Assembly: GCF_001414055.1 (NCBI RefSeq)
Contig: NZ_CP013002.1
Span: 1,674,001 to 1,738,000, forward strand
From: Caulobacter henricii
Lineage (GTDB): Bacteria; Pseudomonadota; Alphaproteobacteria; Caulobacterales; Caulobacteraceae
DNA length: 64,000 nucleotides
Reading direction: 5' to 3'
The notes under the pieces are model-generated. The model was not told where the DNA came from. It worked only from the letters and a program-made list of their open reading frames with translations, and ran no database searches. This document shows, piece after piece, positions 1-64,000 of this stretch. The position numbers were made by a program, and so were the translations under genes. Every line of letters begins with the position of its first letter. Positions within the stretch are counted from its first letter, which is position 1.

Positions 1-40
1 GGGCCGGGAATTCGTCCTGGGCGTTCGCTACAAGTTCTGA
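1..40 (+). CDS. C-terminal end of an outer-membrane beta-barrel protein (partial)
   Basis: Only the last 12 codons are visible, read in the frame starting at base 2. The encoded end is GREFVLGVRYKF followed by TGA. Alternating hydrophobic residues and a terminal phenylalanine are the usual C-terminal signature of outer-membrane beta-barrels recognised by the BAM machinery, such as TonB-dependent receptors or porins. A strong hairpin terminator follows directly. The exact family cannot be told from this stub. The next gene, a secreted polysaccharide-lyase-like protein, would fit a TonB-dependent receptor, but that is inference. Confidence 0.55.
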   Translation, partial: GREFVLGVRYKF

Positions 41-47
41 TGACCCC

Positions 48-82
48 AACGCGGGCCGGTTCTCCGGCCCGCGTTTCTTTTT
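48..82 (+). terminator. Intrinsic terminator after the outer-membrane gene
   Basis: A perfect 12-bp inverted repeat (48-59 with 64-75) encloses a TTCT loop and runs into a T-rich tract at 74-82. It begins 8 bases after the upstream stop codon, so it is well placed to end that transcript. Confidence 0.85.
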
Positions 83-110
83 GCAGAATCTTAATTCGAG
101 CAGAGACGGG

Positions 111-1988
111 ATGATTGTGCACGCCTGGACCTTCGCCCGCCGTCAGGGACTGGCCCTGTCGCTTCTGATCGCAACCGCCGCGCCGCCTTTGGCCGTGGCG
201 GATGTCCGCGGCCCGGTGCTGACCACGGTCGCGCCGATGAACCAGACCGTACAGAAGCGACTGCAGCCGGAACTGGAGAAGCTCCTGGACGCCCTGCTGG
301 TTCAGCAGCGCGACATGACGCTCGACGGCACGCGCGTGTTCAGCGGCGATGACAAGTTCCTGCCCGGCAAGGTCGCGATCGGTCTGGCCTATCTGCTGGT
401 CGATACCCCGCGGGACGACCCGCGGTTCGCGACCTATCTGGCGGGGTTCCGGCGTATTGCGGACCTCACCATCGACGACACCAACGAGACCTGGGGTGTC
501 TACTATTACGCCCAGGCCCTGAGGATGCTGCAGCAGGCAGGACTGCTGGATCAGGCGGTATCACCAGCGACCCTTGAGCGCCTGAAGCTCAAGCTGGACT
601 GGCGACGGTTCGTCCGGACCGAAGACCTGACCCTGATCAACCTGCCCAACAACTATTTCGGCGTGGCTTTCAGCATCGCCCGGCTGCGGTATCAACTGGG
701 TTGGGAAGATGCCTCGGCCAGCGAGGCCCTGCTGAACCGCACGCTCGATCATTACCGGAAGTACTCCGGCGACTTCGGCTTTGCCGATGAGACCGACGGG
801 GAAGGGCGGTATGACCGTTACAGCGTCCTGCTGATCGGGGAAATCGCCCATCGCCTGATCGAGGCGGGCATGCCGGCCAGCCCCGAGGTGAAGACCTGGC
901 TGCGCAAGTCGGTAGACCTGATGCTCCCGCGCCTGAACCTGCGTGGCGAAGGGTTCGAATATGGCCGCAGCATCGGGGCCTATGGCGAAACGGCCTTCCT
1001 CGAGGTGCTGACCGCTGCAGCCAAGCTGGATGTTCTGACTCCCCAGGAAAAGAGCATGGCCTATGCATTCTCGTCCCGGGTCAGCGCGCGGCACATGGAT
1101 TTCTGGTTCGATCCGGCCATGGGCTCGGTGAATCTCTGGGAGCGGGGGCGTCGCACCGACGCCTATCGCGGCAAGCACCGCATCCTGGGCGAGACCCTCA
1201 GCCTGGCCCGTCAGCACCTCTATACCAATGCGATCTGGAACGAGCAGGGCTTCGCCGACCGGGTGCCGGACCCCGGCTATGCCGCCTGGCTGGACGCCTT
1301 GCCCCGCCAAACCGTCACCTGGTTCGCCCGCGGGGAGCATGATCGCCTGCTGGTCACCTTACGCGACAGGGGTCGGCTGGTCAGCCTGCCGGTCATCAAT
1401 GGCGGCAAGGGGCAGCACGAGAACTCGCCCTATTATCCTGTGCCCTTTTCGCCGGGCATGCTGTCAGGGGTGGCGGATGGCCAGTTCCCGCAGCTCCTGC
1501 CCACTTTGACCCTCGAGGATGGCACGATCCTGGCCCCCCTGGCCTATGCCCGGAAGGCCGAGGTGCGCTTCAAGGGACGAAAAACGACGGTGAAGTTCGA
1601 GCAGGACCAGGTCGACCGGCTGGGTGGCGCTGCCCCGGTCGCCGATGACCGCCTGTCCGTTCGCACGCAGTATGAATTCTCGCCGGGGCGCATCACCCGG
1701 ACCGATGTGTTCACGCCCAGGTCACCGCTTGCGGCGGTGGGCATCGATGTCGATTTTGCAGGATTCTCGACGGGACCGGCCACCAGCGGCGGCCGTACGC
1801 GCTTCAGCCAGGGCGATGTGAAGGTCTTTGGAACCGGTGGCTACAAGTCGTGCCGGTCTAGAGCCCTGACCAATGAGGTGGCTTATCGAACGCCGACGGG
1901 AGCCATGACATCTCTGGTCCAGTGTTCAACGGGGCCGATCCGCCTTGCGGAACCCCTGACCCTTTCCTGGACCCTGACCTACCAATAG
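111..1988 (+). CDS. Secreted (alpha/alpha)-toroid polysaccharide-lyase-like protein
   Basis: This 625-residue protein has an N-terminal signal peptide (basic Ala-Arg-Arg-Gln-Gly stretch, a Leu/Ala core, then a likely Ala-Val-Ala-Asp cleavage site) and should be exported. The first ~350 residues are helical, with aromatic-rich segments such as NLPNNYFGVAF, GEGRYDRYSVL and GFEYGRSIGAYGE. These resemble the toroid domain of heparinase/alginate-lyase and DUF2264-type enzymes. The second half is beta-rich, as in the sandwich domain of such lyases. Candidate catalytic Asn, Tyr, His and Arg residues lie in these segments but cannot be assigned. The ATG at 111 is chosen; a TTG at 81 lies inside the preceding terminator. 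Substrate is unknown. Its position just after an outer-membrane receptor end hints at glycan use. Confidence 0.6.
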   Translation: MIVHAWTFARRQGLALSLLIATAAPPLAVADVRGPVLTTVAPMNQTVQKRLQPELEKLLDALLVQQRDMTLDGTRVFSGDDKFLPGKVAIGLAYLLVDTPRDDPRFATYLAGFRRIADLTIDDTNETWGVYYYAQALRMLQQAGLLDQAVSPATLERLKLKLDWRRFVRTEDLTLINLPNNYFGVAFSIARLRYQLGWEDASASEALLNRTLDHYRKYSGDFGFADETDGEGRYDRYSVLLIGEIAHRLIEAGMPASPEVKTWLRKSVDLMLPRLNLRGEGFEYGRSIGAYGETAFLEVLTAAAKLDVLTPQEKSMAYAFSSRVSARHMDFWFDPAMGSVNLWERGRRTDAYRGKHRILGETLSLARQHLYTNAIWNEQGFADRVPDPGYAAWLDALPRQTVTWFARGEHDRLLVTLRDRGRLVSLPVINGGKGQHENSPYYPVPFSPGMLSGVADGQFPQLLPTLTLEDGTILAPLAYARKAEVRFKGRKTTVKFEQDQVDRLGGAAPVADDRLSVRTQYEFSPGRITRTDVFTPRSPLAAVGIDVDFAGFSTGPATSGGRTRFSQGDVKVFGTGGYKSCRSRALTNEVAYRTPTGAMTSLVQCSTGPIRLAEPLTLSWTLTYQ

Positions 1989-1994
1989 GGGCAA

Positions 1995-2033
1995 GGACGC
2001 GACCAGTCGGCCTGTGGCCAGCCGATCGCGTCC
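1995..2033. terminator. Hairpin between convergent genes
   Basis: An 8-bp stem (1995-2002 with 2026-2033) contains an inner 5-bp stem (2007-2011 with 2021-2025). It sits in the 57-base gap between the convergent lyase-like gene and hup. There is no clear T tract on either side, so its role as a bidirectional terminator is uncertain. Confidence 0.4.
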
Positions 2034-2045
2034 CGATCCCGAGGA

Positions 2046-2324
2046 TTAGCCGTTGACGGCGTCCTTGAGTTGCTTGGCGGGCGTGAAGGCGACCTTCTTG
2101 GAGGCCGCGATCTCGATGGCCGCGCCGGTGGCGGGGTTGCGGCCGGTACGGGCCGGCTTGGCCTGGACCTTGAACTTACCGAAGCCCGGGATCGAAACTT
2201 CTTCGCCCTTTACGGCGGCGTCGGTCACGGCCTTGAACACGCCGTCGATGATCGCCTTGGCCTGAGCCTTGGTCAGCTTGTCGTCAGCGGCGACTGCGGC
2301 GTCGACCAGATCGGAAACGTTCAT
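2046..2324 (-). CDS. hup: HU family DNA-binding protein
   Basis: The 92-residue product is a full-length bacterial HU, a dimeric nucleoid protein that bends DNA with little sequence preference. The N-terminal helices read MNVSDLVDAAV and KAQAKAIIDGVF. The core signature IPGFGKFKV is near residues 45-53. The DNA-binding arm carries the conserved RTGRNPATG stretch near residues 60-68. The gene ends close to the convergent lyase-like gene and shares a 222-base divergent upstream region with the transporter. IHF is less likely because the arm and C-terminus are HU-like. Confidence 0.93.
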   Translation of the reverse strand: MNVSDLVDAAVAADDKLTKAQAKAIIDGVFKAVTDAAVKGEEVSIPGFGKFKVQAKPARTGRNPATGAAIEIAASKKVAFTPAKQLKDAVNG

Positions 2325-2546
2325 TTTGATAGCTCATCCAATGTGGAATCAAGGAGCGTCGAGCCTGACGAAACGGGAAGGATTTGTCACGTCATCCCAG
2401 CAAATAGGGGCGTTTTCGCGATCCCGGGGGCAAGCTTCACCTCCTCAGGCACCAAAAACTCTGACATCATGCCGAGAATGGAGGGGCGCGGCGAGGTGAC
2501 GCTCAACTCTTGCCGTGGTAGCGATAACAAAAATCGGGGGGAAAGC

Positions 2547-4214
2547 ATGGCCACGAGCGGCAATCAGGGGGCGAAAGACGGTGTGACCGTTGGCCGCAAG
2601 GACGGAATGGTCATCGGCGCGGCCTCGGTGGGCACGGTCTTTGAGTGGTACGACTTCTATCTGTACGGCTCGCTGGCCACCTACATCACCCACCATTTCT
2701 TCTCGGGCGTGAACGAGACCACGGGCTATATCTTCGCTCTGCTGGCCTTCGCGGCCGGATTTGCCGTGCGCCCGTTCGGTGCCCTGGTCTTCGGCCGGCT
2801 CGGCGATCTGTGGGGCCGCAAGAACACCTTTCTGGTGACCATGCTGCTGATGGGCCTGTCCACTTTCGTCGTGGGTCTGCTGCCAAGCTATGAGCAGATC
2901 GGGATCATCGCGCCCATCGCCCTGGTGGCCATGCGCCTGATTCAGGGGCTGGCCCTGGGCGGCGAGTATGGCGGGGCGGCGACCTATGTGGCCGAACATG
3001 CGCCGGCCAATCGCCGCGGCCTCTACACCAGCTTCATTCAGATCACGGCCACCTTCGGCCTGTTCCTGAGCCTGATCGTCATTCTCGGCACGCGCCACGT
3101 CATCGGCGAGGACGCCTTCAAGGAATATGGCTGGCGCATTCCGTTCCTGATCTCGGTGCTGCTGCTCGGCGTTTCGCTGTGGATCCGCCTGCAGCTCTCG
3201 GAAAGCCCGTCGTTCCAGAAGATGATCGACGAGGGCAAGGGGTCAAAGCAGCCCCTGACCGACAGCTTTGCCCGCTGGGGCAATCTGAAAATCGTCATTC
3301 TGGCCCTGGTCGGACTGACCGCCGGTCAGGCCGTGGTCTGGTACACCGGCCAGTTCTACGCGCTGTTCTTTCTGGAGAAGATGCTCAAGGTCGATGGCGG
3401 CCTGACCAATGGACTGGTGGCGATCTCGCTGCTGATCGGCACGCCGTTCTTCGTGCTTTTCGGCTGGCTGTCCGACAAGATCGGCCGCAAATGGATCATC
3501 ATGACAGGCTGTATCCTGGCCTGCCTGACCTATTTCCCGCTCTTCAAGAGTCTGACCGTAGCGGCCAATCCACAACTGGCGGCCGCCGTGGCCGCTGCAC
3601 CGGTGACGGTGGTGGCAGATCCGGCCGACTGTTCGTTCCAGTTCGACCCTGTCGGCAAGACGGTGTTCAACACCTCCTGCGACCTGGCCAAATCCTATCT
3701 GGCCAAGGCTGGGGTCACCTATACGAACGCTGCAGCTCCCGCCGGGACCGTGGCGCAGGTCAGGATCGGCGAGACCGTCCTGCCGTCCTTCGCGGGCGAC
3801 ACGATGGACAAGGCGGCGTTCAAGGACCGCAAGAAGGCCTGGGAAGCCGAGCTTGGCGCGGCGCTCAAGACAGCCGGCTATCCCGCCAAGGCCGACAGCG
3901 CGCTGGTCAACAAGCCTCTGGTGGTGGGCATCCTGACCCTGCTGGTGATCTATGTGACCATGGTTTACGGGCCGATCGCCGCGATGCTGGTCGAGATGTT
4001 CCCGACCAATATCCGCTACACCTCGATGAGCCTGCCCTATCACATCGGCAATGGCTGGTTCGGGGGCTTCCTGCCGACCACGGCCTTCGCCATGGTCGCG
4101 GCCACGGGCAATATCTATTACGGCCTGTGGTACCCGATCGTGGTGGCGGGCGTGACGGCGGTGATGGGTATCCTGTTCCTCAAGGAAACCAAGGACGTCG
4201 ATATCGAGGCCTAG
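2547..4214 (+). CDS. MFS metabolite:proton symporter (MHS/ProP-type) with a periplasmic insert
   Basis: This 555-residue inner-membrane protein belongs to the metabolite:H+ symporter branch of the major facilitator superfamily. Markers are GTVFEWYDFYLYG in the first membrane segment, GRLGDLWGRKNTF in the loop after the second segment, and a second copy (DKIGRKW) in the C-terminal half. Family members carry proline/betaine, alpha-ketoglutarate, citrate or shikimate, and the substrate here is not readable. An unusual stretch of roughly 110 mostly polar residues, with two cysteines, sits between C-terminal membrane segments and probably forms an extra periplasmic domain. The ATG at 2547 has a strong GGGGGAAAG ribosome site. 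Longer in-frame readings back to 2070 overlap hup and are rejected. It overlaps the convergent TPR gene by 4 bases. Confidence 0.85.
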   Translation: MATSGNQGAKDGVTVGRKDGMVIGAASVGTVFEWYDFYLYGSLATYITHHFFSGVNETTGYIFALLAFAAGFAVRPFGALVFGRLGDLWGRKNTFLVTMLLMGLSTFVVGLLPSYEQIGIIAPIALVAMRLIQGLALGGEYGGAATYVAEHAPANRRGLYTSFIQITATFGLFLSLIVILGTRHVIGEDAFKEYGWRIPFLISVLLLGVSLWIRLQLSESPSFQKMIDEGKGSKQPLTDSFARWGNLKIVILALVGLTAGQAVVWYTGQFYALFFLEKMLKVDGGLTNGLVAISLLIGTPFFVLFGWLSDKIGRKWIIMTGCILACLTYFPLFKSLTVAANPQLAAAVAAAPVTVVADPADCSFQFDPVGKTVFNTSCDLAKSYLAKAGVTYTNAAAPAGTVAQVRIGETVLPSFAGDTMDKAAFKDRKKAWEAELGAALKTAGYPAKADSALVNKPLVVGILTLLVIYVTMVYGPIAAMLVEMFPTNIRYTSMSLPYHIGNGWFGGFLPTTAFAMVAATGNIYYGLWYPIVVAGVTAVMGILFLKETKDVDIEA

Positions 4215-5602
4215 GGCCGCGAGCCGCGAGACGCGTGGCCCTCACGTCGGCGCGCCACGCGCTCGCGGGCTACGGCGGCCTGAACCGGCAGGTCCAGGCG
4301 CTCGTACAGGTCCGCAAGCGCCTGGTTGATGGGCAGGCCGTCGGGATCAAGGCTGCGGCGCAGCTCCAGCATTTGCTGGGCTTCGGACAGGCGGTCGGAG
4401 CGGATCAGGGCGTCCAGCACGATCTGGTCGAAAAGATCGCGCTGGGCATGGCTGCCCCCCACCTCGGCCATACGCGGCAGGGCCGAGCGCAAGCCGAGTA
4501 GAGCGGTCGGATAGTCGCCTCGCAAATGGGCGACCAGGCCTTCGGCGGCGGGCAGGGCGACGTCACGCCAGGTGGGACGTACGAAGTCGGGTGCCTCCAG
4601 GGCCGCCCGCCGGATTGCCGCCAGAAGCTGGTCCGCCTCGGGTCTTCCGGCGCGGGCCAGGCCCAGCAGATATTGCAGCGACAGGAAAGGCTGAACGACG
4701 TCACCGGCGCGGTTGGCCAGATAGCCTGCCAGATCGTTCCAGCGAGCTCCGACATCGACGCCGGCCAGCTCCAGCCGGGCCAGCAGGGAGACCGCCCCGA
4801 TCTGATCCTGCGAATAGTCCCTGGACTGGGTCCAGCAGTGCTCGTCATAGGCCGCCAGCGCCGCTTGGAACCGGCCCTGGCTCAGATAGAACAGCGCCAG
4901 GTGCCACCACAGGTGGGTATCCATGAACGAGTTCAGGTCCGTCCAGGTGTCGCGCACGCCCTCCAGGAAGGCGACACCTTCGTCGATACGGCCCTGGGTC
5001 AGCATCACATGGGCCAGGGCGTGCTGCGCCCAGGGCTCCTTGCGCTGCAGGGACAGGGCATGGCGGGCGGCGGCCTCGGCCTCTTCCAGCAGGTGGCACT
5101 GCTCGTAGGCGAAGGCCAGCATGCCGTGCAGCTGGGGAATGTCGCCGGCGGCGGTCAGGCAGCGACTGGCTGCGCGCAGCATGGCGGGAAAGTCGCCGCG
5201 ATTGAAGTCGTGGTACTGCCGCAGCTTGAGCATCAGCAGATCGCGCGGCCAGGCCTCAAGGATGGCGTTGGCGACCGACAGCGCACCGGGGATGTCGTCG
5301 GCGGACCATGCCGAGACGAAGGCCACGACCTTGCGCTCCCGTTCATTAGCGCCGTCGAGGCTTGCCCGGGCGCGTTCCAGATAGGGTGCCGCGCGTGCCG
5401 CAGCGTCCGGCGCCTCCAGCAGCAGCCACAGGACGGCCGCATAGGCGTTGAGCAGAGGCTCGGCTGGCGCACCGTCGGCGGCCGCCAGGATGTTGGCGGC
5501 GCGGGTCTCATAGGCCAGGAAGCCGGCGATGAAATCATCCACGGCAGCCAGGGCAGCGTCGCTGGTGACGGAGACAGGATTGCCGAGATAGTCTGTGCGC
5601 AT
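4211..5602 (-). CDS. TTC38-family tetratricopeptide repeat protein
   Basis: This 463-residue protein has no signal peptide and is almost entirely alpha-helical. It shows repeated TPR-like units, for example HGMLAFAYEQCHLLEEAEAA and WAQHALAHVMLTQGRIDEG. The layout, including the HLWWHLALFYLSQGR segment, matches the TPR38 (TTC38) family found in bacteria and animals, whose biochemical role is not established. A cytoplasmic scaffold or enzyme-associated role is plausible. It lies upstream of bioD on the same strand with a 9-base gap, so it may be expressed ahead of the biotin genes or from its own promoter. Nothing else ties it to biotin. Confidence 0.75.
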   Translation of the reverse strand: MRTDYLGNPVSVTSDAALAAVDDFIAGFLAYETRAANILAAADGAPAEPLLNAYAAVLWLLLEAPDAAARAAPYLERARASLDGANERERKVVAFVSAWSADDIPGALSVANAILEAWPRDLLMLKLRQYHDFNRGDFPAMLRAASRCLTAAGDIPQLHGMLAFAYEQCHLLEEAEAAARHALSLQRKEPWAQHALAHVMLTQGRIDEGVAFLEGVRDTWTDLNSFMDTHLWWHLALFYLSQGRFQAALAAYDEHCWTQSRDYSQDQIGAVSLLARLELAGVDVGARWNDLAGYLANRAGDVVQPFLSLQYLLGLARAGRPEADQLLAAIRRAALEAPDFVRPTWRDVALPAAEGLVAHLRGDYPTALLGLRSALPRMAEVGGSHAQRDLFDQIVLDALIRSDRLSEAQQMLELRRSLDPDGLPINQALADLYERLDLPVQAAVARERVARRREGHASRGSRP

Positions 5603-5611
5603 GGCACCACC

Positions 5612-6304
5612 CTAGTGGACCCTGGCGGCCTCGTCTTTGGTCGCCTGAGGGAAGATCAGGTCGGCGAGCTCGGTTGCGCTCCAGGTCGCGTCGCGCGGGA
5701 CAAGGATCAGCGGCACGCGGGCCTCGAAGCCCCGCAGCATCTGGCAGGTCTGGACGAGGTCGGGCGCAGAGAGGCTTTCGCTCATGACGAGGGCGGTCAC
5801 GCTCAGGCCTCGGGCCCGGATCACCTCCAGCGCCGTCAATATGTGACTGACCGTGCCCAGATAGGACCCCGCGACCAGCAGGACCGGCAGGTTCAGCGCG
5901 ACCATTAGGTCGAGATTGGTGGCCGTGTCGGTCAGGGGCGACATCACTCCGCCAGCACCCTCGATCAGCAGCAGATCGCGGTCGGCTCGCGCCAGTCGGT
6001 CCCGGCAGTCGCCAACCAGATCATCAAGGCGCAGGACATCGCCCTCCAGCGCTGCGGCCAGGTTGGGGGCCAGTGGGGCGCGATAGCGACGGGGCGAGAT
6101 GCGGGGCAGGGCGTCCGGCTCGCCCAGCGCCTGGGCGAGGCGGCCGGGATCGCTGACATCCGGATCGTCTGAATCAAAGCCGCTGACCACCGGCTTGAAC
6201 GCGTCGACGCTCAGGCCCCGCAGGCGGAGGGCGCGGATCAGGGCGCAGGCGACATGGGTCTTGCCGATATCGGTGCCTGTGCCGGCGACGAAAACGGACT
6301 TCAT
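5612..6304 (-). CDS. bioD: Dethiobiotin synthetase
   Basis: BioD (230 residues) closes the ureido ring of dethiobiotin from 7,8-diaminononanoate, CO2 and ATP in the cytoplasm. The P-loop GTGTDIGKTH is at residues 8-17. The KPVVSG segment follows near residue 37, and the IEGAGGVMSPL switch motif is near residues 114-124. Length and motif order match the family. It overlaps bioF by 4 bases, which indicates translational coupling within a bioF-bioD operon opposite to bioA. Confidence 0.95.
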   Translation of the reverse strand: MKSVFVAGTGTDIGKTHVACALIRALRLRGLSVDAFKPVVSGFDSDDPDVSDPGRLAQALGEPDALPRISPRRYRAPLAPNLAAALEGDVLRLDDLVGDCRDRLARADRDLLLIEGAGGVMSPLTDTATNLDLMVALNLPVLLVAGSYLGTVSHILTALEVIRARGLSVTALVMSESLSAPDLVQTCQMLRGFEARVPLILVPRDATWSATELADLIFPQATKDEAARVH

Positions 6305-7458
6305 GGGGCCAGGTCCCTGCGGATCGCCGCGACTACCTCGGCCAGTCGCATCACCTCAGCGTCCGAATGGGCGGCACTGAAGGCGATCCGCAGCCGGGCT
6401 GTTCCGTCCGGGACCGTCGGCGGACGAATGGCGACCACGAGAAAGCCTTCGGCCTCGAGTCGGGCTGAGGCCTCGAGAGCCGCTTCGGCTGAGCCGATCA
6501 CCACCGGGACAATCGGGCTTTGGGCGGGGGGCAGGTCGAGGGCGGCTGAGAAGGCGCGGGCCTTGGCCAGGGGCAGGGCGGTCAGGGCCGGTTGGCTCTC
6601 AATGATGTCGAGCGCTGCGAGGGCAGCTGCGGCCGAGGCCGGAGGCAGGCCTGTGGCATAGACCAGGGTACGGGCCCGGGTCTTCAGAAGGTCCACCACG
6701 GCCCGGGAGCCGCACAGATAGCCGCCATAGGATCCGAGGGCCTTGGACAGGGTCCCCATCTGAAGCGGAACCTCCGCATCGGGAAACAGTGCCGCAGTGC
6801 CACGGCCTTCAGCCAGGACGCCGACCCCGTGGGCGTCGTCCGCCAGCAGCCAGGCGTCATATTGCGCACAGAGCGCCGAAATCTGACCCAGTGGTGCCAG
6901 GTCGCCGTCCATCGAGAACACGCCATCCGTGGCGACCAGCACATGGCCCGCCGTCGTCCGCTCGGACTTGAGCAGACGCTCCAGGTCCGCAAGGTCATTG
7001 TGCAGGAAGGCGACCGTGCGGGCACCCGACAGCTTGGCTCCGGCCCAGATACAGGCATGGGCCAGGGCATCGACCAGGATCAGGTCCCCGGGGCCCATCA
7101 GGGCGGGAATCACGCCTGTGTTGGCGAGATAGCCGGAGCCGAACACACAGGCGGCCTCGGTGCCCTTCAGCCGGGACAGGCGCTTTTCAAGATCGCCGAG
7201 CAGGGGATGGTCGCCTGTAACCAGACGCGAGGCCGAGGCCCCGGCACCATAGTTCAGGGCGGCTTCGGCGGCGGCGGCCCGCACGGCTGGATGCTGCGAC
7301 AGGTTCAGATAGTCGTTGCAGGAAAACGAGATCAGCCTGCGGCCACCGCGCTCGACGAAGGCACCCTCCAGCCGCCGGGTCGGCTGCAGGCGGCGGCGAA
7401 GGCTCCTGGTTTCGAGGGCCGTCAGCTTGTCGCCGGCGAAGGCGTCGAGGCTCTGCAT
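6301..7458 (-). CDS. bioF: 8-amino-7-oxononanoate synthase
   Basis: BioF is a PLP enzyme that condenses pimeloyl thioester with L-alanine. The 385-residue reading from the ATG at 7458 begins MQSLDAFAGDKL and fits the family size. A longer reading adds about 100 low-complexity residues and runs into bioA, so it is rejected. Motifs include FSCNDYLNLS near residue 45, the glycine-rich GSGYLANTG, the cofactor-contacting ADDAHGVG, and the lysine site GTLSKALGSYGGYL. The gene diverges from bioA across only 74 bases, so both biotin arms probably share a control region. Confidence 0.95.
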   Translation of the reverse strand: MQSLDAFAGDKLTALETRSLRRRLQPTRRLEGAFVERGGRRLISFSCNDYLNLSQHPAVRAAAAEAALNYGAGASASRLVTGDHPLLGDLEKRLSRLKGTEAACVFGSGYLANTGVIPALMGPGDLILVDALAHACIWAGAKLSGARTVAFLHNDLADLERLLKSERTTAGHVLVATDGVFSMDGDLAPLGQISALCAQYDAWLLADDAHGVGVLAEGRGTAALFPDAEVPLQMGTLSKALGSYGGYLCGSRAVVDLLKTRARTLVYATGLPPASAAAALAALDIIESQPALTALPLAKARAFSAALDLPPAQSPIVPVVIGSAEAALEASARLEAEGFLVVAIRPPTVPDGTARLRIAFSAAHSDAEVMRLAEVVAAIRRDLAP

Positions 7459-7470
7459 GCTGTTTCCCGT

Positions 7471-7499
7471 TTGCGAAGGCAGGCCGCACGGCATAGGCA
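7471..7499 (+). promoter_or_regulatory. Possible bioA promoter
   Basis: TTGCGA (7471-7476) and TAGGCA (7494-7499) are separated by 17 bases and lie 34 bases upstream of the chosen bioA start. Spacing is ideal, but the -10 match is weak. I saw no BioR-type palindrome in the 74-base bioF/bioA gap. Confidence 0.3.
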
Positions 7500-7532
7500 A
7501 GCCGCCCTCGCGGCGCAATGAGAGGATCGCAG

Positions 7533-8816
7533 ATGTCGGCGACGACTCCGGACTGGATGACGACGGGCGCAGCCCATGTCTGGCGGCCCTATTGCCAGAT
7601 GCAGACGGCCCGGCCGCCCCAGCCGGTGGTCGCCACGCATGGTTCGCGGCTGGTGCTGGCCGATGGGCGGGAACTGGTCGACGGCCTGGCCTCATGGTGG
7701 ACGGCCTGCCACGGCTACAACCATCCTCACATCGCCGCCGCCCTGCACGACCAGATCGAGCGCATGCCACATGTCATGTTCGGAGGGCTGGCCCACGAGC
7801 CGGCCTATAGTCTGGCCCGTCGCCTGGCGGACCTGCTGCCCGGTGATCTGAACCATGCCTTTTTCGCCGAGTCGGGCTCGGTGGCGGTCGAGATCGCCAT
7901 GAAGATGGCCCTGCAGTTCCACATCAATCGCGGCGTGACGGGGCGAACCCGCTTCCTGTCGTTTCGGGGCGGCTATCATGGTGATACCCTCGCCACCATG
8001 ACGGTCTGCGACCCGGAAGAGGGGATGCACAGCCTGTTCACGGGCGTCATGCCGGCCCAGGTGATCGCCGACCTGCCGCGTGATGCCGCCGGTGAAGCGG
8101 CCCTGGATGCCCTGTTGGCCCAGCAGGGCTCAGAGATTGCCGCCATCCTGGTCGAGCCCCTGGTCCAGGGCGCGGGCGGCATGCTGTTGCATGGTCCCGA
8201 CACCCTCAGGGCTCTGCGCCGTCTGGCCGATGCGCATGGGGTCTTGCTGATCTTCGACGAGATCTTCACGGGCTTTGGCCGCACGGGCTCTCTGTTCGCC
8301 ATGCAGGCCGCCGGGATCGAGCCCGACATCGTCACCCTGTCCAAGGCCCTGACCGGCGGCAGCTTGCCTCTGTCGGCCGCCGTGGCCTCGAGGCGGGTGT
8401 TCGGAGCCTTCCTTTCGGAGGATCCGGAAGCGGCCCTGATGCATGGGCCGACCTATATGGCCAATCCGCTGGCCTGCGCGGCCGCGAACGCGTCGCTCGA
8501 CCTGTTCGAGGACGGCACCTGGCGTAGCGACGTGGCGCGGATCTCGGCCGCCCTGGCCACGGGGCTTGAGCCCTGCCGGTCTGCCCCGGGCGTGGTCGAT
8601 GTCCGGGTGCTGGGCGCGATCGGCGTGGTCGAGTTTGCTTCCCCCGTTCCTGTCGGCGACCTCTGCGCGCGTTTCGTTGACGAGGGTGTCTGGATCCGGC
8701 CGATGGGCAAGGTGATCTATCTGACCCCGGCCTTCTCGATCCCGGACCCGGACCTTGCCCTGCTGACCCGGGCCGTGCGGCGAATTGCCGGTGTCGAGAC
8801 TGCTGCCGTCGATTGA
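7533..8816 (+). CDS. bioA: Adenosylmethionine-8-amino-7-oxononanoate aminotransferase
   Basis: BioA transfers an amino group, normally from S-adenosylmethionine, to 8-amino-7-oxononanoate to give 7,8-diaminononanoate. The product is 427 residues from the ATG at 7533, which has GAGAGG 8 bases upstream; an ATG at 7518 is an alternative. Family features are HVWRPYCQMQ near the N-terminus, SWWTACHGYNHP, FFAESGSVAVEIAMKMA, RGGYHGDT, the PLP-binding DEIFTGFGRTG and the Schiff-base lysine in TLSKALTGGSLPL. With bioD and bioF it supplies the middle steps of biotin synthesis. bioB and bioC are not in the window. Confidence 0.95.
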   Translation: MSATTPDWMTTGAAHVWRPYCQMQTARPPQPVVATHGSRLVLADGRELVDGLASWWTACHGYNHPHIAAALHDQIERMPHVMFGGLAHEPAYSLARRLADLLPGDLNHAFFAESGSVAVEIAMKMALQFHINRGVTGRTRFLSFRGGYHGDTLATMTVCDPEEGMHSLFTGVMPAQVIADLPRDAAGEAALDALLAQQGSEIAAILVEPLVQGAGGMLLHGPDTLRALRRLADAHGVLLIFDEIFTGFGRTGSLFAMQAAGIEPDIVTLSKALTGGSLPLSAAVASRRVFGAFLSEDPEAALMHGPTYMANPLACAAANASLDLFEDGTWRSDVARISAALATGLEPCRSAPGVVDVRVLGAIGVVEFASPVPVGDLCARFVDEGVWIRPMGKVIYLTPAFSIPDPDLALLTRAVRRIAGVETAAVD

Positions 8817-8846
8817 CCGGCGCCGCCTGGTCTGGTCCAAGCGGCC

Positions 8847-9752
8847 ATGCCCGCCAATTCCCCCCTGTCCGGTTTGGAACGTCTCGCCATCCTGGCGATC
8901 ATCCTGACCTGGGGGCTGAACAATGCCGCCGCCAAGGTGGCGACCGAGCACTTGCCGCCGATGATGGTCGGCGGTTTGCGGTTCGGCCTGGCCCTGATCT
9001 TCCTGGTGCCCTTCATCCGCCCCCCCTTTCCTGAGCCCAAGAAGCTGCTCTGGATCATCCTGCTGTCGGGGCCGATCCATTTTGGCCTGGTCTATGTGGC
9101 ATTTGGCATGGGCCAGTCGCTGAGCCCGCTGGTCGTGGCCAGCCAGTTGTGGATCCCGTTTACGGCCGTCGCGGCATGGCGAATGCTGGGCGAGACCATG
9201 CGCCTTCCGGCTGTCATCGGCCTGGTGATCGCTTTTGTCGGGGTGACCTGGATGAGCCTTGATCCCCATGGCGCCGGAGACCTGCCCGCCGTGACCCTGG
9301 TGGTGCTGGCCTGCGCCTGCTGGGCCGTAGCCACCGTGCTGGTGCGCATGAATCCCGGGGTGAAACCGCTGAAGGTGCAGGGCCTGACGGCCATCGTCGC
9401 GGCCCCGACCCTGATCGCCATGTCCTTCGCCTTCGAGTCACGCGTCGTCGAACGCGTGATGAGCGCTCCGCCCCTGGCCTGGGCCTGCGTGGCCTTTGCC
9501 GGCATCGTCTCGACCATCGGTGCCAGCGCCCTGTTGTTCTGGCTGGTCCAGCGGCGTGAGGCGGGGCGGGTGACGCCCTATTTCCTGCTGACCCCCCTGG
9601 TGTCCTGTACGATCGGCATCCTGTTCATGGGCGACCGTCTCACGCCGCAGCTGCTGATCGGCGGGGCGGCCACCATGGCCGGCGTGGCCCTGGTGGCCCT
9701 GACCGAGAAGCGGGCGGCGCGCGCCGAGGCCATGACCGCCGAGACGGTCTAG
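8847..9752 (+). CDS. EamA/DMT-family transporter
   Basis: This 301-residue inner-membrane protein has two homologous halves with about ten hydrophobic segments, as in the drug/metabolite transporter superfamily. Typical EamA marks are the early TWGLNNAAAKVA segment with the PPMMVGGLRF segment after it, and a repeat-two end GGAATMAGVALVAL followed by a basic tail. Substrates of this family (amino acids, metabolites, drugs) cannot be predicted from sequence alone. It begins 30 bases after bioA on the same strand and may be co-transcribed. A role in biotin or precursor movement would be speculation. Confidence 0.85.
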   Translation: MPANSPLSGLERLAILAIILTWGLNNAAAKVATEHLPPMMVGGLRFGLALIFLVPFIRPPFPEPKKLLWIILLSGPIHFGLVYVAFGMGQSLSPLVVASQLWIPFTAVAAWRMLGETMRLPAVIGLVIAFVGVTWMSLDPHGAGDLPAVTLVVLACACWAVATVLVRMNPGVKPLKVQGLTAIVAAPTLIAMSFAFESRVVERVMSAPPLAWACVAFAGIVSTIGASALLFWLVQRREAGRVTPYFLLTPLVSCTIGILFMGDRLTPQLLIGGAATMAGVALVALTEKRAARAEAMTAETV

Positions 9753-9788
9753 AGACCCTGGGGCAGCCTTGCCGGCCTGGTCCTCTGC

Positions 9789-10322
9789 CTATTTCACAAC
9801 GCCGCAGGCGGAACGCGCGCCGGCTCCACCAATGGGCTGGCTTTTGTGGTCGTCCGGTGCGGCATGGACGACAATGGCCGAGCCGTCCGCGTCGAGCAGG
9901 GCCGGACGGCCACCTGAACCGCTGATCGAGACGAACGGCGTGAAGAGCTCGGCCATGGCGAGGCCGTCGAGGCCGGCATAGACGTTTGGCAGGTCTCCCC
10001 TGTCATTGCTGGCGGGGTTGAGCAGTCCGTGCACCACGCTGGCGGACGTATGGACGTGAGCGCCAGCCGATTTGAAGTCCGAAGTGCTGCAGTCACCCTT
10101 CTCGTGGAAATGCACGCCGTGCCAGCCCGGCGTAAGGCCTCTGAGTTCCAGCCGGACCAGCACGCCGTGCGGTCCCTCCGTCAGGCTGGCCGTTCCAAGG
10201 TCCTGGCCGCTGCCGGATTTCACCACGGCGGTAGCGGTCTGGGCATCGGCCGCTTGAGCGGACGCGGCACCGAGGCCGGCAAGCATCAGGCCGGAGAGGG
10301 TCGCGGCAAGGAGGGAGCGCAT
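9789..10322 (-). CDS. sodC: Periplasmic Cu/Zn superoxide dismutase with an altered zinc site
   Basis: The 177-residue precursor has a cleavable signal peptide (MRSLLAATLSGLMLAGLGAA then an Ala-rich site), placing it in the periplasm, where SodC dismutates superoxide. Copper ligands are seen in HFHEKGDC (His71, His73), at bridging His89, and in VVHAAPDDH (His153). Cys78 and Cys173 can form the conserved disulfide. The zinc loop reads HGLLNPASNDRGDLPN: His98 and Asp110 are present, but the histidine normally three residues before that Asp is Asp107. Zinc binding may be altered. The ATG at 10322 is chosen because it starts the signal peptide directly. Confidence 0.9.
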   Translation of the reverse strand: MRSLLAATLSGLMLAGLGAASAQAADAQTATAVVKSGSGQDLGTASLTEGPHGVLVRLELRGLTPGWHGVHFHEKGDCSTSDFKSAGAHVHTSASVVHGLLNPASNDRGDLPNVYAGLDGLAMAELFTPFVSISGSGGRPALLDADGSAIVVHAAPDDHKSQPIGGAGARSACGVVK

Positions 10323-10445
10323 GGGAAATCCTTCAAAAACAAGCGGGCGGGGGACTGCGCCGCCCCGGAAAGGTGGCGCCATCCTTGGCGGAATGCTAAC
10401 GGTTCACAACAGTTCCGTGTCCGATTCTGACGGCGAAAAATCCCC

Positions 10446-13202
<2,757 letters not shown>

Positions 13203-13225
13203 GACGCCGAAACGCAGGGGGTTGC

Positions 13226-13717
13226 ATGAGGGTCGGGCTCTATCCCGGAACGTTTGATCCGGTCACCAACGGCCATCTCGACATTATTGGTCGGGCGGTA
13301 AAGCTGGTCGACAAGCTGGTCATCGGCGTGGCGGTGAACATCGGCAAGGGGCCGCTGTTCACCCTTGAGGAACGTGTGGAGATCCTTGAGCGAGAGACGG
13401 CTCACCTGTCCAAGGTGGCCGTGATTGAGGTCAAGCCCTTCAACAGCCTGCTTATGCACTTCGCGCGCGAGACCGGGGCCCAGATGATCGTCCGCGGCCT
13501 GCGGGCCGTGGCTGACTTCGAGTACGAGTTCCAGATGACGGCCATGAACCAGCAGCTCGATCGCGAGATCGAGACCGTGTTCCTGATGGCCGATCCCCGG
13601 CACCAGGCCATTGCCTCGCGGCTGGTCAAGGAAATCGCCGCCCTGGGCGGTGACATCTCCAAGTTCGTGCCCGCCGGGGTGGGCGAGCAGCTGGTTGCGA
13701 AGCTGCACAAGGCCTGA
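13226..13717 (+). CDS. coaD: Phosphopantetheine adenylyltransferase
   Basis: CoaD (163 residues) adenylates 4'-phosphopantetheine to dephospho-CoA, the penultimate step of coenzyme A synthesis. The nucleotidyltransferase motif GLYPGTFDPVTNGHLDI is at residues 4-20 and includes the TxxH element. RGLRAVADFEYE near residue 90 and LVKEIAALGGD near residue 134 are family signatures. Length is typical for the hexameric bacterial enzyme. It starts 23 bases after gyrA and is probably read from the same transcript. AGGGGG precedes the ATG. Confidence 0.97.
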   Translation: MRVGLYPGTFDPVTNGHLDIIGRAVKLVDKLVIGVAVNIGKGPLFTLEERVEILERETAHLSKVAVIEVKPFNSLLMHFARETGAQMIVRGLRAVADFEYEFQMTAMNQQLDREIETVFLMADPRHQAIASRLVKEIAALGGDISKFVPAGVGEQLVAKLHKA

Positions 13718-13826
13718 GGCGCGGGTCTGCCGTGAAGCTGTCGAAATCTTAGGCTTCAACACGACGAGCTTGTCGGGGTGGCGGCGGCGTTCTACGCCCC
13801 ACCGGCCTTTATATTCGGGGAATTTT

Positions 13827-14657
13827 ATGAAGCCTGTCTCTTCCGTCGCCGTCCTGGCGCTTCTGGCTGCGAGCGCCCTTGCGCCCGCGGCCCTGGCCCA
13901 GACCTCGGACTGGCGTACGCCCGATCCCCAGAACGTGCTGGTCGTGGAGACCAACAAGGGCCGGATCATCGCCGAGCTCAATCCTCTGGCTGCGCCCAAC
14001 CACGTGGCCCGGATCCGTGAACTGACCCAGGCCGGCTTCTATGACGGCCTGACCTTCTTCCGGGTGATCGACAGTTTCATGGCCCAGACGGGCGACCCCA
14101 ACAACACCGGCACCGGCGGGTCGGACAAGCCGGACATGACGGCCGAGTTCACTTTCCGTCGCGGCCTCGATGCGCCCCTGGCCGCGCTCGGCAAGGCGGG
14201 CAGCAACGAGACCGGCTTTGTCGGTGCCTTGCCGGTGACCAGTCAGCCGGCGGCCCTGGCGGTGATGACCGCCGACCGCAAGGTGGCGACCTGGGGCAAC
14301 TTCTGTCCCGGCGTGCTGGGCATGGCCCGGGCCAGCAATCCGGACAGCGCCAACAGCCAGTTCTTCTTCATGCGCCAGTACTATCCGACGCTCGACAAGA
14401 CCTACACGGCCTTTGGTCGCGCCCTGTCGGGCCTGGATGTGATCCGCTCGATCAAGACGGGCGAGCCGGCACCCGATCCGCAGGACCGGATGATCAGCGT
14501 CAGGCTTCTGGCCGATCTGCCGGCCGACAAGCGCCCTTCGGTTCAGGTCATGGATACCCGCAGCCCCGCCTTTGCGGCCCTGGTGGCCAAGCGCCGGGCG
14601 GAGGTGGGCCCCAGCTTCAACAATTGCGATGTCGACATCCCGGTGCAGGTCAAATGA
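13827..14657 (+). CDS. Exported cyclophilin-type peptidyl-prolyl isomerase (copy 1)
   Basis: This 276-residue protein has a signal peptide (MKPVSSVAVLALLAASALAP, then an Ala-Leu-Ala-Gln site) and should act on proline bonds of proteins in the periplasm. The cyclophilin fold is clear: NKGRIIAELNPLAAPNHV, FYDGLTFFRVIDSFMAQTGD, and NSQFFFMRQYYPTLDKTYTAFGR near residues 180-202. An extra loop between the Gln-Thr-Gly-Asp motif and the Ser-Gln-Phe-Phe motif makes it longer than a minimal cyclophilin, and so does the C-terminal tail. Its ATGA overlap with the next cyclophilin shows translational coupling. Longer readings upstream of 13827 cross coaD and lack a signal peptide. Confidence 0.9.
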   Translation: MKPVSSVAVLALLAASALAPAALAQTSDWRTPDPQNVLVVETNKGRIIAELNPLAAPNHVARIRELTQAGFYDGLTFFRVIDSFMAQTGDPNNTGTGGSDKPDMTAEFTFRRGLDAPLAALGKAGSNETGFVGALPVTSQPAALAVMTADRKVATWGNFCPGVLGMARASNPDSANSQFFFMRQYYPTLDKTYTAFGRALSGLDVIRSIKTGEPAPDPQDRMISVRLLADLPADKRPSVQVMDTRSPAFAALVAKRRAEVGPSFNNCDVDIPVQVK

Positions 14658-15517
14658 AGCCATCCGCCGCCATTGCCCTCGGACTGACCCTGGCCGTCCT
14701 GGCCCAGCCGGCCCTGTCTGCCCCCCGGACCAAGCCGACCGGTGCGGTCACGCCGCCGACCGAGGCGGACTGGCGCACGCCTGACCCTGACACGGTGATG
14801 GTCATCGACACCAACAAGGGCCGGGTGATCGTCGAGTTGATCCCCGAAGTGGCGCCGGGCCATGTCGCGCGTCTGCGGGATCTGACCCGGGCCGGTATCT
14901 ATGACGGCCGCACCTTCTTTCGGGTGATCGACCGCTTCATGGCCCAGACCGGCGATCCTAAGGACAGCGGCGAGGGCAATAGCGACCGGCCCAACCTGAA
15001 GGCCGAGTTCACCTTCCGCCGAACCCAGACCACGGGCTTTGTCCCGGCTGCAGAGCCGTCGGGTCTGCAAGTGGGTGTGCTGGGTTCGTTGCCGGTCTTC
15101 AGCCAGCACTGGAGCTGGCACGAGGTCACCAGCGACGGCAAGGTTTCGGCTTGGGGAACCTACTGCCCCGGTGTGGTCGGCATGGCCCGCGACGACGACA
15201 ACAACTCGGCCAACAGCCAGTTCTTCCTGATGCGCCAGCCCTATCCCTCGCTCGACAAGCGCTACACCGCCTTTGGCCGGGTGATCAGCGGGCTTGAGGC
15301 GATCCGCGCGATCAAGACTGGCGAGCCCGTGGCCGCACCGCAGGACCGCATGGACAAGGTTCGCATGCTGTCAGACATCCCCTCGGCCGAACGTCCAACC
15401 GTGCGGGTGATCGATCCGAAGGGTCCGTGGTTTGCCGGTGAAATCCGCCGTCAGCGCGAGGCAAGGGGTGCCGATTTTTCTGTCTGCGACCTGTCGATCC
15501 CTGCGGATATCCGCTAG
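14654..15517 (+). CDS. Exported cyclophilin-type peptidyl-prolyl isomerase (copy 2)
   Basis: This 287-residue paralogue of the preceding gene has its own signal peptide (MKPSAAIALGLTLAVLAQPA). Shared blocks include DWRTPDP, TNKGRVIVEL, YDGRTFFRVIDRFMAQTGD and ANSQFFLMRQPYPSLDKRYTAFGR, so the pair arose by tandem duplication. Both keep the long loop after the active-site Gln and a C-terminal extension with a late cysteine. It starts inside the stop of copy 1 (ATGA). A role in folding outer-membrane or periplasmic proteins is likely; specific clients are unknown. Confidence 0.9.
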   Translation: MKPSAAIALGLTLAVLAQPALSAPRTKPTGAVTPPTEADWRTPDPDTVMVIDTNKGRVIVELIPEVAPGHVARLRDLTRAGIYDGRTFFRVIDRFMAQTGDPKDSGEGNSDRPNLKAEFTFRRTQTTGFVPAAEPSGLQVGVLGSLPVFSQHWSWHEVTSDGKVSAWGTYCPGVVGMARDDDNNSANSQFFLMRQPYPSLDKRYTAFGRVISGLEAIRAIKTGEPVAAPQDRMDKVRMLSDIPSAERPTVRVIDPKGPWFAGEIRRQREARGADFSVCDLSIPADIR

Positions 15518-15618
15518 CGCGTCACTGTTTCCGAAGCGCGGCAGGTTCACAGCGGGGGGAAAAGCGCGCTAGAAGCGCGATCACCATTCAAAAGCCCCCG
15601 CCACATCAAGGGATGACC

Positions 15619-16086
15619 ATGTCGGCCGACCTCGAAAACACCCTGATCCTGACGCTGGAAAGCGGCCCGGTCACCATCCAGATGCGTCCTGACCTGGCCC
15701 CCGGCCATGTCGACCGGATCAAGGAACTGGTCCGCGAGGGCTTCTATGACGGCGTGGTCTTCCACCGCGTGATTCCGGGTTTCATGGCCCAGGGCGGCGA
15801 TCCGTCGGGCACCGGCCGTGGCGGCAGCGACAAGCCGGACATCAAGGCCGAGTTCTCCAAGGAGCCGCACGTGCGCGGCATCTGCTCCATGGCCCGCACC
15901 CCTGATCCCAACTCCGCCAACAGCCAGTTCTTCATCGTCTTCGACGACGCCACCTTCCTGGACAACCAGTACACGGTCTGGGGCCAGGTCACGGACGGCA
16001 TGGACCATGTCGATGCCCTGCCCAAGGGCGAGCCGCCGCGCCAACCCGGCAAGATCGTCAGCGCCAAGATCGCTGCCGACGCCTGA
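15619..16086 (+). CDS. ppiB: Cytoplasmic cyclophilin-type peptidyl-prolyl isomerase
   Basis: This compact 155-residue cyclophilin has no signal peptide, so it is the cytoplasmic member beside two exported ones. Active-site elements include VFHRVIPGFMAQGGD (the Phe-His-Arg and Gln residues) near residues 48-62 and ANSQFFIVFDDATFLDNQYTVWG near residues 100-122. The start at 15619 is preferred over the in-frame ATG at 15613 because the AAGGG at 15608-15612 is correctly spaced only for the former. A strong terminator follows, closing the gyrA-to-ppiB run. Confidence 0.93.
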   Translation: MSADLENTLILTLESGPVTIQMRPDLAPGHVDRIKELVREGFYDGVVFHRVIPGFMAQGGDPSGTGRGGSDKPDIKAEFSKEPHVRGICSMARTPDPNSANSQFFIVFDDATFLDNQYTVWGQVTDGMDHVDALPKGEPPRQPGKIVSAKIAADA

Positions 16087-16104
16087 TAGCCGCTGCTGAA
16101 TAGC

Positions 16105-16140
16105 AAAACGGCCCCGGAGCGATCCGGGGCCGTTTTCTGT
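16105..16140 (+). terminator. Intrinsic terminator after ppiB
   Basis: A perfect 14-bp inverted repeat (16105-16118 with 16123-16136) closes on a GCGA tetraloop. Its arms end in AAAA and TTTT, so it can terminate from both directions and serves the convergent endonuclease-fold gene as well. Confidence 0.9.
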
Positions 16141-16148
16141 TTGGGCCT

Positions 16149-17129
16149 TCAGTCCCGCCTGAGGTGGACGACAATCGGTCGGTGATCCGAGCCCAGGGCC
16201 GGGCCGCGGGTGACGCTGACCGTTTTCCAGGCCTTGCCGGCATAGACATGATCTATCGGCAGGAAGGGCGCGGGGGCATTGGCCAGGCGTGAGAAGCGGC
16301 CCGATGGCCAGGAGGGCAGGGCGCGTGTCCGGCGTTCAAGGCCAAGGGCCTTGTCCTGACGCTTCAGGGTGAATGACCAGGGCGTTGAGTTGAAGTCGCC
16401 GGTCAGGATGGTGGTGGACCGGTCAAAGCGGTCCATGGCTGCAAGCAGTCGCTTGCCCTGCTGCTGCTGAGGTCCGGCGGGAATGGGCCAGACATAGTGG
16501 ATCCCGGCCACGGTGAAAGCCCCCTTCGGGTCGGCCAGGGTCGCCCAGGCCCCTGCCAGTTCGTGGCCCTCCGGATAGAAGCCATTGCGGGCCAGCATGC
16601 GCTTGCGGCTGAAGATCATGGTGCCGCAGTACCTCTTGCCGTCACAGGTGACGTGGAAGGGGTAGTAGGCCTTAAGGCCCTGGGTCACGGAGGCGGCCAT
16701 GCCACCGCCCTCGACGATCACCACGACATCGGCGTCCTGGTCCAGCAGCCAGCGAAGGGCCAGTTCGGGCGTTTCATTCTCGTGCCAGACATTGAACTGG
16801 ATGATTTTTAGGTCACCGGGGCGCGCGGCCAGCCGCTTGCTGCCGGCGGCGGCCATAAGCTCGGGCCCCATCAGGATGGCGCAGGCCAGGAGGCCGAGAC
16901 TTCCCAGTCCGACAATGGCCTTGCGCTCGTCACCGCGGGCGAAGATCCAGCCCGTCACGACTGCTCCGGTGGCCATGGCCAGCCAGAGCGGGGACAGGTG
17001 GCTGAAGGCGTCCAGCCGGTCGCTGAATACACCGCCCAGGCAGACCAGGGCGAACCCCGTGCCGACCACCCCCAGCATCAGGGCGGTCCCGCGAAAGAAC
17101 AGGCTCAGGAGGCGAAGCAGCAGGTCCAT
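16149..17129 (-). CDS. Membrane-anchored endonuclease/exonuclease/phosphatase-fold protein
   Basis: The 326-residue product begins with three hydrophobic segments in the first ~95 residues, then a periplasm-facing or cytoplasmic EEP-fold domain. Fold markers are IIQFNVWHEN (Asn ligand) near residue 109, VVIVEGGG (metal-binding Glu), GIHYVWP, LTGDFNSTPWS (Asp-Phe-Asn) near residue 245, and the final GSDHRPIVV (catalytic Asp-His). Relatives include DNA/RNA nucleases, phosphodiesterases and sphingomyelinase-like enzymes; the substrate here is unknown. It is convergent with ppiB across a shared terminator, and the lipoprotein gene lies 39 bases upstream on the same strand. Confidence 0.8.
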   Translation of the reverse strand: MDLLLRLLSLFFRGTALMLGVVGTGFALVCLGGVFSDRLDAFSHLSPLWLAMATGAVVTGWIFARGDERKAIVGLGSLGLLACAILMGPELMAAAGSKRLAARPGDLKIIQFNVWHENETPELALRWLLDQDADVVVIVEGGGMAASVTQGLKAYYPFHVTCDGKRYCGTMIFSRKRMLARNGFYPEGHELAGAWATLADPKGAFTVAGIHYVWPIPAGPQQQQGKRLLAAMDRFDRSTTILTGDFNSTPWSFTLKRQDKALGLERRTRALPSWPSGRFSRLANAPAPFLPIDHVYAGKAWKTVSVTRGPALGSDHRPIVVHLRRD

Positions 17130-17168
17130 GACCTGCCCATATCATGGACGCGGGCCAGGGCGATGGTT

Positions 17169-17774
17169 TCAGTCGCCTGCAAAATAGACGAAGCCGATAT
17201 TGCGCAGGCGGTTGGCACCGATCTGCAGGTCGCCGGTCAGGACAGGCTTGCCGGCTCCACCGGGTCCGGCCGCCTTGGCGGCTTGCAGCCCCGCAAGGTC
17301 CAGGCCGCCTGAGAAACTGACCTCGCCGATCCTCGTGTCGCTGCCGTGAAAGGTGACCTGGCCCGCCCCGACCCGGTAGCTGTCAGCCAGCAGCCGGAAG
17401 CTGACGGTATGATAGGTCTGGCCCAGTTCATTTTCGGCGGTCGGGCTGGTGACGTCTTCGAATTCCAGAAAGACCGGACCGAAGTTGCTCGGGCGCTTGC
17501 CCTCTTCCCAGGCGGCGAAATCGCTGGGCGCGCCGAGATTGACGGATTTCAGCGCCCAATTGCCGACCTGGATTGGGGTCTGGCTGAAGTAATAGCCAAA
17601 GACGTCGAGGCGCGGATCATGCTGGAACGGGGGCGAAGCGGGGCGTGGTGAGGAGGCTGTCGCTGTGGTCGGGGACGGCGTGGCCGCGGTGGCGTCAGCC
17701 GGTTTCGATGGGGCCTGACCGCAGGCCAGCAGCAGAAACGGCAGCAAGGCGACTGAAACCCGCAGGTGTTTCAC
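17169..17774 (-). CDS. Lipoprotein of unknown function
   Basis: Translation from a GTG at 17774, which follows a strong GGAGGAGG ribosome site, gives 201 residues with a lipoprotein signal: a Leu/Val/Phe core then the lipobox LLAC with Cys18. A Pro/Ala/Thr/Ser-rich linker (about residues 22-50) leads to a beta-rich domain (from HDPRLDVFGYYF onward) that I do not recognise. Longer upstream readings lack this signal and lack a ribosome site. It may share a transcript with the EEP-fold gene downstream. It is probably anchored in the outer or inner membrane facing the periplasm; no function is proposed. Confidence 0.75.
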   Translation of the reverse strand: MKHLRVSVALLPFLLLACGQAPSKPADATAATPSPTTATASSPRPASPPFQHDPRLDVFGYYFSQTPIQVGNWALKSVNLGAPSDFAAWEEGKRPSNFGPVFLEFEDVTSPTAENELGQTYHTVSFRLLADSYRVGAGQVTFHGSDTRIGEVSFSGGLDLAGLQAAKAAGPGGAGKPVLTGDLQIGANRLRNIGFVYFAGD

Positions 17775-17901
17775 AGCGATCCTCCTCCGAAGACTCTTGT
17801 TGTCGACCAGAGTGGCGGCACCGGATCGCGCTTGTCCACGGCGCTCGCCTTGCGGCGAGTATCTTGACCTGCAGCCCTCGCCGTGTCCTTGAAGCCGCCC
17901 C

Positions 17902-18990
17902 ATGCGCCTTTCCGATTTCGACTTCGTCCTGCCTGAGGACAATATCGCCCTGCGTCCGGCCGAGCCGCGCGATTCCGCGCGCCTTCTGGTTGTCCGGCCG
18001 GGGGAGGACATCGCCGACCAGATCGTCCGCGAGCTGCCTGACATCCTGCGTCCCGGCGACGCCCTGGTCTTCAACGATACACGCGTGATCCCGGCACGGC
18101 TGGCCGGTCTGCGCGATGCGCGTACGACCGGCGGTGGCGACGGTGCGCCAGTCCCGGTCGAAGCCACTTTGCACCAGCGCATTGCGCCGGATCGCTGGAA
18201 AGCCTTTATGCGCCCGGGCAAGCGCCTGAAGGTCGGCGACCATGTGGCGTTCGGCTCGGACGAGCACCGCCTGGATGCCACCGTGCTGGAAAAGCATGAG
18301 GGCGGCGAGGTGCTGCTGGCCTTTGACCTGACCGGGCCAGAACTTGATGTCGGTATCGCCCGGCACGGCGAAATGCCGCTACCGCCCTATATCGCAGCCA
18401 AACGCGCGGAAGATGATCGCGACCGCGCCGACTATCAGACCGTCTATGCGCGCGAGGATGGATCGGTGGCTGCGCCGACCGCCGGCCTGCACTTCACGCC
18501 GGACCTACTTGAGCGGCTGAGGGCCAGGGGCGTTTCGCTGCACTTCGTCACCCTGCATGTCGGAGCCGGCACCTTCCTGCCGGTCAAGACCGATGAGGTG
18601 TCCGAGCACCGGATGCATGCCGAGTACGGCGAGGTGACGGCCGCGATCGCCGACGCCCTGAACGCCGTTCGCGCCGCCGGCGGCCGGATCGTCTGTGTCG
18701 GCACCACAAGCTTGCGGCTACTGGAAAGCGCGACCGGCGAAGATCGCGTCATCCGGCCGTTTGCCGATGAGACCGCCATCTTCATCACCCCGGGCTATCG
18801 CTTCCGCGCTGCCGACGTGCTGATGACCAACTTCCATCTGCCCAAGTCGACCCTGTTCATGCTGGTCAGTGCCTTCGCCGGCCAGACGACCATGCGCGCG
18901 GCCTATGAGCGGGCGATCGCGACGGGATATCGCTTCTATTCCTATGGCGACAGTTCGCTGCTGTTTCCCGCCGACCCAGCCGAGACCTAA
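17902..18990 (+). CDS. queA: S-adenosylmethionine:tRNA ribosyltransferase-isomerase
   Basis: QueA (362 residues) transfers and isomerises the ribosyl part of S-adenosylmethionine onto preQ1 in tRNA, producing epoxyqueuosine in GUN-anticodon tRNAs. It starts [11 protein letters not shown] and contains the family blocks [10 protein letters not shown] near residue 58, [13 protein letters not shown] near residue 190, [15 protein letters not shown] and [14 protein letters not shown] near residue 314. It lies 3 bases upstream of tgt, the preceding enzyme of the pathway, forming a queA-tgt operon. Length and motifs are complete. Confidence 0.96.
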
Positions 18991-18993
18991 GTT

Positions 18994-20106
18994 ATGGCCT
19001 TCCCCTTCGAGATCTCCGCCACTGACGGCAAGGCGCGTACCGGCGTGCTGAAGACCCCGCGCGGCGACATCCGCACCCCGGCTTTCATGCCTGTGGGCAC
19101 TGCCGGGACGGTGAAGGCCCTGACTGTCGATCAGGTGAAGGACACCGGCGCCGACATCATCCTGGGCAATACCTATCACCTGATGCTGCGGCCGACGGCC
19201 GAGCGGGTGAAGCGCCTGGGCGGGCTGCACAGGTTCATGCGCTGGGACAAGCCGATCCTGACCGACAGCGGCGGCTTCCAGGTGATGAGCCTGTCCGGGA
19301 TCAGCAAGGTCACCGAAGAGGCCGTGACCTTCGCCAGCCATATCGACGGCTCCAAGCACGTCCTCTCCCCCGAGCGGTCGATGGAGATCCAAGCTGACCT
19401 GCTGGGCAGTGACATCGTCATGCAGCTGGATGAGTGCGTCGCCTGGCCGGCCGAGGAGGCGAGGGCGCGCCAGGGCATGGAACTGTCAGCCCGCTGGGGG
19501 GCGCGCTCCAAGGCCGCGTTCGGAACCCGCGACAGCCAGGTGTTGTTTGGCATCCAGCAGGGCTCGACCTTCGAAAACCTGCGCCGCGAGTCTTCGCAGC
19601 GCCTGCAGGACATCGGCTTTGACGGCTATGCCATCGGTGGTCTGGCCGTGGGCGAGGGCCATGCGGCCATGTGCGAGGTGCTGGACTATGCGCCCGACAT
19701 GCTGCCCTCCGACAAGCCCCGCTACCTGATGGGCGTCGGCAAGCCGATCGATCTGGTCGAGGCGGTCGCCCGCGGCGTCGACATGTTCGATTGCGTCCTG
19801 CCGACCCGGTCGGGCCGCCACGGTCAGGCCTGGACCTGGGACGGGGCGATCAACATCAAGAACGCCCGCTATGCCGAGGATGACACCCCTCTGGATCCGG
19901 ACAGCGACTGCCCCGCCAGCCGGGACTATTCCAAGGCCTATCTGCGTCACCTGTTCAAGGCCGAAGAGATCCTCGGTCAGGTCCTGCTGTCCTGGCACAA
20001 TATCGCCTTCTTCCAGGCTCTGACGGCCGCCATGCGCGCGGCCATTGCCGAAGGCCGGTTCGAGGCCTTTCGCCAGGACTTTGCCCGGCGACACAACGCG
20101 GGTTGA
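18994..20106 (+). CDS. tgt: tRNA-guanine transglycosylase lacking two zinc cysteines
   Basis: Tgt (370 residues) exchanges guanine 34 for preQ1 in Tyr, His, Asn and Asp tRNAs. The TIM-barrel active site is visible in [12 protein letters not shown] near residue 90, the GGLAVGEG loop, and the second aspartate in [15 protein letters not shown] near residue 264. Bacterial enzymes bind structural zinc by a Cys-x-Cys-x2-Cys motif plus a His. Here the segment reads [15 protein letters not shown]: Cys306 and His335 remain, but the first and third cysteines are Ser304 and Ser309. The rest of the C-terminal domain is intact. The gene is probably functional with a weakened or lost zinc site. Confidence 0.93.
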
Positions 20107-20109
20107 GGC

Positions 20110-20760
20110 CTAGTTCCGGATCGGAAAGCGCGGCCTCCGGCCCTCGGGCATGGGCGGCATGCCGGGGTCGATGACGGGGGCCACGGTCGGTGGCTTGTGC
20201 AGAGGCGTCGCCGGTGGCGGGCAGCCGCGCACCTCACCCAGACCTTTCAGATAGGCCCGGCGGACATTGCCGGAGGTTATGGCGCTCTGCACCAGCCGGT
20301 CATGTCGCTCGGCACCGCTGAGCTTGCGGACCCAGCCGCGCATCGGGATCATGTCCTGGGCGGCGCTGGCGACGGCACCGAGGGCTGCCGAGCCCGCCGC
20401 CCGACGGCCACGGTCCATCAGATCCTCATTGTCCTCGGGCGGGCGCGCGTCGAGGTCATCGCCCAGGGCCACGTCGAGGGGCGCGATCAGGCTGGACAGG
20501 GTTGCACAGCTGTTTTTGGCCGGCTTGGCATAGGGGTCGGCCATGGCATTGATCAGGACGGGCGGGATCTTGGTGCGGATGATGTTGACGTCGCGCAGGG
20601 GCGCGCTGACGGCACCGGTCAAACCATCCTTGTTGGCGTCCGAGGTCGTCTGAATTTTCGAATCAGCCGGAGGGGAAGGGGTCTGTGCAGACTGGCCGAA
20701 CGCCTGCGAACCGGCCAAAACCAGCGGCACCATGACCAAGGGGACGAGCAAACCACGCAT
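20110..20760 (-). CDS. Secreted protein of unknown function
   Basis: The 216-residue product has a signal peptide (MRGLLVPLVMVPLVLAGSQA then a Gly-Gln-Ser site). The mature part contains conserved-looking segments such as NAMADPYAKPA, CATLSSLIAPLDVALGDDLD and RAAGSAALGAVASAAQDMIPMRGWVRKLSGAER, plus two cysteines (near residues 84 and 180). It ends in a proline-rich tail. I recognise no family. It is convergent with tgt with a 3-base gap and ends a transcript starting just upstream of the tRNA-Lys promoter region. Confidence 0.65.
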   Translation of the reverse strand: MRGLLVPLVMVPLVLAGSQAFGQSAQTPSPPADSKIQTTSDANKDGLTGAVSAPLRDVNIIRTKIPPVLINAMADPYAKPAKNSCATLSSLIAPLDVALGDDLDARPPEDNEDLMDRGRRAAGSAALGAVASAAQDMIPMRGWVRKLSGAERHDRLVQSAITSGNVRRAYLKGLGEVRGCPPPATPLHKPPTVAPVIDPGMPPMPEGRRPRFPIRN

Positions 20761-20820
20761 GGACCAAGCCTAACGCGTCAAAAGCGGCGCCGTCATGTCA
20801 AACTAGCGACGAAAGCCCGC

Positions 20821-20849
20821 TTGCGGCTGCGGCGCCCCCCGACTATGTT
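20821..20849 (+). promoter_or_regulatory. Likely tRNA-Lys promoter
   Basis: TTGCGG (20821-20826) and TATGTT (20844-20849) are separated by exactly 17 bases. They sit about 36 bases upstream of the tRNA 5' end, which is appropriate for a short leader removed by RNase P. Confidence 0.5.
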
Positions 20850-20885
20850 CCGCGCCGCTTCCACCGGCCTCGCCGCGTCGTGAGC

Positions 20886-20960
20886 GGGCCGGTAGCTCAG
20901 TGGTAGAGCATTCGACTTTTAATCGAATGGTCGTGGGTTCGAACCCCACCCGGCCTACCA
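20886..20960 (+). tRNA. tRNA-Lys (TTT)
   Basis: A full cloverleaf can be drawn. The acceptor stem pairs 20886-20892 with 20950-20956 (first pair G-U), with discriminator A and an encoded CCA end. The D arm includes TAGCTCAGTGGTAGAGCA. The anticodon stem TTCGA/TCGAA encloses the loop CTTTTAA, giving anticodon TTT at 20918-20920. The T arm is GTGGGTTCGAACCCCAC. It reads AAA and AAG lysine codons. Confidence 0.97.
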
Positions 20961-21071
20961 ATTTCTACCAGAGCCGTCTTGTGCCCGCTTGCGGGGCCTG
21001 GCGTGCGATCTCTTGCCAAGCCCATTGATCTTTGAACGACGGCCTACTGGTCCCGGCGGGCCTGCGCCGGT

Positions 21072-21959
21072 ATGGCTGCGGGCATGTCCAAGGATAAAGA
21101 TCTCAAAACGTTCGAGCGCGCCTGGTCTCTGCTGGCCAGCGGCCAGTATGCCGAGGGTTTCGCCCTCTGGGAAACGGTACGATTCCGGAGGGGCAGCAGT
21201 CCGACCCCAAAACCCAAGCTCTCCTTTCCGGAATGGCATGGGGAGGCCGTGTCGAGCCTGCTGGTCCTGCCCGAACAGGGGCTTGGCGATCAGATCCAGT
21301 TTGCGCGGTTCGTGCCGGATCTGGTGGCGCGCGGGATCTCGGTCACGGTCTACACCCATCCAGCCTTGGCGGCCCTGTTCAGCGGGCTCGGCGCAAAGGT
21401 CAGGCCGGTGGACGGCAAGGTCTCGATCGAAAGACACGACGCCTGGATCATGCTCGGATCCTTGCCTCATCGCCTGGGCCTGACCCTGTCGATGCTGTCG
21501 GGTCGACCCTATCTGTCGGCCCCGCCCGGCCGACTCGAGGCCTGGCCCAGCCACATCCGGCATGGCGTCGTGTGGCGCGGCAATCCGCGCCATGCCAACG
21601 ACATGCACAGATCCCTGACGGCGGACGACGCAGCACCGCTCTTGAAGATGCACGGGGCGGTGAGTCTTCACCCTGAAGATACCAAGGTCCGTGACATGGC
21701 AGACACCGCTGCCATCCTGGACAAGTTGGAGTCCGTGGTGACGGTCGACACCTCGGTGGCGCATCTGGCCGGTGCCATGGGCAAGCGTACCCTGCTGCTG
21801 TTGCCGGCATCGCGGCCCGACTGGCGATGGCTGCAGGACCGGTCGGACAGTCCCTGGTACGACAGTATCGAAATCCTGCGTCAGACCCGCCCCTGCGACT
21901 GGGGGGAGACCGTTGCGTCCGCCATCGGCTGGCTGCAGGCTGAACCACCGCAAGGCTAG
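21072..21959 (+). CDS. GT9-like glycosyltransferase-fold protein
   Basis: This 295-residue protein resembles the C-terminal part of TPR-linked family 9-like glycosyltransferases. A short TPR-like N-terminus (LLASGQYAEGFALWE) is followed by LVLPEQGLGDQIQFARFVPDL near residue 65, VVWRGNPRHANDMHRSL near residue 166, and the donor-site block TVDTSVAHLAGAMGKRTLLLL near residue 222. Such proteins often act in flagellin, lipopolysaccharide or exopolysaccharide glycosylation. No signal peptide is present. The ATG at 21072 or the in-frame ATG at 21084 could be used; neither has a clear ribosome site. No sugar-pathway neighbours reveal a substrate. Confidence 0.75.
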   Translation: MAAGMSKDKDLKTFERAWSLLASGQYAEGFALWETVRFRRGSSPTPKPKLSFPEWHGEAVSSLLVLPEQGLGDQIQFARFVPDLVARGISVTVYTHPALAALFSGLGAKVRPVDGKVSIERHDAWIMLGSLPHRLGLTLSMLSGRPYLSAPPGRLEAWPSHIRHGVVWRGNPRHANDMHRSLTADDAAPLLKMHGAVSLHPEDTKVRDMADTAAILDKLESVVTVDTSVAHLAGAMGKRTLLLLPASRPDWRWLQDRSDSPWYDSIEILRQTRPCDWGETVASAIGWLQAEPPQG

Positions 21960-22049
21960 GCGAAGCGTCACTGCCACCTCCTCTGGCTTGCCAGGCGGCG
22001 GCCCACCGGTGAGTTTTTCTGGGTGCTTGACGGCGGAATTCTGAATTGA

Positions 22050-22068
22050 CCCCACCGGGCTGGTGGGG
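22050..22068. terminator. GC-rich hairpin upstream of cysT
   Basis: A 7-bp stem (22050-22056 with 22062-22068) has a 5-base loop and is followed by ATTTAAG rather than a full T tract. It lies 91 bases after the glycosyltransferase-like gene and 92 before cysT. It could end the former or form a leader structure for the latter. The rest of this 200-base gap shows nothing I can name. Confidence 0.3.
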
Positions 22069-22159
22069 ATTTAAGCGCCCTGACTTGTCGCCTTAGCACC
22101 CGTGTGGATGCCGGGGCGTTTCACAACGGACTTCGCTGGACCAGGACGACGATCAGACC

Positions 22160-23032
22160 ATGACCGCCGAGACCGCCGCCGCGCTCCGTATTGGCCCTGT
22201 CGCCAGAAAGCCGCTGTTTCGGCGGCGATCCGCCATACCTGGATTTACCCTGACGCTCGGCGTCACCCTGACCGTGCTGTCGCTGATCGTGCTGATCCCT
22301 TTGTCAGCGGTTGCCCTGAAGGCCGCTGAACTCTCGCCCGCACAGTTCGTCGCCGCTGCCTTTTCTGAACGGGCCCTGGCCGCCTACCGCCTGACCTTTG
22401 GCGCGGCCTTTGTCGCCGCCGCCATCAACGGCGTCTTCGGTGTGCTGACGGCCTGGGCCCTGGTCCGCTATGACTTTCCGGGCAAGGCCCTGGTCAATGC
22501 CCTGGTCGACCTGCCGTTCGCCCTGCCGACAGCGGTGGCCGGCATCGCCCTGGCCACGCTCTATTCGCCCAATGGCTGGGTCGGTGCCTATCTGACCCCG
22601 CTGGGGATCAAGGCCGCCTACAACCCTGTCGGCGTGACCATCGCGCTGATCTTCATTGGCCTGCCGTTTGTGGTGCGCACCATCGAGCCGGTGTTGCGCG
22701 ACCTCTCTGACGATGTCGAGGAAGCCGCTGCCAGCCTCGGAGCTGGACGATTGTCGACGATTGCGCGGATTGTCCTGCCGGCGCTGGGCCCGTCCTGGCT
22801 GACCGGCTTCGCCCTCGCCTTCGCCCGGGGCATTGGCGAATATGGCTCGGTGATCTTCATCGCCGGCAACATGCCCTACAAGTCCGAGATCGCGCCGCTG
22901 TTGATCATCATCCAGCTGGAGCAGTTCGAATATGCCAGTGCTGCAGCGATCGCCGTGGTCATGCTGGGCGCGTCATTTCTGATGCTGCTGGTCATCAATG
23001 CGGTCCAGGCCTGGGCGAGGAGGTACGTCTGA
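22160..23032 (+). CDS. cysT: Sulfate/thiosulfate ABC transporter permease CysT
   Basis: CysT (290 residues, also called CysU) is one of two membrane subunits of the sulfate/thiosulfate importer. It has about six hydrophobic segments. The cytoplasmic coupling helix reads EEAAASLGAGRLSTIARIVLP near residues 191-211, which contacts CysA. LPFALPTAVAGIALATLYSPNGW near residue 115 is typical of the subfamily, as is the FARGIGEYGSVIFIAGNMP block. The start ATG lacks a strong ribosome site. The stop overlaps the cysW start (TGATG), so the two subunits are translated together. Confidence 0.93.
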   Translation: MTAETAAALRIGPVARKPLFRRRSAIPGFTLTLGVTLTVLSLIVLIPLSAVALKAAELSPAQFVAAAFSERALAAYRLTFGAAFVAAAINGVFGVLTAWALVRYDFPGKALVNALVDLPFALPTAVAGIALATLYSPNGWVGAYLTPLGIKAAYNPVGVTIALIFIGLPFVVRTIEPVLRDLSDDVEEAAASLGAGRLSTIARIVLPALGPSWLTGFALAFARGIGEYGSVIFIAGNMPYKSEIAPLLIIIQLEQFEYASAAAIAVVMLGASFLMLLVINAVQAWARRYV

Positions 23033-23877
23033 TGGCTGCTCCGCGTCTTTCCACAGAGGATCCCGCCTGGGCCAAGGTGCTGATCATCAGCCTGGTCCTG
23101 GCCTTCCTGGCCCTGGTGCTGGTCTTGCCGCTGGTCGCGGTCTTTGCCGAGGCCCTGCGCAAGGGCCTCCAGCCCGCTCTTGAGGCCATTTCCAATCCTG
23201 ATGCCATTGCGGCCGTGAAGCTCACCCTCCTGACGGCGGCGATTACCGTGCCGTTCAATGTGGTGTTCGGACTCTGCGCCGCCTGGGCTGTGGCCAAGCA
23301 CGAGTTTCCGGGCAAGAGCCTGCTGATCACCCTGATCGACCTGCCGTTCTCGGTCTCGCCGGTCGTGGCCGGCCTGATCTATGTTTTGGTCTTTGGTCTG
23401 CAGGGCTGGGTCGGCGACCATTTGGTCGAGAGCGACATCAAGATCATCTTCGCAGTGCCGGGCATCGTCCTTGCGACAATCTTCGTGACCTTCCCCTTTG
23501 TTGCCCGTGAACTGATCCCGCTGATGCAGGAACAGGGGACCAGTGAAGAGGAAGCAGCGGTCTCGATGGGAGCCTCGGGCCTCTACACCTTCTGGCGTGT
23601 GACGGCGCCGAATGTCCGCTGGGGGCTGCTCTACGGCGTCCTGCTTTGCAACGCCCGCGCCATGGGCGAGTTCGGTGCCGTGTCGGTGGTTAGCGGGCAT
23701 ATCCGGGGCCTGACCAACACCATGCCCCTGCATGTCGAGATCCTCTACAACGAGTATGATTTCGTCGGAGCCTTCTCAGTGGCTGCCTTGCTATGCCTGC
23801 TGGCGATCCTGACCCTCGTCCTCAAGACCGTGCTTGAAGTCGTCCAGCCCGGCGCAAGCCGGCGCGGCGGCCACTGA
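23032..23877 (+). CDS. cysW: Sulfate/thiosulfate ABC transporter permease CysW
   Basis: CysW (281 residues) pairs with CysT in the inner membrane. It contains the same architecture of roughly six membrane segments and a coupling helix [21 protein letters not shown] near residues 172-192. The block [21 protein letters not shown] near residue 104 and [20 protein letters not shown] near residue 206 are CysW-type. It starts inside the cysT stop and is followed 16 bases later by cysA. No binding-protein gene (cysP/sbp) is adjacent. Confidence 0.94.
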
Positions 23878-23893
23878 TCGGAACGCCCGTCCC

Positions 23894-24913
23894 ATGACCA
23901 TCTCCATCCGTTCCGTCGACAAGAAGTTCGGCCGCTATCCGGCGCTGAACAAGGTCGGGCTCGAGATCGCCGATGGCGAGCTTCTGGCCCTGTTGGGCCC
24001 TTCAGGCTCGGGCAAGACGACCCTGCTCAGGGTTATCGCTGGCCTAGAGTTTCCCGATGCCGGCCAGGTGCTGTTCCATGACCAGGACGTCACCTATGCC
24101 TCGGCCGCCGCACGCCGCGTGGGCTTCGTGTTCCAGCAGTATGCTCTGTTCAAGCACATGACCGTGGCCAAAAATATTGCGTTTGGCCTGGATGTCCGCA
24201 AGGGCAAGGACAAGCCGTCCAAGGTTGAGATCACCAGGCGGGTCGCTGACCTGCTGCGCCTGGTCGAACTGGAGGGCCTGGGCGGGCGCTATCCTTCGCA
24301 GCTGTCAGGGGGGCAGCGCCAACGTGTGGCCCTGTCACGCGCCCTGGCGGTACAGCCGAGCGTCCTACTTCTGGACGAGCCGTTCGGGGCCCTGGACGCC
24401 ACGGTCCGCAAGTCGCTGCGCAAGGAGCTGCGCCGGGTTCACGATGCCACCGGCGTGACCACCATCTTCGTCACCCACGACCAGGAAGAGGCTCTCGACC
24501 TGGCCGACCGCGTGGCGATCCTGAACCAGGGCGTCATTGAGCAGGTCGGAACACCCGCCCAGGTGCATGACGAGCCGGTTTCGCCTTTCGTCTGCGGGTT
24601 CGTGGGTGAGGCCAATCGCTTTGAGGGCACGGTTTCCGGCGGGCGCTTCGCTGCGGGAGCCGTGAGCCTTTCCGCCGGGACTGTGGCTGATGGCAAGGCT
24701 GTGGCCTTTGTTCGGCCTCATGATCTTAACCTGGCGGCTGACGGCTTTGAGGTTCGCATCAACCGCGTGCACGTCCAAGGTGCCCTGGCCGCCGTCGACG
24801 GCGTTACAGTCGATGGCCAGCGGATCGAGGTGACGGTATCCCGCGACCAGGCCGACCTGTTCACCGGCGCGGTCAAGCTTTCCGCCCGGAAAGCGCACGT
24901 CTATCCGGCCTGA
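23894..24913 (+). CDS. cysA: Sulfate/thiosulfate ABC transporter ATP-binding protein
   Basis: CysA (339 residues) energises the CysTW importer on the cytoplasmic face. ABC motifs are complete: Walker [10 protein letters not shown] near residue 36, the Q-loop in FVFQQYALF, the signature [15 protein letters not shown] near residue 137, Walker [12 protein letters not shown], and the switch His in [12 protein letters not shown]-terminal regulatory (TOBE-like) domain follows the NBD. The ATG at 23894 gives the expected [13 protein letters not shown] start; upstream extension into cysW is rejected. Its stop lies 1 base from the convergent transglutaminase gene end. Confidence 0.95.
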
Positions 24914-24914
24914 T

Positions 24915-25898
24915 CTACTGCTGCTGTTGCTGCTGCTGATGCAGGTCCTGCCGGAGTGCGGCGGCTTTGTCGGGGCGGCGGCGCCCGCCGGAGAAGTTTG
25001 GCCGGGCCATCCGCAGAAACTCTGGCTCGGCGAGGGCGGCGCGGGCGCGGCGGACGGAAACGCCTACCGCCAGTTCACTGAGGGCGTCGCCCTTATAGAC
25101 ACCGCGTGACGGCGTGACGTCGGCATAGTCGCGCCCCACGGCCACGGCGACGTGGCGTTCACCCGTCATCATGTTGTTAGTCGGATCAAACCCGACCCAG
25201 CGCAGGCTGGGCAGGAACACTTCCACCCAGGCATGGGTCGCATCCGGATCGGACCGGTCGCCGGCCTCGCGGTCAGTGAACAGGTAGCCCGACACATAAC
25301 GGGCCGGGACACCCCAGGAGCGACAGACGGCCAGCATGATGTGGGCAAAGTCCTGACACACCCCACGGCCGGCGCTCAGGGCCAGATCGATCGGGCTGTC
25401 GGCGTCGGTCACCCCCGGCTGGTACTCGAAGGCCTGATAGATGGTCTCGGACAGGCGGCGGATCGCGGTCAGGGGATCGCGCCGGCGAAGGTCATCGAGA
25501 TTGTGTTCATTGACGAAGGCACTCAAGGCCTCGGTCGATTCCACAAAGCCGTGCAGGCGCAGGAAGTCGAAGCACTCGCCCCGGACAAACTCGCTGCGCA
25601 GGCGGTCCCATTCCCCCATGTCCAGGGCATCCGGACGCTCGCCCGGTGCCTCGGTCTCGACCGCAGAACGGGCGACGATGGTCAGGTTGTCGTGCGGTTG
25701 TGGCACGTCGAAGTGGTAGACGGCATTGCCGAAGCTGTCGGCATAGGAAAAGACCTGGGCGACCGGATTGAGGTCCAGCTCGAAGCTGATCAGGCGCTGG
25801 CGGGGCGTCTTCTGGGGCTGCATCCACAGCTCCATCAGACTTTCCCGAACCGGGCGCTCATAGTGGTACTGGGTCACATGGCGAATTTCGAGCAGCAC
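24915..25898 (-). CDS. Transglutaminase-like protein with a glutamine-repeat tail
   Basis: This 327-residue cytoplasmic protein has the bacterial transglutaminase N-terminal region (EIRHVTQYHYERPVRES...MELWMQP) and a papain-like core. The catalytic triad is visible as Cys181 in GRGVCQDFAH, His222 in DATHAWVEV and Asp238 in VGFDPTNN. Members may act as peptidases or amide-forming enzymes. The last nine residues are Leu-His followed by seven glutamines, encoded by a CAG/CAA repeat just before the stop. The start is GTG. It is the third gene of a cluster with alpha-E and ATP-grasp proteins, 74 bases after the former. Confidence 0.88.
   Translation of the reverse strand: MLLEIRHVTQYHYERPVRESLMELWMQPQKTPRQRLISFELDLNPVAQVFSYADSFGNAVYHFDVPQPHDNLTIVARSAVETEAPGERPDALDMGEWDRLRSEFVRGECFDFLRLHGFVESTEALSAFVNEHNLDDLRRRDPLTAIRRLSETIYQAFEYQPGVTDADSPIDLALSAGRGVCQDFAHIMLAVCRSWGVPARYVSGYLFTDREAGDRSDPDATHAWVEVFLPSLRWVGFDPTNNMMTGERHVAVAVGRDYADVTPSRGVYKGDALSELAVGVSVRRARAALAEPEFLRMARPNFSGGRRRPDKAAALRQDLHQQQQQQQ
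24918..24938. repeat. CTG/TTG trinucleotide run at a gene end
   Basis: Seven codons of CAG/CAA, read on the minus strand, encode the terminal glutamines of the transglutaminase-like protein. On the plus strand this is three CTG, one TTG and three CTG. Slippage could change tail length. Confidence 0.8.
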
Positions 25899-25972
25899 TG
25901 GGTCAGTCCTTACGGGGTCGCGTTGCGGTCGGTGAAACCGCTGTTGTTTTTGGCGAGCGGACGCGTGTGGTC

Positions 25973-26914
25973 CTAGGCCGGAAGACGCATCTCAAGGGGA
26001 TAGGCGACAAAGGTCTCGTAGATCGCTTCGTGGATTCTGGCGCACTCGTTGACCACGGAGGTCAGCAAGGCTCCGGCACCCTGGTTCTCGAGCTCATTGA
26101 TGTCGGCAAATTGCAGTCGGGCTTTCAGACGCCCGGCAATCCGCTCGGGTCCGGCACCTTCGCTGGCCGACCGCCGCGCGAGAACGCTGAGATTGGCCTC
26201 GATCTGCGATGTGGCGAAGCGGATCGAGCGCGGGAAGTCTTCATCGAAGACCAGGAATTCGAGGATGTGGCGCGGCTCGATCTCGGCCGTATAGACCCGC
26301 AGATAGGGTTCCAGCGCACAGGCCATACGCAGCAGGCTGACCAGGGCGATATGGTCATTGATCTGGCGGCCGGGTGTTTCGGCGAAGCAGACCTCCAGCA
26401 GGCGGGACACCAGCTGGGCCCGCTCCAGATACATGCCGAGCATCATGAACCGCCAGCTTTCCCCGTGGCTCATGGTGGTATCGGCGGCCCCCTTGAACAG
26501 GTGGAGGTCGGCGATGATGTCCTGGAGAAAGGTGGTTGAGCCTTCGGCGAAATCGCGGCGCGCGTTTTCGTCGGTGACCTTCAGATAGAGCAGGTTCAGC
26601 CGTTCCCAGGTCTCGGTCGTGATCTGGTCGCGGACCTGCCGGGCGTTCTCGCGGGCGCGGGCTAGGGAGGACACCACCGAATTGGGATCCGAGCGGTCCA
26701 GGGCCAGGGCCTCAGCCGCTTCGAACGAGCCGACGGCGCTGCTCACGTCCGGCTCGCCGACAGCAGAGAGGGCGATCCACACGGCCTGGACGCCAGAATC
26801 GGTCTGGTCCAGCGTGGCGTTCAGCATCACGCTGGACAGCCGCGACAGGTGTTCGGCGCGTTCAATATAGCGGCCCAGCCAGTAGAGGCTGTCGGCGACG
26901 CGAGCGAGCATCAT
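25973..26914 (-). CDS. Alpha-E domain protein
   Basis: The 313-residue product matches the alpha-E family: the start MLARVADSLYWLGRYIERAEHL is diagnostic in composition, and the rest is helical, with RENARQVRDQITTETWERLN near residue 90 and ESWRFMMLGMYLERAQLVSRLL near residue 150. Its conserved Arg and Glu residues line the helices. The biochemical role is unproven. In published comparative-genomic analyses of amidoligases it occurs with circularly permuted ATP-grasp and transglutaminase proteins, as here. It overlaps the upstream ATP-grasp gene by 4 bases, so the two are coupled. Confidence 0.88.
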   Translation of the reverse strand: MMLARVADSLYWLGRYIERAEHLSRLSSVMLNATLDQTDSGVQAVWIALSAVGEPDVSSAVGSFEAAEALALDRSDPNSVVSSLARARENARQVRDQITTETWERLNLLYLKVTDENARRDFAEGSTTFLQDIIADLHLFKGAADTTMSHGESWRFMMLGMYLERAQLVSRLLEVCFAETPGRQINDHIALVSLLRMACALEPYLRVYTAEIEPRHILEFLVFDEDFPRSIRFATSQIEANLSVLARRSASEGAGPERIAGRLKARLQFADINELENQGAGALLTSVVNECARIHEAIYETFVAYPLEMRLPA

Positions 26915-28437
26915 GGGCGGGCTCCTCCGAGGCCGTTGGCGTGATGGTCCTCGGCCAGGACCCAGGTGTCCTTGGAGCCGCCACCCTGGCTGGAATTGAC
27001 CACCAGAGAGCCGCGTTTCAGCGCGACACGGGTCAGGGCGCCCGGCGTGACGATGGTCTTCTCGCCCGAAAGGATGAAGGGCCGCAGATCAACATGGCGG
27101 GGCTCGATACGACCATCCACAAGACAGGGTGCCGTCGACAGCTGGATGGTTGGCTGTGCGATGTAGTTTTCCGGATCGGCCTTGATGGCCAGGGCAAAGT
27201 CGTCACGCTCCTTCTGCGAGGCATGCGGTCCCACCAGCATGCCATAGCCGCCGGAGGCCCCGACCGCCTTGACGACCAGCTTGTCCAGGTTGGCCAGAAC
27301 GAAACTCAGCTGTGCGGGCTCGCGGCACAGATAGGTCTCGATGTTCGGCAGGATGGCGTCCTCGCCGAGATAGTAGCGGATGATTTCGGGGACATAGGCA
27401 TAGACCGCCTTGTCGTCGGCGACTCCGGTGCCGGGGGCGTTGCAGATGACCACATTGCCGGCGCGATAGGCATTGAACAGGCCTGCAGCACCCAGTGACG
27501 AGTTCCGGCGGAAGGTCAGGGGATCGATATAGTCGTCATCGACCCGCCGATAGATCACGTCCACCCGGCGAATGCCGGTGGTCGTGCGCATGTAGACCAT
27601 GTTGTCGTGGACCACGAGATCGCGGCCCTCGACCAGCGGCACCCCCATCAGGCGGGCAAGATAGGCGTGCTCGTAATAGGCCGAGTTGTAGACACCCGGC
27701 GTCAGGACCACGACCTGGGGATTGGGCCGCCATTCGGGGCTCATGCTTTTCAGGGTCGCCAGCAACAGATCGGGATAGCGCTCGACGGGCCGCACGCCGG
27801 CAGCCCGATAGGTCCCCGGAAAGGTCCGCTTGGCCGCGTCGCGGTTGGCCAGCATGTAGGACACGCCGGACGGCACCCGCAGATTGTCCTCCAGCACGGC
27901 AAACTGTCCGTCCTGGCAGCGGATCAGGTCGCTGCCGCAGACATTGGCATAGGCCTTATGGGGCACGAAGATGTGCTGCATCTCGCGCCGGTAGGAGGGC
28001 GCGCCCAGGACCAGTTCGCGCGGCACCACGCCGTCCATGAGGATCTGCTGTTCGCCATAGATGTCGGCCAGGAACAGGTTCAGGGCCAGAAGGCGCTGGG
28101 TCAGACCGGCTTCAATCTTGGCCCATTCCTGGGCCGGGATGATGCGGGGGAAGAGGTCGGTCGGAATAATCCGCTCGGTCGTGGTCTCGCCGCCGCCATA
28201 GACCGTGAAGGTGATGCCCTGCAGCAGGAAAGACCGCTCCAGGGTCTGCTGCCGCCCCGCGAGTTCTGCCCCGCCCAGCGTGGACATACGCGCATGCAGA
28301 GGGTCGTAGTGCGGACGTACAGCGCCACCGGGCGCGAACATCTCGTCATAGGCGACACCAGGCAGGTAGGCCGCCTCGTTCAGGGGAAGGGCTGGTGCTT
28401 CCAGGTCTTGAGTTTTCGCCGCCACGCCTTGATCCAC
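26911..28437 (-). CDS. Circularly permuted type-2 ATP-grasp protein
   Basis: This 508-residue protein belongs to the circularly permuted ATP-grasp family, predicted to ligate a carboxylate to an amine using ATP. Family blocks include YDEMFAPGGAVRPHY near the N-terminus, LNLFLADIYGEQQIL, PSYRREMQHIF, LEDNLRVPSGVSYM, VYNSAYYEHAYLAR, VIYRRVDDDYIDPL, and the ATP-contacting VVKAVGASGGYGMLVG near residue 393. The start codon is GTG. It is the first gene of the ATP-grasp/alpha-E/transglutaminase cluster. The substrate is unknown; peptide or amide synthesis is the likely chemistry. Confidence 0.9.
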   Translation of the reverse strand: MDQGVAAKTQDLEAPALPLNEAAYLPGVAYDEMFAPGGAVRPHYDPLHARMSTLGGAELAGRQQTLERSFLLQGITFTVYGGGETTTERIIPTDLFPRIIPAQEWAKIEAGLTQRLLALNLFLADIYGEQQILMDGVVPRELVLGAPSYRREMQHIFVPHKAYANVCGSDLIRCQDGQFAVLEDNLRVPSGVSYMLANRDAAKRTFPGTYRAAGVRPVERYPDLLLATLKSMSPEWRPNPQVVVLTPGVYNSAYYEHAYLARLMGVPLVEGRDLVVHDNMVYMRTTTGIRRVDVIYRRVDDDYIDPLTFRRNSSLGAAGLFNAYRAGNVVICNAPGTGVADDKAVYAYVPEIIRYYLGEDAILPNIETYLCREPAQLSFVLANLDKLVVKAVGASGGYGMLVGPHASQKERDDFALAIKADPENYIAQPTIQLSTAPCLVDGRIEPRHVDLRPFILSGEKTIVTPGALTRVALKRGSLVVNSSQGGGSKDTWVLAEDHHANGLGGARP

Positions 28438-28507
28438 GCTGTTTGCCTTGGGCTCCGCCGAGTCTGACGTGCCGTGTCCAACCCTAGAACGTCACGGCGT
28501 CTGACGT

Positions 28508-28522
28508 CGGCGAATTTCGCCG
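28508..28522. promoter_or_regulatory. Short inverted repeat in the ATP-grasp/tamA divergent gap
   Basis: CGGCGA-ATT-TCGCCG lies within the 241-base gap between the divergent ATP-grasp gene and tamA. It could be an operator or an RNA hairpin. No clear -35/-10 pair was found nearby; the rest of the gap shows nothing else I can name. Confidence 0.3.
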
Positions 28523-28678
28523 TCGCCGCGCCTTTGCGCATGACTGCCTAACATTTGGGCGCCATTTGGTCGGTGAGGGAAGGAGCCACCGTCCGGGCCG
28601 CTGCATTTCCAACGGTGACAGCGGCGAGGTCGGCGACTACAGGGGAGCGGGGGCGCTCCGCGCGGGGAATACGGCTTG

Positions 28679-30460
28679 GTGCGTAGACGATTGGCCCTCG
28701 GGATCGCGACGGCAGCCTGGCTGCTGGCCGGCGCCGCATGGGCTGACGAGCCTTCGGCCACGATCACCGGGGTAGAAGACAAGACTCTGCGCGACGCGAT
28801 CCTGCGCGTGCTCTCGACCTCAAAGGCTGCGCCGCAAAGCCGCGCTGAAGCACGTCGTCGTGCCCGCGACGCCGGCGACGACGTCGTCGCAGTGCTTCGG
28901 GCTGAGGGCTACTACGCCTATGCCGTCGAACCCGACATCACCGAGGACGAGGTGCCACGCGGTGTGGTCAAGGTGAACCCGGGGCCGGTCTTTGTTCTCG
29001 CCGAACCGAAGATCATCTGGCAGGGGGCCCCACCCGAGGATGGGGTCAACAAGAGCGCGCTTGCGGCTATGCGTCTGACCCCGGGCGACCCTGGCCGCGC
29101 GGCCGCCATCCTTGGGGCTGAAGGGCGGGTCATCGCCCAGGTGCAGCAGCTGGGTTATGCCGACGCCGCGGCCGAACCGCGGGAAGTCATTGTCGACCAT
29201 GCGGACCATACGGTTCGCCCCACCTTCAATATCGTGGCGGGCGAACTGACCCGGCTTGAGGGCGTGGAGGTGGTGACCAAGGGCCGCAGCAATCCGGATT
29301 GGGTCGCCCAGTTGGTCCCCTGGCAGGCGGGCGACGTCTATGATCCGGAGCATGTTGCCGAACTGGAGCGCCGCCTCAGGGATACCGCCGTCTATGACTC
29401 GGTGTCGGTATCCCTCGCGCCGCGCGACAAGGTCCGGCCAGGCGGGCTCAGGCCGGTGGTGGTCAATCTGACCGATCGTCCTGAACGGACGGTCGAACTG
29501 GGCGCGGGTTATTCGACCAGCGAAGGGCCGGGCGTGGATGCCCGCTTGATCCGCTACAACCGCCTGCAGCGGGCGGACACCACCACCTACACGGTCCGGC
29601 TGGCCAAGCTGGAAAAACGGGTCGGCGGCGAAGTGGCCCTGCCGCACTGGCGTCGGCCGCAGCAGACCCTGAAGCTGAACGGTGCCGTCTTCAAGGAAAC
29701 GACGGACGCCTATGACGAAACCGGCGCGACGATCAGCGCGGACCTGACCCGGCGACGCAAGACCACGTCCTATCGAACCCTGGGGGTGGCGCTGGACCTG
29801 GCCCAGTCGCAACAACTGGTGACCTCAAACGGTGCCGCCGTGCGGGAGACTCTGAACCTCGCGACCCTGACCACCCTGGGTGCCGTGGCCTGGGACCAGT
29901 CGGACAGTATCCTGGATCCGACCCGGGGGTGGCGCTTTGAGGCCCGGGCCGAACCGACAACCAGCTTTGGCGATACGACCCTGGCCTATCTGAAGGCCCA
30001 GGTGCAGGGCGCAGCCTACTTTCCCTTCGGCGCGGACGCCGGCACGGTCCTGGCGGCACGGGTCAAGGTGGGGGCCATATTCGGGGCCCTGGTGTCGGAG
30101 ATACCAGCGTCGCGTCGGCTGTTCTCTGGCGGGGGCGGCTCCGTGCGGGGCTATGCCTACCAGGCCATTGGTCCACGACTGGCCGACAATACTCCGCAGG
30201 GCGGCGTATCCCTGGTCGAGACGTCCTTTGAGGTGCGCCATCGGTTCACCGAGCGCTGGGGCGGCGTTGCCTTTGTGGACGCTGGAGCGATCGGGCCGGA
30301 GCGCAAGCCCGACACCGAAGACTTTCGGTTCGGTGCCGGAATCGGCGTTCGCTATGATCTGGGCTTTGGTCCCATCCGGGCGGACATCGCGATCCCTCTG
30401 GGCAAGCGCTCGGGTGACCCGGCCTTTCAAATCTACATCAGTATCGGGCAGAGCTTTTGA
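28679..30460 (+). CDS. tamA: Translocation and assembly module outer-membrane protein TamA
   Basis: This 593-residue protein is an Omp85-family member. A signal peptide (RRRLALGIATAAWLLAGAAWA) is followed by POTRA-like domains to about residue 270. A 16-strand-type barrel then follows, with the conserved barrel motif LFSGGGGSVRGYAYQAIGP (the VRGY loop) and a final strand ending QIYISIGQSF. TamA works with TamB to insert some outer-membrane proteins and move lipids. The start is GTG at 28679 or the adjacent TTG at 28676. tamB follows with a 4-base overlap, which supports the pairing. Confidence 0.93.
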   Translation: MRRRLALGIATAAWLLAGAAWADEPSATITGVEDKTLRDAILRVLSTSKAAPQSRAEARRRARDAGDDVVAVLRAEGYYAYAVEPDITEDEVPRGVVKVNPGPVFVLAEPKIIWQGAPPEDGVNKSALAAMRLTPGDPGRAAAILGAEGRVIAQVQQLGYADAAAEPREVIVDHADHTVRPTFNIVAGELTRLEGVEVVTKGRSNPDWVAQLVPWQAGDVYDPEHVAELERRLRDTAVYDSVSVSLAPRDKVRPGGLRPVVVNLTDRPERTVELGAGYSTSEGPGVDARLIRYNRLQRADTTTYTVRLAKLEKRVGGEVALPHWRRPQQTLKLNGAVFKETTDAYDETGATISADLTRRRKTTSYRTLGVALDLAQSQQLVTSNGAAVRETLNLATLTTLGAVAWDQSDSILDPTRGWRFEARAEPTTSFGDTTLAYLKAQVQGAAYFPFGADAGTVLAARVKVGAIFGALVSEIPASRRLFSGGGGSVRGYAYQAIGPRLADNTPQGGVSLVETSFEVRHRFTERWGGVAFVDAGAIGPERKPDTEDFRFGAGIGVRYDLGFGPIRADIAIPLGKRSGDPAFQIYISIGQSF

Positions 30461-33400
30461 CCGAGGTCCGCCCCCAAAACGCCCCTGAAGAACCGCCCGG
30501 CGAAGCTCCGGCCGCTCCGGTCCGGAAGCGCGGCGGACCCGGCAGGTTGCTGATCGCCTTGGTGTCGGTCCTGGTCCTGATCGGGGCGGTTCTCGGTGGT
30601 CTGCGCTATGGGCCGACCACCCCGCAGGGACGCCTGCTTCTGGAGTCCAGGGTCAGCGGCCTGAAGCTGGGCCGCATCGGCCGACTGACCGTCGAGGGCG
30701 TGACAGGCGACATCTGGCGGGACTTTGGTGTGCGCCGCCTCGCGATCCAGGACGACAAGGGCCCCTGGCTGGAAGCCCATGATGTGCGGGTCGTCTGGAG
30801 ACCATCCGAGCTCCTGACCCGACGCTTTCATGCCGAGCAGATCCAGGCGAGTGATGTGACGGTGCTGCGCCGGCCTATACTCGGCCCTGCAGGCAAGCCC
30901 GCACCGGCCCCGGTGTCGGTGGATTTGGACAGGGTCGAGCTTCGGCTGATCACCCGGTCCGCCTTCAGTCGCCAGGCAGGCGATTTCAATGTCGCCGGGT
31001 CCTACGAATTTGCACGCATGGGCGGTCAGAAGGGCCGGCTGAGCCTGGCCAGTCGGCTACACAGGGGCGACCGGCTGGACCTGGACTTCGATCTGGGGGG
31101 CAAGAACACGCTTCGGCTCAAGGCCGAAGCCGTCGAAGCCGATGGCGGGGCCATAGCCGGGGCCCTGGGTCTGCCGGTCGACCGGGCCTTCGATCTCAAG
31201 GCCAAGGCCGAGGGCGCGATGACGCGCGGGGCCTTCAGTCTGACGGCGAGATCGGGGGCAGACATACCCCTCGACGCTACCGGTGCCTGGACGCCTGAAG
31301 GCGGCTCAGCGCGGGGGCGGATCGACCTGGGAGCCTCCAGCCTGACCCACCGCCTGGAGGCCATGTTTGGTCCCGAGGCCAGCTTCAGCCTTGAAGGCCG
31401 CAAGTCGAAGGGCGGTCTGTTTGATCTGACCACCCGGATCAGGTCCGCGAACCTTGTTCTTGAGTCGCGAGGTCTGGCCGACATCGGCAAGAGGCGCACG
31501 GGCCCCGACGGTCTGCCTTTCACGGCGAAGATCGGGTCGCTCAAGACGATTGTTTCGATTCCTGAGATGGGGGCCGGGCAGGTGAAGGGCCGGCTTCGGC
31601 TGGAAAAGGGCGGCTTCACCGTCGAGGGGGATGCCGATGTCTCGGACCTGTCCCTGCTGGGCTATCACCTGGAACGCGCCCGCGGCCCGGCTTCGGTGCG
31701 ATGGTCCAAGGGAGAGTTGACGATCAAGGCCCAGGCCGCCGGACAGGGCGGGGGCGGAACCGGAATCCTGGCGGTGCTCGGGGCAAGCCCCAAGGCCGAT
31801 TTCGAGGGTGTGCGGCTGAAGAACGGCCCGTTCCTGATCCGCTCGGCCAAGATCACTGCACCCAACCTGGTGGTGACGGGTGAGGGCGATCGAAGCCTTC
31901 TGGGGGGGCTGAGCTTCCGGGGGGAGGCGCGTGTCGTCAGTCTTGCACCGGTCCGGGCCGGGGCGCGCGGCAATCTGGCGGCCAAGTGGTCGGCCAGCAG
32001 CGCCCAGGGCAGGCCTTGGGCCTTTTCCGTTGATGCCAAAGGTCAGGACTTTGCAGCCGGCCTGGCGGAACTGGATCGCCTGCTGGGCAAGTCGCCGCGC
32101 CTCAGCGGTCGGGGGGCGTGGCAGGATGGAGTCCTGACGATCGACAATGCCAAACTTGAGGGGACGGCGGCTGAAGCCCGGACCTCGGGTGCGATGCGAC
32201 GTGACGGCACTCTGGGCTTCAAGCTGGATTGGACGGCGACGGGGCCGTTCACGGCCGGTCCCGTCGAAGTCACCGGCAAGGCCAAGGGCGATGGCACCGT
32301 CGCCGGCACACTGGCCAGGCCAAGGCTGGACCTGACGGCTGATTTTGACTCGATCGATCTTCCGAGACTGCCCCTGACCCAGGCCCATCTCGCCCTAACC
32401 TTTGAGCGTACCTCAGACGGCTCCGACGGGGTCGCACGGCTTACGGCCCAGAGTCTCCAGGGACCGGCCCGAGCTGGAGCGGCCTTTCGCTTTGCGGCAG
32501 GCGGGCTGGAGCTCACAGACCTTGATCTTGACGCAGGCGGGGCAAAGGCGACCGGCGAGGTTTCATTGCGCGGGCGACGGCCGGCTTCAGCGAATCTGCT
32601 GGTGTCGATCGGACCAGGCGCCTACCTGTACCAGGGGCGGGTCGCGGGTTCCGTCCGGATCGTCGAGGGGAGCGACAGTGCCCGCGCGACCCTTGACTTG
32701 ACCGCCGAGGATATCGCCAGCGGCAACTGGAAACTGCGTACGGCTCGGATCAAGGCCGATGGATCCCTGGGCAATCTGCCCCTGACGGTCGATGCACAGG
32801 GCCTGGCTCCCGGCGGGCGCTGGCGGCTGGCGGGAACGGGTGCGCTCGCGCAGTCCGGCGATGACTACACCCTGTCTCTCGACGCTTCCGGACGCATGGG
32901 ACGGACCGATATCAAGACGCGTGAGACGTCAGTGATGCGCCTTGGGGGCGCTTCGATCCTTTCGAGGCTGCGGCTTCTGATCGGAGACGGCCAGGCCGAC
33001 CTCGACACCGACATCGGTCCGGAACGCTCCAGTCTCAAGGCGCGTCTGGCCGGCGTCAGTCTCTCGGCCTTCGATCCGGACCTGGCCGGCGACATTGATG
33101 GCACGTTCAATCTTTTCGGCCAGGGCGAAACCTTGCTTGGTGAGTTTGAGGCCAGGCTAACCGGCGCGCGGGAACGCGGGTCCAAGATCGAGCAGTCGCT
33201 GAACGCCCAGATCCATGGCGATCTGAAGGACCGGGTGCTGACGCTCGTGGCCGAGGGGGCCAATCGTCAGGGCCTCACATCCGAGGCGCGCCTGCAACTG
33301 CCGGCCGAAGCCTCGGCCTCGCCGTTGCGACTGGCGATTGATCGTCGCCGGCCCGTCATGGGGTCCTTCAAGGCCCAGGGCGAGATCAAACCCCTATGGG

Positions 33401-34629
33401 ATCTGCTGCTGGGGCCGGAACGGTCGCTGTCCGGCAAGATCGATGCCGAGGGCTCTCTCGGCGGAACCCTGGCCGATCCGCGGCTGGTCGGGCGGGCATC
33501 CCTGGATGGCGGCGGCTTTGAAGAGGGGCGTACCGGCCTGCGTCTGCGCAACATTACCCTGCGCATGGCGCTGGCCGACAATGCGATCGACGTAAGCCAG
33601 GCGACGGCGGAAGACGGGATAAGCGGTTCCCTGGCCGGCGCGGGACGCATCAGCCTCAACCGCGAAGGCGTCAGCAGCTTCAGGCTCGACCTCAAGGCCT
33701 TCCGCCTGATCGACAATGACCTGGCCACCGCCACTGCCACCGGCCAGGCGACCATCAATCGTTCGGCCGACGGCAAGGTCAAGCTGAGCGGAGACCTCGT
33801 CATCGATCGGGCCGATGTCTCGGCCCAGAGCAAGACCCCGGCCGGCGTGGTCAATCTGGATGTCATAGAGCGCAATCGTCCGACGGACCTCGACCAGGGC
33901 ACCCAGCCCCGGCGGGCTAGTCCCGGCGGCGGCATCGCTTTGGATCTCGACCTCAAGGCCCCGCGCCGGGTGTTCGTGAAAGGGCGGGGCCTGGACGTCG
34001 AACTATCGCTGGACGCCCATGTCGGCGGGACCTCCTTTGCGCCGAGTCTCGACGGCGTGGCCCGCATGGTGCGTGGCGAGTATGACTTCGCGGGCAAGCG
34101 GTTCGAGTTCGACAGTACGGGTGTCGTTACGCTTTCGACCCAGCTGGATCGCATCCGTCTCAACCTCAGCGCCCGGCGTGAGGACACGGCGCTGACCGCC
34201 ATCGTCAAGATCGCTGGCACGGCCGCCAAGCCGGAAATCACCCTGACCTCGACACCTGAGCTGCCGAGCGATGAAGTGCTCAGCCAGGTGCTCTTCGGGG
34301 CCTCGGCCGCCCAGCTGTCGCCGATTGAAGCCGCCCAACTGGCCTCGGCCCTGGCGGCCCTGGCGGGCGGCGGCGGTTTCGATGTGATGGGCAATCTGCG
34401 CAGTTTCGCGCGGCTGGATCGCCTGGCCTTCGCCAACAGCGCCACCGGCGTGACAGTGGCGGGCGGCAAGTATGTCACCGACGATGTCTATCTGGAGATC
34501 ATCGGTGGTGGGCGTGAAGGTCCTGCCGCTCAGGTTGAATGGCGGATCCGTCGGACCCTGTCCCTGGTGTCAAAGATTGGCGGTCAGGGCGACGCAAAGC
34601 TTTCCGTTCGCTGGCGAAAGGACTATTAG
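30457..34629 (+). CDS. tamB: Translocation and assembly module inner-membrane protein TamB
   Basis: TamB (1390 residues) is anchored in the inner membrane by one N-terminal segment (RLLIALVSVLVLIGAVLGGL, about residues 29-48). It spans the periplasm as a long beta-taco of repeats rich in alternating hydrophobic residues. The C-terminal DUF490 region is seen in LDLDLKAPRRVFVKGRGLD, VRGEYDFAGKRFEFDSTG, and LPSDEVLSQVLFGASAAQLSP, ending SLVSKIGGQGDAKLSVRWRKDY. The start is a TTG overlapping the tamA stop. It bridges to TamA in the outer membrane for protein insertion or phospholipid transport. Confidence 0.94.
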   Translation: MTEVRPQNAPEEPPGEAPAAPVRKRGGPGRLLIALVSVLVLIGAVLGGLRYGPTTPQGRLLLESRVSGLKLGRIGRLTVEGVTGDIWRDFGVRRLAIQDDKGPWLEAHDVRVVWRPSELLTRRFHAEQIQASDVTVLRRPILGPAGKPAPAPVSVDLDRVELRLITRSAFSRQAGDFNVAGSYEFARMGGQKGRLSLASRLHRGDRLDLDFDLGGKNTLRLKAEAVEADGGAIAGALGLPVDRAFDLKAKAEGAMTRGAFSLTARSGADIPLDATGAWTPEGGSARGRIDLGASSLTHRLEAMFGPEASFSLEGRKSKGGLFDLTTRIRSANLVLESRGLADIGKRRTGPDGLPFTAKIGSLKTIVSIPEMGAGQVKGRLRLEKGGFTVEGDADVSDLSLLGYHLERARGPASVRWSKGELTIKAQAAGQGGGGTGILAVLGASPKADFEGVRLKNGPFLIRSAKITAPNLVVTGEGDRSLLGGLSFRGEARVVSLAPVRAGARGNLAAKWSASSAQGRPWAFSVDAKGQDFAAGLAELDRLLGKSPRLSGRGAWQDGVLTIDNAKLEGTAAEARTSGAMRRDGTLGFKLDWTATGPFTAGPVEVTGKAKGDGTVAGTLARPRLDLTADFDSIDLPRLPLTQAHLALTFERTSDGSDGVARLTAQSLQGPARAGAAFRFAAGGLELTDLDLDAGGAKATGEVSLRGRRPASANLLVSIGPGAYLYQGRVAGSVRIVEGSDSARATLDLTAEDIASGNWKLRTARIKADGSLGNLPLTVDAQGLAPGGRWRLAGTGALAQSGDDYTLSLDASGRMGRTDIKTRETSVMRLGGASILSRLRLLIGDGQADLDTDIGPERSSLKARLAGVSLSAFDPDLAGDIDGTFNLFGQGETLLGEFEARLTGARERGSKIEQSLNAQIHGDLKDRVLTLVAEGANRQGLTSEARLQLPAEASASPLRLAIDRRRPVMGSFKAQGEIKPLWDLLLGPERSLSGKIDAEGSLGGTLADPRLVGRASLDGGGFEEGRTGLRLRNITLRMALADNAIDVSQATAEDGISGSLAGAGRISLNREGVSSFRLDLKAFRLIDNDLATATATGQATINRSADGKVKLSGDLVIDRADVSAQSKTPAGVVNLDVIERNRPTDLDQGTQPRRASPGGGIALDLDLKAPRRVFVKGRGLDVELSLDAHVGGTSFAPSLDGVARMVRGEYDFAGKRFEFDSTGVVTLSTQLDRIRLNLSARREDTALTAIVKIAGTAAKPEITLTSTPELPSDEVLSQVLFGASAAQLSPIEAAQLASALAALAGGGGFDVMGNLRSFARLDRLAFANSATGVTVAGGKYVTDDVYLEIIGGGREGPAAQVEWRIRRTLSLVSKIGGQGDAKLSVRWRKDY

Positions 34630-34725
34630 GGGCGCAAGGCTGTTGCGCGGGCGCCCGTTTACCTCGTCTGAGGAAGCACGATTTACCCGCGGCCCTTGGT
34701 TTATTGTGACTGGGGGAGGACCGGC

Positions 34726-35976
34726 ATGCCTATGCGACTCGAGAACCATGAACGCGTTGTTCTGGAGGCTCTGGCCTCGGATGGCGCGCGAATTATCGAC
34801 CGGGCTGTGGACTGGTGCGCGATAAACTCCGGTAGCCTGCATCTGGCCGGCCTCGAGCGCCAAAGGCAGATTTTGCTCGAAACCGTGGCGACGCTGCCTG
34901 GCGCGCCGACCGAGATTCCGCTCGCGGCATCCGAGGTGATTGGCGCGGACGGTCGCGTGGGCCAGCAGCAGCACACGCCGGCCATTGCCGTGGTCGTGCG
35001 CCCGGAGGCCCCGGTCCAGGTGGTTCTGACGGGCCACTATGACACCGTCTATCCGGAGACGAGCCGTTTCCAGGCGGTGACCACACGGGCTGATGGCGCT
35101 CTGCACGGGCCGGGGATCGCCGACATGAAGGGCGGCATCAGCGTCATGCTGGCGGCGCTGGAGGCTTTTGAGCGGCATCCTGATGCGGGCCGGGTCGGCT
35201 ATCGCGTCCTGCTGTCGCCGGATGAAGAGATCGGCTCCGTCGCGTCCGGTCCCGTCCTGGCCGAGTTTGCCAGGCTGGGTCATGTCGGCCTGACCTATGA
35301 ACCGGCCCTGGCCGATGGCTCCCTGGCGTCATCACGCAAAGGGTCCGGCAATTTCCACATCGTCGTGCATGGCAAGGCAGCCCATGCCGGCCGCGACTTC
35401 GCTGCGGGGCGCAACGCCGTGATCGGTGCGGCCCGCATTGCCGAGGCCTTGCACGGACTGAACGGCCAGCGCGACGGTGTGACCGTCAATGTCGCCCGGA
35501 TCGATGGCGGCGCGCCGCTGAACATGGTGCCGGATGTGGCGATCGCCCGGTTCAATGTCCGGTTCCCCGATGCCGAGGGTGCCGCCTGGTTCGAGGCGCA
35601 GGTTGCCCGGATCGTCGCGGAGCCACGCGAGGGGCTGCATGTCCACCTGCACGGCCTGATCACCCGCGGGGCCAAGCCGTTCAACGCGGCCCAGCAACAG
35701 CTGTTCGGTGCCGTCAAGGAGGCCGGGGCCCTGCTCGGCCAGGACATCGCCTGGAAGCCGTCCGGCGGGGTCTGTGAGGGCAACAACCTATTCGCCTCGG
35801 GCCTGCCCAATGTCGACACCTTGGGGGTGCGCGGCGGCGACATCCACAGCGAGGCCGAACACGCCTGGCCCGAAAGCTTTGTCGAGCGCGCCCAGCTCTC
35901 GGCCCTGATCCTGATGAAACTGGCCAGCGGCGAGATCGACGGACGGTCGATCCGCGCGTCCATGGAGAACCTTTGA
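34726..35976 (+). CDS. M20-family metallohydrolase of the arginine (AST) operon
   Basis: This 416-residue enzyme has the M20 di-zinc motif set: TGHYDTVYP near residue 104, GPGIADMKGG near residue 127 with the bridging Asp, SPDEEIGS near residue 163 with the catalytic Glu pair, and a late His in GGDIHSEAEHAW near residue 380. The family includes ArgE, DapE (a desuccinylase) and carboxypeptidase G2. It is the first gene of a tightly packed operon with astA, astD and astB. No astE is present in the window, so removal of succinyl from succinylglutamate is a reasonable but unproven role. The ATG at 34726 follows GGGGGAGGA. Confidence 0.85.
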   Translation: MPMRLENHERVVLEALASDGARIIDRAVDWCAINSGSLHLAGLERQRQILLETVATLPGAPTEIPLAASEVIGADGRVGQQQHTPAIAVVVRPEAPVQVVLTGHYDTVYPETSRFQAVTTRADGALHGPGIADMKGGISVMLAALEAFERHPDAGRVGYRVLLSPDEEIGSVASGPVLAEFARLGHVGLTYEPALADGSLASSRKGSGNFHIVVHGKAAHAGRDFAAGRNAVIGAARIAEALHGLNGQRDGVTVNVARIDGGAPLNMVPDVAIARFNVRFPDAEGAAWFEAQVARIVAEPREGLHVHLHGLITRGAKPFNAAQQQLFGAVKEAGALLGQDIAWKPSGGVCEGNNLFASGLPNVDTLGVRGGDIHSEAEHAWPESFVERAQLSALILMKLASGEIDGRSIRASMENL

Positions 35977-36981
35977 ATGTTAGTCGTCCGCCCCGCCGGC
36001 CCGACCGATTTTGACGCCCTGATGGAATTGGCCCTGCTGTCGGGCCGTGGCTTCACCAGCCTGCCCGAGGACGAGCAGACCCTGCGCGCCCGACTGGACC
36101 TGTCGGCGGCTAGCTTCAAGGCTGAGGTTGCCGCGCCCGAGGCCTGGTACACCCTGATGCTGGAAGACCTCGAGGCCGGGGACGTGATCGGCGTCGCTGG
36201 TGTCAAGGCGGGCGTCGGTCTGAAGCGACCGCATTTCTCGTTCCGGGTCGTCACCCTGGCCCAGTCCTCACCGACCCTGGACAAGCGCTTCGATCACCGC
36301 GCCCTGGTGCTGGTCAATGAGTGCGCCGGCTGGTCCGAGGTGGGCTCGCTGTTCCTGAAGCCAGAACGCCGGATGGGCGGGGCCGGGCGGCTTCTGGCCC
36401 AGTCGCGCTACATGCTGATCGGGCTGGAGCCGCAGCGCTTTGCCGAGATGATCCTGGCCGAACTGCGCGGCTGGTTCGACGAGGATGGCGGCTGCCCGTT
36501 CTGGGATCATGTCGCCAGCAAGTTTTTCCGCCTGGAGTTTGACGAGGCCGACATGATGAGCGCCTCGACCGACGGTCAGTTCATTCTCGACCTCGCACCG
36601 CGCCATCCCATCTATGCCGAACTGCTGCCCAAGGAGGCGCGCGAGGTTCTGGGGCGCGTGCATCGCGAGGGCGAGGCCGCTCGGGCCATGCTCGAAACCG
36701 AGGGCTTCCGCTTCCAGGGCCTGATCGACATCTTCGATGCCGGGCCCACGGTTGCGGCGCGGCGCGACGACATCAAGACCGTCCGCGAGGCGCGCCGTTT
36801 GCGCCTGAAGCTGGGCGAAGATGCCTATGGCGAGGAGGCCTTGGTCTCCTCCAGCGAGATCGGCGGCTTCAGGGCGGTCCGGGCCCCGGTGTTCATTGAC
36901 GGTGAAACGGCGATCATGGGGCGCGACGCGGCCTCGGCGCTGCGAGTTTCCGAAGGCGACATGGTGCAGGTGAAAGCATGA
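35977..36981 (+). CDS. astA: Arginine N-succinyltransferase
   Basis: AstA (334 residues) succinylates L-arginine from succinyl-CoA, the first step of the AST pathway for using arginine as carbon and nitrogen. The opening VVRPAGPTDFDALMELALLSG, the FRVVTLAQSSPTLDKRFDH block near residue 90, SEVGSLFLKPERRMGG near residue 120, and HPIYAELLPKEAREVLGRVH near residue 208 are characteristic. The ATG directly abuts the stop of the M20 gene, and astD begins inside its stop (ATGA), so translation is coupled through the operon. Confidence 0.94.
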   Translation: MLVVRPAGPTDFDALMELALLSGRGFTSLPEDEQTLRARLDLSAASFKAEVAAPEAWYTLMLEDLEAGDVIGVAGVKAGVGLKRPHFSFRVVTLAQSSPTLDKRFDHRALVLVNECAGWSEVGSLFLKPERRMGGAGRLLAQSRYMLIGLEPQRFAEMILAELRGWFDEDGGCPFWDHVASKFFRLEFDEADMMSASTDGQFILDLAPRHPIYAELLPKEAREVLGRVHREGEAARAMLETEGFRFQGLIDIFDAGPTVAARRDDIKTVREARRLRLKLGEDAYGEEALVSSSEIGGFRAVRAPVFIDGETAIMGRDAASALRVSEGDMVQVKA

Positions 36982-38432
36982 GTGGCGGCGTGTTTATTGA
37001 TGGTGTCTGGCGCGCAGGTGCCGGACCGGAAGCAGTTTCCATCGACCCGACCACGGGCGAGACGATCTGGCGGGAAGCGTCGGCGGCACAGGCCGACGTC
37101 GCCCTTGCCGTGGCCGCCGCACGCCGCGCCTTTCCGGCCTGGGCCGATCAGCCGCGCGAAGCCCGCATCGCGATCCTGCGCCGCTACAAGGAGATCCTGG
37201 TCGAGCGCACACCGGCCTTCGCCGAGGCCATGAGCCGCGAGACCGGCAAGGCCCTGTGGGAGACACGGGTGGAGCTGGCCTCGATGGCCGGCAAGGTCGA
37301 CCTGTCGATCAGGGCCTATGACGAACGCACGGGCGGCGTCGAAAACGCCATGCCATTCGGGCGCGCTGTTCTGCGCCATCGCGCCCACGGCGTCATGGCG
37401 GTGCTGGGGCCGTTCAACTTCCCAGGTCACCTGCCCAATGGCCACATCGTGCCGGCCCTGCTGGCCGGCGACACGGTGGTATTCAAGCCGTCCGAGGAAA
37501 CGCCGCTGGTCGGTCAGTTGCTGGTTGAGGCCCTCGAGGCAGCCGGCATTCCGTCCGGCGTGATCAATCTTGTCCAGGGTGGGCGCGACACCGGCCAGGC
37601 CCTGATCGCCGAAGAGATCGACGGCCTGCTGTTCACCGGCTCGGCCCAGGCGGGTGCCTTCTTCCGGCGGTACTTCGCGGATCGCCCCGACGTGATCCTG
37701 GCCCTCGAGCTGGGCGGCAACAATCCCCTGGTGGTCTGGGACGCCGGCGACGCCGAGGCCGTAGCGGCCTTGGTCGTGCAGTCGGCTTTCATCACCACCG
37801 GTCAGCGCTGTTCCTGCGCCCGGCGCCTGATCGTGTCGGATGACGCGGCGGGCAGGGCGGTGATCGAGGCCGTTGCAGCCCTGTCGGATCGCCTGACGGC
37901 CGGACCCTGGAACGGTCCAAGCGAGCCCTTCATGGGGCCCCTGATCTCGGCGCGGGCCGCAGCCCTGGCCAAGGCCGGCGCGGACGCCCTGGGCGGTCAG
38001 CGCATTCGGACCCTGGGAGGTCTGGACGGTCTCAGCGACGCCTTCGTGTCCCCGGGCTTTGTCGATGTCACCGGCGTCGATGTGGCGGACGAAGAGCTGT
38101 TTGCGCCCCTGCTGCAGGTGCGCCGGGTCGGCAGCTTCGAGGAGGCCATCGCGGCGGCCAATGCCACCCGCTACGGTTTGTCGGCTGGACTTATCTCCAA
38201 TCAGTCAGGGCTTTGGGACAAGTTCCTCAACCGGATCCGCGCGGGCGTCGTCAACTGGAACCGGCCGACGACGGGTGCCGCAGGCAGCATGCCGTTCGGG
38301 GGTCTCGGGGCCTCCGGCAACCACCGTCCCAGCGCCTATTATGCCGCCGACTATTGCGCCTATCCGGTGGCCAGTTTTGAAGCGGATGCAGTCCTAAATA
38401 CATTTTGTGATATCAAGGGTTTGCGAGCATGA
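36978..38432 (+). CDS. astD: Succinylglutamate-semialdehyde dehydrogenase
   Basis: AstD (484 residues) oxidises N-succinylglutamate 5-semialdehyde with NAD to succinylglutamate. The aldehyde-dehydrogenase elements are complete: GPFNFPGHLPNGHIVPAL near residue 144, FTGSAQAG near residue 218, the catalytic Glu in LELGGNNPLVVWD near residue 243, and the catalytic Cys in TTGQRCSCARRL near residue 277. Length matches AstD rather than unrelated dehydrogenases, and the position between astA and astB agrees. Both ends overlap neighbours by 4 bases. Confidence 0.95.
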   Translation: MSGGVFIDGVWRAGAGPEAVSIDPTTGETIWREASAAQADVALAVAAARRAFPAWADQPREARIAILRRYKEILVERTPAFAEAMSRETGKALWETRVELASMAGKVDLSIRAYDERTGGVENAMPFGRAVLRHRAHGVMAVLGPFNFPGHLPNGHIVPALLAGDTVVFKPSEETPLVGQLLVEALEAAGIPSGVINLVQGGRDTGQALIAEEIDGLLFTGSAQAGAFFRRYFADRPDVILALELGGNNPLVVWDAGDAEAVAALVVQSAFITTGQRCSCARRLIVSDDAAGRAVIEAVAALSDRLTAGPWNGPSEPFMGPLISARAAALAKAGADALGGQRIRTLGGLDGLSDAFVSPGFVDVTGVDVADEELFAPLLQVRRVGSFEEAIAAANATRYGLSAGLISNQSGLWDKFLNRIRAGVVNWNRPTTGAAGSMPFGGLGASGNHRPSAYYAADYCAYPVASFEADAVLNTFCDIKGLRA

Positions 38433-39769
38433 CTTCGGCAGTTGAAGCCAATTGCGACGGTCTGGTCGGGCCGACCCATTCCTATGTTGGCCTGTCACCG
38501 GGAAATCTCGCCAGCCAGAAGAATGCCGGCGAGGTCTCCAATCCCCGCGGTGCGGCGCTCGAAGGTCTTGGCAAGATGCGCAAGCTCGCCGACTGGGGCG
38601 TGCCGCAGTTCGCCCTGCCTCCACATGAGCGTCCGAACCTAAGCCTATTGAAGGCGTTGGGTTTTTCCGGATCGGATGGCACCGTGCTCGAGCGGGCCTG
38701 GAAGGAGGCTCCGGCCCTGGCCTCCGCCGCCTGTTCGGCCTCGCCGATGTGGGCTGCCAATGCCGCCACCGTAACGCCCAGCGCTGACGCGGCGGACGGA
38801 CGGGTTCATTTCACCCCCGCCAATCTGCTGACCAATCTGCATCGGAGCCTGGAGGGCCCGCAGACTACGCGCAGCCTGCGGCGGCTGTTTGCGGACGAGT
38901 CGAGGTTCGCCGTGCATGATCCGTTGCCGGCCCAGCCCCATTTTGCCGATGAAGGCGCGGCCAACCATGTGCGCCTGTGTGCGGAGCATGGCGCGCCGGG
39001 CGTCAACATGTTCGTCTGGGGTCGTGAGGCTTGGGAACACTGGGATGGCCGTTACCCGGCCCGCCAGACCCGCGAGGCCTTTGAGGCGGTTGAACGTCGC
39101 CACGGCGCGGCACGGGCGATCTTCCCGCGTCAGGGCAAGGCGGCGATCAATGGCGGGGCGTTCCATAACGACGTCGTCTGTGTCGGCACCCGCGAATGCC
39201 TGTTTTTCCACGAGAGCGCCTTCGAGGACCGCAACGCCATGATCGCGTCGGTCCGTCGGGCGGCGGACGGACTGTTCGAGCCGGCCTTTGTCGAGATCTC
39301 GGAAGCCGATCTGCCGATGGCGGACCTGGTGGCCAGCTACCTGTTCAATTCGCAGCTGCTGGTCATTCCCGGCGAGGATCGGCTGGTCCTGCTGGCCCCG
39401 GCCGAGACCCGCGACAATCCTCGCGCCCATGCCGTGGCTGAAAGCCTTGCCGCCTCCAATGGTCCGATCGGACGCGTCGACTATGTCGATGTGCGCCAGA
39501 GCATGCGCAATGGCGGCGGACCGGCCTGTCTGCGCCTGCGGGTCGTGCTGACCGAGGGCGAGCTGGCGGCGGCCAATCCGGCTCAGAGGTTCGATGCTGC
39601 CCTGCATGACCGCCTGGCGGACTGGGTCGAGCGTCGCTATCGCGACCGCCTGGTGCCGGGCGATCTGGCCGATCCTCTGCGACTCACTGAGGTCCGTGAA
39701 GCCCTGGACGAACTGACCGTCATCCTCGACCTGGGCAGTGACTTCTATCCGTTCCAGAGGGGCGCATGA
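38429..39769 (+). CDS. astB: N-succinylarginine dihydrolase
   Basis: AstB (446 residues) hydrolyses succinylarginine to succinylornithine, CO2 and two ammonia. It belongs to the guanidine-modifying superfamily. Early family text reads DGLVGPTHSYVGLSPGNLAS (residues 9-28). The catalytic His is in GGAFHNDVVCVG near residue 248, and the nucleophilic Cys is in MRNGGGPACLRLRVVL near residue 367. Overlap with astD and with the GNAT gene on both sides marks it as an internal operon member. astC (succinylornithine transaminase) is not nearby and may be supplied by another aminotransferase. Confidence 0.95.
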   Translation: MTSAVEANCDGLVGPTHSYVGLSPGNLASQKNAGEVSNPRGAALEGLGKMRKLADWGVPQFALPPHERPNLSLLKALGFSGSDGTVLERAWKEAPALASAACSASPMWAANAATVTPSADAADGRVHFTPANLLTNLHRSLEGPQTTRSLRRLFADESRFAVHDPLPAQPHFADEGAANHVRLCAEHGAPGVNMFVWGREAWEHWDGRYPARQTREAFEAVERRHGAARAIFPRQGKAAINGGAFHNDVVCVGTRECLFFHESAFEDRNAMIASVRRAADGLFEPAFVEISEADLPMADLVASYLFNSQLLVIPGEDRLVLLAPAETRDNPRAHAVAESLAASNGPIGRVDYVDVRQSMRNGGGPACLRLRVVLTEGELAAANPAQRFDAALHDRLADWVERRYRDRLVPGDLADPLRLTEVREALDELTVILDLGSDFYPFQRGA

Positions 39770-40257
39770 GCTATACTATCCGGCCTGCCGGTCCGGAGGA
39801 CATCACCGCCCTGATCGCCCTGCACAAGGCTGCGGCGGCCGTTCCGGACGGGCTGGCCCGCCGGCCGGACGAGATCACCCAAGCCTATGTGGAACGCTGC
39901 ATCGCCGGGATCAGTTTCGTCGCCGTCGGGCCAGACGGCACGATCTGGGGCGAGATCCATGCGGCGCGCGAGACGGTGGCTCTGTTCTCGCATGTGCTGT
40001 CGAGCCTGACGGTCGCGGTTCATCCTGACCGTCAGGGGCGGGGGATTGGGTCCAGGCTGTTCGAGGCCCTGATTGCCCATGCCCGGTCGATGCAGCCGCC
40101 GATCCTGCGGATCGAACTGGCCGCCGGGGCGGGCAATCCAGGCGCGATCCGTCTGTACGAGCGACTGGGCTTCCAGCACGAGGGGCGTCAGGTGGCGCGT
40201 GGTCGCTATCCGGATGGCCGTCTCGAAGACGACATCCTGATGGGTCTGCTGCTCTAA
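39766..40257 (+). CDS. GNAT-family N-acetyltransferase
   Basis: This 163-residue protein has the GNAT fold: an opening IRPAGPEDITALIALH, the acetyl-CoA pyrophosphate-binding block VHPDRQGRGIGSRLFEALI near residues 85-103, and a late LYERLGFQHEGRQ near residue 133. It starts in the astB stop (ATGA), so it belongs to the AST operon. A ribosomal- or small-molecule-acetyltransferase role is possible. Its place in the operon suggests it modifies an amine of arginine breakdown, but this is inference. Confidence 0.82.
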   Translation: MSYTIRPAGPEDITALIALHKAAAAVPDGLARRPDEITQAYVERCIAGISFVAVGPDGTIWGEIHAARETVALFSHVLSSLTVAVHPDRQGRGIGSRLFEALIAHARSMQPPILRIELAAGAGNPGAIRLYERLGFQHEGRQVARGRYPDGRLEDDILMGLLL

Positions 40258-41051
40258 CGTCGGAGGCGCGCGAGGGCCTCGGGAAAGCGCCGTGATAGCG
40301 GTGCCTCCTGACTGCCGAGTTCGACGGCATAGTCGCCTGACCCTTCTGGACGTAGCCCGGTCACCCTGGCCTTGTTGATCAGCCAGGAGCGATGGCTGCG
40401 GACAAAGCCGTGTTCGGCCAGCTCTGTCTCGATCGTTGCCAGCGGGGTGCGCATCAGAGGCCGGCGGCTGTCGACCAGCACGAATTCCACATAGTTGCCG
40501 GCCGAGCGGACGGCCAGGATGTCGTCGATGGGCACCCGGACCAGGCGCGTTCCGTCCTGGATGTCGAAGGTCCTGGGCGAGGCCATGGTCTGGGCTGTAG
40601 CCGGCTGGTGGCCCTGGCGAAGGGACACCTGGAAGATGAACCAGGCAATGCCATAGGCGACCAGGTCCTTGCGGAACTCGTAGGGGAACTCGCGGGTGAG
40701 ATCGCCGAAATCATAGTCCTGCTGAAGCAGGAGCAGATAGGCCAGTTTCCGCAGCGCCACGAAGCCCGCCACATGCAGGGCCGAATAGGCCAGGACGGCG
40801 ACCAGATGGACGGGGACGGCCTGCCACCAGCGCGGCCCGCTGCGATGAGTCCAGAGGGCGACAGCAGCCGGGATCGCGAAGATCGCCAGGGTGACCAGTG
40901 CGCTGCTGCCTTCCCACAGGATGGGAAATAGGGGTGGCAGATCCGGATCATCGTGGCGGATCGTCAGGATGTTGACGACGCAGATGGTGGCGATCAGGCC
41001 GATGCCCAGCAGCCAGGCCCGCGCGATCGCACGCCGCTCGTCGCCGCTCAT
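40254..41051 (-). CDS. LytTR-type regulator with membrane N-terminus
   Basis: The 265-residue product has about four hydrophobic segments in the first ~130 residues and a C-terminal LytTR DNA-binding domain (about residues 165-265). Domain marks are DGTRLVRVPIDDILAVRSAG, YVEFVLVDSRR and FVRSHRSWLINKARVTGLRP. It lacks a receiver domain, so it is a membrane-bound transcription factor. The ATG at 41051 gives a hydrophobic segment soon after the start; longer readings cross the divergent promoter region. It lies 135 bases from the divergent acyltransferase gene, a likely target. It converges with the AST operon with a 4-base overlap. Confidence 0.83.
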   Translation of the reverse strand: MSGDERRAIARAWLLGIGLIATICVVNILTIRHDDPDLPPLFPILWEGSSALVTLAIFAIPAAVALWTHRSGPRWWQAVPVHLVAVLAYSALHVAGFVALRKLAYLLLLQQDYDFGDLTREFPYEFRKDLVAYGIAWFIFQVSLRQGHQPATAQTMASPRTFDIQDGTRLVRVPIDDILAVRSAGNYVEFVLVDSRRPLMRTPLATIETELAEHGFVRSHRSWLINKARVTGLRPEGSGDYAVELGSQEAPLSRRFPEALARLRR

Positions 41052-41186
41052 CCCGAAAAGCGCGCCGGTCGTCACGGCCGGTTTTCCGCTCGTCCCCGAC
41101 GGGGCCCGCCGATCCCCGCGCTCTTGGCGGGCCTGGAGGGCTCGAGGCACGACCTTCGCATCCCTTTTCAAGCCGGGTGCCTCTTC

Positions 41187-42410
41187 ATGACCACGACGAC
41201 ATCTTCCTTCGACCGCCGCTACGACCTGGACTGGATCCGGGTCGGCGCGTTCTTCCTGCTCATTCTGTATCACGTCGGCATGTTCTATGTGCCCTGGGAC
41301 TGGCACGTGAAGAGCCCGTATCCGGTCGAGGCTCTTGAGCCCCTGATGCAACTGACCAATCCCTGGCGACTGACCCTGCTGTTTCTGGTGTCCGGGGCGG
41401 CGACCCGGTTCATGGCCGACAAGGTCAGTCTCGGCCAACTGACGGCGGCACGCGTCGCGAGACTGCTTCCGCCGCTCGTCTTCGCCATGTTCGTAATCGT
41501 CCCGCCCCAGAGCTATTACCAGGTCATCGAATATGCGGCCGCTCATCCCGGCTGGGCCACGGGGTTCGAGTCCTATGGCGAGTTCTGGCTGAAGTACACC
41601 ACAGCTTCGGGCCAATGGTGTGGCCCCGATGAGGGCAAATGCCTTGTCACCCCGACCTGGAACCACATGTGGTTCGTGGCCTATCTGCTTGTTTATTCGT
41701 TGGTCCTGGCTCTGCTGTTGAGGATCAGTCCCAGGCTGGGAGATCGGCTGCAAGCCGGTCTGGAGCGGGTGCTTAAGGGGATAGGGCTGTTGATCTGGCC
41801 CGTAGTCTACCTGGCCCTGACCCGCATCGTGCTCTTGCCGCTGTTCGAGATCAGTCATGCCCTGACCGATGACTGGTACAATCACGCCGTGTCATTCGCG
41901 GCCTTCCTTCTGGGCTTTGGGCTGGCCAAGTCCGAGGTTCTGCGCGGTCGCCTGGTCAGTGTGCGCTGGACGGCCCTTGCCTTGGCCCTGGTCTGTTGGG
42001 CGGGATGGGCGAGCTATGCATGGGTCTATCGCGCTGATGACGCCAACCCGCCCGAGGCCCTGCGACTGGTGATGCGTTGCGTCTATGCCACCGACCAGTG
42101 GTGCGCGATCGCGGCCATCCTGGGCTTTGGGGCCAAGCACCTGAACCGTGATGCGCCGGTCCTTCGCTACCTGACTCTGGCGGTCTTCCCGCTCTACATT
42201 GTCCACCAGACCCTGATCGTGGTCCTGGCGCATCACCTTGCGGCCTTGGGACTTCCCCAGGGCCAGGAGGCCGGCCTGCTGGTGGTCGCCACCTTTGCCG
42301 GTTGTTTCGGTTGCTATGAGGTCGTCCGCCGCATTCCGATCGTGCGGTGGCTGTTTGGCCTGAAGTCTCAGCCCCGGTCAGTCGCTAGCCGTCCGCCGCC
42401 AAGCGCATAG
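41187..42410 (+). CDS. Acyltransferase-3 family membrane protein
   Basis: This 407-residue membrane protein has about ten hydrophobic segments and the acyltransferase-3 opening RRYDLDWIRVGAFFLLILYH with the conserved His-Val after it. TNPWRLTLLFLVSGAATRFM carries the catalytic-region Arg and Ser-Gly. A CysCys-containing periplasmic loop (GQWCGPDEGKC) follows the second region, and WNHMWFVAYLL is typical of the OpgC-like branch. Members transfer acyl or succinyl groups to glycans. The substrate is unknown. It is divergent from the LytTR regulator and overlaps phhA convergently by 43 bases. Confidence 0.82.
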   Translation: MTTTTSSFDRRYDLDWIRVGAFFLLILYHVGMFYVPWDWHVKSPYPVEALEPLMQLTNPWRLTLLFLVSGAATRFMADKVSLGQLTAARVARLLPPLVFAMFVIVPPQSYYQVIEYAAAHPGWATGFESYGEFWLKYTTASGQWCGPDEGKCLVTPTWNHMWFVAYLLVYSLVLALLLRISPRLGDRLQAGLERVLKGIGLLIWPVVYLALTRIVLLPLFEISHALTDDWYNHAVSFAAFLLGFGLAKSEVLRGRLVSVRWTALALALVCWAGWASYAWVYRADDANPPEALRLVMRCVYATDQWCAIAAILGFGAKHLNRDAPVLRYLTLAVFPLYIVHQTLIVVLAHHLAALGLPQGQEAGLLVVATFAGCFGCYEVVRRIPIVRWLFGLKSQPRSVASRPPPSA

Positions 42411-43249
42411 GCCTGGGTCCCGCAGGTGAACACGGTGTCGCCGGGCAGGATCTGCGCGATACCGATGTCGCTGGCGACGGCCAGACGATCATAGAGCGAC
42501 CCGAAATCCCGGAGGGTGACGTCCTGCAGTGTCTGGATGGAGTCGATGACGAAATAGGCCTGCTGGAAGTCGTCGATCCGGTAGGGCGTGCGCATCACCC
42601 GCTCGAGATCGAACCCGATGCGGTTGGGGGACGGATCGTCCAGGGCGAACAGCGACTCCGACCGCGACGAGACAATGCCCGCGCCATAGATGCGTAGACC
42701 CTGCGGCGTCTGCATCAGGCCGAACTCGACCGTGTACCAGTAAAGGCGCGCGAGGTGGGCCAGATGGCCCAGGTCGAGGGCTCTCTGGCCGCCCTGTCCA
42801 TAGGCCTGCATGTAGTCGGCGAAGACCGGATCGGTCAGCATCGGCACGTGCCCGAACACATCGTGGAAGATGTCGGGTTCTTGCAGATAGTCGAGTTCAT
42901 CGGGCTTGCGGATGAACTGGCCCGCCGGGAATCGGCGATGGGCCAGATGGTCGAAGAAGACGTCGTCGGGCACCAGGCCTGGCACCGCGACCACGCTCCA
43001 GCCGGTCAGGCGTTGCAGTTCGTCATTGATCCGGGCGAAATCGGGGATGCCGGAACGGTGCAGGTCCAGGGCGTCGAGACCGCGCAGAAAGGCATCGCAG
43101 GCCCGGCCAGGCAGCATGGCTGTCTGGCGTTCATAGAGGGTGATCCAGACCTCGTGCTCGGCCTGGGAATAGCGATCCCAGCCCTGATCGATGGTCCAGT
43201 CCGCCCGGGCTCCGGGCGGCGGTGAGGGGGAAAAACCGTCAGCGCTCAT
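42368..43249 (-). CDS. phhA: Phenylalanine 4-hydroxylase
   Basis: PhhA (293 residues) hydroxylates phenylalanine to tyrosine with a pterin cofactor and O2. The iron-binding facial triad is clear: His129 and His134 in DIFHDVFGHVP and Glu175 in WYTVEFGL. The substrate/cofactor block VPDDVFFDHLAHRRFPAGQF near residues 94-113 is typical. Its C-terminus overlaps the end of the acyltransferase gene by 43 bases on the other strand. A palindromic site 59 bases upstream may control it. Pterin-regenerating genes are not adjacent. Confidence 0.95.
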   Translation of the reverse strand: MSADGFSPSPPPGARADWTIDQGWDRYSQAEHEVWITLYERQTAMLPGRACDAFLRGLDALDLHRSGIPDFARINDELQRLTGWSVVAVPGLVPDDVFFDHLAHRRFPAGQFIRKPDELDYLQEPDIFHDVFGHVPMLTDPVFADYMQAYGQGGQRALDLGHLAHLARLYWYTVEFGLMQTPQGLRIYGAGIVSSRSESLFALDDPSPNRIGFDLERVMRTPYRIDDFQQAYFVIDSIQTLQDVTLRDFGSLYDRLAVASDIGIAQILPGDTVFTCGTQAYALGGGRLATDRG

Positions 43250-43303
43250 GCGATGACGCTACGCCCCGCATGCCGCAAATATCGTTCGGAATCTGCCTCG
43301 GGA

Positions 43304-43325
43304 TCCGAAAATTCGGACGAATTTT
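43304..43325. promoter_or_regulatory. Overlapping palindromes between phhA and hspQ (likely operator)
   Basis: AAAATTCG-GA-CGAATTTT (43308-43325) is a perfect 8-bp inverted repeat. It overlaps a second, TCCGAA-AA-TTCGGA (43304-43317), and another TTCGGA lies at 43285-43290. AT-rich palindromes in a GC-rich genome, just upstream of phhA, suggest a regulator site, for example an Lrp/AsnC-type regulator as known for phhA elsewhere. Confidence 0.55.
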
Positions 43326-43329
43326 GCGT

Positions 43330-43659
43330 CTAGTGGGATATCCGGGGACGAAGCTTGTAGGCACCGTGATCGAAGGACTCGAAGATCACCGCCGTCTGCG
43401 GATGCTGCACCGGTTCGCCGGTCTCGTCGGCCAGCAGGTTCTGCTCCGACACATAGGCCACATAGGTGTTCTCGTCGTTCTCAGCCAGCAGATGGTAGAA
43501 GGGCTGGTCCTTGATGGGCCGGATGTCCTCGGGGATCGACTCCCACCATTCGTCAGTGTTGGCGAAAACCGGATCGACATCGAACACCACGCCCCGGAAC
43601 GGAAAGATCCGGTGCTTGACCACCTGGCCGATCGCAAACTTGGCGAATCTCGAATTCAT
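43330..43659 (-). CDS. hspQ: Heat shock protein HspQ
   Basis: The 109-residue product matches HspQ, a hemimethylated-DNA-binding/YccV-type protein that modulates Lon-dependent proteolysis. It contains KFAIGQVVKHRIFPFRGVVFDVDP near the start, then DQPFYHLLAENDENTYVAYV and SEQNLLADETGEPVQHPQ. The ATG at 43659 gives the expected MNSRFAKFAIG start; upstream in-frame codons are unrelated. It lies just upstream of phhA on the same strand, with the palindromic site between the two genes. Confidence 0.9.
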   Translation of the reverse strand: MNSRFAKFAIGQVVKHRIFPFRGVVFDVDPVFANTDEWWESIPEDIRPIKDQPFYHLLAENDENTYVAYVSEQNLLADETGEPVQHPQTAVIFESFDHGAYKLRPRISH

Positions 43660-43812
43660 GGACCCAACGATAGCAGGACCACCTGACTGAATCCTGAACG
43701 CAGAATTCCGCACGCGGAGAACAAGGCTTTCGCCCTGCGCCTGCGTTGCTATGCTTGTCGGCGAAGTGAGGTGTCGTGATTTGCGGCACCTGCAAGACAA
43801 GGTGGCAAGACC

Positions 43813-44940
43813 ATGTCGGAGGCGCTGCGTGCGCCCGACGCCCCGAGACCTCCTCGTGAGGAGAACGGGCGGCGTCGGCGGCCGCCGGGCGAGCAGTCGT
43901 GCTATGCGGCACTCGACCTTGGCACTAACAACTGTCGCCTGCTGGTGGCGACGCCGTCTCCGCGCGGGTTCCGTGTCGTCGAGGCCTATTCCCGCATCGT
44001 GCGTCTGGGCGAAGGCCTGTCTCAGACCGGTCGCCTGTCCGATGCGGCCATGGACCGCTCGATGGCCGCCCTGAAGGTCTGTGCGGAGAAAATTCGTCGG
44101 CGCAAGGCAATCAAGATCAAGGCCGTGGCGACCCAGGCCTGCCGGGGTGCGGACAATGGCGCGGCCTTTGTCGCTCGGGTGGCGGAGGAGACCGGCCTGC
44201 GCCTGCAGATCATCACACCGCGCGAGGAGGCCCAGCTATCGGTCGCCGGCTGTATGAGCCTGTTCGATCGCCAGTCTGACGCCGCCCTCGTGGTCGATGT
44301 CGGCGGCGGTTCGACCGAACTGTCCTGGGTCGATCTGAAAGGTGAGGGGCTTGATGCCAAGCCGCGCCAGTTCGCCGCCTGGAAGCTCCCGATCAAGGCC
44401 TGGCTGTCGATCCCGGTGGGGGTGGTGACCCTGGCCGAACGCTTCCCCGAGGGCGAGCGGGCCGATGAGGGCTGGTTCCGGGCCATGGTCGAAGACGTCA
44501 AGGCGCGGATTGCAGACTTCCCGCACGCCGAGCCGATGCGCGAAGTTTTCGCCAGCGGGCGGGCCCATCTGGTCGGCACCTCGGGCGCGATCACCAGCCT
44601 GGCCGGCCTGCACCTTGGGCTCCAGCGTTATGACCGCACCGTCGTCGACGGCCTGTGGATGGACCGACGAGACTGCGAGATCGCGGCGGACCGATTGCTG
44701 AGTCTCACGGCCGCCGAACGGGCCCAGGAGCCTTGCATCGGTGCCGACCGTGCGGACCTTGTCCTGGCCGGTGCGGCGATTCTGCAGGCCGTTCAGGAGC
44801 TTTGGCCGTGTTCGCGCGTGCGTGTGGCCGATCGAGGGCTTAGAGAGGGACTTCTGATGTCCCTGATGTCCGAACAGCAGCGTCGCCCGCGTCGGCGACG
44901 CCGGGGCGGGGCGTCCAAGTTCAAGCCGGTGTCCGAATGA
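43813..44940 (+). CDS. Ppx/GppA-family phosphatase
   Basis: This 375-residue protein belongs to the exopolyphosphatase/pppGpp phosphohydrolase family of the ASKHA fold. The first ATP/phosphate motif is YAALDLGTNNCRLLVATP near residue 31, the acidic catalytic region is TPREEAQLSVAG, and the second motif is LVVDVGGGSTELSWVD near residue 158. It lacks the long C-terminal domains of E. coli Ppx, so whether it acts on polyphosphate or (p)ppGpp is uncertain. The N-terminus is basic and low complexity, as is the C-terminal RRPRRRRRGG segment. It overlaps rlmE by 4 bases. Confidence 0.88.
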   Translation: MSEALRAPDAPRPPREENGRRRRPPGEQSCYAALDLGTNNCRLLVATPSPRGFRVVEAYSRIVRLGEGLSQTGRLSDAAMDRSMAALKVCAEKIRRRKAIKIKAVATQACRGADNGAAFVARVAEETGLRLQIITPREEAQLSVAGCMSLFDRQSDAALVVDVGGGSTELSWVDLKGEGLDAKPRQFAAWKLPIKAWLSIPVGVVTLAERFPEGERADEGWFRAMVEDVKARIADFPHAEPMREVFASGRAHLVGTSGAITSLAGLHLGLQRYDRTVVDGLWMDRRDCEIAADRLLSLTAAERAQEPCIGADRADLVLAGAAILQAVQELWPCSRVRVADRGLREGLLMSLMSEQQRRPRRRRRGGASKFKPVSE

Positions 44941-45647
44941 CCGAAGAAGAACCGCCCCGCAAGCGTATGGTCAAGCCGCCCGTCGGCGGGACGGACTCTG
45001 GTCGCACCAAGCCGGCGCGCCTGAAAAAGACCTATGGCCGGACCACGTCGCAGCAGGCCTGGCTCGAGCGTCAGATCAATGATCCGTTCTCGGCCAAGGC
45101 CCGTGCATTGGGCTACCGCAGCCGCGCGGCCTTCAAGATCAGCGAGATCGACGAGAAGTTCGGCTTCTTCAAGAAGGGGGCTCGGGTCATCGACCTCGGC
45201 TGCGCCCCGGGCGGCTGGCTTCAGATCGCGGTCGAGCGCGGTGTGACCCAGCTGGTCGGCGTCGACCTTCTGCCCGTCGATCCGGTCGCGCCGGCCCACA
45301 TCCTGGAAATGGACTTCACCGACAATGCCTGTCCGCCCAGGCTGATCGAACTGCTGGGGGGTGCGCCGGACGTGGTGCTGTCAGATATGGCCCCCAACAC
45401 CGTCGGCCACCGTGAGACGGATCACCTTCGTATCGTGGGCCTGATCGAGATGGGGGCCGAGTTCGCCATCGAAGTGCTCAAGCCCGGCGGTGCCTTTGTC
45501 GCCAAGGCTTTCCAGGGCGGAGAAACGGCGGACGTCATTGCCCGGCTGAAGAAGAACTTCGATCGGGTCGTCCACTACAAGCCCAAGGCCAGCCGGGCGG
45601 ACAGCTCCGAGGTCTTCCTGGTCGCAACGGGGTTCCGGGGGCGGTAG
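44937..45647 (+). CDS. rlmE: 23S rRNA 2'-O-ribose methyltransferase RlmE
   Basis: RlmE (FtsJ/RrmJ, 236 residues) methylates U2552 of 23S rRNA late in large-subunit assembly. The SAM-binding motif is DLGCAPGGWLQIA near residue 84, and the catalytic K-D-K-E set is consistent with RSRAAFKISEI (Lys), LSDMAPNTVGH (Asp), AFVAKAFQG (Lys) and ADSSEVFLVA (Glu). An N-terminal basic extension precedes the core. It is coupled to the Ppx/GppA gene by an ATGA overlap. Confidence 0.94.
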   Translation: MTEEEPPRKRMVKPPVGGTDSGRTKPARLKKTYGRTTSQQAWLERQINDPFSAKARALGYRSRAAFKISEIDEKFGFFKKGARVIDLGCAPGGWLQIAVERGVTQLVGVDLLPVDPVAPAHILEMDFTDNACPPRLIELLGGAPDVVLSDMAPNTVGHRETDHLRIVGLIEMGAEFAIEVLKPGGAFVAKAFQGGETADVIARLKKNFDRVVHYKPKASRADSSEVFLVATGFRGR

Positions 45648-46708
45648 TGGGCGGTCGGCGGATGCTGAAGGATCTTCTCTCGCGTCCCCTGCGGAATCTG
45701 ATCTATGCCGTGCTGTTCGTTCTGGTCGTCGGCGCGCTCTCGACGGCCGCTTACGGCCTAGCGGGATGGAGTCTCGCCGACGCGGCCTATATGGTCACCC
45801 TCACCATTTTCACGGTCGGATATGGAGAGGTGAACCCGGTCGACACGGCCTATCTGCGCGCCGTGACCATCGCCACAATGATCTTTGGCTGCACCGGGAC
45901 CATTGTGGTCACGGGCGCACTCGTCCAGGTCCTGACCCTCAACCAGCTAGAGCAGTTTTTCGGCAAACGCGTGGAAAAAACCATCGAACGGCTGGAAGGC
46001 CATATCATCATCTGTGGCTTTGGCCGGATCGGGATGATGCTGGCAAGCGAACTGGCTGCGGCCGGAGCGCCGCTGGTGGTTATCGAGCGCGACGAAGCTC
46101 GCGCTCACCAGGCCCTCGATCTCGGGCATCTTTGCCGGCAAGGCGACGCGACTGACGAAGTTTTGCTGAAGGCCGTGCATATCGAGCGCGCCAAGGTGCT
46201 GGCCACAGTCCTGGCCGATGACGCCGACAATGTGTTTATCACGCTTTCGGCGCGCAGCCTTAACGCCAACCTGCAGATCATCGCCCGCGGGGAGCGCCCA
46301 TCAACAGAGGGCAAGCTGCTGCAGGCCGGCGCGGACCGGGTGGTGTTGCCGACCCACATCGGGGCTGAACGGATCGCCGAACTGATCCTTTTTCCTGAAA
46401 TGGCCCAGATCTTCCGGGGCGGACAGGCCAGCGGTTCGCTCGACCGGGCTCTTGACCGTCTCGGCCTGGATCTCGAAATCCTGGTCGTGCCGCAGGATGT
46501 CGCCCACGGCACTTTGACGGTCGGCGAGATCGAGCGCCGTGCCCGCAGCGCCTTCCTGCTGCAGATCAATCGCCCGAACGGAACTGTCGTCACGAGGCCT
46601 CTCGCTGACCATATCGTCGAGCCGGGTGACGGTTTGGTGTTGCTATCCAAGCTTGGACGGAGCGCATTGGACTGTCTCTTCGAGGACGGGCCTGTAGCCA
46701 CGGCCTAG
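45647..46708 (+). CDS. Two-helix potassium channel with RCK domain
   Basis: The 353-residue protein has two membrane helices flanking a pore loop with the K+-selectivity filter TVGYGE near residue 59. An RCK/TrkA-N domain starts at [19 protein letters not shown] near residue 118, and a C-terminal TrkA-C-like part follows. This is the MthK-like arrangement of a ligand-gated potassium channel controlled by nucleotides or ions. The start can be GTG at 45647, which touches the rlmE stop, or ATG at 45662. It is co-oriented with rlmE and guaB but has no clear functional link to them. Confidence 0.9.
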
Positions 46709-46731
46709 ATCGGGTTCGCGAAGTGTCTTGA

Positions 46732-48252
<1,521 letters not shown>

Positions 48253-48255
48253 ATC

Positions 48256-48651
48256 ATGCGGATGGCGTTCGAACTTCAGATGGTGGGCGTGGCCGTGTTG
48301 ATCGGCCTGGTCCATCTGCTGTGCGTGGCGGTTATCGGCGACGTGCAGCGGGGTCTGAAGTGGAGCGCCGGACCCCGTGACGCCCGCATCGAACTGACCG
48401 GTCTTGGCGGTCGGCTGGAGCGGGCCTGGGCGAACTTCTGCGAGACCTTTCCGCTGTTCGTCGCCGCTGTAGTGGTCACCTATCTCGGCGGCCGCATCGG
48501 CGTCCTGACCTCGATCGGGGCCTTGCTCTATGTCGTCGGCCGGGTGGCCTATCTGCCGCTCTATGCCTTTGGTGTGCCCTGGTTGCGCAGCGTTGCCTGG
48601 TTCGTGTCGCTGTTCGGGATCATCGCGATCCTCCTGGCCCTGGTGGTCTGA
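48256..48651 (+). CDS. MAPEG-family membrane protein
   Basis: This 131-residue protein has four hydrophobic helices and the MAPEG pattern: LVHLLCVAVIGDVQRGLKW near residue 18, RLERAWANFCETFPLFVAAV near residue 53 with the conserved Arg-x2-x-Asn-x2-Glu, and GRVAYLPLYAFGVPWLRS near residue 95. The eukaryotic relatives conjugate glutathione or make leukotrienes; bacterial members are mostly uncharacterised. It starts 3 bases after guaB and ends 4 bases before the rRNA methyltransferase gene, so it is inside the gua transcription unit. Confidence 0.85.
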   Translation: MRMAFELQMVGVAVLIGLVHLLCVAVIGDVQRGLKWSAGPRDARIELTGLGGRLERAWANFCETFPLFVAAVVVTYLGGRIGVLTSIGALLYVVGRVAYLPLYAFGVPWLRSVAWFVSLFGIIAILLALVV

Positions 48652-48655
48652 GCCC

Positions 48656-49930
48656 ATGCGGGACGGAGGACGGGTTTCCGCCGCGATCGAGGTTCTGACC
48701 GAGATCGAGGCGCGGCATTTTCCGGTCAAGATGGCGCTGAAGCGCTGGGGTGAAGCCTCGCGCTATGCCGGGTCAAAGGATCGGGCCTTCGTCTCGGGGC
48801 TGGTGCTGGATGCCCTGCGCCGCAAGCGGTCGCTGGGCTTCATGATGGGCGACACCTCGGCCCGCGCCGTGGTTCTGGGCGTCCTGTCTCAGGTCTGGGC
48901 GTGGCCGGTAGACCGCATCGCGCAGATGGCGGGTGAGGAGCATGGTCCGGGTGCCCTGGCCGAGGTCGAGCACAAGGCGCTGTCGGCACCGGCATCGCTG
49001 GACGACGCACCGGCACCGGTGGCGGGCGACTATCCGGACTGGCTCGAGTCCAGCCTGGTCCGCGCCTTCGGCGACGGTGTGCGGGTAGAGATGGTAGCCC
49101 TCTCGCAACGTGCGCCGGTCGATCTGCGCATCAACACCCTGAAGACGGATGTCGAACGCGGAGCCAGGGCTGTGGCGCTGATCGGTGCCGAGCCGGCCGG
49201 GGTTCTCGCCAACGCCTTTCGCATTCCGGCGCCCCAGGCCGCAGATCGGACGCCTTCGGTCGAGGCGGTTCCGGCCTTCACCAAGGGCTGGTTCGAGGTT
49301 CAGGACCTGGGCTCCCAGATCGCGGCGGCCCTGGCCGGCGATATCAAGGGCAAACAGGTGCTCGATTTCTGTGCTGGCGGGGGCGGCAAGACCCTCGCCC
49401 TGGCGGCGGCCATGGGCAATAGCGGCCAGATCTTTGCCCATGACAGCGACGCCCGCCGTTTGGCCGACACCATTCGTCGCGGTCAAAGGGCCGGGGTTCG
49501 CAACCTGCAGATCCGCTCGCCGATCGAGGCCGAGCCGCTGAAGGGTCTGGAAGGTCGCCTGGACCTGGTCTTCGTCGACGCGCCCTGCACCGGCGCCGGC
49601 ACCTGGCGCCGCCATCCGGATGCCAAGTGGCGTCTGTCACCGGACCAGCTGGCCAAGCGCCAGATCGAGCAGGACAGCGTGCTGACCGACGCTGCTGACT
49701 TCGTCAGACCGGGCGGACGTCTCATCTATGTGACCTGCTCGCTGCTGGTCGAGGAGAACGAGGATCGTATCGCCGCCTTCCTGGCGCGGCATCCCGGTTT
49801 CGCGGTCAGGCCGATCAGCCTGGAAGCCGTCTCGGGCCATGTCACCGACCAGGGCTATCTGCGCCTGACACCCCACACCGCCGGTACGGACGGCTTCTTC
49901 GCCGCCGTGCTGGAACGAACAATTCACTAG
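48656..49930 (+). CDS. rsmB: RsmB/NOP-family RNA cytosine-C5 methyltransferase
   Basis: The 424-residue protein has an N-terminal NusB-like helical domain and a SAM-dependent methyltransferase domain. Motifs include the SAM loop LDFCAGGGGKTLALAAAMGN near residue 238, HDSDARRLADTIRR, the catalytic VDAPCTGAGTWRRHPDAKW near residue 306 and the second cysteine in IYVTCSLLVEEN near residue 358. RsmB makes m5C967 in 16S rRNA, but several paralogues exist in alphaproteobacteria, so the exact target is not certain. The ATG at 48656 is chosen; upstream reading overlaps the MAPEG gene. Confidence 0.88.
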   Translation: MRDGGRVSAAIEVLTEIEARHFPVKMALKRWGEASRYAGSKDRAFVSGLVLDALRRKRSLGFMMGDTSARAVVLGVLSQVWAWPVDRIAQMAGEEHGPGALAEVEHKALSAPASLDDAPAPVAGDYPDWLESSLVRAFGDGVRVEMVALSQRAPVDLRINTLKTDVERGARAVALIGAEPAGVLANAFRIPAPQAADRTPSVEAVPAFTKGWFEVQDLGSQIAAALAGDIKGKQVLDFCAGGGGKTLALAAAMGNSGQIFAHDSDARRLADTIRRGQRAGVRNLQIRSPIEAEPLKGLEGRLDLVFVDAPCTGAGTWRRHPDAKWRLSPDQLAKRQIEQDSVLTDAADFVRPGGRLIYVTCSLLVEENEDRIAAFLARHPGFAVRPISLEAVSGHVTDQGYLRLTPHTAGTDGFFAAVLERTIH

Positions 49931-49984
49931 CCGTCTTCCCCCGGGAAGAGGGTCCGACCCGAACGACGCCGGAGACCTATCGCC

Positions 49985-51544
49985 ATGACCGCCCCCGCCC
50001 ACCACCAGCGCGTTCTGATCGTCGACTTCGGCAGCCAGGTCACCCAGTTGATCGCACGCCGGGTCCGCGAGGCCGGCGTCTACTGCGAGATTCATCCCTT
50101 CGACAAGGCCGAGGCCCTGGTCGACGACTATGCCCCGTCGGCCATCATCCTGTCCGGCGGTCCCGCCAGCGTGCTGGAGGCCGACAGCCCCCGCATCGGC
50201 AAGAAGCTCTTCGATCTGGGCGTGCCCCTGCTGGCCATCTGCTACGGTCAGCAACTGCTGTGCGACGTGCTGGGCGGCAAGGTCGAGGGCGGTCACGCCG
50301 GCGAGTTCGGACGTGCTGAACTGACCATCGCCAAGGCCAGCCCGCTGTTTGAGGGCCTGGCCGGCGTCGGCGAGCTGGAAACCGTGTGGATGAGCCACGG
50401 CGATCGCGTCACCGCCATCCCGGACGGCTTCGACGTCATCGCCACCTCGGTCGGCGCGCCCTTCGCGGCCATCTCCGATGATGCGCGCAAGATTTACGCC
50501 GTGCAGTTCCACCCCGAGGTGGTCCACACCGTCAACGGCACTCAGGTCTATCGCAACTTCCTGAAGCTGGCCGGCCTGAAGGGCGACTGGACCATGGCGG
50601 CCTTCCGCCAGGAGATGGTCGGCAAGATCCGCGCCCAGGTCGGGACCGGCAAGGTGATCTGCGGCCTGTCGGGCGGGGTCGACAGCTCGGTCGCTGCCGT
50701 GCTGATCCATGAAGCGATCGGCGACCAGCTGACCTGCGTCTTCGTCGACACCGGCCTGCTGCGCAAGAACGAAGCCGATCAGGTCGTCACCCTGTTCCGC
50801 GACCACTACAATATCCCGCTGATCCATGTGGACGCCGGGGCCGAGTTCCTCGGGGCCCTGGCCGGGGTCAGCGACCCCGAAACCAAGCGCAAGATCATCG
50901 GTGGCAAGTTCATCGACATCTTCGACCGCGAGGCCGCCAAGATCGACGGTGCCGACTTCTTGGCCCAGGGCACGCTCTATCCCGACGTGGTCGAAAGTGT
51001 CTCGGCGCGCGGCGGCCCTTCGGCGGTGATCAAGAGCCACCACAATGTCGGCGGCCTGCCGGACTTCATGAAGCTGAAGCTGGTCGAGCCGCTGCGCGAA
51101 CTGTTCAAGGACGAGGTCCGCGCCCTCGGGGTCGAGCTGGGCCTGGCCCCGGCCTTCGTCGGTCGCCATCCGTTCCCCGGGCCGGGTCTGGCCATCCGTA
51201 TTCCCGGCGAGATCACCGCCGAGAAGGTCGCTGTGTTGCAGCAGGCCGATGCCATCTATCTCGAAGCCATCCGCGAAGCTGGCCTCTACGACAAGATCTG
51301 GCAGGCCTTTGCCGTGCTGCTGCCGGTCAAGACCGTCGGGGTGATGGGCGATGCCCGGACATACGAGAACGTCCTCGCCCTGCGGGCGGTGACCTCGACC
51401 GACGGCATGACGGCCGACTTTTTCGAATTCCCCTGGGACGTGCTGGGAAAGACCGCCACCCGGATCATCAACGAGGTCCGGGGCGTCAATCGCGTCGTCT
51501 ATGACGTGACCTCCAAGCCACCCGGCACGATCGAGTGGGAATAG
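49985..51544 (+). CDS. guaA: GMP synthase (glutamine-hydrolysing)
   Basis: GuaA (519 residues) converts XMP to GMP. The N-terminal glutamine amidotransferase has [17 protein letters not shown], the nucleophile in [11 protein letters not shown] near residue 83 and the His-Glu pair in [10 protein letters not shown] near residue 173. The ATP-pyrophosphatase domain has [15 protein letters not shown] near residue 226, and the C-terminal dimerisation domain carries [14 protein letters not shown]. It completes the guaB-guaA pair. The gene converges with the FAH-family gene across 13 bases. Confidence 0.97.
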
Positions 51545-51557
51545 GGCAGGCGCGCCC

Positions 51558-52745
51558 TTAGGGGGCTCCCTGCGGCGCGACACGGTTCTCGAGGGTGCCC
51601 ATCCGGTCGACGCGGATGGTCACCACATCGCCGGGCTGTAGATAGGCCCCCGTGGCCTTGTCGTCAGCGATGGCTCTCTCGATCACGGACTGGACGAAGT
51701 TGCGCTGACCAAGTCCTGCGAGCCAGTCAAGGGTACCACGAACGACAGTAGACGGCCCCGGCCCCTGGAACACCGTACCCGCAGGCGTACCGGCCAGGAC
51801 CAGGGTACGATCGGGAAGAATGCCTGCGGCACTGATCGGCAGTCGGGCTTGTCCCTCTCGCCAGGTCCAGACGGCGTCCTTGCGCTTGGCGGTTTCGATC
51901 AGGAGGCGATCGAGGTCCCAGATCCACTGGGTGACGCGGGTTTGCTGCCGCGCCTGGCCATTGACGGCCAGGTTCAGTTCAAGCGGCGTCACGAAGGCCT
52001 TGAGGTCTCGCGGAATGACCAGCAGGTCGCCGACGGGTAGGAAACCCCTGCCGCTCTTGCCGTCGGTGAAGCCCTCGCCCGACGTGATGTCGGAGACATC
52101 CGCGCCGCGAAGCAGGGCCGCGCGATCGGTGATGTCATTGCAGAGGATCAGACCGCCCCTGGCGCCGCCCGCCGCTGGCAGCGGCGTCAAGGTCACAAGG
52201 CAAAGCTCGACCTCGTAGTCGAGGAGGCCCTCAATGGCGGGCACGGCGGCGCGCGGGGCGGTCGGCTGGGCCACCTTGGCGAACATGAAGGGGCCATCCT
52301 CGACCTTGGCCTCATTGGCGTGCTCGGGATAGTTGGTCGCCGCCGCCGCATGCACACCCCGCAGGTCGACAGGCACAGTCAGGGTCGCCGCGTCGTGGCT
52401 CAGGCTTGGTTTGCCCGCATCGATGAAGGCGGCCACGGCCCCGTAGCCCAGGCGGTTATAGAGGGCGATGGCGTCCTCACCGGGCTGCATCAGCGGGGCC
52501 AGATCAACGCCGGTGACGACACCGTCCTGATAGCGGCGGACCGCCATGGTTCGCAGGCCTGAGCCATCGTGATAGCGCGCAAAGGTCAGGGCTTCGTCCG
52601 GTGGGGCGATCGTTAGACTGGCGCGCAAGGGCGCTGTCGGGGCCGGACGCGGCGGCAGCCTGGGCTTGGTGGGCCAGAGGGCCAGGATGGCGACCGCCGA
52701 AACCAGGAGCAGGATCATCAGGCCGAAGATCGATCGGAGGCGCAT
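51558..52745 (-). CDS. Membrane-anchored fumarylacetoacetate-hydrolase-family protein
   Basis: The 395-residue product begins with one hydrophobic anchor (about residues 5-24) and a proline-rich linker, then a fumarylacetoacetate hydrolase (FAH) fold. Family cues are NYPEHANEA near residue 138, LLDYEVELCLVTL near residue 175 with the metal-binding Glu pair, and GDVVTIRVDRMGTLENRV at the end. FAH members hydrolyse C-C bonds of acylpyruvates or decarboxylate related acids. An N-terminal membrane anchor is unusual. It is the last gene of a TetR-headed operon, 51 bases after the PhlG-like hydrolase. Confidence 0.8.
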   Translation of the reverse strand: MRLRSIFGLMILLLVSAVAILALWPTKPRLPPRPAPTAPLRASLTIAPPDEALTFARYHDGSGLRTMAVRRYQDGVVTGVDLAPLMQPGEDAIALYNRLGYGAVAAFIDAGKPSLSHDAATLTVPVDLRGVHAAAATNYPEHANEAKVEDGPFMFAKVAQPTAPRAAVPAIEGLLDYEVELCLVTLTPLPAAGGARGGLILCNDITDRAALLRGADVSDITSGEGFTDGKSGRGFLPVGDLLVIPRDLKAFVTPLELNLAVNGQARQQTRVTQWIWDLDRLLIETAKRKDAVWTWREGQARLPISAAGILPDRTLVLAGTPAGTVFQGPGPSTVVRGTLDWLAGLGQRNFVQSVIERAIADDKATGAYLQPGDVVTIRVDRMGTLENRVAPQGAP

Positions 52746-52796
52746 GTCAGGCTCTGCTGTTTCGTGCGGGAGGGAGGACCGTGCGGTCGGCGAGCA

Positions 52797-53627
52797 TCAA
52801 GCCTGATCTTTGACCTGGGCATGCAATTCGGGAAGGAAGCTGGCCAGGTGCGGCATCTCCTGGGCGCAATGGACGAGCAGGGCGCGCGCATCGCTTTCCG
52901 TCAGTTTCAGCACCTTTTTGGCCACAGCCGCCGCGAGGGATCCGGCCAGATTTCTGCCGGCGACGTGGGCACCGCCCATCCAGAATCTGGAGCGCATTTC
53001 GCTGCCGCCCGCCACCCGGCGAACATGGTGCACCAGATAGCCCAGCTCGATCGGGGCATCGCCCAGGCCGATCCTCGCGCAAACGACCGTGGCCTCGCGA
53101 TCATCCTCGAGGCTGCGATCGAGCAAGCCCAGTTTTGCGGTTGGGACAAACCGGATGGAGCCGCGCACGAGGTCGCTGCCGATGTACTCGTCGACCAGAG
53201 ACGTCTGGCCGACATAACGGGCGCGGCCCTGAGATCCTGCGGGTGGTGGATCGCGCCAGGCGACATGGACATGAGCCTGGGGGTGCCAGAGCTTGTACTT
53301 GGCCGCCTGATCGCCGTGCCAGCCGAACCACCAGTCGACCATGGCCGGGGTTACACCGGGCATCGCGGACCGAACGCTGACCCTCATGCCGCCGTCTGCC
53401 GTCAGGACGAAGCCGTCCTCAAGGCCGCAGGTGTCGCCGAACAGCGACTCCGCCGCCCGATCCAGGCCGGGCATCAGGATGTCCGGTACGCCGCCGCGAT
53501 CAAGCGCGGCACAGACATGGGGTGCCAGGGGCGCGAGGTCCGGCCTGAAGAAGCGGGCATAGGGCTGGGCCAGATCTGCGGCCCTATAGCCCAGATACCG
53601 ACCGGGGACCGGCCTGCTGCTCTTCAC
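52797..53627 (-). CDS. PhlG-like (diacetylphloroglucinol-hydrolase-type) C-C hydrolase
   Basis: This 276-residue protein resembles PhlG, the zinc enzyme that removes an acetyl group from 2,4-diacetylphloroglucinol by C-C cleavage. The family block MVDWWFGWH...YKLWHPQAHVHVAWRD spans about residues 96-126. Candidate zinc ligands match the known His-Glu-His-Glu pattern and spacing: His115, Glu147 in DEYIG, His253 and Glu257 in LLVHCAQEMPH. The natural substrate need not be diacetylphloroglucinol. It overlaps the flavoprotein gene by 4 bases and belongs to the TetR-headed operon. Confidence 0.78.
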   Translation of the reverse strand: MKSSRPVPGRYLGYRAADLAQPYARFFRPDLAPLAPHVCAALDRGGVPDILMPGLDRAAESLFGDTCGLEDGFVLTADGGMRVSVRSAMPGVTPAMVDWWFGWHGDQAAKYKLWHPQAHVHVAWRDPPPAGSQGRARYVGQTSLVDEYIGSDLVRGSIRFVPTAKLGLLDRSLEDDREATVVCARIGLGDAPIELGYLVHHVRRVAGGSEMRSRFWMGGAHVAGRNLAGSLAAAVAKKVLKLTESDARALLVHCAQEMPHLASFLPELHAQVKDQA

Positions 53628-54967
53628 GCGGGTCTCCCCATATAGCTGTTGAAACGGCCATCGGGATCAAAGCGCGCCCGCAGGGCCTCGAGGCGGGTCA
53701 GGTTGGCGGGGGCCATGAAGGGGGCCGGGCGTCGGCCCAGATTCTCGTCGGCCAGTTGAATGCCACGGCTGTGGGGCTGCAGGGCCTGCATGTGGTCGGT
53801 CGCCCAGGTCTCGTCAGCGGGTCTTTGGGTCTTGCCGCGCAGGCCGCCATAGAGGGCGATATAGGTGCGGGCCTCGAGTGAGAAGGCCATGTCGGGCCGC
53901 GAGGCCGGCGGATTCCAGTTCAGCCACAAGGCATGGCTCGGGGCCGGCGGCTGGCTGTCAGCGATGTCGCGCATCGCCGGCAACATGGGCGAAATGGGAG
54001 TGTCCATCCACATGCTGTCGGTCGTCCAGCGGGTATTGGGCAGGAAGAGGGTCTTCTCGCCGGAGTTCATCATGAAACCCAGGGAGACGGGCAGCAGCGG
54101 CAGGGTCAGGCTGGCCTTCTTGCGAAACGGGCCCTGGTCAATGAACCGAACGGCATCGCGAGCCTCGCGCCGACTGTTGGTCAGGACAGGGCCATAGACC
54201 TCCAGCCCATGGGCGAAGATTCCCATGGCGCGCCGGTTCATGACCATCTGAAACTCGACCGAAGCGGGGACCTCGGGGCCGACGGCATCGGCCCAGGCCA
54301 TGACCTCTTCGAGATGGCGGATGCGGAAGACCTGGAGCTTGAGTCCGATGAACTTCGGCCGTTCATGCAGCCGCAGGTGAAACTGGACCACGACACCAAA
54401 GAAGCCTGGGCCGGCGCCGCGGGCGGCCCAAAGCAGTTCGGGGTTTTCGCGCTCGGTGGCGTGGACGATAGAGCCATCAGCCAGGACGACGTCTACGCCG
54501 ATGACACTCTGGCAGGCCAGGCCCAACGCGCGACTGTTCCAGCCAAAGCCGCCTTGCAGGAGGAAGCCACCCATGCCGACGGTATAGGCGTGAGCGGTCG
54601 GAAAGAAGAGATTGCGGCGAGCCAGGGCCTTGTCGAGGTCGCCGGCCAGACAGCCCGGGCCAATCTTTGCCGTGCCGTTGGCTTCATCGAGGACGATGAG
54701 GTTGAGGCGCGAGAGATCGAGCAGGAGTGCCCCCTCGCGGAAATGGTTTTGCGCCCAGCTGTGTCCGCCCGAGCAGATGGAGATCCGCAGACCTTCGTCG
54801 CGCGCCCGCTTCACCGCGGCGACGACGTCGGCGACCTCCCTGGCCTGGACGATCAGTTTGGGTCGGTGGCCCGGATCCTGGGCATTGAAGCTGCTGTCCC
54901 GGAGCGCGGCATCGAAGTCCGGTGCGCCCTGGCTGAGAACCCGTCCAGCGGTTTTGGTCGGTGTCAC
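53624..54967 (-). CDS. FAD-linked oxidase (berberine-bridge/PCMH type)
   Basis: The 447-residue protein has a PCMH FAD-binding domain: KLIVQAREVADVVAAVKRA near residue 38, then SICSGGHSW with the candidate covalent-FAD His69. YTVGMGGFLLQGGFGWNSR near residue 130 and GVDVVLADGSIVHATEREN near residue 157 are family text. A C-terminal BBE-type end (LRARFDPDGRFNSYMGR) completes it. No second covalent cysteine is obvious. Such enzymes oxidise sugars, alkaloids or phenolic compounds. It overlaps tetR and the PhlG-like gene by 4 bases each, so all are translated together. Confidence 0.85.
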   Translation of the reverse strand: MTPTKTAGRVLSQGAPDFDAALRDSSFNAQDPGHRPKLIVQAREVADVVAAVKRARDEGLRISICSGGHSWAQNHFREGALLLDLSRLNLIVLDEANGTAKIGPGCLAGDLDKALARRNLFFPTAHAYTVGMGGFLLQGGFGWNSRALGLACQSVIGVDVVLADGSIVHATERENPELLWAARGAGPGFFGVVVQFHLRLHERPKFIGLKLQVFRIRHLEEVMAWADAVGPEVPASVEFQMVMNRRAMGIFAHGLEVYGPVLTNSRREARDAVRFIDQGPFRKKASLTLPLLPVSLGFMMNSGEKTLFLPNTRWTTDSMWMDTPISPMLPAMRDIADSQPPAPSHALWLNWNPPASRPDMAFSLEARTYIALYGGLRGKTQRPADETWATDHMQALQPHSRGIQLADENLGRRPAPFMAPANLTRLEALRARFDPDGRFNSYMGRPA

Positions 54968-55656
54968 GGCGTTTCCCCCAGGTCTGGCGTCGGACGTTGC
55001 GGCAGATCCAGCCAGCGCATCGGCATAGGGCGGGGAGCCGGGAAATCGACGGGCTCGTGCGCAAGCCGCCGGGCCAGGTCCCCGTCGACGCCCAGCAGGA
55101 TCAGCAGCCGTTCTGTGGCATCATCGATGGACTCGAGGGGCAGGGCTCCCCGATGCAGATCCAGGGCCAGTCCACTGATGGCACCGGCGACCAGGCTGGC
55201 GGTGATCTCAAGATCGTCTGCCTTGAAGAGGCCCAGCTGCACGCCTTCGGCGATGTCCTGATGGAGTCTCAGGCGTAGCTCGGCTCCAAGGCCGCCGGCC
55301 GGCAGGCCAACATCGAACATCAGCCGTCCCAGACCCGTCTTCTGGCCGATGATCCGCAGGGACTGGCGGGTGATCCGGGCAAAGCGGGTGGCCGGATCGG
55401 CCAAGCCGACGCCCAGGCCCAGCATGGCGGCGGCATGTGAGGCGGCGAGCAGTTCGGCCAAATCCTCGATCAGGGCCGTTACGTCGGGAAAGTGGGTGTA
55501 GAAACTCGCATGAACCAGCCCCGCATGGTCGGTGATCTGGCGCAAACCGAGCGCTGACGCATTCTGCTCCATCAACAGGGTCTGGGCCGAGACGAGCAGG
55601 GCGTCACGGGTTCTGGCGCGCTTGGCACCTTTGGGGGCAGCAGGCTTCAGAGTCAT
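54964..55656 (-). CDS. TetR/AcrR-family repressor
   Basis: The 230-residue product has a TetR-type N-terminal helix-turn-helix: RARTRDALLVSAQTLL, then LRQITDHAGLVHASFYTHFPD with the usual recognition-helix Tyr-x-His-Phe end, and a helical ligand-binding domain. The ATG at 55656 is preferred. An ATG at 55674 would place the start inside the -10 element and operator. The gene heads an operon with the flavoprotein, PhlG-like hydrolase and FAH-family genes and very likely controls its own promoter. Confidence 0.88.
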   Translation of the reverse strand: MTLKPAAPKGAKRARTRDALLVSAQTLLMEQNASALGLRQITDHAGLVHASFYTHFPDVTALIEDLAELLAASHAAAMLGLGVGLADPATRFARITRQSLRIIGQKTGLGRLMFDVGLPAGGLGAELRLRLHQDIAEGVQLGLFKADDLEITASLVAGAISGLALDLHRGALPLESIDDATERLLILLGVDGDLARRLAHEPVDFPAPRPMPMRWLDLPQRPTPDLGETP

Positions 55657-55661
55657 AAAAC

Positions 55662-55691
55662 GACATAATGTCATTTATAACATTATGTCAA
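55662..55691 (-). promoter_or_regulatory. tetR-operon promoter with paired operators
   Basis: On the minus strand TTGACA (55686-55691), a 17-base spacer and TTATGT (55663-55668) form a strong promoter. Two 9-bp near-palindromes of the form ACATWATGT (55663-55671 and 55680-55688) overlap the -10 and -35. Together they form the inverted repeat GACATAATG/CATTATGTC with a 10-base spacer. A bound TetR dimer would block RNA polymerase. The predicted start falls at about the A of the ATG at 55656, so the mRNA may be leaderless. Confidence 0.75.
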
Positions 55692-55788
55692 TTTTACTGG
55701 CCTGGGCTTGCCAGTTTGCAGCACCACGCATCCAGCTGGAGCAGCACCGACCGGACCTTCGGGCGAAGGCCGGCCGGCGGGCGGGGCG

Positions 55789-55893
55789 CTACTTCTTCTT
55801 GAACAGCGTGGCCATCTCGCCCTTGACGCTGGGGTTGGAGGCATTGGCTTTCGGAGGGGCCGGCTTCTTCGACTTTCCCTTGGTCTCTTTCAT
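55789..55893 (-). CDS. Small basic protein of unknown function (34 residues)
   Basis: Reading the minus strand from an ATG at 55893 gives MKETKGKSKKPAPPKANASN and then PSVKGEMATLFKKK, ending at TAG. It is 34 residues, with about 10 lysines and no cysteine. GGAAAGAG lies just upstream as a possible ribosome site. The lysine- and proline-rich N-terminus and the KGEMATLFKKK end look like a real protein, not a shadow frame, and the composition suggests nucleic-acid or protein binding. It stands alone between tetR and a secreted protein gene. I do not recognise a family. Confidence 0.6.
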   Translation of the reverse strand: MKETKGKSKKPAPPKANASNPSVKGEMATLFKKK

Positions 55894-56065
55894 GGTGCGG
55901 CTCTTTCCGTTGCACAGGGCTGAGCTGGCAGCGCGCCGTCAGCCATGGCAACACTGTCGACTGGGGACGGCCATGGCGGCGATCCGTGCAGGTCGACAAA
56001 TCCTAGTCTCGCACGTCTGCCGCCCGCCGGGTGGGTAATCGTCCGAGCCACGCGAGGAGACAGAC

Positions 56066-56626
56066 ATGAAACGTATCCCGGCGCTTTGTGCCCTGGCCTG
56101 GCTTGCGACCCTGCCGACCCAGGCGTCGGCGCAAACGGCCGCCGAAGGTTTCTTCGAGCGGTTGCGCGGTCTGTGCGGCCAGAGTTTCATGGGCCAGGTC
56201 GTCAGCGGTGATCCGGCCGATGAGGCCTTTCGCAAGGCCGAGCTGGTAATGACCGTGTCATCCTGCGACGCCGTCGAAATCCGCATTCCGTTTCGGGTGG
56301 GCGAGGATCGATCCCGGACCTGGGTCATCAACCGGCTGGACAACCAGCGCCTGCGTCTCAAGCATGATCATCGCCATCCTGATGGCGTCGAGGACGAGCT
56401 GTCGCGCTATGGCGGCGACACGGTCGAGGACGGTTCCGTCGAGGTTCAGGCCTTTCCGGTCGATGCGGAGTCCCGGGCCCTCTTCAGCCGTCTGAACAGG
56501 GCGGTGTCCAATACCAATGTCTGGACCCTGGAGATGACCGATCGCGCCTTCGTCTACCAGCTGTCGCGGCCCGGGAGGTTGTTTCGGGTATCGTTCGACC
56601 TGACGAAACCGAGGCCTGTCCCCTGA
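56066..56626 (+). CDS. Secreted protein of unknown function
   Basis: The 186-residue product has a signal peptide (MKRIPALCALAWLATLPTQA then Ser-Ala-Gln). The mature domain contains two nearby cysteines (near residues 37 and 67) that could form a disulfide. Beta-type segments such as VEIRIPFRVGEDRSRTWVIN and LRLKHDHRHPDGVEDELSRYGG resemble a family of small exported proteins in related bacteria whose role is not known. GAGGAGAC precedes the ATG. It converges with kynU across 25 bases. Confidence 0.7.
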   Translation: MKRIPALCALAWLATLPTQASAQTAAEGFFERLRGLCGQSFMGQVVSGDPADEAFRKAELVMTVSSCDAVEIRIPFRVGEDRSRTWVINRLDNQRLRLKHDHRHPDGVEDELSRYGGDTVEDGSVEVQAFPVDAESRALFSRLNRAVSNTNVWTLEMTDRAFVYQLSRPGRLFRVSFDLTKPRPVP

Positions 56627-56651
56627 TGCCAATAGGCCGGATTGACGTCCT

Positions 56652-57896
56652 TCAGGTCACGGCGTCGACGGCGGCATAGGCAGGATCGCGCCAAACGCCC
56701 TGATGGATAATCCCGGCCAGGCGATCCACCGCATCCCACACATCCACAAACCGCAGATGCAGGGGCGCGAAGCCGAACCTCAAGGTGGCCGGGGCCCGGA
56801 AGTCGCCGATCACGCCCCGGGCGATCAGGGCCTTCATGATCGGATAGCCCGAGGCATGGTCGAAGGCGATATGCCCGCCGCGGTCGTTCGGGTGGGCCGG
56901 GCTGGTCAGGATAAAGCCGGCGTCAGACAGACGCTCGCCCATCAGGGACTGGAACAGCTGTCCCAAGGCCAGGGATTTCGCCCGGATCGCCCCGGTTCCC
57001 GCCCGCGCGATCATGTCGATCCCGGCCTCGGTTGCCACGAGACTGAGGATCGGCTGAGTGCCGGTCAGCATGCGGCCGATCCCCGTGGCGGGCCGATAGT
57101 CGCGCTCGAAGGCGAAGGGCGCGTCATGGCCCCACCAGCCGGTCATGGGCTGGGTGGCCGTTGCCTGGTGGCGTGTCGCCACGAACAGGAAGGCCGGGCT
57201 GCCGGGGCCCCCGTTCAGATACTTGTAGGTGCAGCCCACTGCAAAGTCGGCGTCGCAGCCGTTCAGGTCGACCTCCAGGGCACCGGCGCTGTGGCAAAGG
57301 TCCCAGATCGCCAGGGCACCGTGGGCATGGGCTTTGGCTGTGAGGCCGGTCATGTTCAGCACATGGGCGGACTTGTAGTGCGCATGGGTCAGGACGACGG
57401 CTGCCACATCGTCGTCTATGGCGGCGGCAAGGTCGTCCAGCTCGGCAAAGCGGATCTGATGCCCTTGGCCGAGCGACTGGACCAGACCCTGGACGACATA
57501 GTTGTTGGTCGGAAAGTTGCTGCCTTCCATGACGATCACCCGACGGTCCGGGCGCAGGGCCAGGGCGGCGGAGACCACACGATAGAGGTTTAGGCCCGTA
57601 CCGTCGGTCAGGACGACTTCTCCCGGCCCGGCTCCGATCAGACCGGCCAGACGGTCGCCAAGCCGGTAGGGCAGATCAAACCACCCCGCCTTGTTCCAGC
57701 TGGTGATCAGGTCCGTCGCCCATTCCTGGCGTGCCGCCTCGGCCACCCGGGTCAGGGCGGCCTTAGGGGCTGGGCCCAGGGAATTGCCATTCAGATAGAT
57801 CACGCCGGCCGGACGCTCGAACTCGTCTACGAAGGCCGCCAGGGGATCAGCGGCGTCCAGGGCCTCGGCGGCGGCGCGGTCAAGCGGGGAGGACAT
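56652..57896 (-). CDS. kynU: Kynureninase
   Basis: KynU (414 residues from the ATG at 57896) cleaves kynurenine to anthranilate and alanine using PLP. Family text includes IYLNGNSLGPAPK near residue 33, TDGTGLNLYRV, MEGSNFPTNNYVVQGL near residue 123, THAHYKSAHVLNM, the PLP-binding DLCHSAGALEVDL and the Schiff-base Lys225 in CTYKYLNGGPGSPAF. A TTG at 57908 would overlap the DUF1190 stop, but the ATG is preferred. kynA and kynB are not adjacent. It is the last gene on the minus-strand arm of the yjf-like cluster. Confidence 0.93.
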   Translation of the reverse strand: MSSPLDRAAAEALDAADPLAAFVDEFERPAGVIYLNGNSLGPAPKAALTRVAEAARQEWATDLITSWNKAGWFDLPYRLGDRLAGLIGAGPGEVVLTDGTGLNLYRVVSAALALRPDRRVIVMEGSNFPTNNYVVQGLVQSLGQGHQIRFAELDDLAAAIDDDVAAVVLTHAHYKSAHVLNMTGLTAKAHAHGALAIWDLCHSAGALEVDLNGCDADFAVGCTYKYLNGGPGSPAFLFVATRHQATATQPMTGWWGHDAPFAFERDYRPATGIGRMLTGTQPILSLVATEAGIDMIARAGTGAIRAKSLALGQLFQSLMGERLSDAGFILTSPAHPNDRGGHIAFDHASGYPIMKALIARGVIGDFRAPATLRFGFAPLHLRFVDVWDAVDRLAGIIHQGVWRDPAYAAVDAVT

Positions 57897-57904
57897 GCTG
57901 CCGG

Positions 57905-58543
57905 TCAACCGCCGAACGACCGGCCGCCGCCAAATCCGCCGCGCGAGATCACCGAACTGCGGCTCTGGACCCGCGCCGGGGCCTCGGCCCGCGACGGCGC
58001 GTCAAAGCTTTCCGAACGGACGCGCGTTCGGCCGGTGACATAGTCGCGCGACAGCGGATAGCCGCCACCGCCGTAATAGGTCCCGTTACGATCGCGATAC
58101 ATGGGCGCGCCGCGATAGCCGCCACCCATGTTGTCGAGCGCCTGACCGATGATGAATCCGGTCAGGAGTGGCGTGAAGAAGCTGCCGCCACCCTGGCTGG
58201 AGCGTGGCACGCACTGGTCGACGCCATAGCGTTCCTCGCAGCTCTGCTGGTCGTTGAACTTGGGGGCGTTCTCGGCACTGTCCTTCTGGGCCTGGGCCAG
58301 GGTCGTTTCGCACTGCTGGGCGGTGAAGTCGCCCGAGGCCTTGCACTCGTCGAGACTGGCAAAGGTGCGGGCCTCGACGGCGCGTCCGGATTGGGCGGCC
58401 GGCGGATCGCCCCACTGGGTGACAGCCGGCGCATTGTCGCAAGCGGTGATAGACACCGCTGCGCCCGCCATCAGGGTGGTCAGGGTCAGGCTGCGCGAGC
58501 GCTTGAGGCGGGGTTGGGCTTGATCGGACATGGGGCGGCTCAT
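57905..58543 (-). CDS. yjfM: DUF1190 (YgiB/YjfM-type) protein
   Basis: The 212-residue product has a hydrophobic N-terminal segment ending in SITACDN, a possible lipobox near residue 35. Cysteine-bearing blocks follow: FASLDECKASGDFTAQQCETTL and DQQSCEERYGVDQCVPR, typical of DUF1190/YgiB. It ends in a Gly/Tyr/Arg/Ser-rich tail (GGYPLSRDYVTG then RGGFGGGRSFGG). YgiB relatives pair with YgiC-like ligases. It overlaps the DUF350 gene by 4 bases. The function is not known. Confidence 0.85.
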   Translation of the reverse strand: MSRPMSDQAQPRLKRSRSLTLTTLMAGAAVSITACDNAPAVTQWGDPPAAQSGRAVEARTFASLDECKASGDFTAQQCETTLAQAQKDSAENAPKFNDQQSCEERYGVDQCVPRSSQGGGSFFTPLLTGFIIGQALDNMGGGYRGAPMYRDRNGTYYGGGGYPLSRDYVTGRTRVRSESFDAPSRAEAPARVQSRSSVISRGGFGGGRSFGG

Positions 58544-58953
58544 GACGTCATGCAGGCGGCATTGATCAGGCCCACGGCCAGGGAGATGCTGGCCAGATAG
58601 ACCCCGGCGGCCAGTTCGCCGCGCTCGATGCGGGCAGCGACGTCCTTCATCACCACCACGCGGATCAGGGTGAAGGCGGCGATCTGGATGATGCCGGCCA
58701 GGGCGGCCCAGGCGCAGAACTCGACCAGCGAGACGGTATGGCTGAGGGCCGAGGCCAGGGGCAGGACATAGCCGACCAGGGCACCGCCGAGGGCGAGGGC
58801 GGCAGCGACATTACCCTCCCGGATCAGCTTGCCCTCATGATAGGGCGTCACCCACTGGTAGATGACCTTGAAGGCCACGGTGAACAGGCCGGCGGCGATG
58901 AAGGCCACCAGAAAGGCGAGGGCGCTGGTGGCGAACCCCTGAAGATCAAACAT
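58540..58953 (-). CDS. yjfL: DUF350 membrane protein (YjfL type)
   Basis: This 137-residue protein has four hydrophobic helices and the DUF350 pattern: LVAFIAAGLFTVAFKVIYQW near residue 17, GNVAAALALGGALVGYVLPLA near residue 47, and a late GVYLASISLAVGLINAACM. It is an inner-membrane protein with no enzyme motif. In E. coli the yjfL neighbours are yjfK and yjfM, as here. It overlaps the DUF1190 gene by 4 bases and follows DUF2491 by 17 bases. Confidence 0.88.
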   Translation of the reverse strand: MFDLQGFATSALAFLVAFIAAGLFTVAFKVIYQWVTPYHEGKLIREGNVAAALALGGALVGYVLPLASALSHTVSLVEFCAWAALAGIIQIAAFTLIRVVVMKDVAARIERGELAAGVYLASISLAVGLINAACMTS

Positions 58954-58970
58954 GGTCTGTCTCTTTCCGT

Positions 58971-59612
58971 TCAGGCTTTGAATTCGCCGGCTTCCAGCGG
59001 AATGCCGAGCATGATCTCGAACGAGACCTCATGGTCTTCGCTCTCCTGCTCGATGGCGAGCAGTAACTCACGGCCGTCACCCGGCAGGTCGCGGGCGAAC
59101 AGCATGCAGGTCTGGAAGATCCGCCGGTCGGGAACGCCGTCCCGGTCATCATGCAGGTCTTCCCAGAAGGTGACGGGGTCCTGGTGTTCGGCTTCATCGC
59201 CAAACCACAGGCGGTGATAGTCCGGCAGGCCCTTGGCCGTGAAGGTGCGGGCCTGCAGCCGGGCGGCCCAGGCCTCACGATCGGCGCGACCGCCGGGATA
59301 GGCACTGTCCCAGGGCATGAAGACCGTCACGTCGGTCAGGCGCTGGCCTTCACGATCGTCGGAGACAGCCTGAAACATCACATGATCATCGGTATAGAAG
59401 CGATGGACGAAGCCGCCGTCCTTCAGGTCCACTAGGCCCTGGGCGGAGATCTCGAGCGTGTCGCGGTCCAGGGAGAACTGGGTATCGCCGCCAAAACGCC
59501 GCCAGGCCAGGGTGTCGAGCCAGACGGTTCGACCCAGGGTGACATTGCGAATGGCGGGCAGGGCCGGCGCGGCGAGCGCAGCGTCCTTGCGTCCGAAAAG
59601 CTTGCTGAACAT
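58971..59612 (-). CDS. yjfK: DUF2491 (YjfK-type) protein
   Basis: The 213-residue soluble protein matches the YjfK/DUF2491 family. It begins MFSKLFGRKDAALAAPALPA, then NVTLGRTVWLDTLAWRRFGGD, ISAQGLVDLKDGGFVHRFYTD and PVTFWEDLHDDRDGVPDRRIFQ. It has no signal peptide and no known catalytic motif. It heads the minus-strand arm, 173 bases from the divergent DUF2170 gene. That gap probably holds both promoters, though I could not fix them. Confidence 0.85.
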   Translation of the reverse strand: MFSKLFGRKDAALAAPALPAIRNVTLGRTVWLDTLAWRRFGGDTQFSLDRDTLEISAQGLVDLKDGGFVHRFYTDDHVMFQAVSDDREGQRLTDVTVFMPWDSAYPGGRADREAWAARLQARTFTAKGLPDYHRLWFGDEAEHQDPVTFWEDLHDDRDGVPDRRIFQTCMLFARDLPGDGRELLLAIEQESEDHEVSFEIMLGIPLEAGEFKA

Positions 59613-59785
59613 CGAAAGCGGACCCGGTGGCGACTCCCTCTACCTGTACGACGCGCGGTGCTTCTGCAAAAGGGCCCGCGCCATTACCAACTTGTCATGG
59701 GCAAGGTTTTCGCGAGGCTCTCGACGACTGGCATTCGGCCTCCCATCTTGTATGAAACGCCATGACCTCTAGAGGATGAATCCCC

Positions 59786-60211
59786 ATGACGACCGCCGCC
59801 TGGACTGTTCGCTCGCTGCAGGCCGCCCTGTCCACAAGGGGTGGCGAGGCTCTGACGGCCCGGGTCGTCGAAGGCGCGGATCCGATCCTGCTGGTCACCA
59901 TGCACGAGCAGGGCGACCTGGAGATCTTCGTCAGCGCCAGCGATCAGCAGATCGCGGCTTCGGTCCTGTTGTGGCCGGTCGACGAACAGGAAGATCGCCA
60001 CGCCTTCAACGAGTTCCTGCTCAAGGCCCAGAAACTGGTGCCTCTGTCGAACTTCGGCATCGGCACAGTCGGTGACCGTGACTATTACGAACTGTTCGGC
60101 GAACTGGCACCGTCCTCGTCGCTCGATGACATTCTGATCGAACTGCGCGTGCTGGCCGAAAATGCCATCGAGGCCGCGTCCGATCTGCGCTCCTCCTTCA
60201 CTCCCGCCTGA
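59786..60211 (+). CDS. yjfI: DUF2170 (YjfI-type) protein
   Basis: The 141-residue product belongs to the YjfI/DUF2170 family. Blocks include ILLVTMHEQGDLEIFVSASD near residue 33, ASVLLWPVDEQEDRHAFNEF and LVPLSNFGIGTVGDRDYYEL, then a helical C-terminus. It is soluble with no signal peptide. It opens the plus-strand arm, 22 bases before the PspA-like gene. The function is unknown; it may be a partner or regulator of the PspA protein. Confidence 0.85.
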   Translation: MTTAAWTVRSLQAALSTRGGEALTARVVEGADPILLVTMHEQGDLEIFVSASDQQIAASVLLWPVDEQEDRHAFNEFLLKAQKLVPLSNFGIGTVGDRDYYELFGELAPSSSLDDILIELRVLAENAIEAASDLRSSFTPA

Positions 60212-60233
60212 AATCGTTCCCGGAGACCCCCCG

Positions 60234-60974
60234 ATGTCCATCTGGCGCAAGCTGTTCACCCTGGGCCGCGCAGGCGCGCATGACGCCACGGCCGCCGTCG
60301 TCGACGCCAATGCCATCCGGATCCTGGACCAGGAAATCCGCGATGCCGACACCGCCCAGGGCAAGGCCCGTGACGACCTGGCCACCCTCGTGGCCCGCCG
60401 GCGCATCCTGGAGAAGGAAGTGTCCAGCTTCCGCGAGCAGGTGACCAAGTACGAAGGCTCGGCCCGCGCGGCTGTCGGCAAGGGCGACATGGATCTTGCC
60501 CGTCAGGTCGCTCAGCGCATCGCAGACCTCGAGCAGGACATTGCCCTGAAGGAGCCCCAGATCGAGGGCATGCGTCAGGCCGAGGACCAGCTTCATCAGG
60601 CGATCACCGCCACGGATCGCCGGGTTGAAACCCTGCGCCGTGAGGTCGAGGTCGTGAAGGTCAATGAATCTGTTCAGAAGGCCCAGGCTGCGGTGGCGGC
60701 ACGAGGCGCGGGTGCAGGTTCGTCCCTGGGTTCGGCCGCCGACAGCCTCGCCCGGATCAAGGAGCGTCAGGCCATTCGTGGCGAGCGCATCAAGGCCGCC
60801 GGCGAACTGGAAGACCGCCGTACGGGCGCGGACCTTGACGAGAAGCTGCGCCTGGCCGGGATTGGTCCGGGTCAGTCCTCGGCCGATGACATTCTGGCGC
60901 GTCTCGCCCCTCCGGCCGCAGCGCCGCTGCAGATCGAGCAGAAGTCGGCCGATCCCAAAGCCAGCGACGCCTGA
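60234..60974 (+). CDS. yjfJ: PspA/IM30-family membrane-remodelling protein (YjfJ type)
   Basis: The 246-residue protein begins MSIWRKLFTLGRAGAHDATA and has the long coiled coil of PspA/IM30 (LDQEIRDADTAQGKARDD, then KEVSSFREQVTKYEGSARAA). These proteins are bacterial ESCRT-III relatives that polymerise on damaged or stressed inner membrane. The C-terminus is variable and disordered (about residues 160-246), with Ala/Gly and charged repeats. The ATG at 60234 follows CGGAGA. It is directly followed by the glutathionylspermidine-synthase-like gene, 5 bases later. Confidence 0.88.
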   Translation: MSIWRKLFTLGRAGAHDATAAVVDANAIRILDQEIRDADTAQGKARDDLATLVARRRILEKEVSSFREQVTKYEGSARAAVGKGDMDLARQVAQRIADLEQDIALKEPQIEGMRQAEDQLHQAITATDRRVETLRREVEVVKVNESVQKAQAAVAARGAGAGSSLGSAADSLARIKERQAIRGERIKAAGELEDRRTGADLDEKLRLAGIGPGQSSADDILARLAPPAAAPLQIEQKSADPKASDA

Positions 60975-60979
60975 TCCGC

Positions 60980-62137
60980 GTGCGTCGACTTGATCTGACG
61001 CCCCGACCAGACTGGCAGGCGAAGGCCGACGCGGTCGGTTTCGTCTACCACCACACGGACGGCCAGCCCTATTGGGATGAGTCGGTGGCCTATGCCTTCA
61101 CCCTGGCCCAGATCGAAGGCGATCTGGAGCCGGCGGCGGAAGCGCTGCACGAGCTTTGCCTCGACCTCGTCGATGAGGCGGTGGGGAGCGAGGCGCTGAT
61201 GACCCGGCTGGCGATCCCGGCCGAGCATCAGGACTTCATCGCTGCCTCATGGCGGGCCCGCGAGCCCTCGCTCTATGGCCGCTTTGACTTCGGTTATGAC
61301 GGCTCAGGCCCGCCCAAGCTCTATGAGTACAATGCCGACACGCCCACCAGCGTGTTCGAGGCGGCGACCTTTCAGTGGCTCTGGCTGGAAGACCTCATGG
61401 CGTCAGGCGCGCTACCCGCGGGAACCGATCAGTTCAACAGCCTGTTCGAGGCCTTGCGGGACCGCTTCGCAACCCTGTTCCCGACCGGCGGCTTCGTGCA
61501 TTTCGCAAGTGATGCCTCGGCCATTGAGGATCGCCAGACCGTGCGCTTCCTGGAGGACCTAGCCCTTCAGGCCGGGCTCGACCCCCGGTTCGTCGCGATC
61601 GATGCCATTGGGGTGAACGCTGAGGGCCAGTTTGTCGACAGCGAGGGGTTCCTCCTGCAGGCAGCATTCAAGCTCTATCCCTGGGAGTTCATGCTGCGGG
61701 AGCCATATGCGGTCCATCTGAAGACCGCCGCCGTGCGCTGGCTTGAGCCCTCCTGGAAGGCGATCCTGTCGAACAAGGGCATCCTGCCCCTGCTCTGGGA
61801 GCGGCATCCCGGCCACCCCAATCTTCTGGAAGCCTATTTCGAAGATGACCCGCGTGTGTCGAACCTGGGCCCGCGCCATGTGCGCAAGCCGCTGTTTTCG
61901 CGCGAAGGGGCCAATGTCGAGATCATCGGCGGGAATGAACCGGTTCTGGACCAGGGCTATGGCCGGGAGGGCGCCATAGTGCAGGCCTTCCACCCGCCAC
62001 CGACCTTTGCCGGCAGGCATCCTGTGGTCGGGGCCTGGATGGTGGGCAACCGGCCGGCGGGCATCGGCATTCGCGAGGATGACAGCGTGGTGACCAAAAA
62101 CCTGGCGCGTTTCGTGCCGCATATCATCGAGGCCTGA
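60980..62137 (+). CDS. yjfC: Glutathionylspermidine-synthase-like ATP-grasp ligase (YjfC/YgiC type)
   Basis: The 385-residue protein matches the ATP-grasp synthetase domain of glutathionylspermidine synthase without its amidase half, as in E. coli YgiC and YjfC. Marks are YGRFDFGYDGSGPPKLYEYN near residue 95, DTPTSVFEAATFQWLW, LSNKGILPLLWERHPGHPN near residue 265, KPLFSREGANVEII near residue 302 and the metal/ATP-binding region near EDDSVVTKN. It probably joins an amine to a carboxylate using ATP. Start is GTG at 60980. It closes the plus-strand arm of the yjf-like cluster. Confidence 0.88.
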   Translation: MRRLDLTPRPDWQAKADAVGFVYHHTDGQPYWDESVAYAFTLAQIEGDLEPAAEALHELCLDLVDEAVGSEALMTRLAIPAEHQDFIAASWRAREPSLYGRFDFGYDGSGPPKLYEYNADTPTSVFEAATFQWLWLEDLMASGALPAGTDQFNSLFEALRDRFATLFPTGGFVHFASDASAIEDRQTVRFLEDLALQAGLDPRFVAIDAIGVNAEGQFVDSEGFLLQAAFKLYPWEFMLREPYAVHLKTAAVRWLEPSWKAILSNKGILPLLWERHPGHPNLLEAYFEDDPRVSNLGPRHVRKPLFSREGANVEIIGGNEPVLDQGYGREGAIVQAFHPPPTFAGRHPVVGAWMVGNRPAGIGIREDDSVVTKNLARFVPHIIEA

Positions 62138-62290
62138 GGCGGAAGACCCGGATCGAAGGTCGCAATTCGCCTGTTTGGTGTAAATGGTCCTTGCGGTTGG
62201 ACCCGGGATCACTCCACCTTCACCGTAAGGCCCTCACGTCGACGCGTGTTGGGACCAGAAAATCGTCAGAAGTCCAAAGTCGGGGGAAGA

Positions 62291-62635
62291 ATGAGTTCGG
62301 AACAGGATAACGCGGGTTCCAGCATCGCCGCGATCTTGGCGGCCGTGTCGGCGGAAATGTCCATCGCTGCAGAGGCCTGTGGCAAGCTGGATGACGCCCT
62401 GGGTCAGATCCTGGCGGTCAGCCCGCCGGAGAGCCGCAATCAGGTCATGCAGGAACTGCATACCGTCGACCTTCTCGCGCAACACATCACGGCGGTGACG
62501 GACTTCACCCACCGTCTGGCCCTGATCGCATCGACTGATGATGCGCTAGAGGTCGATGAAGCCCTGTCGGCCATCACCCTGGGCGCAGTCGCTGAACGTC
62601 TTCGCGCCAGCCTGGCAGCCGCCAAGGCGGCGTGA
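62291..62635 (+). CDS. Small helical protein of unknown function
   Basis: The 114-residue product starts at an ATG directly preceded by GGGGGAAGA. It is predicted to be mostly helical: SIAAILAAVSAEMSIAAEAC, QVMQELHTVDLLAQHITAVT and LSAITLGAVAERLRASLAAA. There is no signal peptide and one cysteine. The arrangement resembles small four-helix-bundle proteins, but I cannot assign a family. The ArsC-like gene follows 23 bases later and may be co-transcribed. Confidence 0.6.
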   Translation: MSSEQDNAGSSIAAILAAVSAEMSIAAEACGKLDDALGQILAVSPPESRNQVMQELHTVDLLAQHITAVTDFTHRLALIASTDDALEVDEALSAITLGAVAERLRASLAAAKAA

Positions 62636-62658
62636 CGAGCGACGGGGGGAGCGGATCC

Positions 62659-63015
62659 ATGACCGTGACCGTCTATGGCATCAAGGCCTGTGACACGATG
62701 AAGAAGGCTCGGGACTGGCTGGACGACCATGGGGTCGTCCACGCCTTTCACGACTACAAGTCCGTCGGGATCGACCGGGAACGTCTTGTCCGCTGGGTCG
62801 AGGCCCTGGGGTGGGAGGCGGTTCTGAACCGGGCCGGTACGACCTTCCGCAAGCTGACAGAGTCGCAGAAGCAAGACCTGGACGCCGCAAAGGCTGTGGA
62901 TTTGATGCTGGCCCAGCCCTCGATGATCAAGCGGCCCATGCTCGACATCAATGGAGCGTTGACCGCGGGCTTCAAGCCGGATCTCTATGCGCGGCTGTTC
63001 GAAGCGGCCGCTTGA
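62659..63015 (+). CDS. ArsC-family (YffB/Spx-like) thioredoxin-fold protein
   Basis: This 118-residue protein has the ArsC/Spx fold with the active-site region TVYGIKACDTMKKARDWL (residues 4-21). It keeps one N-terminal cysteine, like YffB, rather than the Cys-x2-Cys of glutaredoxins. RAGTTFRKL near residue 65 and MIKRPML near residue 92 (substrate-binding Lys-Arg-Pro) are conserved family blocks. Relatives reduce arsenate or glutathionylated thiols, or act as regulators. The ATG at 62659 with GGGGGGAG upstream is chosen over an upstream GTG that touches the previous stop. Confidence 0.88.
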   Translation: MTVTVYGIKACDTMKKARDWLDDHGVVHAFHDYKSVGIDRERLVRWVEALGWEAVLNRAGTTFRKLTESQKQDLDAAKAVDLMLAQPSMIKRPMLDINGALTAGFKPDLYARLFEAAA

Positions 63016-63134
63016 GGCCAATTGGCTTTGCGCCAGACGCGAGTCGGCAGATTTTTTAGACGACAATCGGGGCGAGGCGGGGCTATTTCGGCCAAGCTCG
63101 CGTCGTTTGAAACCAGAAGTGCAGGAACTGTTCC

Positions 63135-63800
63135 GTGGGGGCCCAACCCGTTCCGTCCTACGACATGGTCATTTTTGACTTTGACGGCACGCTGGCCGAC
63201 AGCGCGGCGTGGATGATCAAGGCCGTCAATCCCATGGCCCAGCGGTTCGGGTTCAAGACCGTCACCGACGAAGAAATCGACATGCTGCGCGGCCGCGGGA
63301 CGCGCGAGGTCATTCGCTATCTGGGCATATCGCCCTGGAAACTGCCGATGATCGCCCGGCACGGCAAGAAACTGATGGCGGCCGAGTGCGAGTCCATCCC
63401 GCTGTTTCCGGAAACGGCCGGCATGCTGCGGACCCTGCACGAGGCGGGTCTTCGCCTGGCCGTGGTCAGCTCCAACAGCGAAGGCACAATCCGCGCAGTG
63501 CTGGGACCGGAATTGTCGGGCCTGATCAGCCAGTTCTCCTGCGGGGCCTCGCTGTTCGGCAAGGCCCGCAAGTTTCGCAAGGTGACCTCCGGTGCCGCGC
63601 GCGACCGGGTCATCTGCATTGGGGACGAGACCCGCGATATCGAAGCGGCCCGCGCACTGGGCCTGGCCAGCGGCGCAGTGACCTGGGGTGCCGCCAAGCG
63701 GGCGATCCTGGCCGAGCATGGCCCGACCATCGTGTTTGAATCGCCGTCGGAAATTATTTCGCATCTTGTTGCATCCAGGGCGGCGTCCGGCGGCGACTAA
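63135..63800 (+). CDS. HAD-superfamily hydrolase
   Basis: The 221-residue enzyme has all four HAD motifs: FDFDGTLADSAAW near residue 14 (nucleophile and general acid), VVSSNSEGT near residue 111, the lysine region LFGKARKFRKV, and GDETRDIEAARALGL near residue 170. The cap type and size fit phosphoglycolate-phosphatase-like or CbbY-like enzymes, but the substrate is unknown. The GTG at 63135 is the first start; an ATG at 63165 is possible but would trim the N-terminus close to the first motif. Confidence 0.88.
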   Translation: MGAQPVPSYDMVIFDFDGTLADSAAWMIKAVNPMAQRFGFKTVTDEEIDMLRGRGTREVIRYLGISPWKLPMIARHGKKLMAAECESIPLFPETAGMLRTLHEAGLRLAVVSSNSEGTIRAVLGPELSGLISQFSCGASLFGKARKFRKVTSGAARDRVICIGDETRDIEAARALGLASGAVTWGAAKRAILAEHGPTIVFESPSEIISHLVASRAASGGD

Positions 63801-63846
63801 CCTTCAGAAAACGGCGCCGAGCCTGGCGCCCTCTGGAGCACAAATC

Positions 63847-64000
63847 ATGCTGAGCCTGTTTCGAGACTTCTGGTGGCTGGTCTTTCCCCTGAGCTGGTTC
63901 CTGATCGCCGCCTGGCGCGCCTGGCTGAATTACAAGGCCCGTCGTGACGTTCTGGATCTGATCGAGACCTATGCTCAGGCCGGGCGCGAAGCGCCGCCCG
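63847..64000 (+). CDS. N-terminal part of a membrane-anchored protein (partial)
   Basis: The ATG at 63847 follows TGGAGCAC. The visible 51 residues include one hydrophobic stretch (about residues 6-24: RDFWWLVFPLSWFLIAAWR), then a helical segment NYKARRDVLDLIETYAQAG. The gene continues past the window. No family can be assigned from this part. Confidence 0.55.
   Translation, partial: MLSLFRDFWWLVFPLSWFLIAAWRAWLNYKARRDVLDLIETYAQAGREAPP

What the first reader, a model, noticed from the sequence alone, without database searches (positions are those of the whole stretch)
57905..62137. Complete yjfI/J/K/L/M/C-type gene set split into two divergent operons
Seen: the plus arm carries DUF2170, a PspA/IM30 protein and a glutathionylspermidine-synthase-like ATP-grasp ligase. 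The minus arm carries DUF2491, DUF350 and DUF1190. These are the six families of the E. coli yjfIJKLMC operon, here rearranged around a 173-base divergent control region. Established: PspA/IM30 proteins remodel stressed membranes, and GSPS-like enzymes form amide bonds. Inference: this is a conserved membrane-stress or envelope-modification system in which a ligase product, a DUF350 membrane protein and a PspA coat cooperate. The function is largely undescribed.
Basis: partly seen in the sequence, partly recalled or inferred. Interest (0 to 1): 0.75.

Follow-up and report, generated by a model that had tools for sequence, protein, structure and literature searches.

The report
Spermidine ligase with glycine-tailed lipoprotein partner
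This six-gene cluster, already known from E. coli, pairs an enzyme of a family that ties spermidine to peptides with a predicted lipoprotein ending in two glycines; a tail of this kind accompanies such enzymes in nearly every sampled bacterial family that has them, so the tail is likely the enzyme's still unidentified natural target.

Summary
In detail: DUF2170, PspA and a GSPS-type ligase (+ arm) and DUF2491, DUF350 and DUF1190 (- arm) flank a 173-base control region and match the E. coli yjfI-J-K-L-M-C operon. The cluster type is already described (Ravi 2024), so the gene set itself is not new. The divergent layout is not local: all 57 related loci fetched share it (one truncated). New here: the DUF1190 protein ends in RGGFG, a variable linker and a terminal Gly-Gly, and this tail tracks the ligase. 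Of 88 stand-alone ligase loci sampled across the phylum, 77 have a nearby open frame with a strict version of the tail; 9 of the other 11 have a variant or a more distant copy. Of 12 loci of bifunctional glutathionylspermidine synthetase/amidase, none has one on the ligase's strand (one antisense match). The tail persists where the partner's body falls below the DUF1190 cut-off. Best reading: the ligase conjugates spermidine to the partner's C-terminus (inferred, untested). DUF2170, PspA and DUF2491 are an all-or-none add-on (25 of 88) to a ligase-plus-tail core. Against it: the tail is predicted periplasmic and the ligase cytosolic, a minority of tails end in Ser, and no chemistry was tested.

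The parts
57905..58543 (-). DUF1190 protein (yjfM homologue), 212 aa; predicted lipoprotein signal ending SITAC|D; C-terminus SRGGFGGGRSFGG-stop, the proposed ligase target
   Evidence: Pfam DUF1190 129.6 bits; tail seen in homologues; AlphaFold gives residues 182-212 pLDDT under 50. The lipobox is my reading of the sequence.
58540..58953 (-). DUF350 membrane protein (yjfL homologue), 137 aa; overlaps the DUF1190 start by 4 bases
   Evidence: Pfam DUF350 123 bits; 39% identical to YjfL
58971..59612 (-). DUF2491 protein (yjfK homologue), 213 aa, first gene of the minus arm
   Evidence: Pfam DUF2491 181.8 bits; model mean pLDDT 72, no confident fold match
59613..59785 (.). 173-base divergent control region; holds TGGC-N18-TATG toward DUF2170 (59730-59755) and, just upstream, a block conserved among Caulobacter-type loci (from 59718)
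   Evidence: TGGC-N18-TATG in 46 of 58 such regions
59786..60211 (+). DUF2170 protein (yjfI/BacA homologue, CesT/Tir-like), 141 aa
   Evidence: Pfam DUF2170 147.5 bits; solved relative 8q8o, E 3e-22
60234..60974 (+). PspA/IM30 protein (yjfJ homologue), 246 aa
   Evidence: Pfam PspA_IM30 167.6 bits (frame given from 60231); only PspA_IM30 match in the window's genome
60980..62137 (+). Stand-alone GSPS-type ATP-grasp ligase (yjfC/ygiC homologue), 385 aa, GTG start, no amidase domain
   Evidence: Pfam GSP_synth 475.2 bits over the whole profile; nearest solved structures YgiC 7uk8 424.7 bits and YjfC 7uk6 387.1 bits; catalytic residues kept

Best explanation
The six genes are a divergently arranged yjfIJKLM-C cluster whose ligase likely attaches spermidine to the C-terminal glycine of its predicted lipoprotein partner (the DUF1190 protein). 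Shown from sequence: the ligase keeps the GspS catalytic residues and lacks the amidase domain; the partner has an N-terminal membrane anchor and ends in RGGFG, a linker of variable length and Gly-Gly; this tail goes with the stand-alone ligase and not with the bifunctional GspSA. Inferred: GspS activates the C-terminal glycine of glutathione and couples it to spermidine (established, recalled), so the stand-alone ligase would do the same to the glycine end of its partner, putting a cationic polyamine cap on an envelope lipoprotein, probably before export. DUF350 would be the membrane component next to it. The DUF2170-PspA-DUF2491 block, present only in part of these loci, would tie the capped lipoprotein to PspA-based membrane repair. 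The last two steps are the weakest.
For: (1) 62 of 69 DUF1190 matches examined lie within 5 kb of a ligase; all 62 carry an RGGFG-like motif, 50 end in GG and 60 in G or S; of the 7 others, 6 lack motif and GG end, and 1 (G114, ligase on another contig) has both. (2) Of all 102 GSP_synth matches in 398 genomes, 88 are stand-alone: a strict tail frame is near 78, of which I discount one (L126) as a spurious long frame; 20 of 23 families. (3) The motif was defined on DUF1190 first; of 26 ligase loci without an adjacent Pfam DUF1190, 22 gave a strict hit (21 without L126). (4) 12 GspSA loci: 1 strict hit, antisense; 0 on the ligase's strand. (5) GG at the very end in 65 of 78 against 4.6 expected from tail composition; 8 of 1359 other frames end GG. 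E. coli YjfM and YgiB both end GG. (6) 116 of the 120 best database relatives end GG. (7) Ligase R101, D103, E116, N118, K266, K303: 87-88 of 88, and 12 of 12 GspSA.
Against: No chemistry was tested. Topology: 76 of 77 partners have an N-terminal hydrophobic segment or lipobox and 72 have two or more K/R before it, which puts the tail in the periplasm, while the ligase has no signal; modification would have to precede export. Not all tails end in glycine: 12 of 77 strict ones end in Ser (the search required G or S), and two DUF1190 proteins end in Thr, one L126-type partner in Glu. Two stand-alone ligases (G460, 30% identical; the second copy in G402) have no tail frame within the 19.5 kb looked at. 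Supply of spermidine by the carboxyspermidine route is clear in only 5 of the 14 cluster genomes of the order. Many loci are related; most partners share a diverged body (65 of 78 join one similarity group), so the tail may ride on the body's conservation in part.
Confidence: 0.5

Rival explanations
1. The tail docks or regulates the ligase at the membrane, and the ligase makes a free peptidyl-spermidine whose amount reports polyamine or envelope state.
For: The E. coli enzymes are named peptide-spermidine ligases, and a passage calls them peptidylpolyamine synthetases (PMC12568646); a docking tail would also track the ligase and avoid GspSA.
Against: Docking does not explain why Gly-Gly sits at the very C-terminus in most partners while the linker before it varies from about 7 to over 50 residues.
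Confidence: 0.25
2. The Gly/Ser-rich tail is an envelope-binding or structural element of the DUF1190 family with no tie to the ligase's chemistry; the two genes are linked because the DUF1190 body and the ligase share a pathway.
For: Tails are Gly/Ser rich and predicted disordered; most partner bodies join one similarity group, and some small partners score just below the DUF1190 cut-off (E 0.006-0.02); the tail is predicted periplasmic.
Against: DUF1190 matches without a nearby ligase lack the tail (6 of 7), and partners with unrecognised bodies keep it.
Confidence: 0.2
3. One reading: a membrane-stress system in which a small ligase product, DUF350 and a PspA coat cooperate as the core.
For: All-or-none DUF2170/PspA/DUF2491 block with DUF350 in 25 of 88 loci; heat-tolerance link of yjfIJKL (PMC12492005, passages).
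Against: 63 of 88 ligase loci lack that block and 31 lack DUF350 too within the stretch fetched.
Confidence: 0.05

Closest known systems
E. coli yjfI-J-K-L-M-C operon and the 'third group' of CesT/Tir-PspA operons of Ravi et al. 2024 (PMC11237479)
   Same: Same six families; Ravi lists CesT/Tir-PspA, GSPS-like ATP-grasp ligase, DUF350, DUF1190 and DUF2491 (section read).
   Different: Two divergent arms here; no potassium-channel gene in the cluster, although three relatives of the order have one between DUF2491 and DUF2170 (L122-L124). The C-terminal tail is not mentioned in that section.
E. coli ygiB-ygiC pair
   Same: DUF1190 gene directly before a peptide-spermidine ligase; YgiB also ends RGGFG...GG; the window ligase is closest to YgiC among solved structures.
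   Different: Lies next to tolC and has no DUF350, PspA or DUF2170 gene beside it.
Bifunctional glutathionylspermidine synthetase/amidase (GspSA)
   Same: Same ligase fold family and catalytic residues.
   Different: No amidase domain here; GspSA loci lack the tailed partner; Thr121/Thr123, Glu309 and Glu366 of the stand-alone type are replaced in GspSA. A passage states YgiC lacks GspS activity (PMC12506659).
RimK (ATP-grasp ligase that extends the C-terminus of ribosomal protein S6; recalled, works-like only)
   Same: An ATP-grasp ligase acting on the C-terminus of one dedicated protein.
   Different: RimK adds glutamate to a ribosomal protein; here a polyamine on an envelope lipoprotein is proposed. 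No membership is claimed.
Pseudomonas aeruginosa bac cluster (BacA is DUF2170)
   Same: DUF2170 followed by a PspA homologue; BacA structure known (PMC10948618, passages; 8q8o).
   Different: The passages seen mention no spermidine ligase or DUF1190 in it; a sigma-54 site is proposed there, none was identified here.

Membership tests
yjfIJKLMC / Ravi group-three cluster | DUF2170, PspA, DUF2491, DUF350, DUF1190 and GSPS-like ligase in one neighbourhood | tested here: met
yjfIJKLMC / Ravi group-three cluster | Potassium channel with ligand-sensing domain in the operon | tested here: not met
   No such ORF between 57905 and 62137; present in L122, L123, L124. It is absent from the E. coli operon too and from 6 of 25 I-J-K loci, so I take it as an optional part. 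Elsewhere in the genome: not searched.
Stand-alone peptide-spermidine ligase (YgiC/YjfC type) | Full-length GSP_synth domain without amidase domain | tested here: met
   385 aa, profile 1-371 of 371; 47% identical to YjfC
Stand-alone peptide-spermidine ligase (YgiC/YjfC type) | Catalytic residues equivalent to GspS R316, D318, E330, N332, K498, K533 (numbering counted on the alignment; roles recalled) | tested here: met
   R101, D103, E116, N118, K266, K303
Stand-alone peptide-spermidine ligase (YgiC/YjfC type) | Peptide-spermidine ligase activity | not testable with these tools
   needs biochemistry
Bifunctional GspSA | N-terminal amidase domain (about 620 aa in all) | tested here: not met
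   the protein is 385 aa with one Pfam domain
DUF1190 family | Pfam PF06693 above cut-off | tested here: met
   129.6 bits, cut-off 22; below the E. coli-specific NCBIfam model cut-off (62.5 of 223)
Classical Psp system (pspABC with pspF) | PspA/IM30 protein | tested here: met
Classical Psp system (pspABC with pspF) | PspB, PspC and PspF genes | not tested
   none beside the cluster among the proteins scanned; the genome was not searched for them
Protein C-terminal modification by an ATP-grasp ligase (RimK-like mode) | Covalent product on the partner's C-terminus | not testable with these tools
   needs mass spectrometry

The most novel reading that the evidence does not exclude
Stand-alone GSPS-type ligases across the phylum are dedicated protein-modifying enzymes: each caps the C-terminal Gly-Gly of its own envelope lipoprotein with spermidine. 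This would be a new post-translational modification, genetically encoded as a tail-plus-ligase pair, onto which DUF350 and then a PspA module were added during evolution.
Probability: 0.45. Interest if true: 0.87.

Novelty: new variant of a known kind. Interest (0 to 1): 0.63.

Why it matters
The E. coli ligases YgiC and YjfC have been solved and named, but I found no natural substrate for them in the papers I could search. If the tail of YgiB and YjfM is that substrate, a conserved uncharacterised gene pair becomes a defined modification system, and the role of polyamines at the bacterial envelope gets a concrete molecular handle. It also reorders the yjf cluster: the ligase and its tailed partner are the constant pair, DUF350 is next, and the PspA block is an optional unit. 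The idea can be tested with one mass-spectrometry experiment in a laboratory E. coli strain.

Tried and rejected

Rows dropped before counts. Of 102 GSP_synth matches, two were left out (a fragment with a stop in G227 and a 19.6-bit match in G350), leaving 88 stand-alone and 12 bifunctional. Of 68 DUF1190 matches, the window's own was left out and two from the order sample (G114, G057) were added, making 69. L126 was counted by the script and discounted by me.
Full report
What is there. The window lies in a 3.96 Mb genome whose nearest DUF2491 relatives are Phenylobacterium and Caulobacter. The minus arm holds DUF2491 (58971-59612), DUF350 (58540-58953) and DUF1190 (57905-58543); the plus arm holds DUF2170 (59786-60211), PspA/IM30 (60234-60974) and a GSPS-type ligase (60980-62137); 173 bases lie between the arms. 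All six are homologues of the E. coli yjfI, J, K, L, M, C products, weakly for K (24%) and M (21%).

Layout. The scan of genome contigs with a DUF2491 alignment gave 57 distinct loci, mostly Caulobacter, Phenylobacterium and Sphingomonas. All 57 have K-L-M against I-J-C; 56 are complete and L058 ends inside DUF2491. In the 120-genome sample of the order, the 13 cluster genomes of the window's family all have DUF2491, DUF350 and DUF1190 on one strand and DUF2170 and the ligase on the other (my reading of the coordinates). G114, of another family, has its DUF1190 on another contig. In three genomes (G027, G017, G114) a potassium-channel gene (Ion_trans_2 and TrkA_N matches in two of them, a TrkA_N match in the partial frame of the third) sits between DUF2491 and DUF2170; in the window it is absent.

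Co-occurrence. In the same 120 genomes DUF2491 is in 14, DUF2170 in the same 14, DUF1190 in those 14 plus G057, the ligase in those 14 plus 9 others, DUF350 in 78, PspA in 67. In the window's family (25 genomes sampled) PspA is in 13 of 13 genomes with the cluster and 0 of 12 without. Genomes in a family are related, so these are not independent counts.

The tail. Reading the DUF1190 C-termini showed ...SRGGFGG...GG-stop in the intact homologues of the fetched loci, with few exceptions (some rows there are hits cut by a contig end or mis-anchored on the DUF350 frame). E. coli YjfM ends RGGYGRSSSARGHWGG and YgiB ends with RGGFG, a longer linker and SRSMGG. In a sample of 398 genomes of the phylum, DUF1190 is in 63 and the ligase family in 91; 61 of the 63 also have the ligase. 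I examined 69 DUF1190 matches (67 of this sample's 68, the window's own left out, plus two from the order sample). 62 lie within 5 kb of a ligase: 56 on the same strand within 250 bases, 6 in the divergent layout. All 62 have an RGGFG-like motif in the last 60 residues; 50 end Gly-Gly, 10 end otherwise in Gly or Ser, 2 in Thr. Of the 7 not near a ligase, 6 have neither motif nor GG end; the seventh is G114.

Test on loci not used to define the motif. I then fetched ligase loci without an adjacent Pfam DUF1190. An open-frame scan found a tailed protein beside most of them: strict pattern in 22 of 26, 21 after discounting L126. Of the other five, L126 has an upstream frame ending SRGGFGGTAAGFGGEGGGE, L273 has RGGWG...SAHS, L261's genome has a strict tail 5.2 kb from the ligase, and L252 (G460) and L254 (second copy in G402) have none in 19.5 kb. 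These partners are 96-241 residues long in the printed cases. Of seven that I scanned against Pfam, none passes a cut-off; three show sub-threshold DUF1190 similarity. Body similarity joins 65 of 78 partners into one group, a second group has 10, and three stand alone, one of them the spurious L126 frame, so most are diverged members of one superfamily rather than separate inventions. Four cysteines and two glycines of RGGFG are among nine invariant columns in 13 diverse DUF1190 proteins.

All ligases. Of 102 matches of the ligase family in the phylum sample, 88 are stand-alone, 12 are bifunctional GspSA (open frames over 600 codons) and two were dropped. Strict tail frames are near 78 of 88 (77 without L126), in 20 of 23 families; 64 of the 78 are directly upstream on the same strand. 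Of the other 11 (10 misses and L126), six (L196, L197, L199, L210, L211, L219) have a DUF1190 with a variant motif or ending, three are L126, L273 and L261 above, and two have none. Of the 12 GspSA loci one has a strict match, antisense; none has one on the ligase's strand.

Terminal Gly-Gly. 65 of 78 strict tails end GG, against 4.6 expected if the last pair were drawn from the rest of the tail (related sequences, so the spread is too narrow to quote as a probability). Among 1359 other gene-like frames of the fetched loci 8 end GG. Of the best 120 of 976 database relatives of a diverse DUF1190 alignment, 116 end GG, 3 end in a single G, and 1 in R (named partial); most are Caulobacter-like, so they add depth, not breadth. 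The distance from motif to terminus varies widely while the end stays.

The ligase. It matches GSP_synth over the whole profile. Nearest solved structures are YgiC (7uk8) and YjfC (7uk6), then trypanothione synthetase and GspSA. Residues aligned to GspS R316, D318, E330, N332, K498 and K533 (numbers counted on the alignment, roles recalled) are R101, D103, E116, N118, K266 and K303, conserved in 87 or 88 of 88 stand-alone and 12 of 12 GspSA ligases. T121, T123, E309 and E366 are near-invariant in the stand-alone type and different in GspSA, which fits a different acyl substrate.

Modules. Around the 88 stand-alone ligases: 31 have none of DUF350, DUF2170, PspA, DUF2491 in the fetched stretch; 32 add DUF350 only; 6 add DUF350 and all three others; 19 add a channel as well. 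DUF2170, PspA and DUF2491 are all-or-none (25 of 25). The 12 GspSA loci have none (tblastn at E 1e-3 with a few queries, stretches of about 5-13 kb, so absences are lower-grade evidence).

How it most likely works. GspS couples the C-terminal glycine of glutathione to spermidine (established, recalled). The E. coli relatives are annotated as peptide-spermidine ligases. A partner that always travels with this ligase, keeps a defined tail and mostly ends in glycine is best explained as its substrate. This step is inferred. The effect would be a polyamine cap on an envelope protein. Where the PspA block is present, DUF2170 (fold of type-III secretion chaperones; BacA, 8q8o; PMC10948618, passages) and PspA would link this to membrane repair; this is speculation. 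The serious difficulty is topology: the ligase would have to act before export.

What is known. PMC11237479 (section 19 read, other passages) describes the gene group, calls DUF1190 a metal-chelating lipoprotein and proposes polyamine monitoring by PspA systems. PMC12492005 (passages) reports yjfIJKL up-regulation in heat-evolved E. coli. PMC12568646 and PMC12506659 (passages) mention the ligases. Six searches found no mention of the tail, but the key enzyme papers are not in the library.

Verdict. The reported cluster is real and of a known type. The pairing of ligase and C-terminal tail is the part worth following: it gives a concrete, easily tested substrate hypothesis for a solved enzyme whose natural target I could not find described.

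Noticed in passing
59730-59755 (control region) and the same place in L002-L058: TGGC-N18-TATG toward the DUF2170 gene in 46 of 58 control regions; the same pattern occurs 54 times in 2.0 Mb of both strands of these loci, about 45 of which are these sites themselves. Sigma factor not assigned.
   Followed up: partly
59683-59698 and about a dozen Caulobacter-type loci: ATTACCAACTTGTCAT is conserved in part of the control regions and absent from the others; one match in the window even with 3 mismatches. Possible operator.
   Followed up: partly
control regions of 13 of the 31 loci aligned (such as L025-L032): A long inverted-repeat element (CCTGACGAAAGTCAGGA ... TCCTGACTTTCGTCAGGATGACG) is inserted between the two arms in some Sphingomonas loci; looks like a REP/MITE-type repeat.
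   Followed up: no
56652-57908: Kynureninase (TIGR01814 above cut-off) reads on from the DUF1190 gene with a 4-base overlap if its TTG start is used; a homologue is near the cluster in only 1 of 57 relatives.
   Followed up: partly
62294-63015: A 113-aa ORF with no Pfam or NCBIfam match overlaps an ArsC/Spx-like gene by 4 bases; both are also beside the cluster in L003.
   Followed up: no
L131 (window genome C1:3507663-3508043): A second DUF350 gene outside the cluster; 78 of 120 genomes of the order have DUF350, most of them without the cluster, so DUF350 has another common setting.
   Followed up: no
[not shown]
   Followed up: partly
L260 2512-3543: Two tail-bearing open frames in a row before one ligase, suggesting a duplicated partner.
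   Followed up: no
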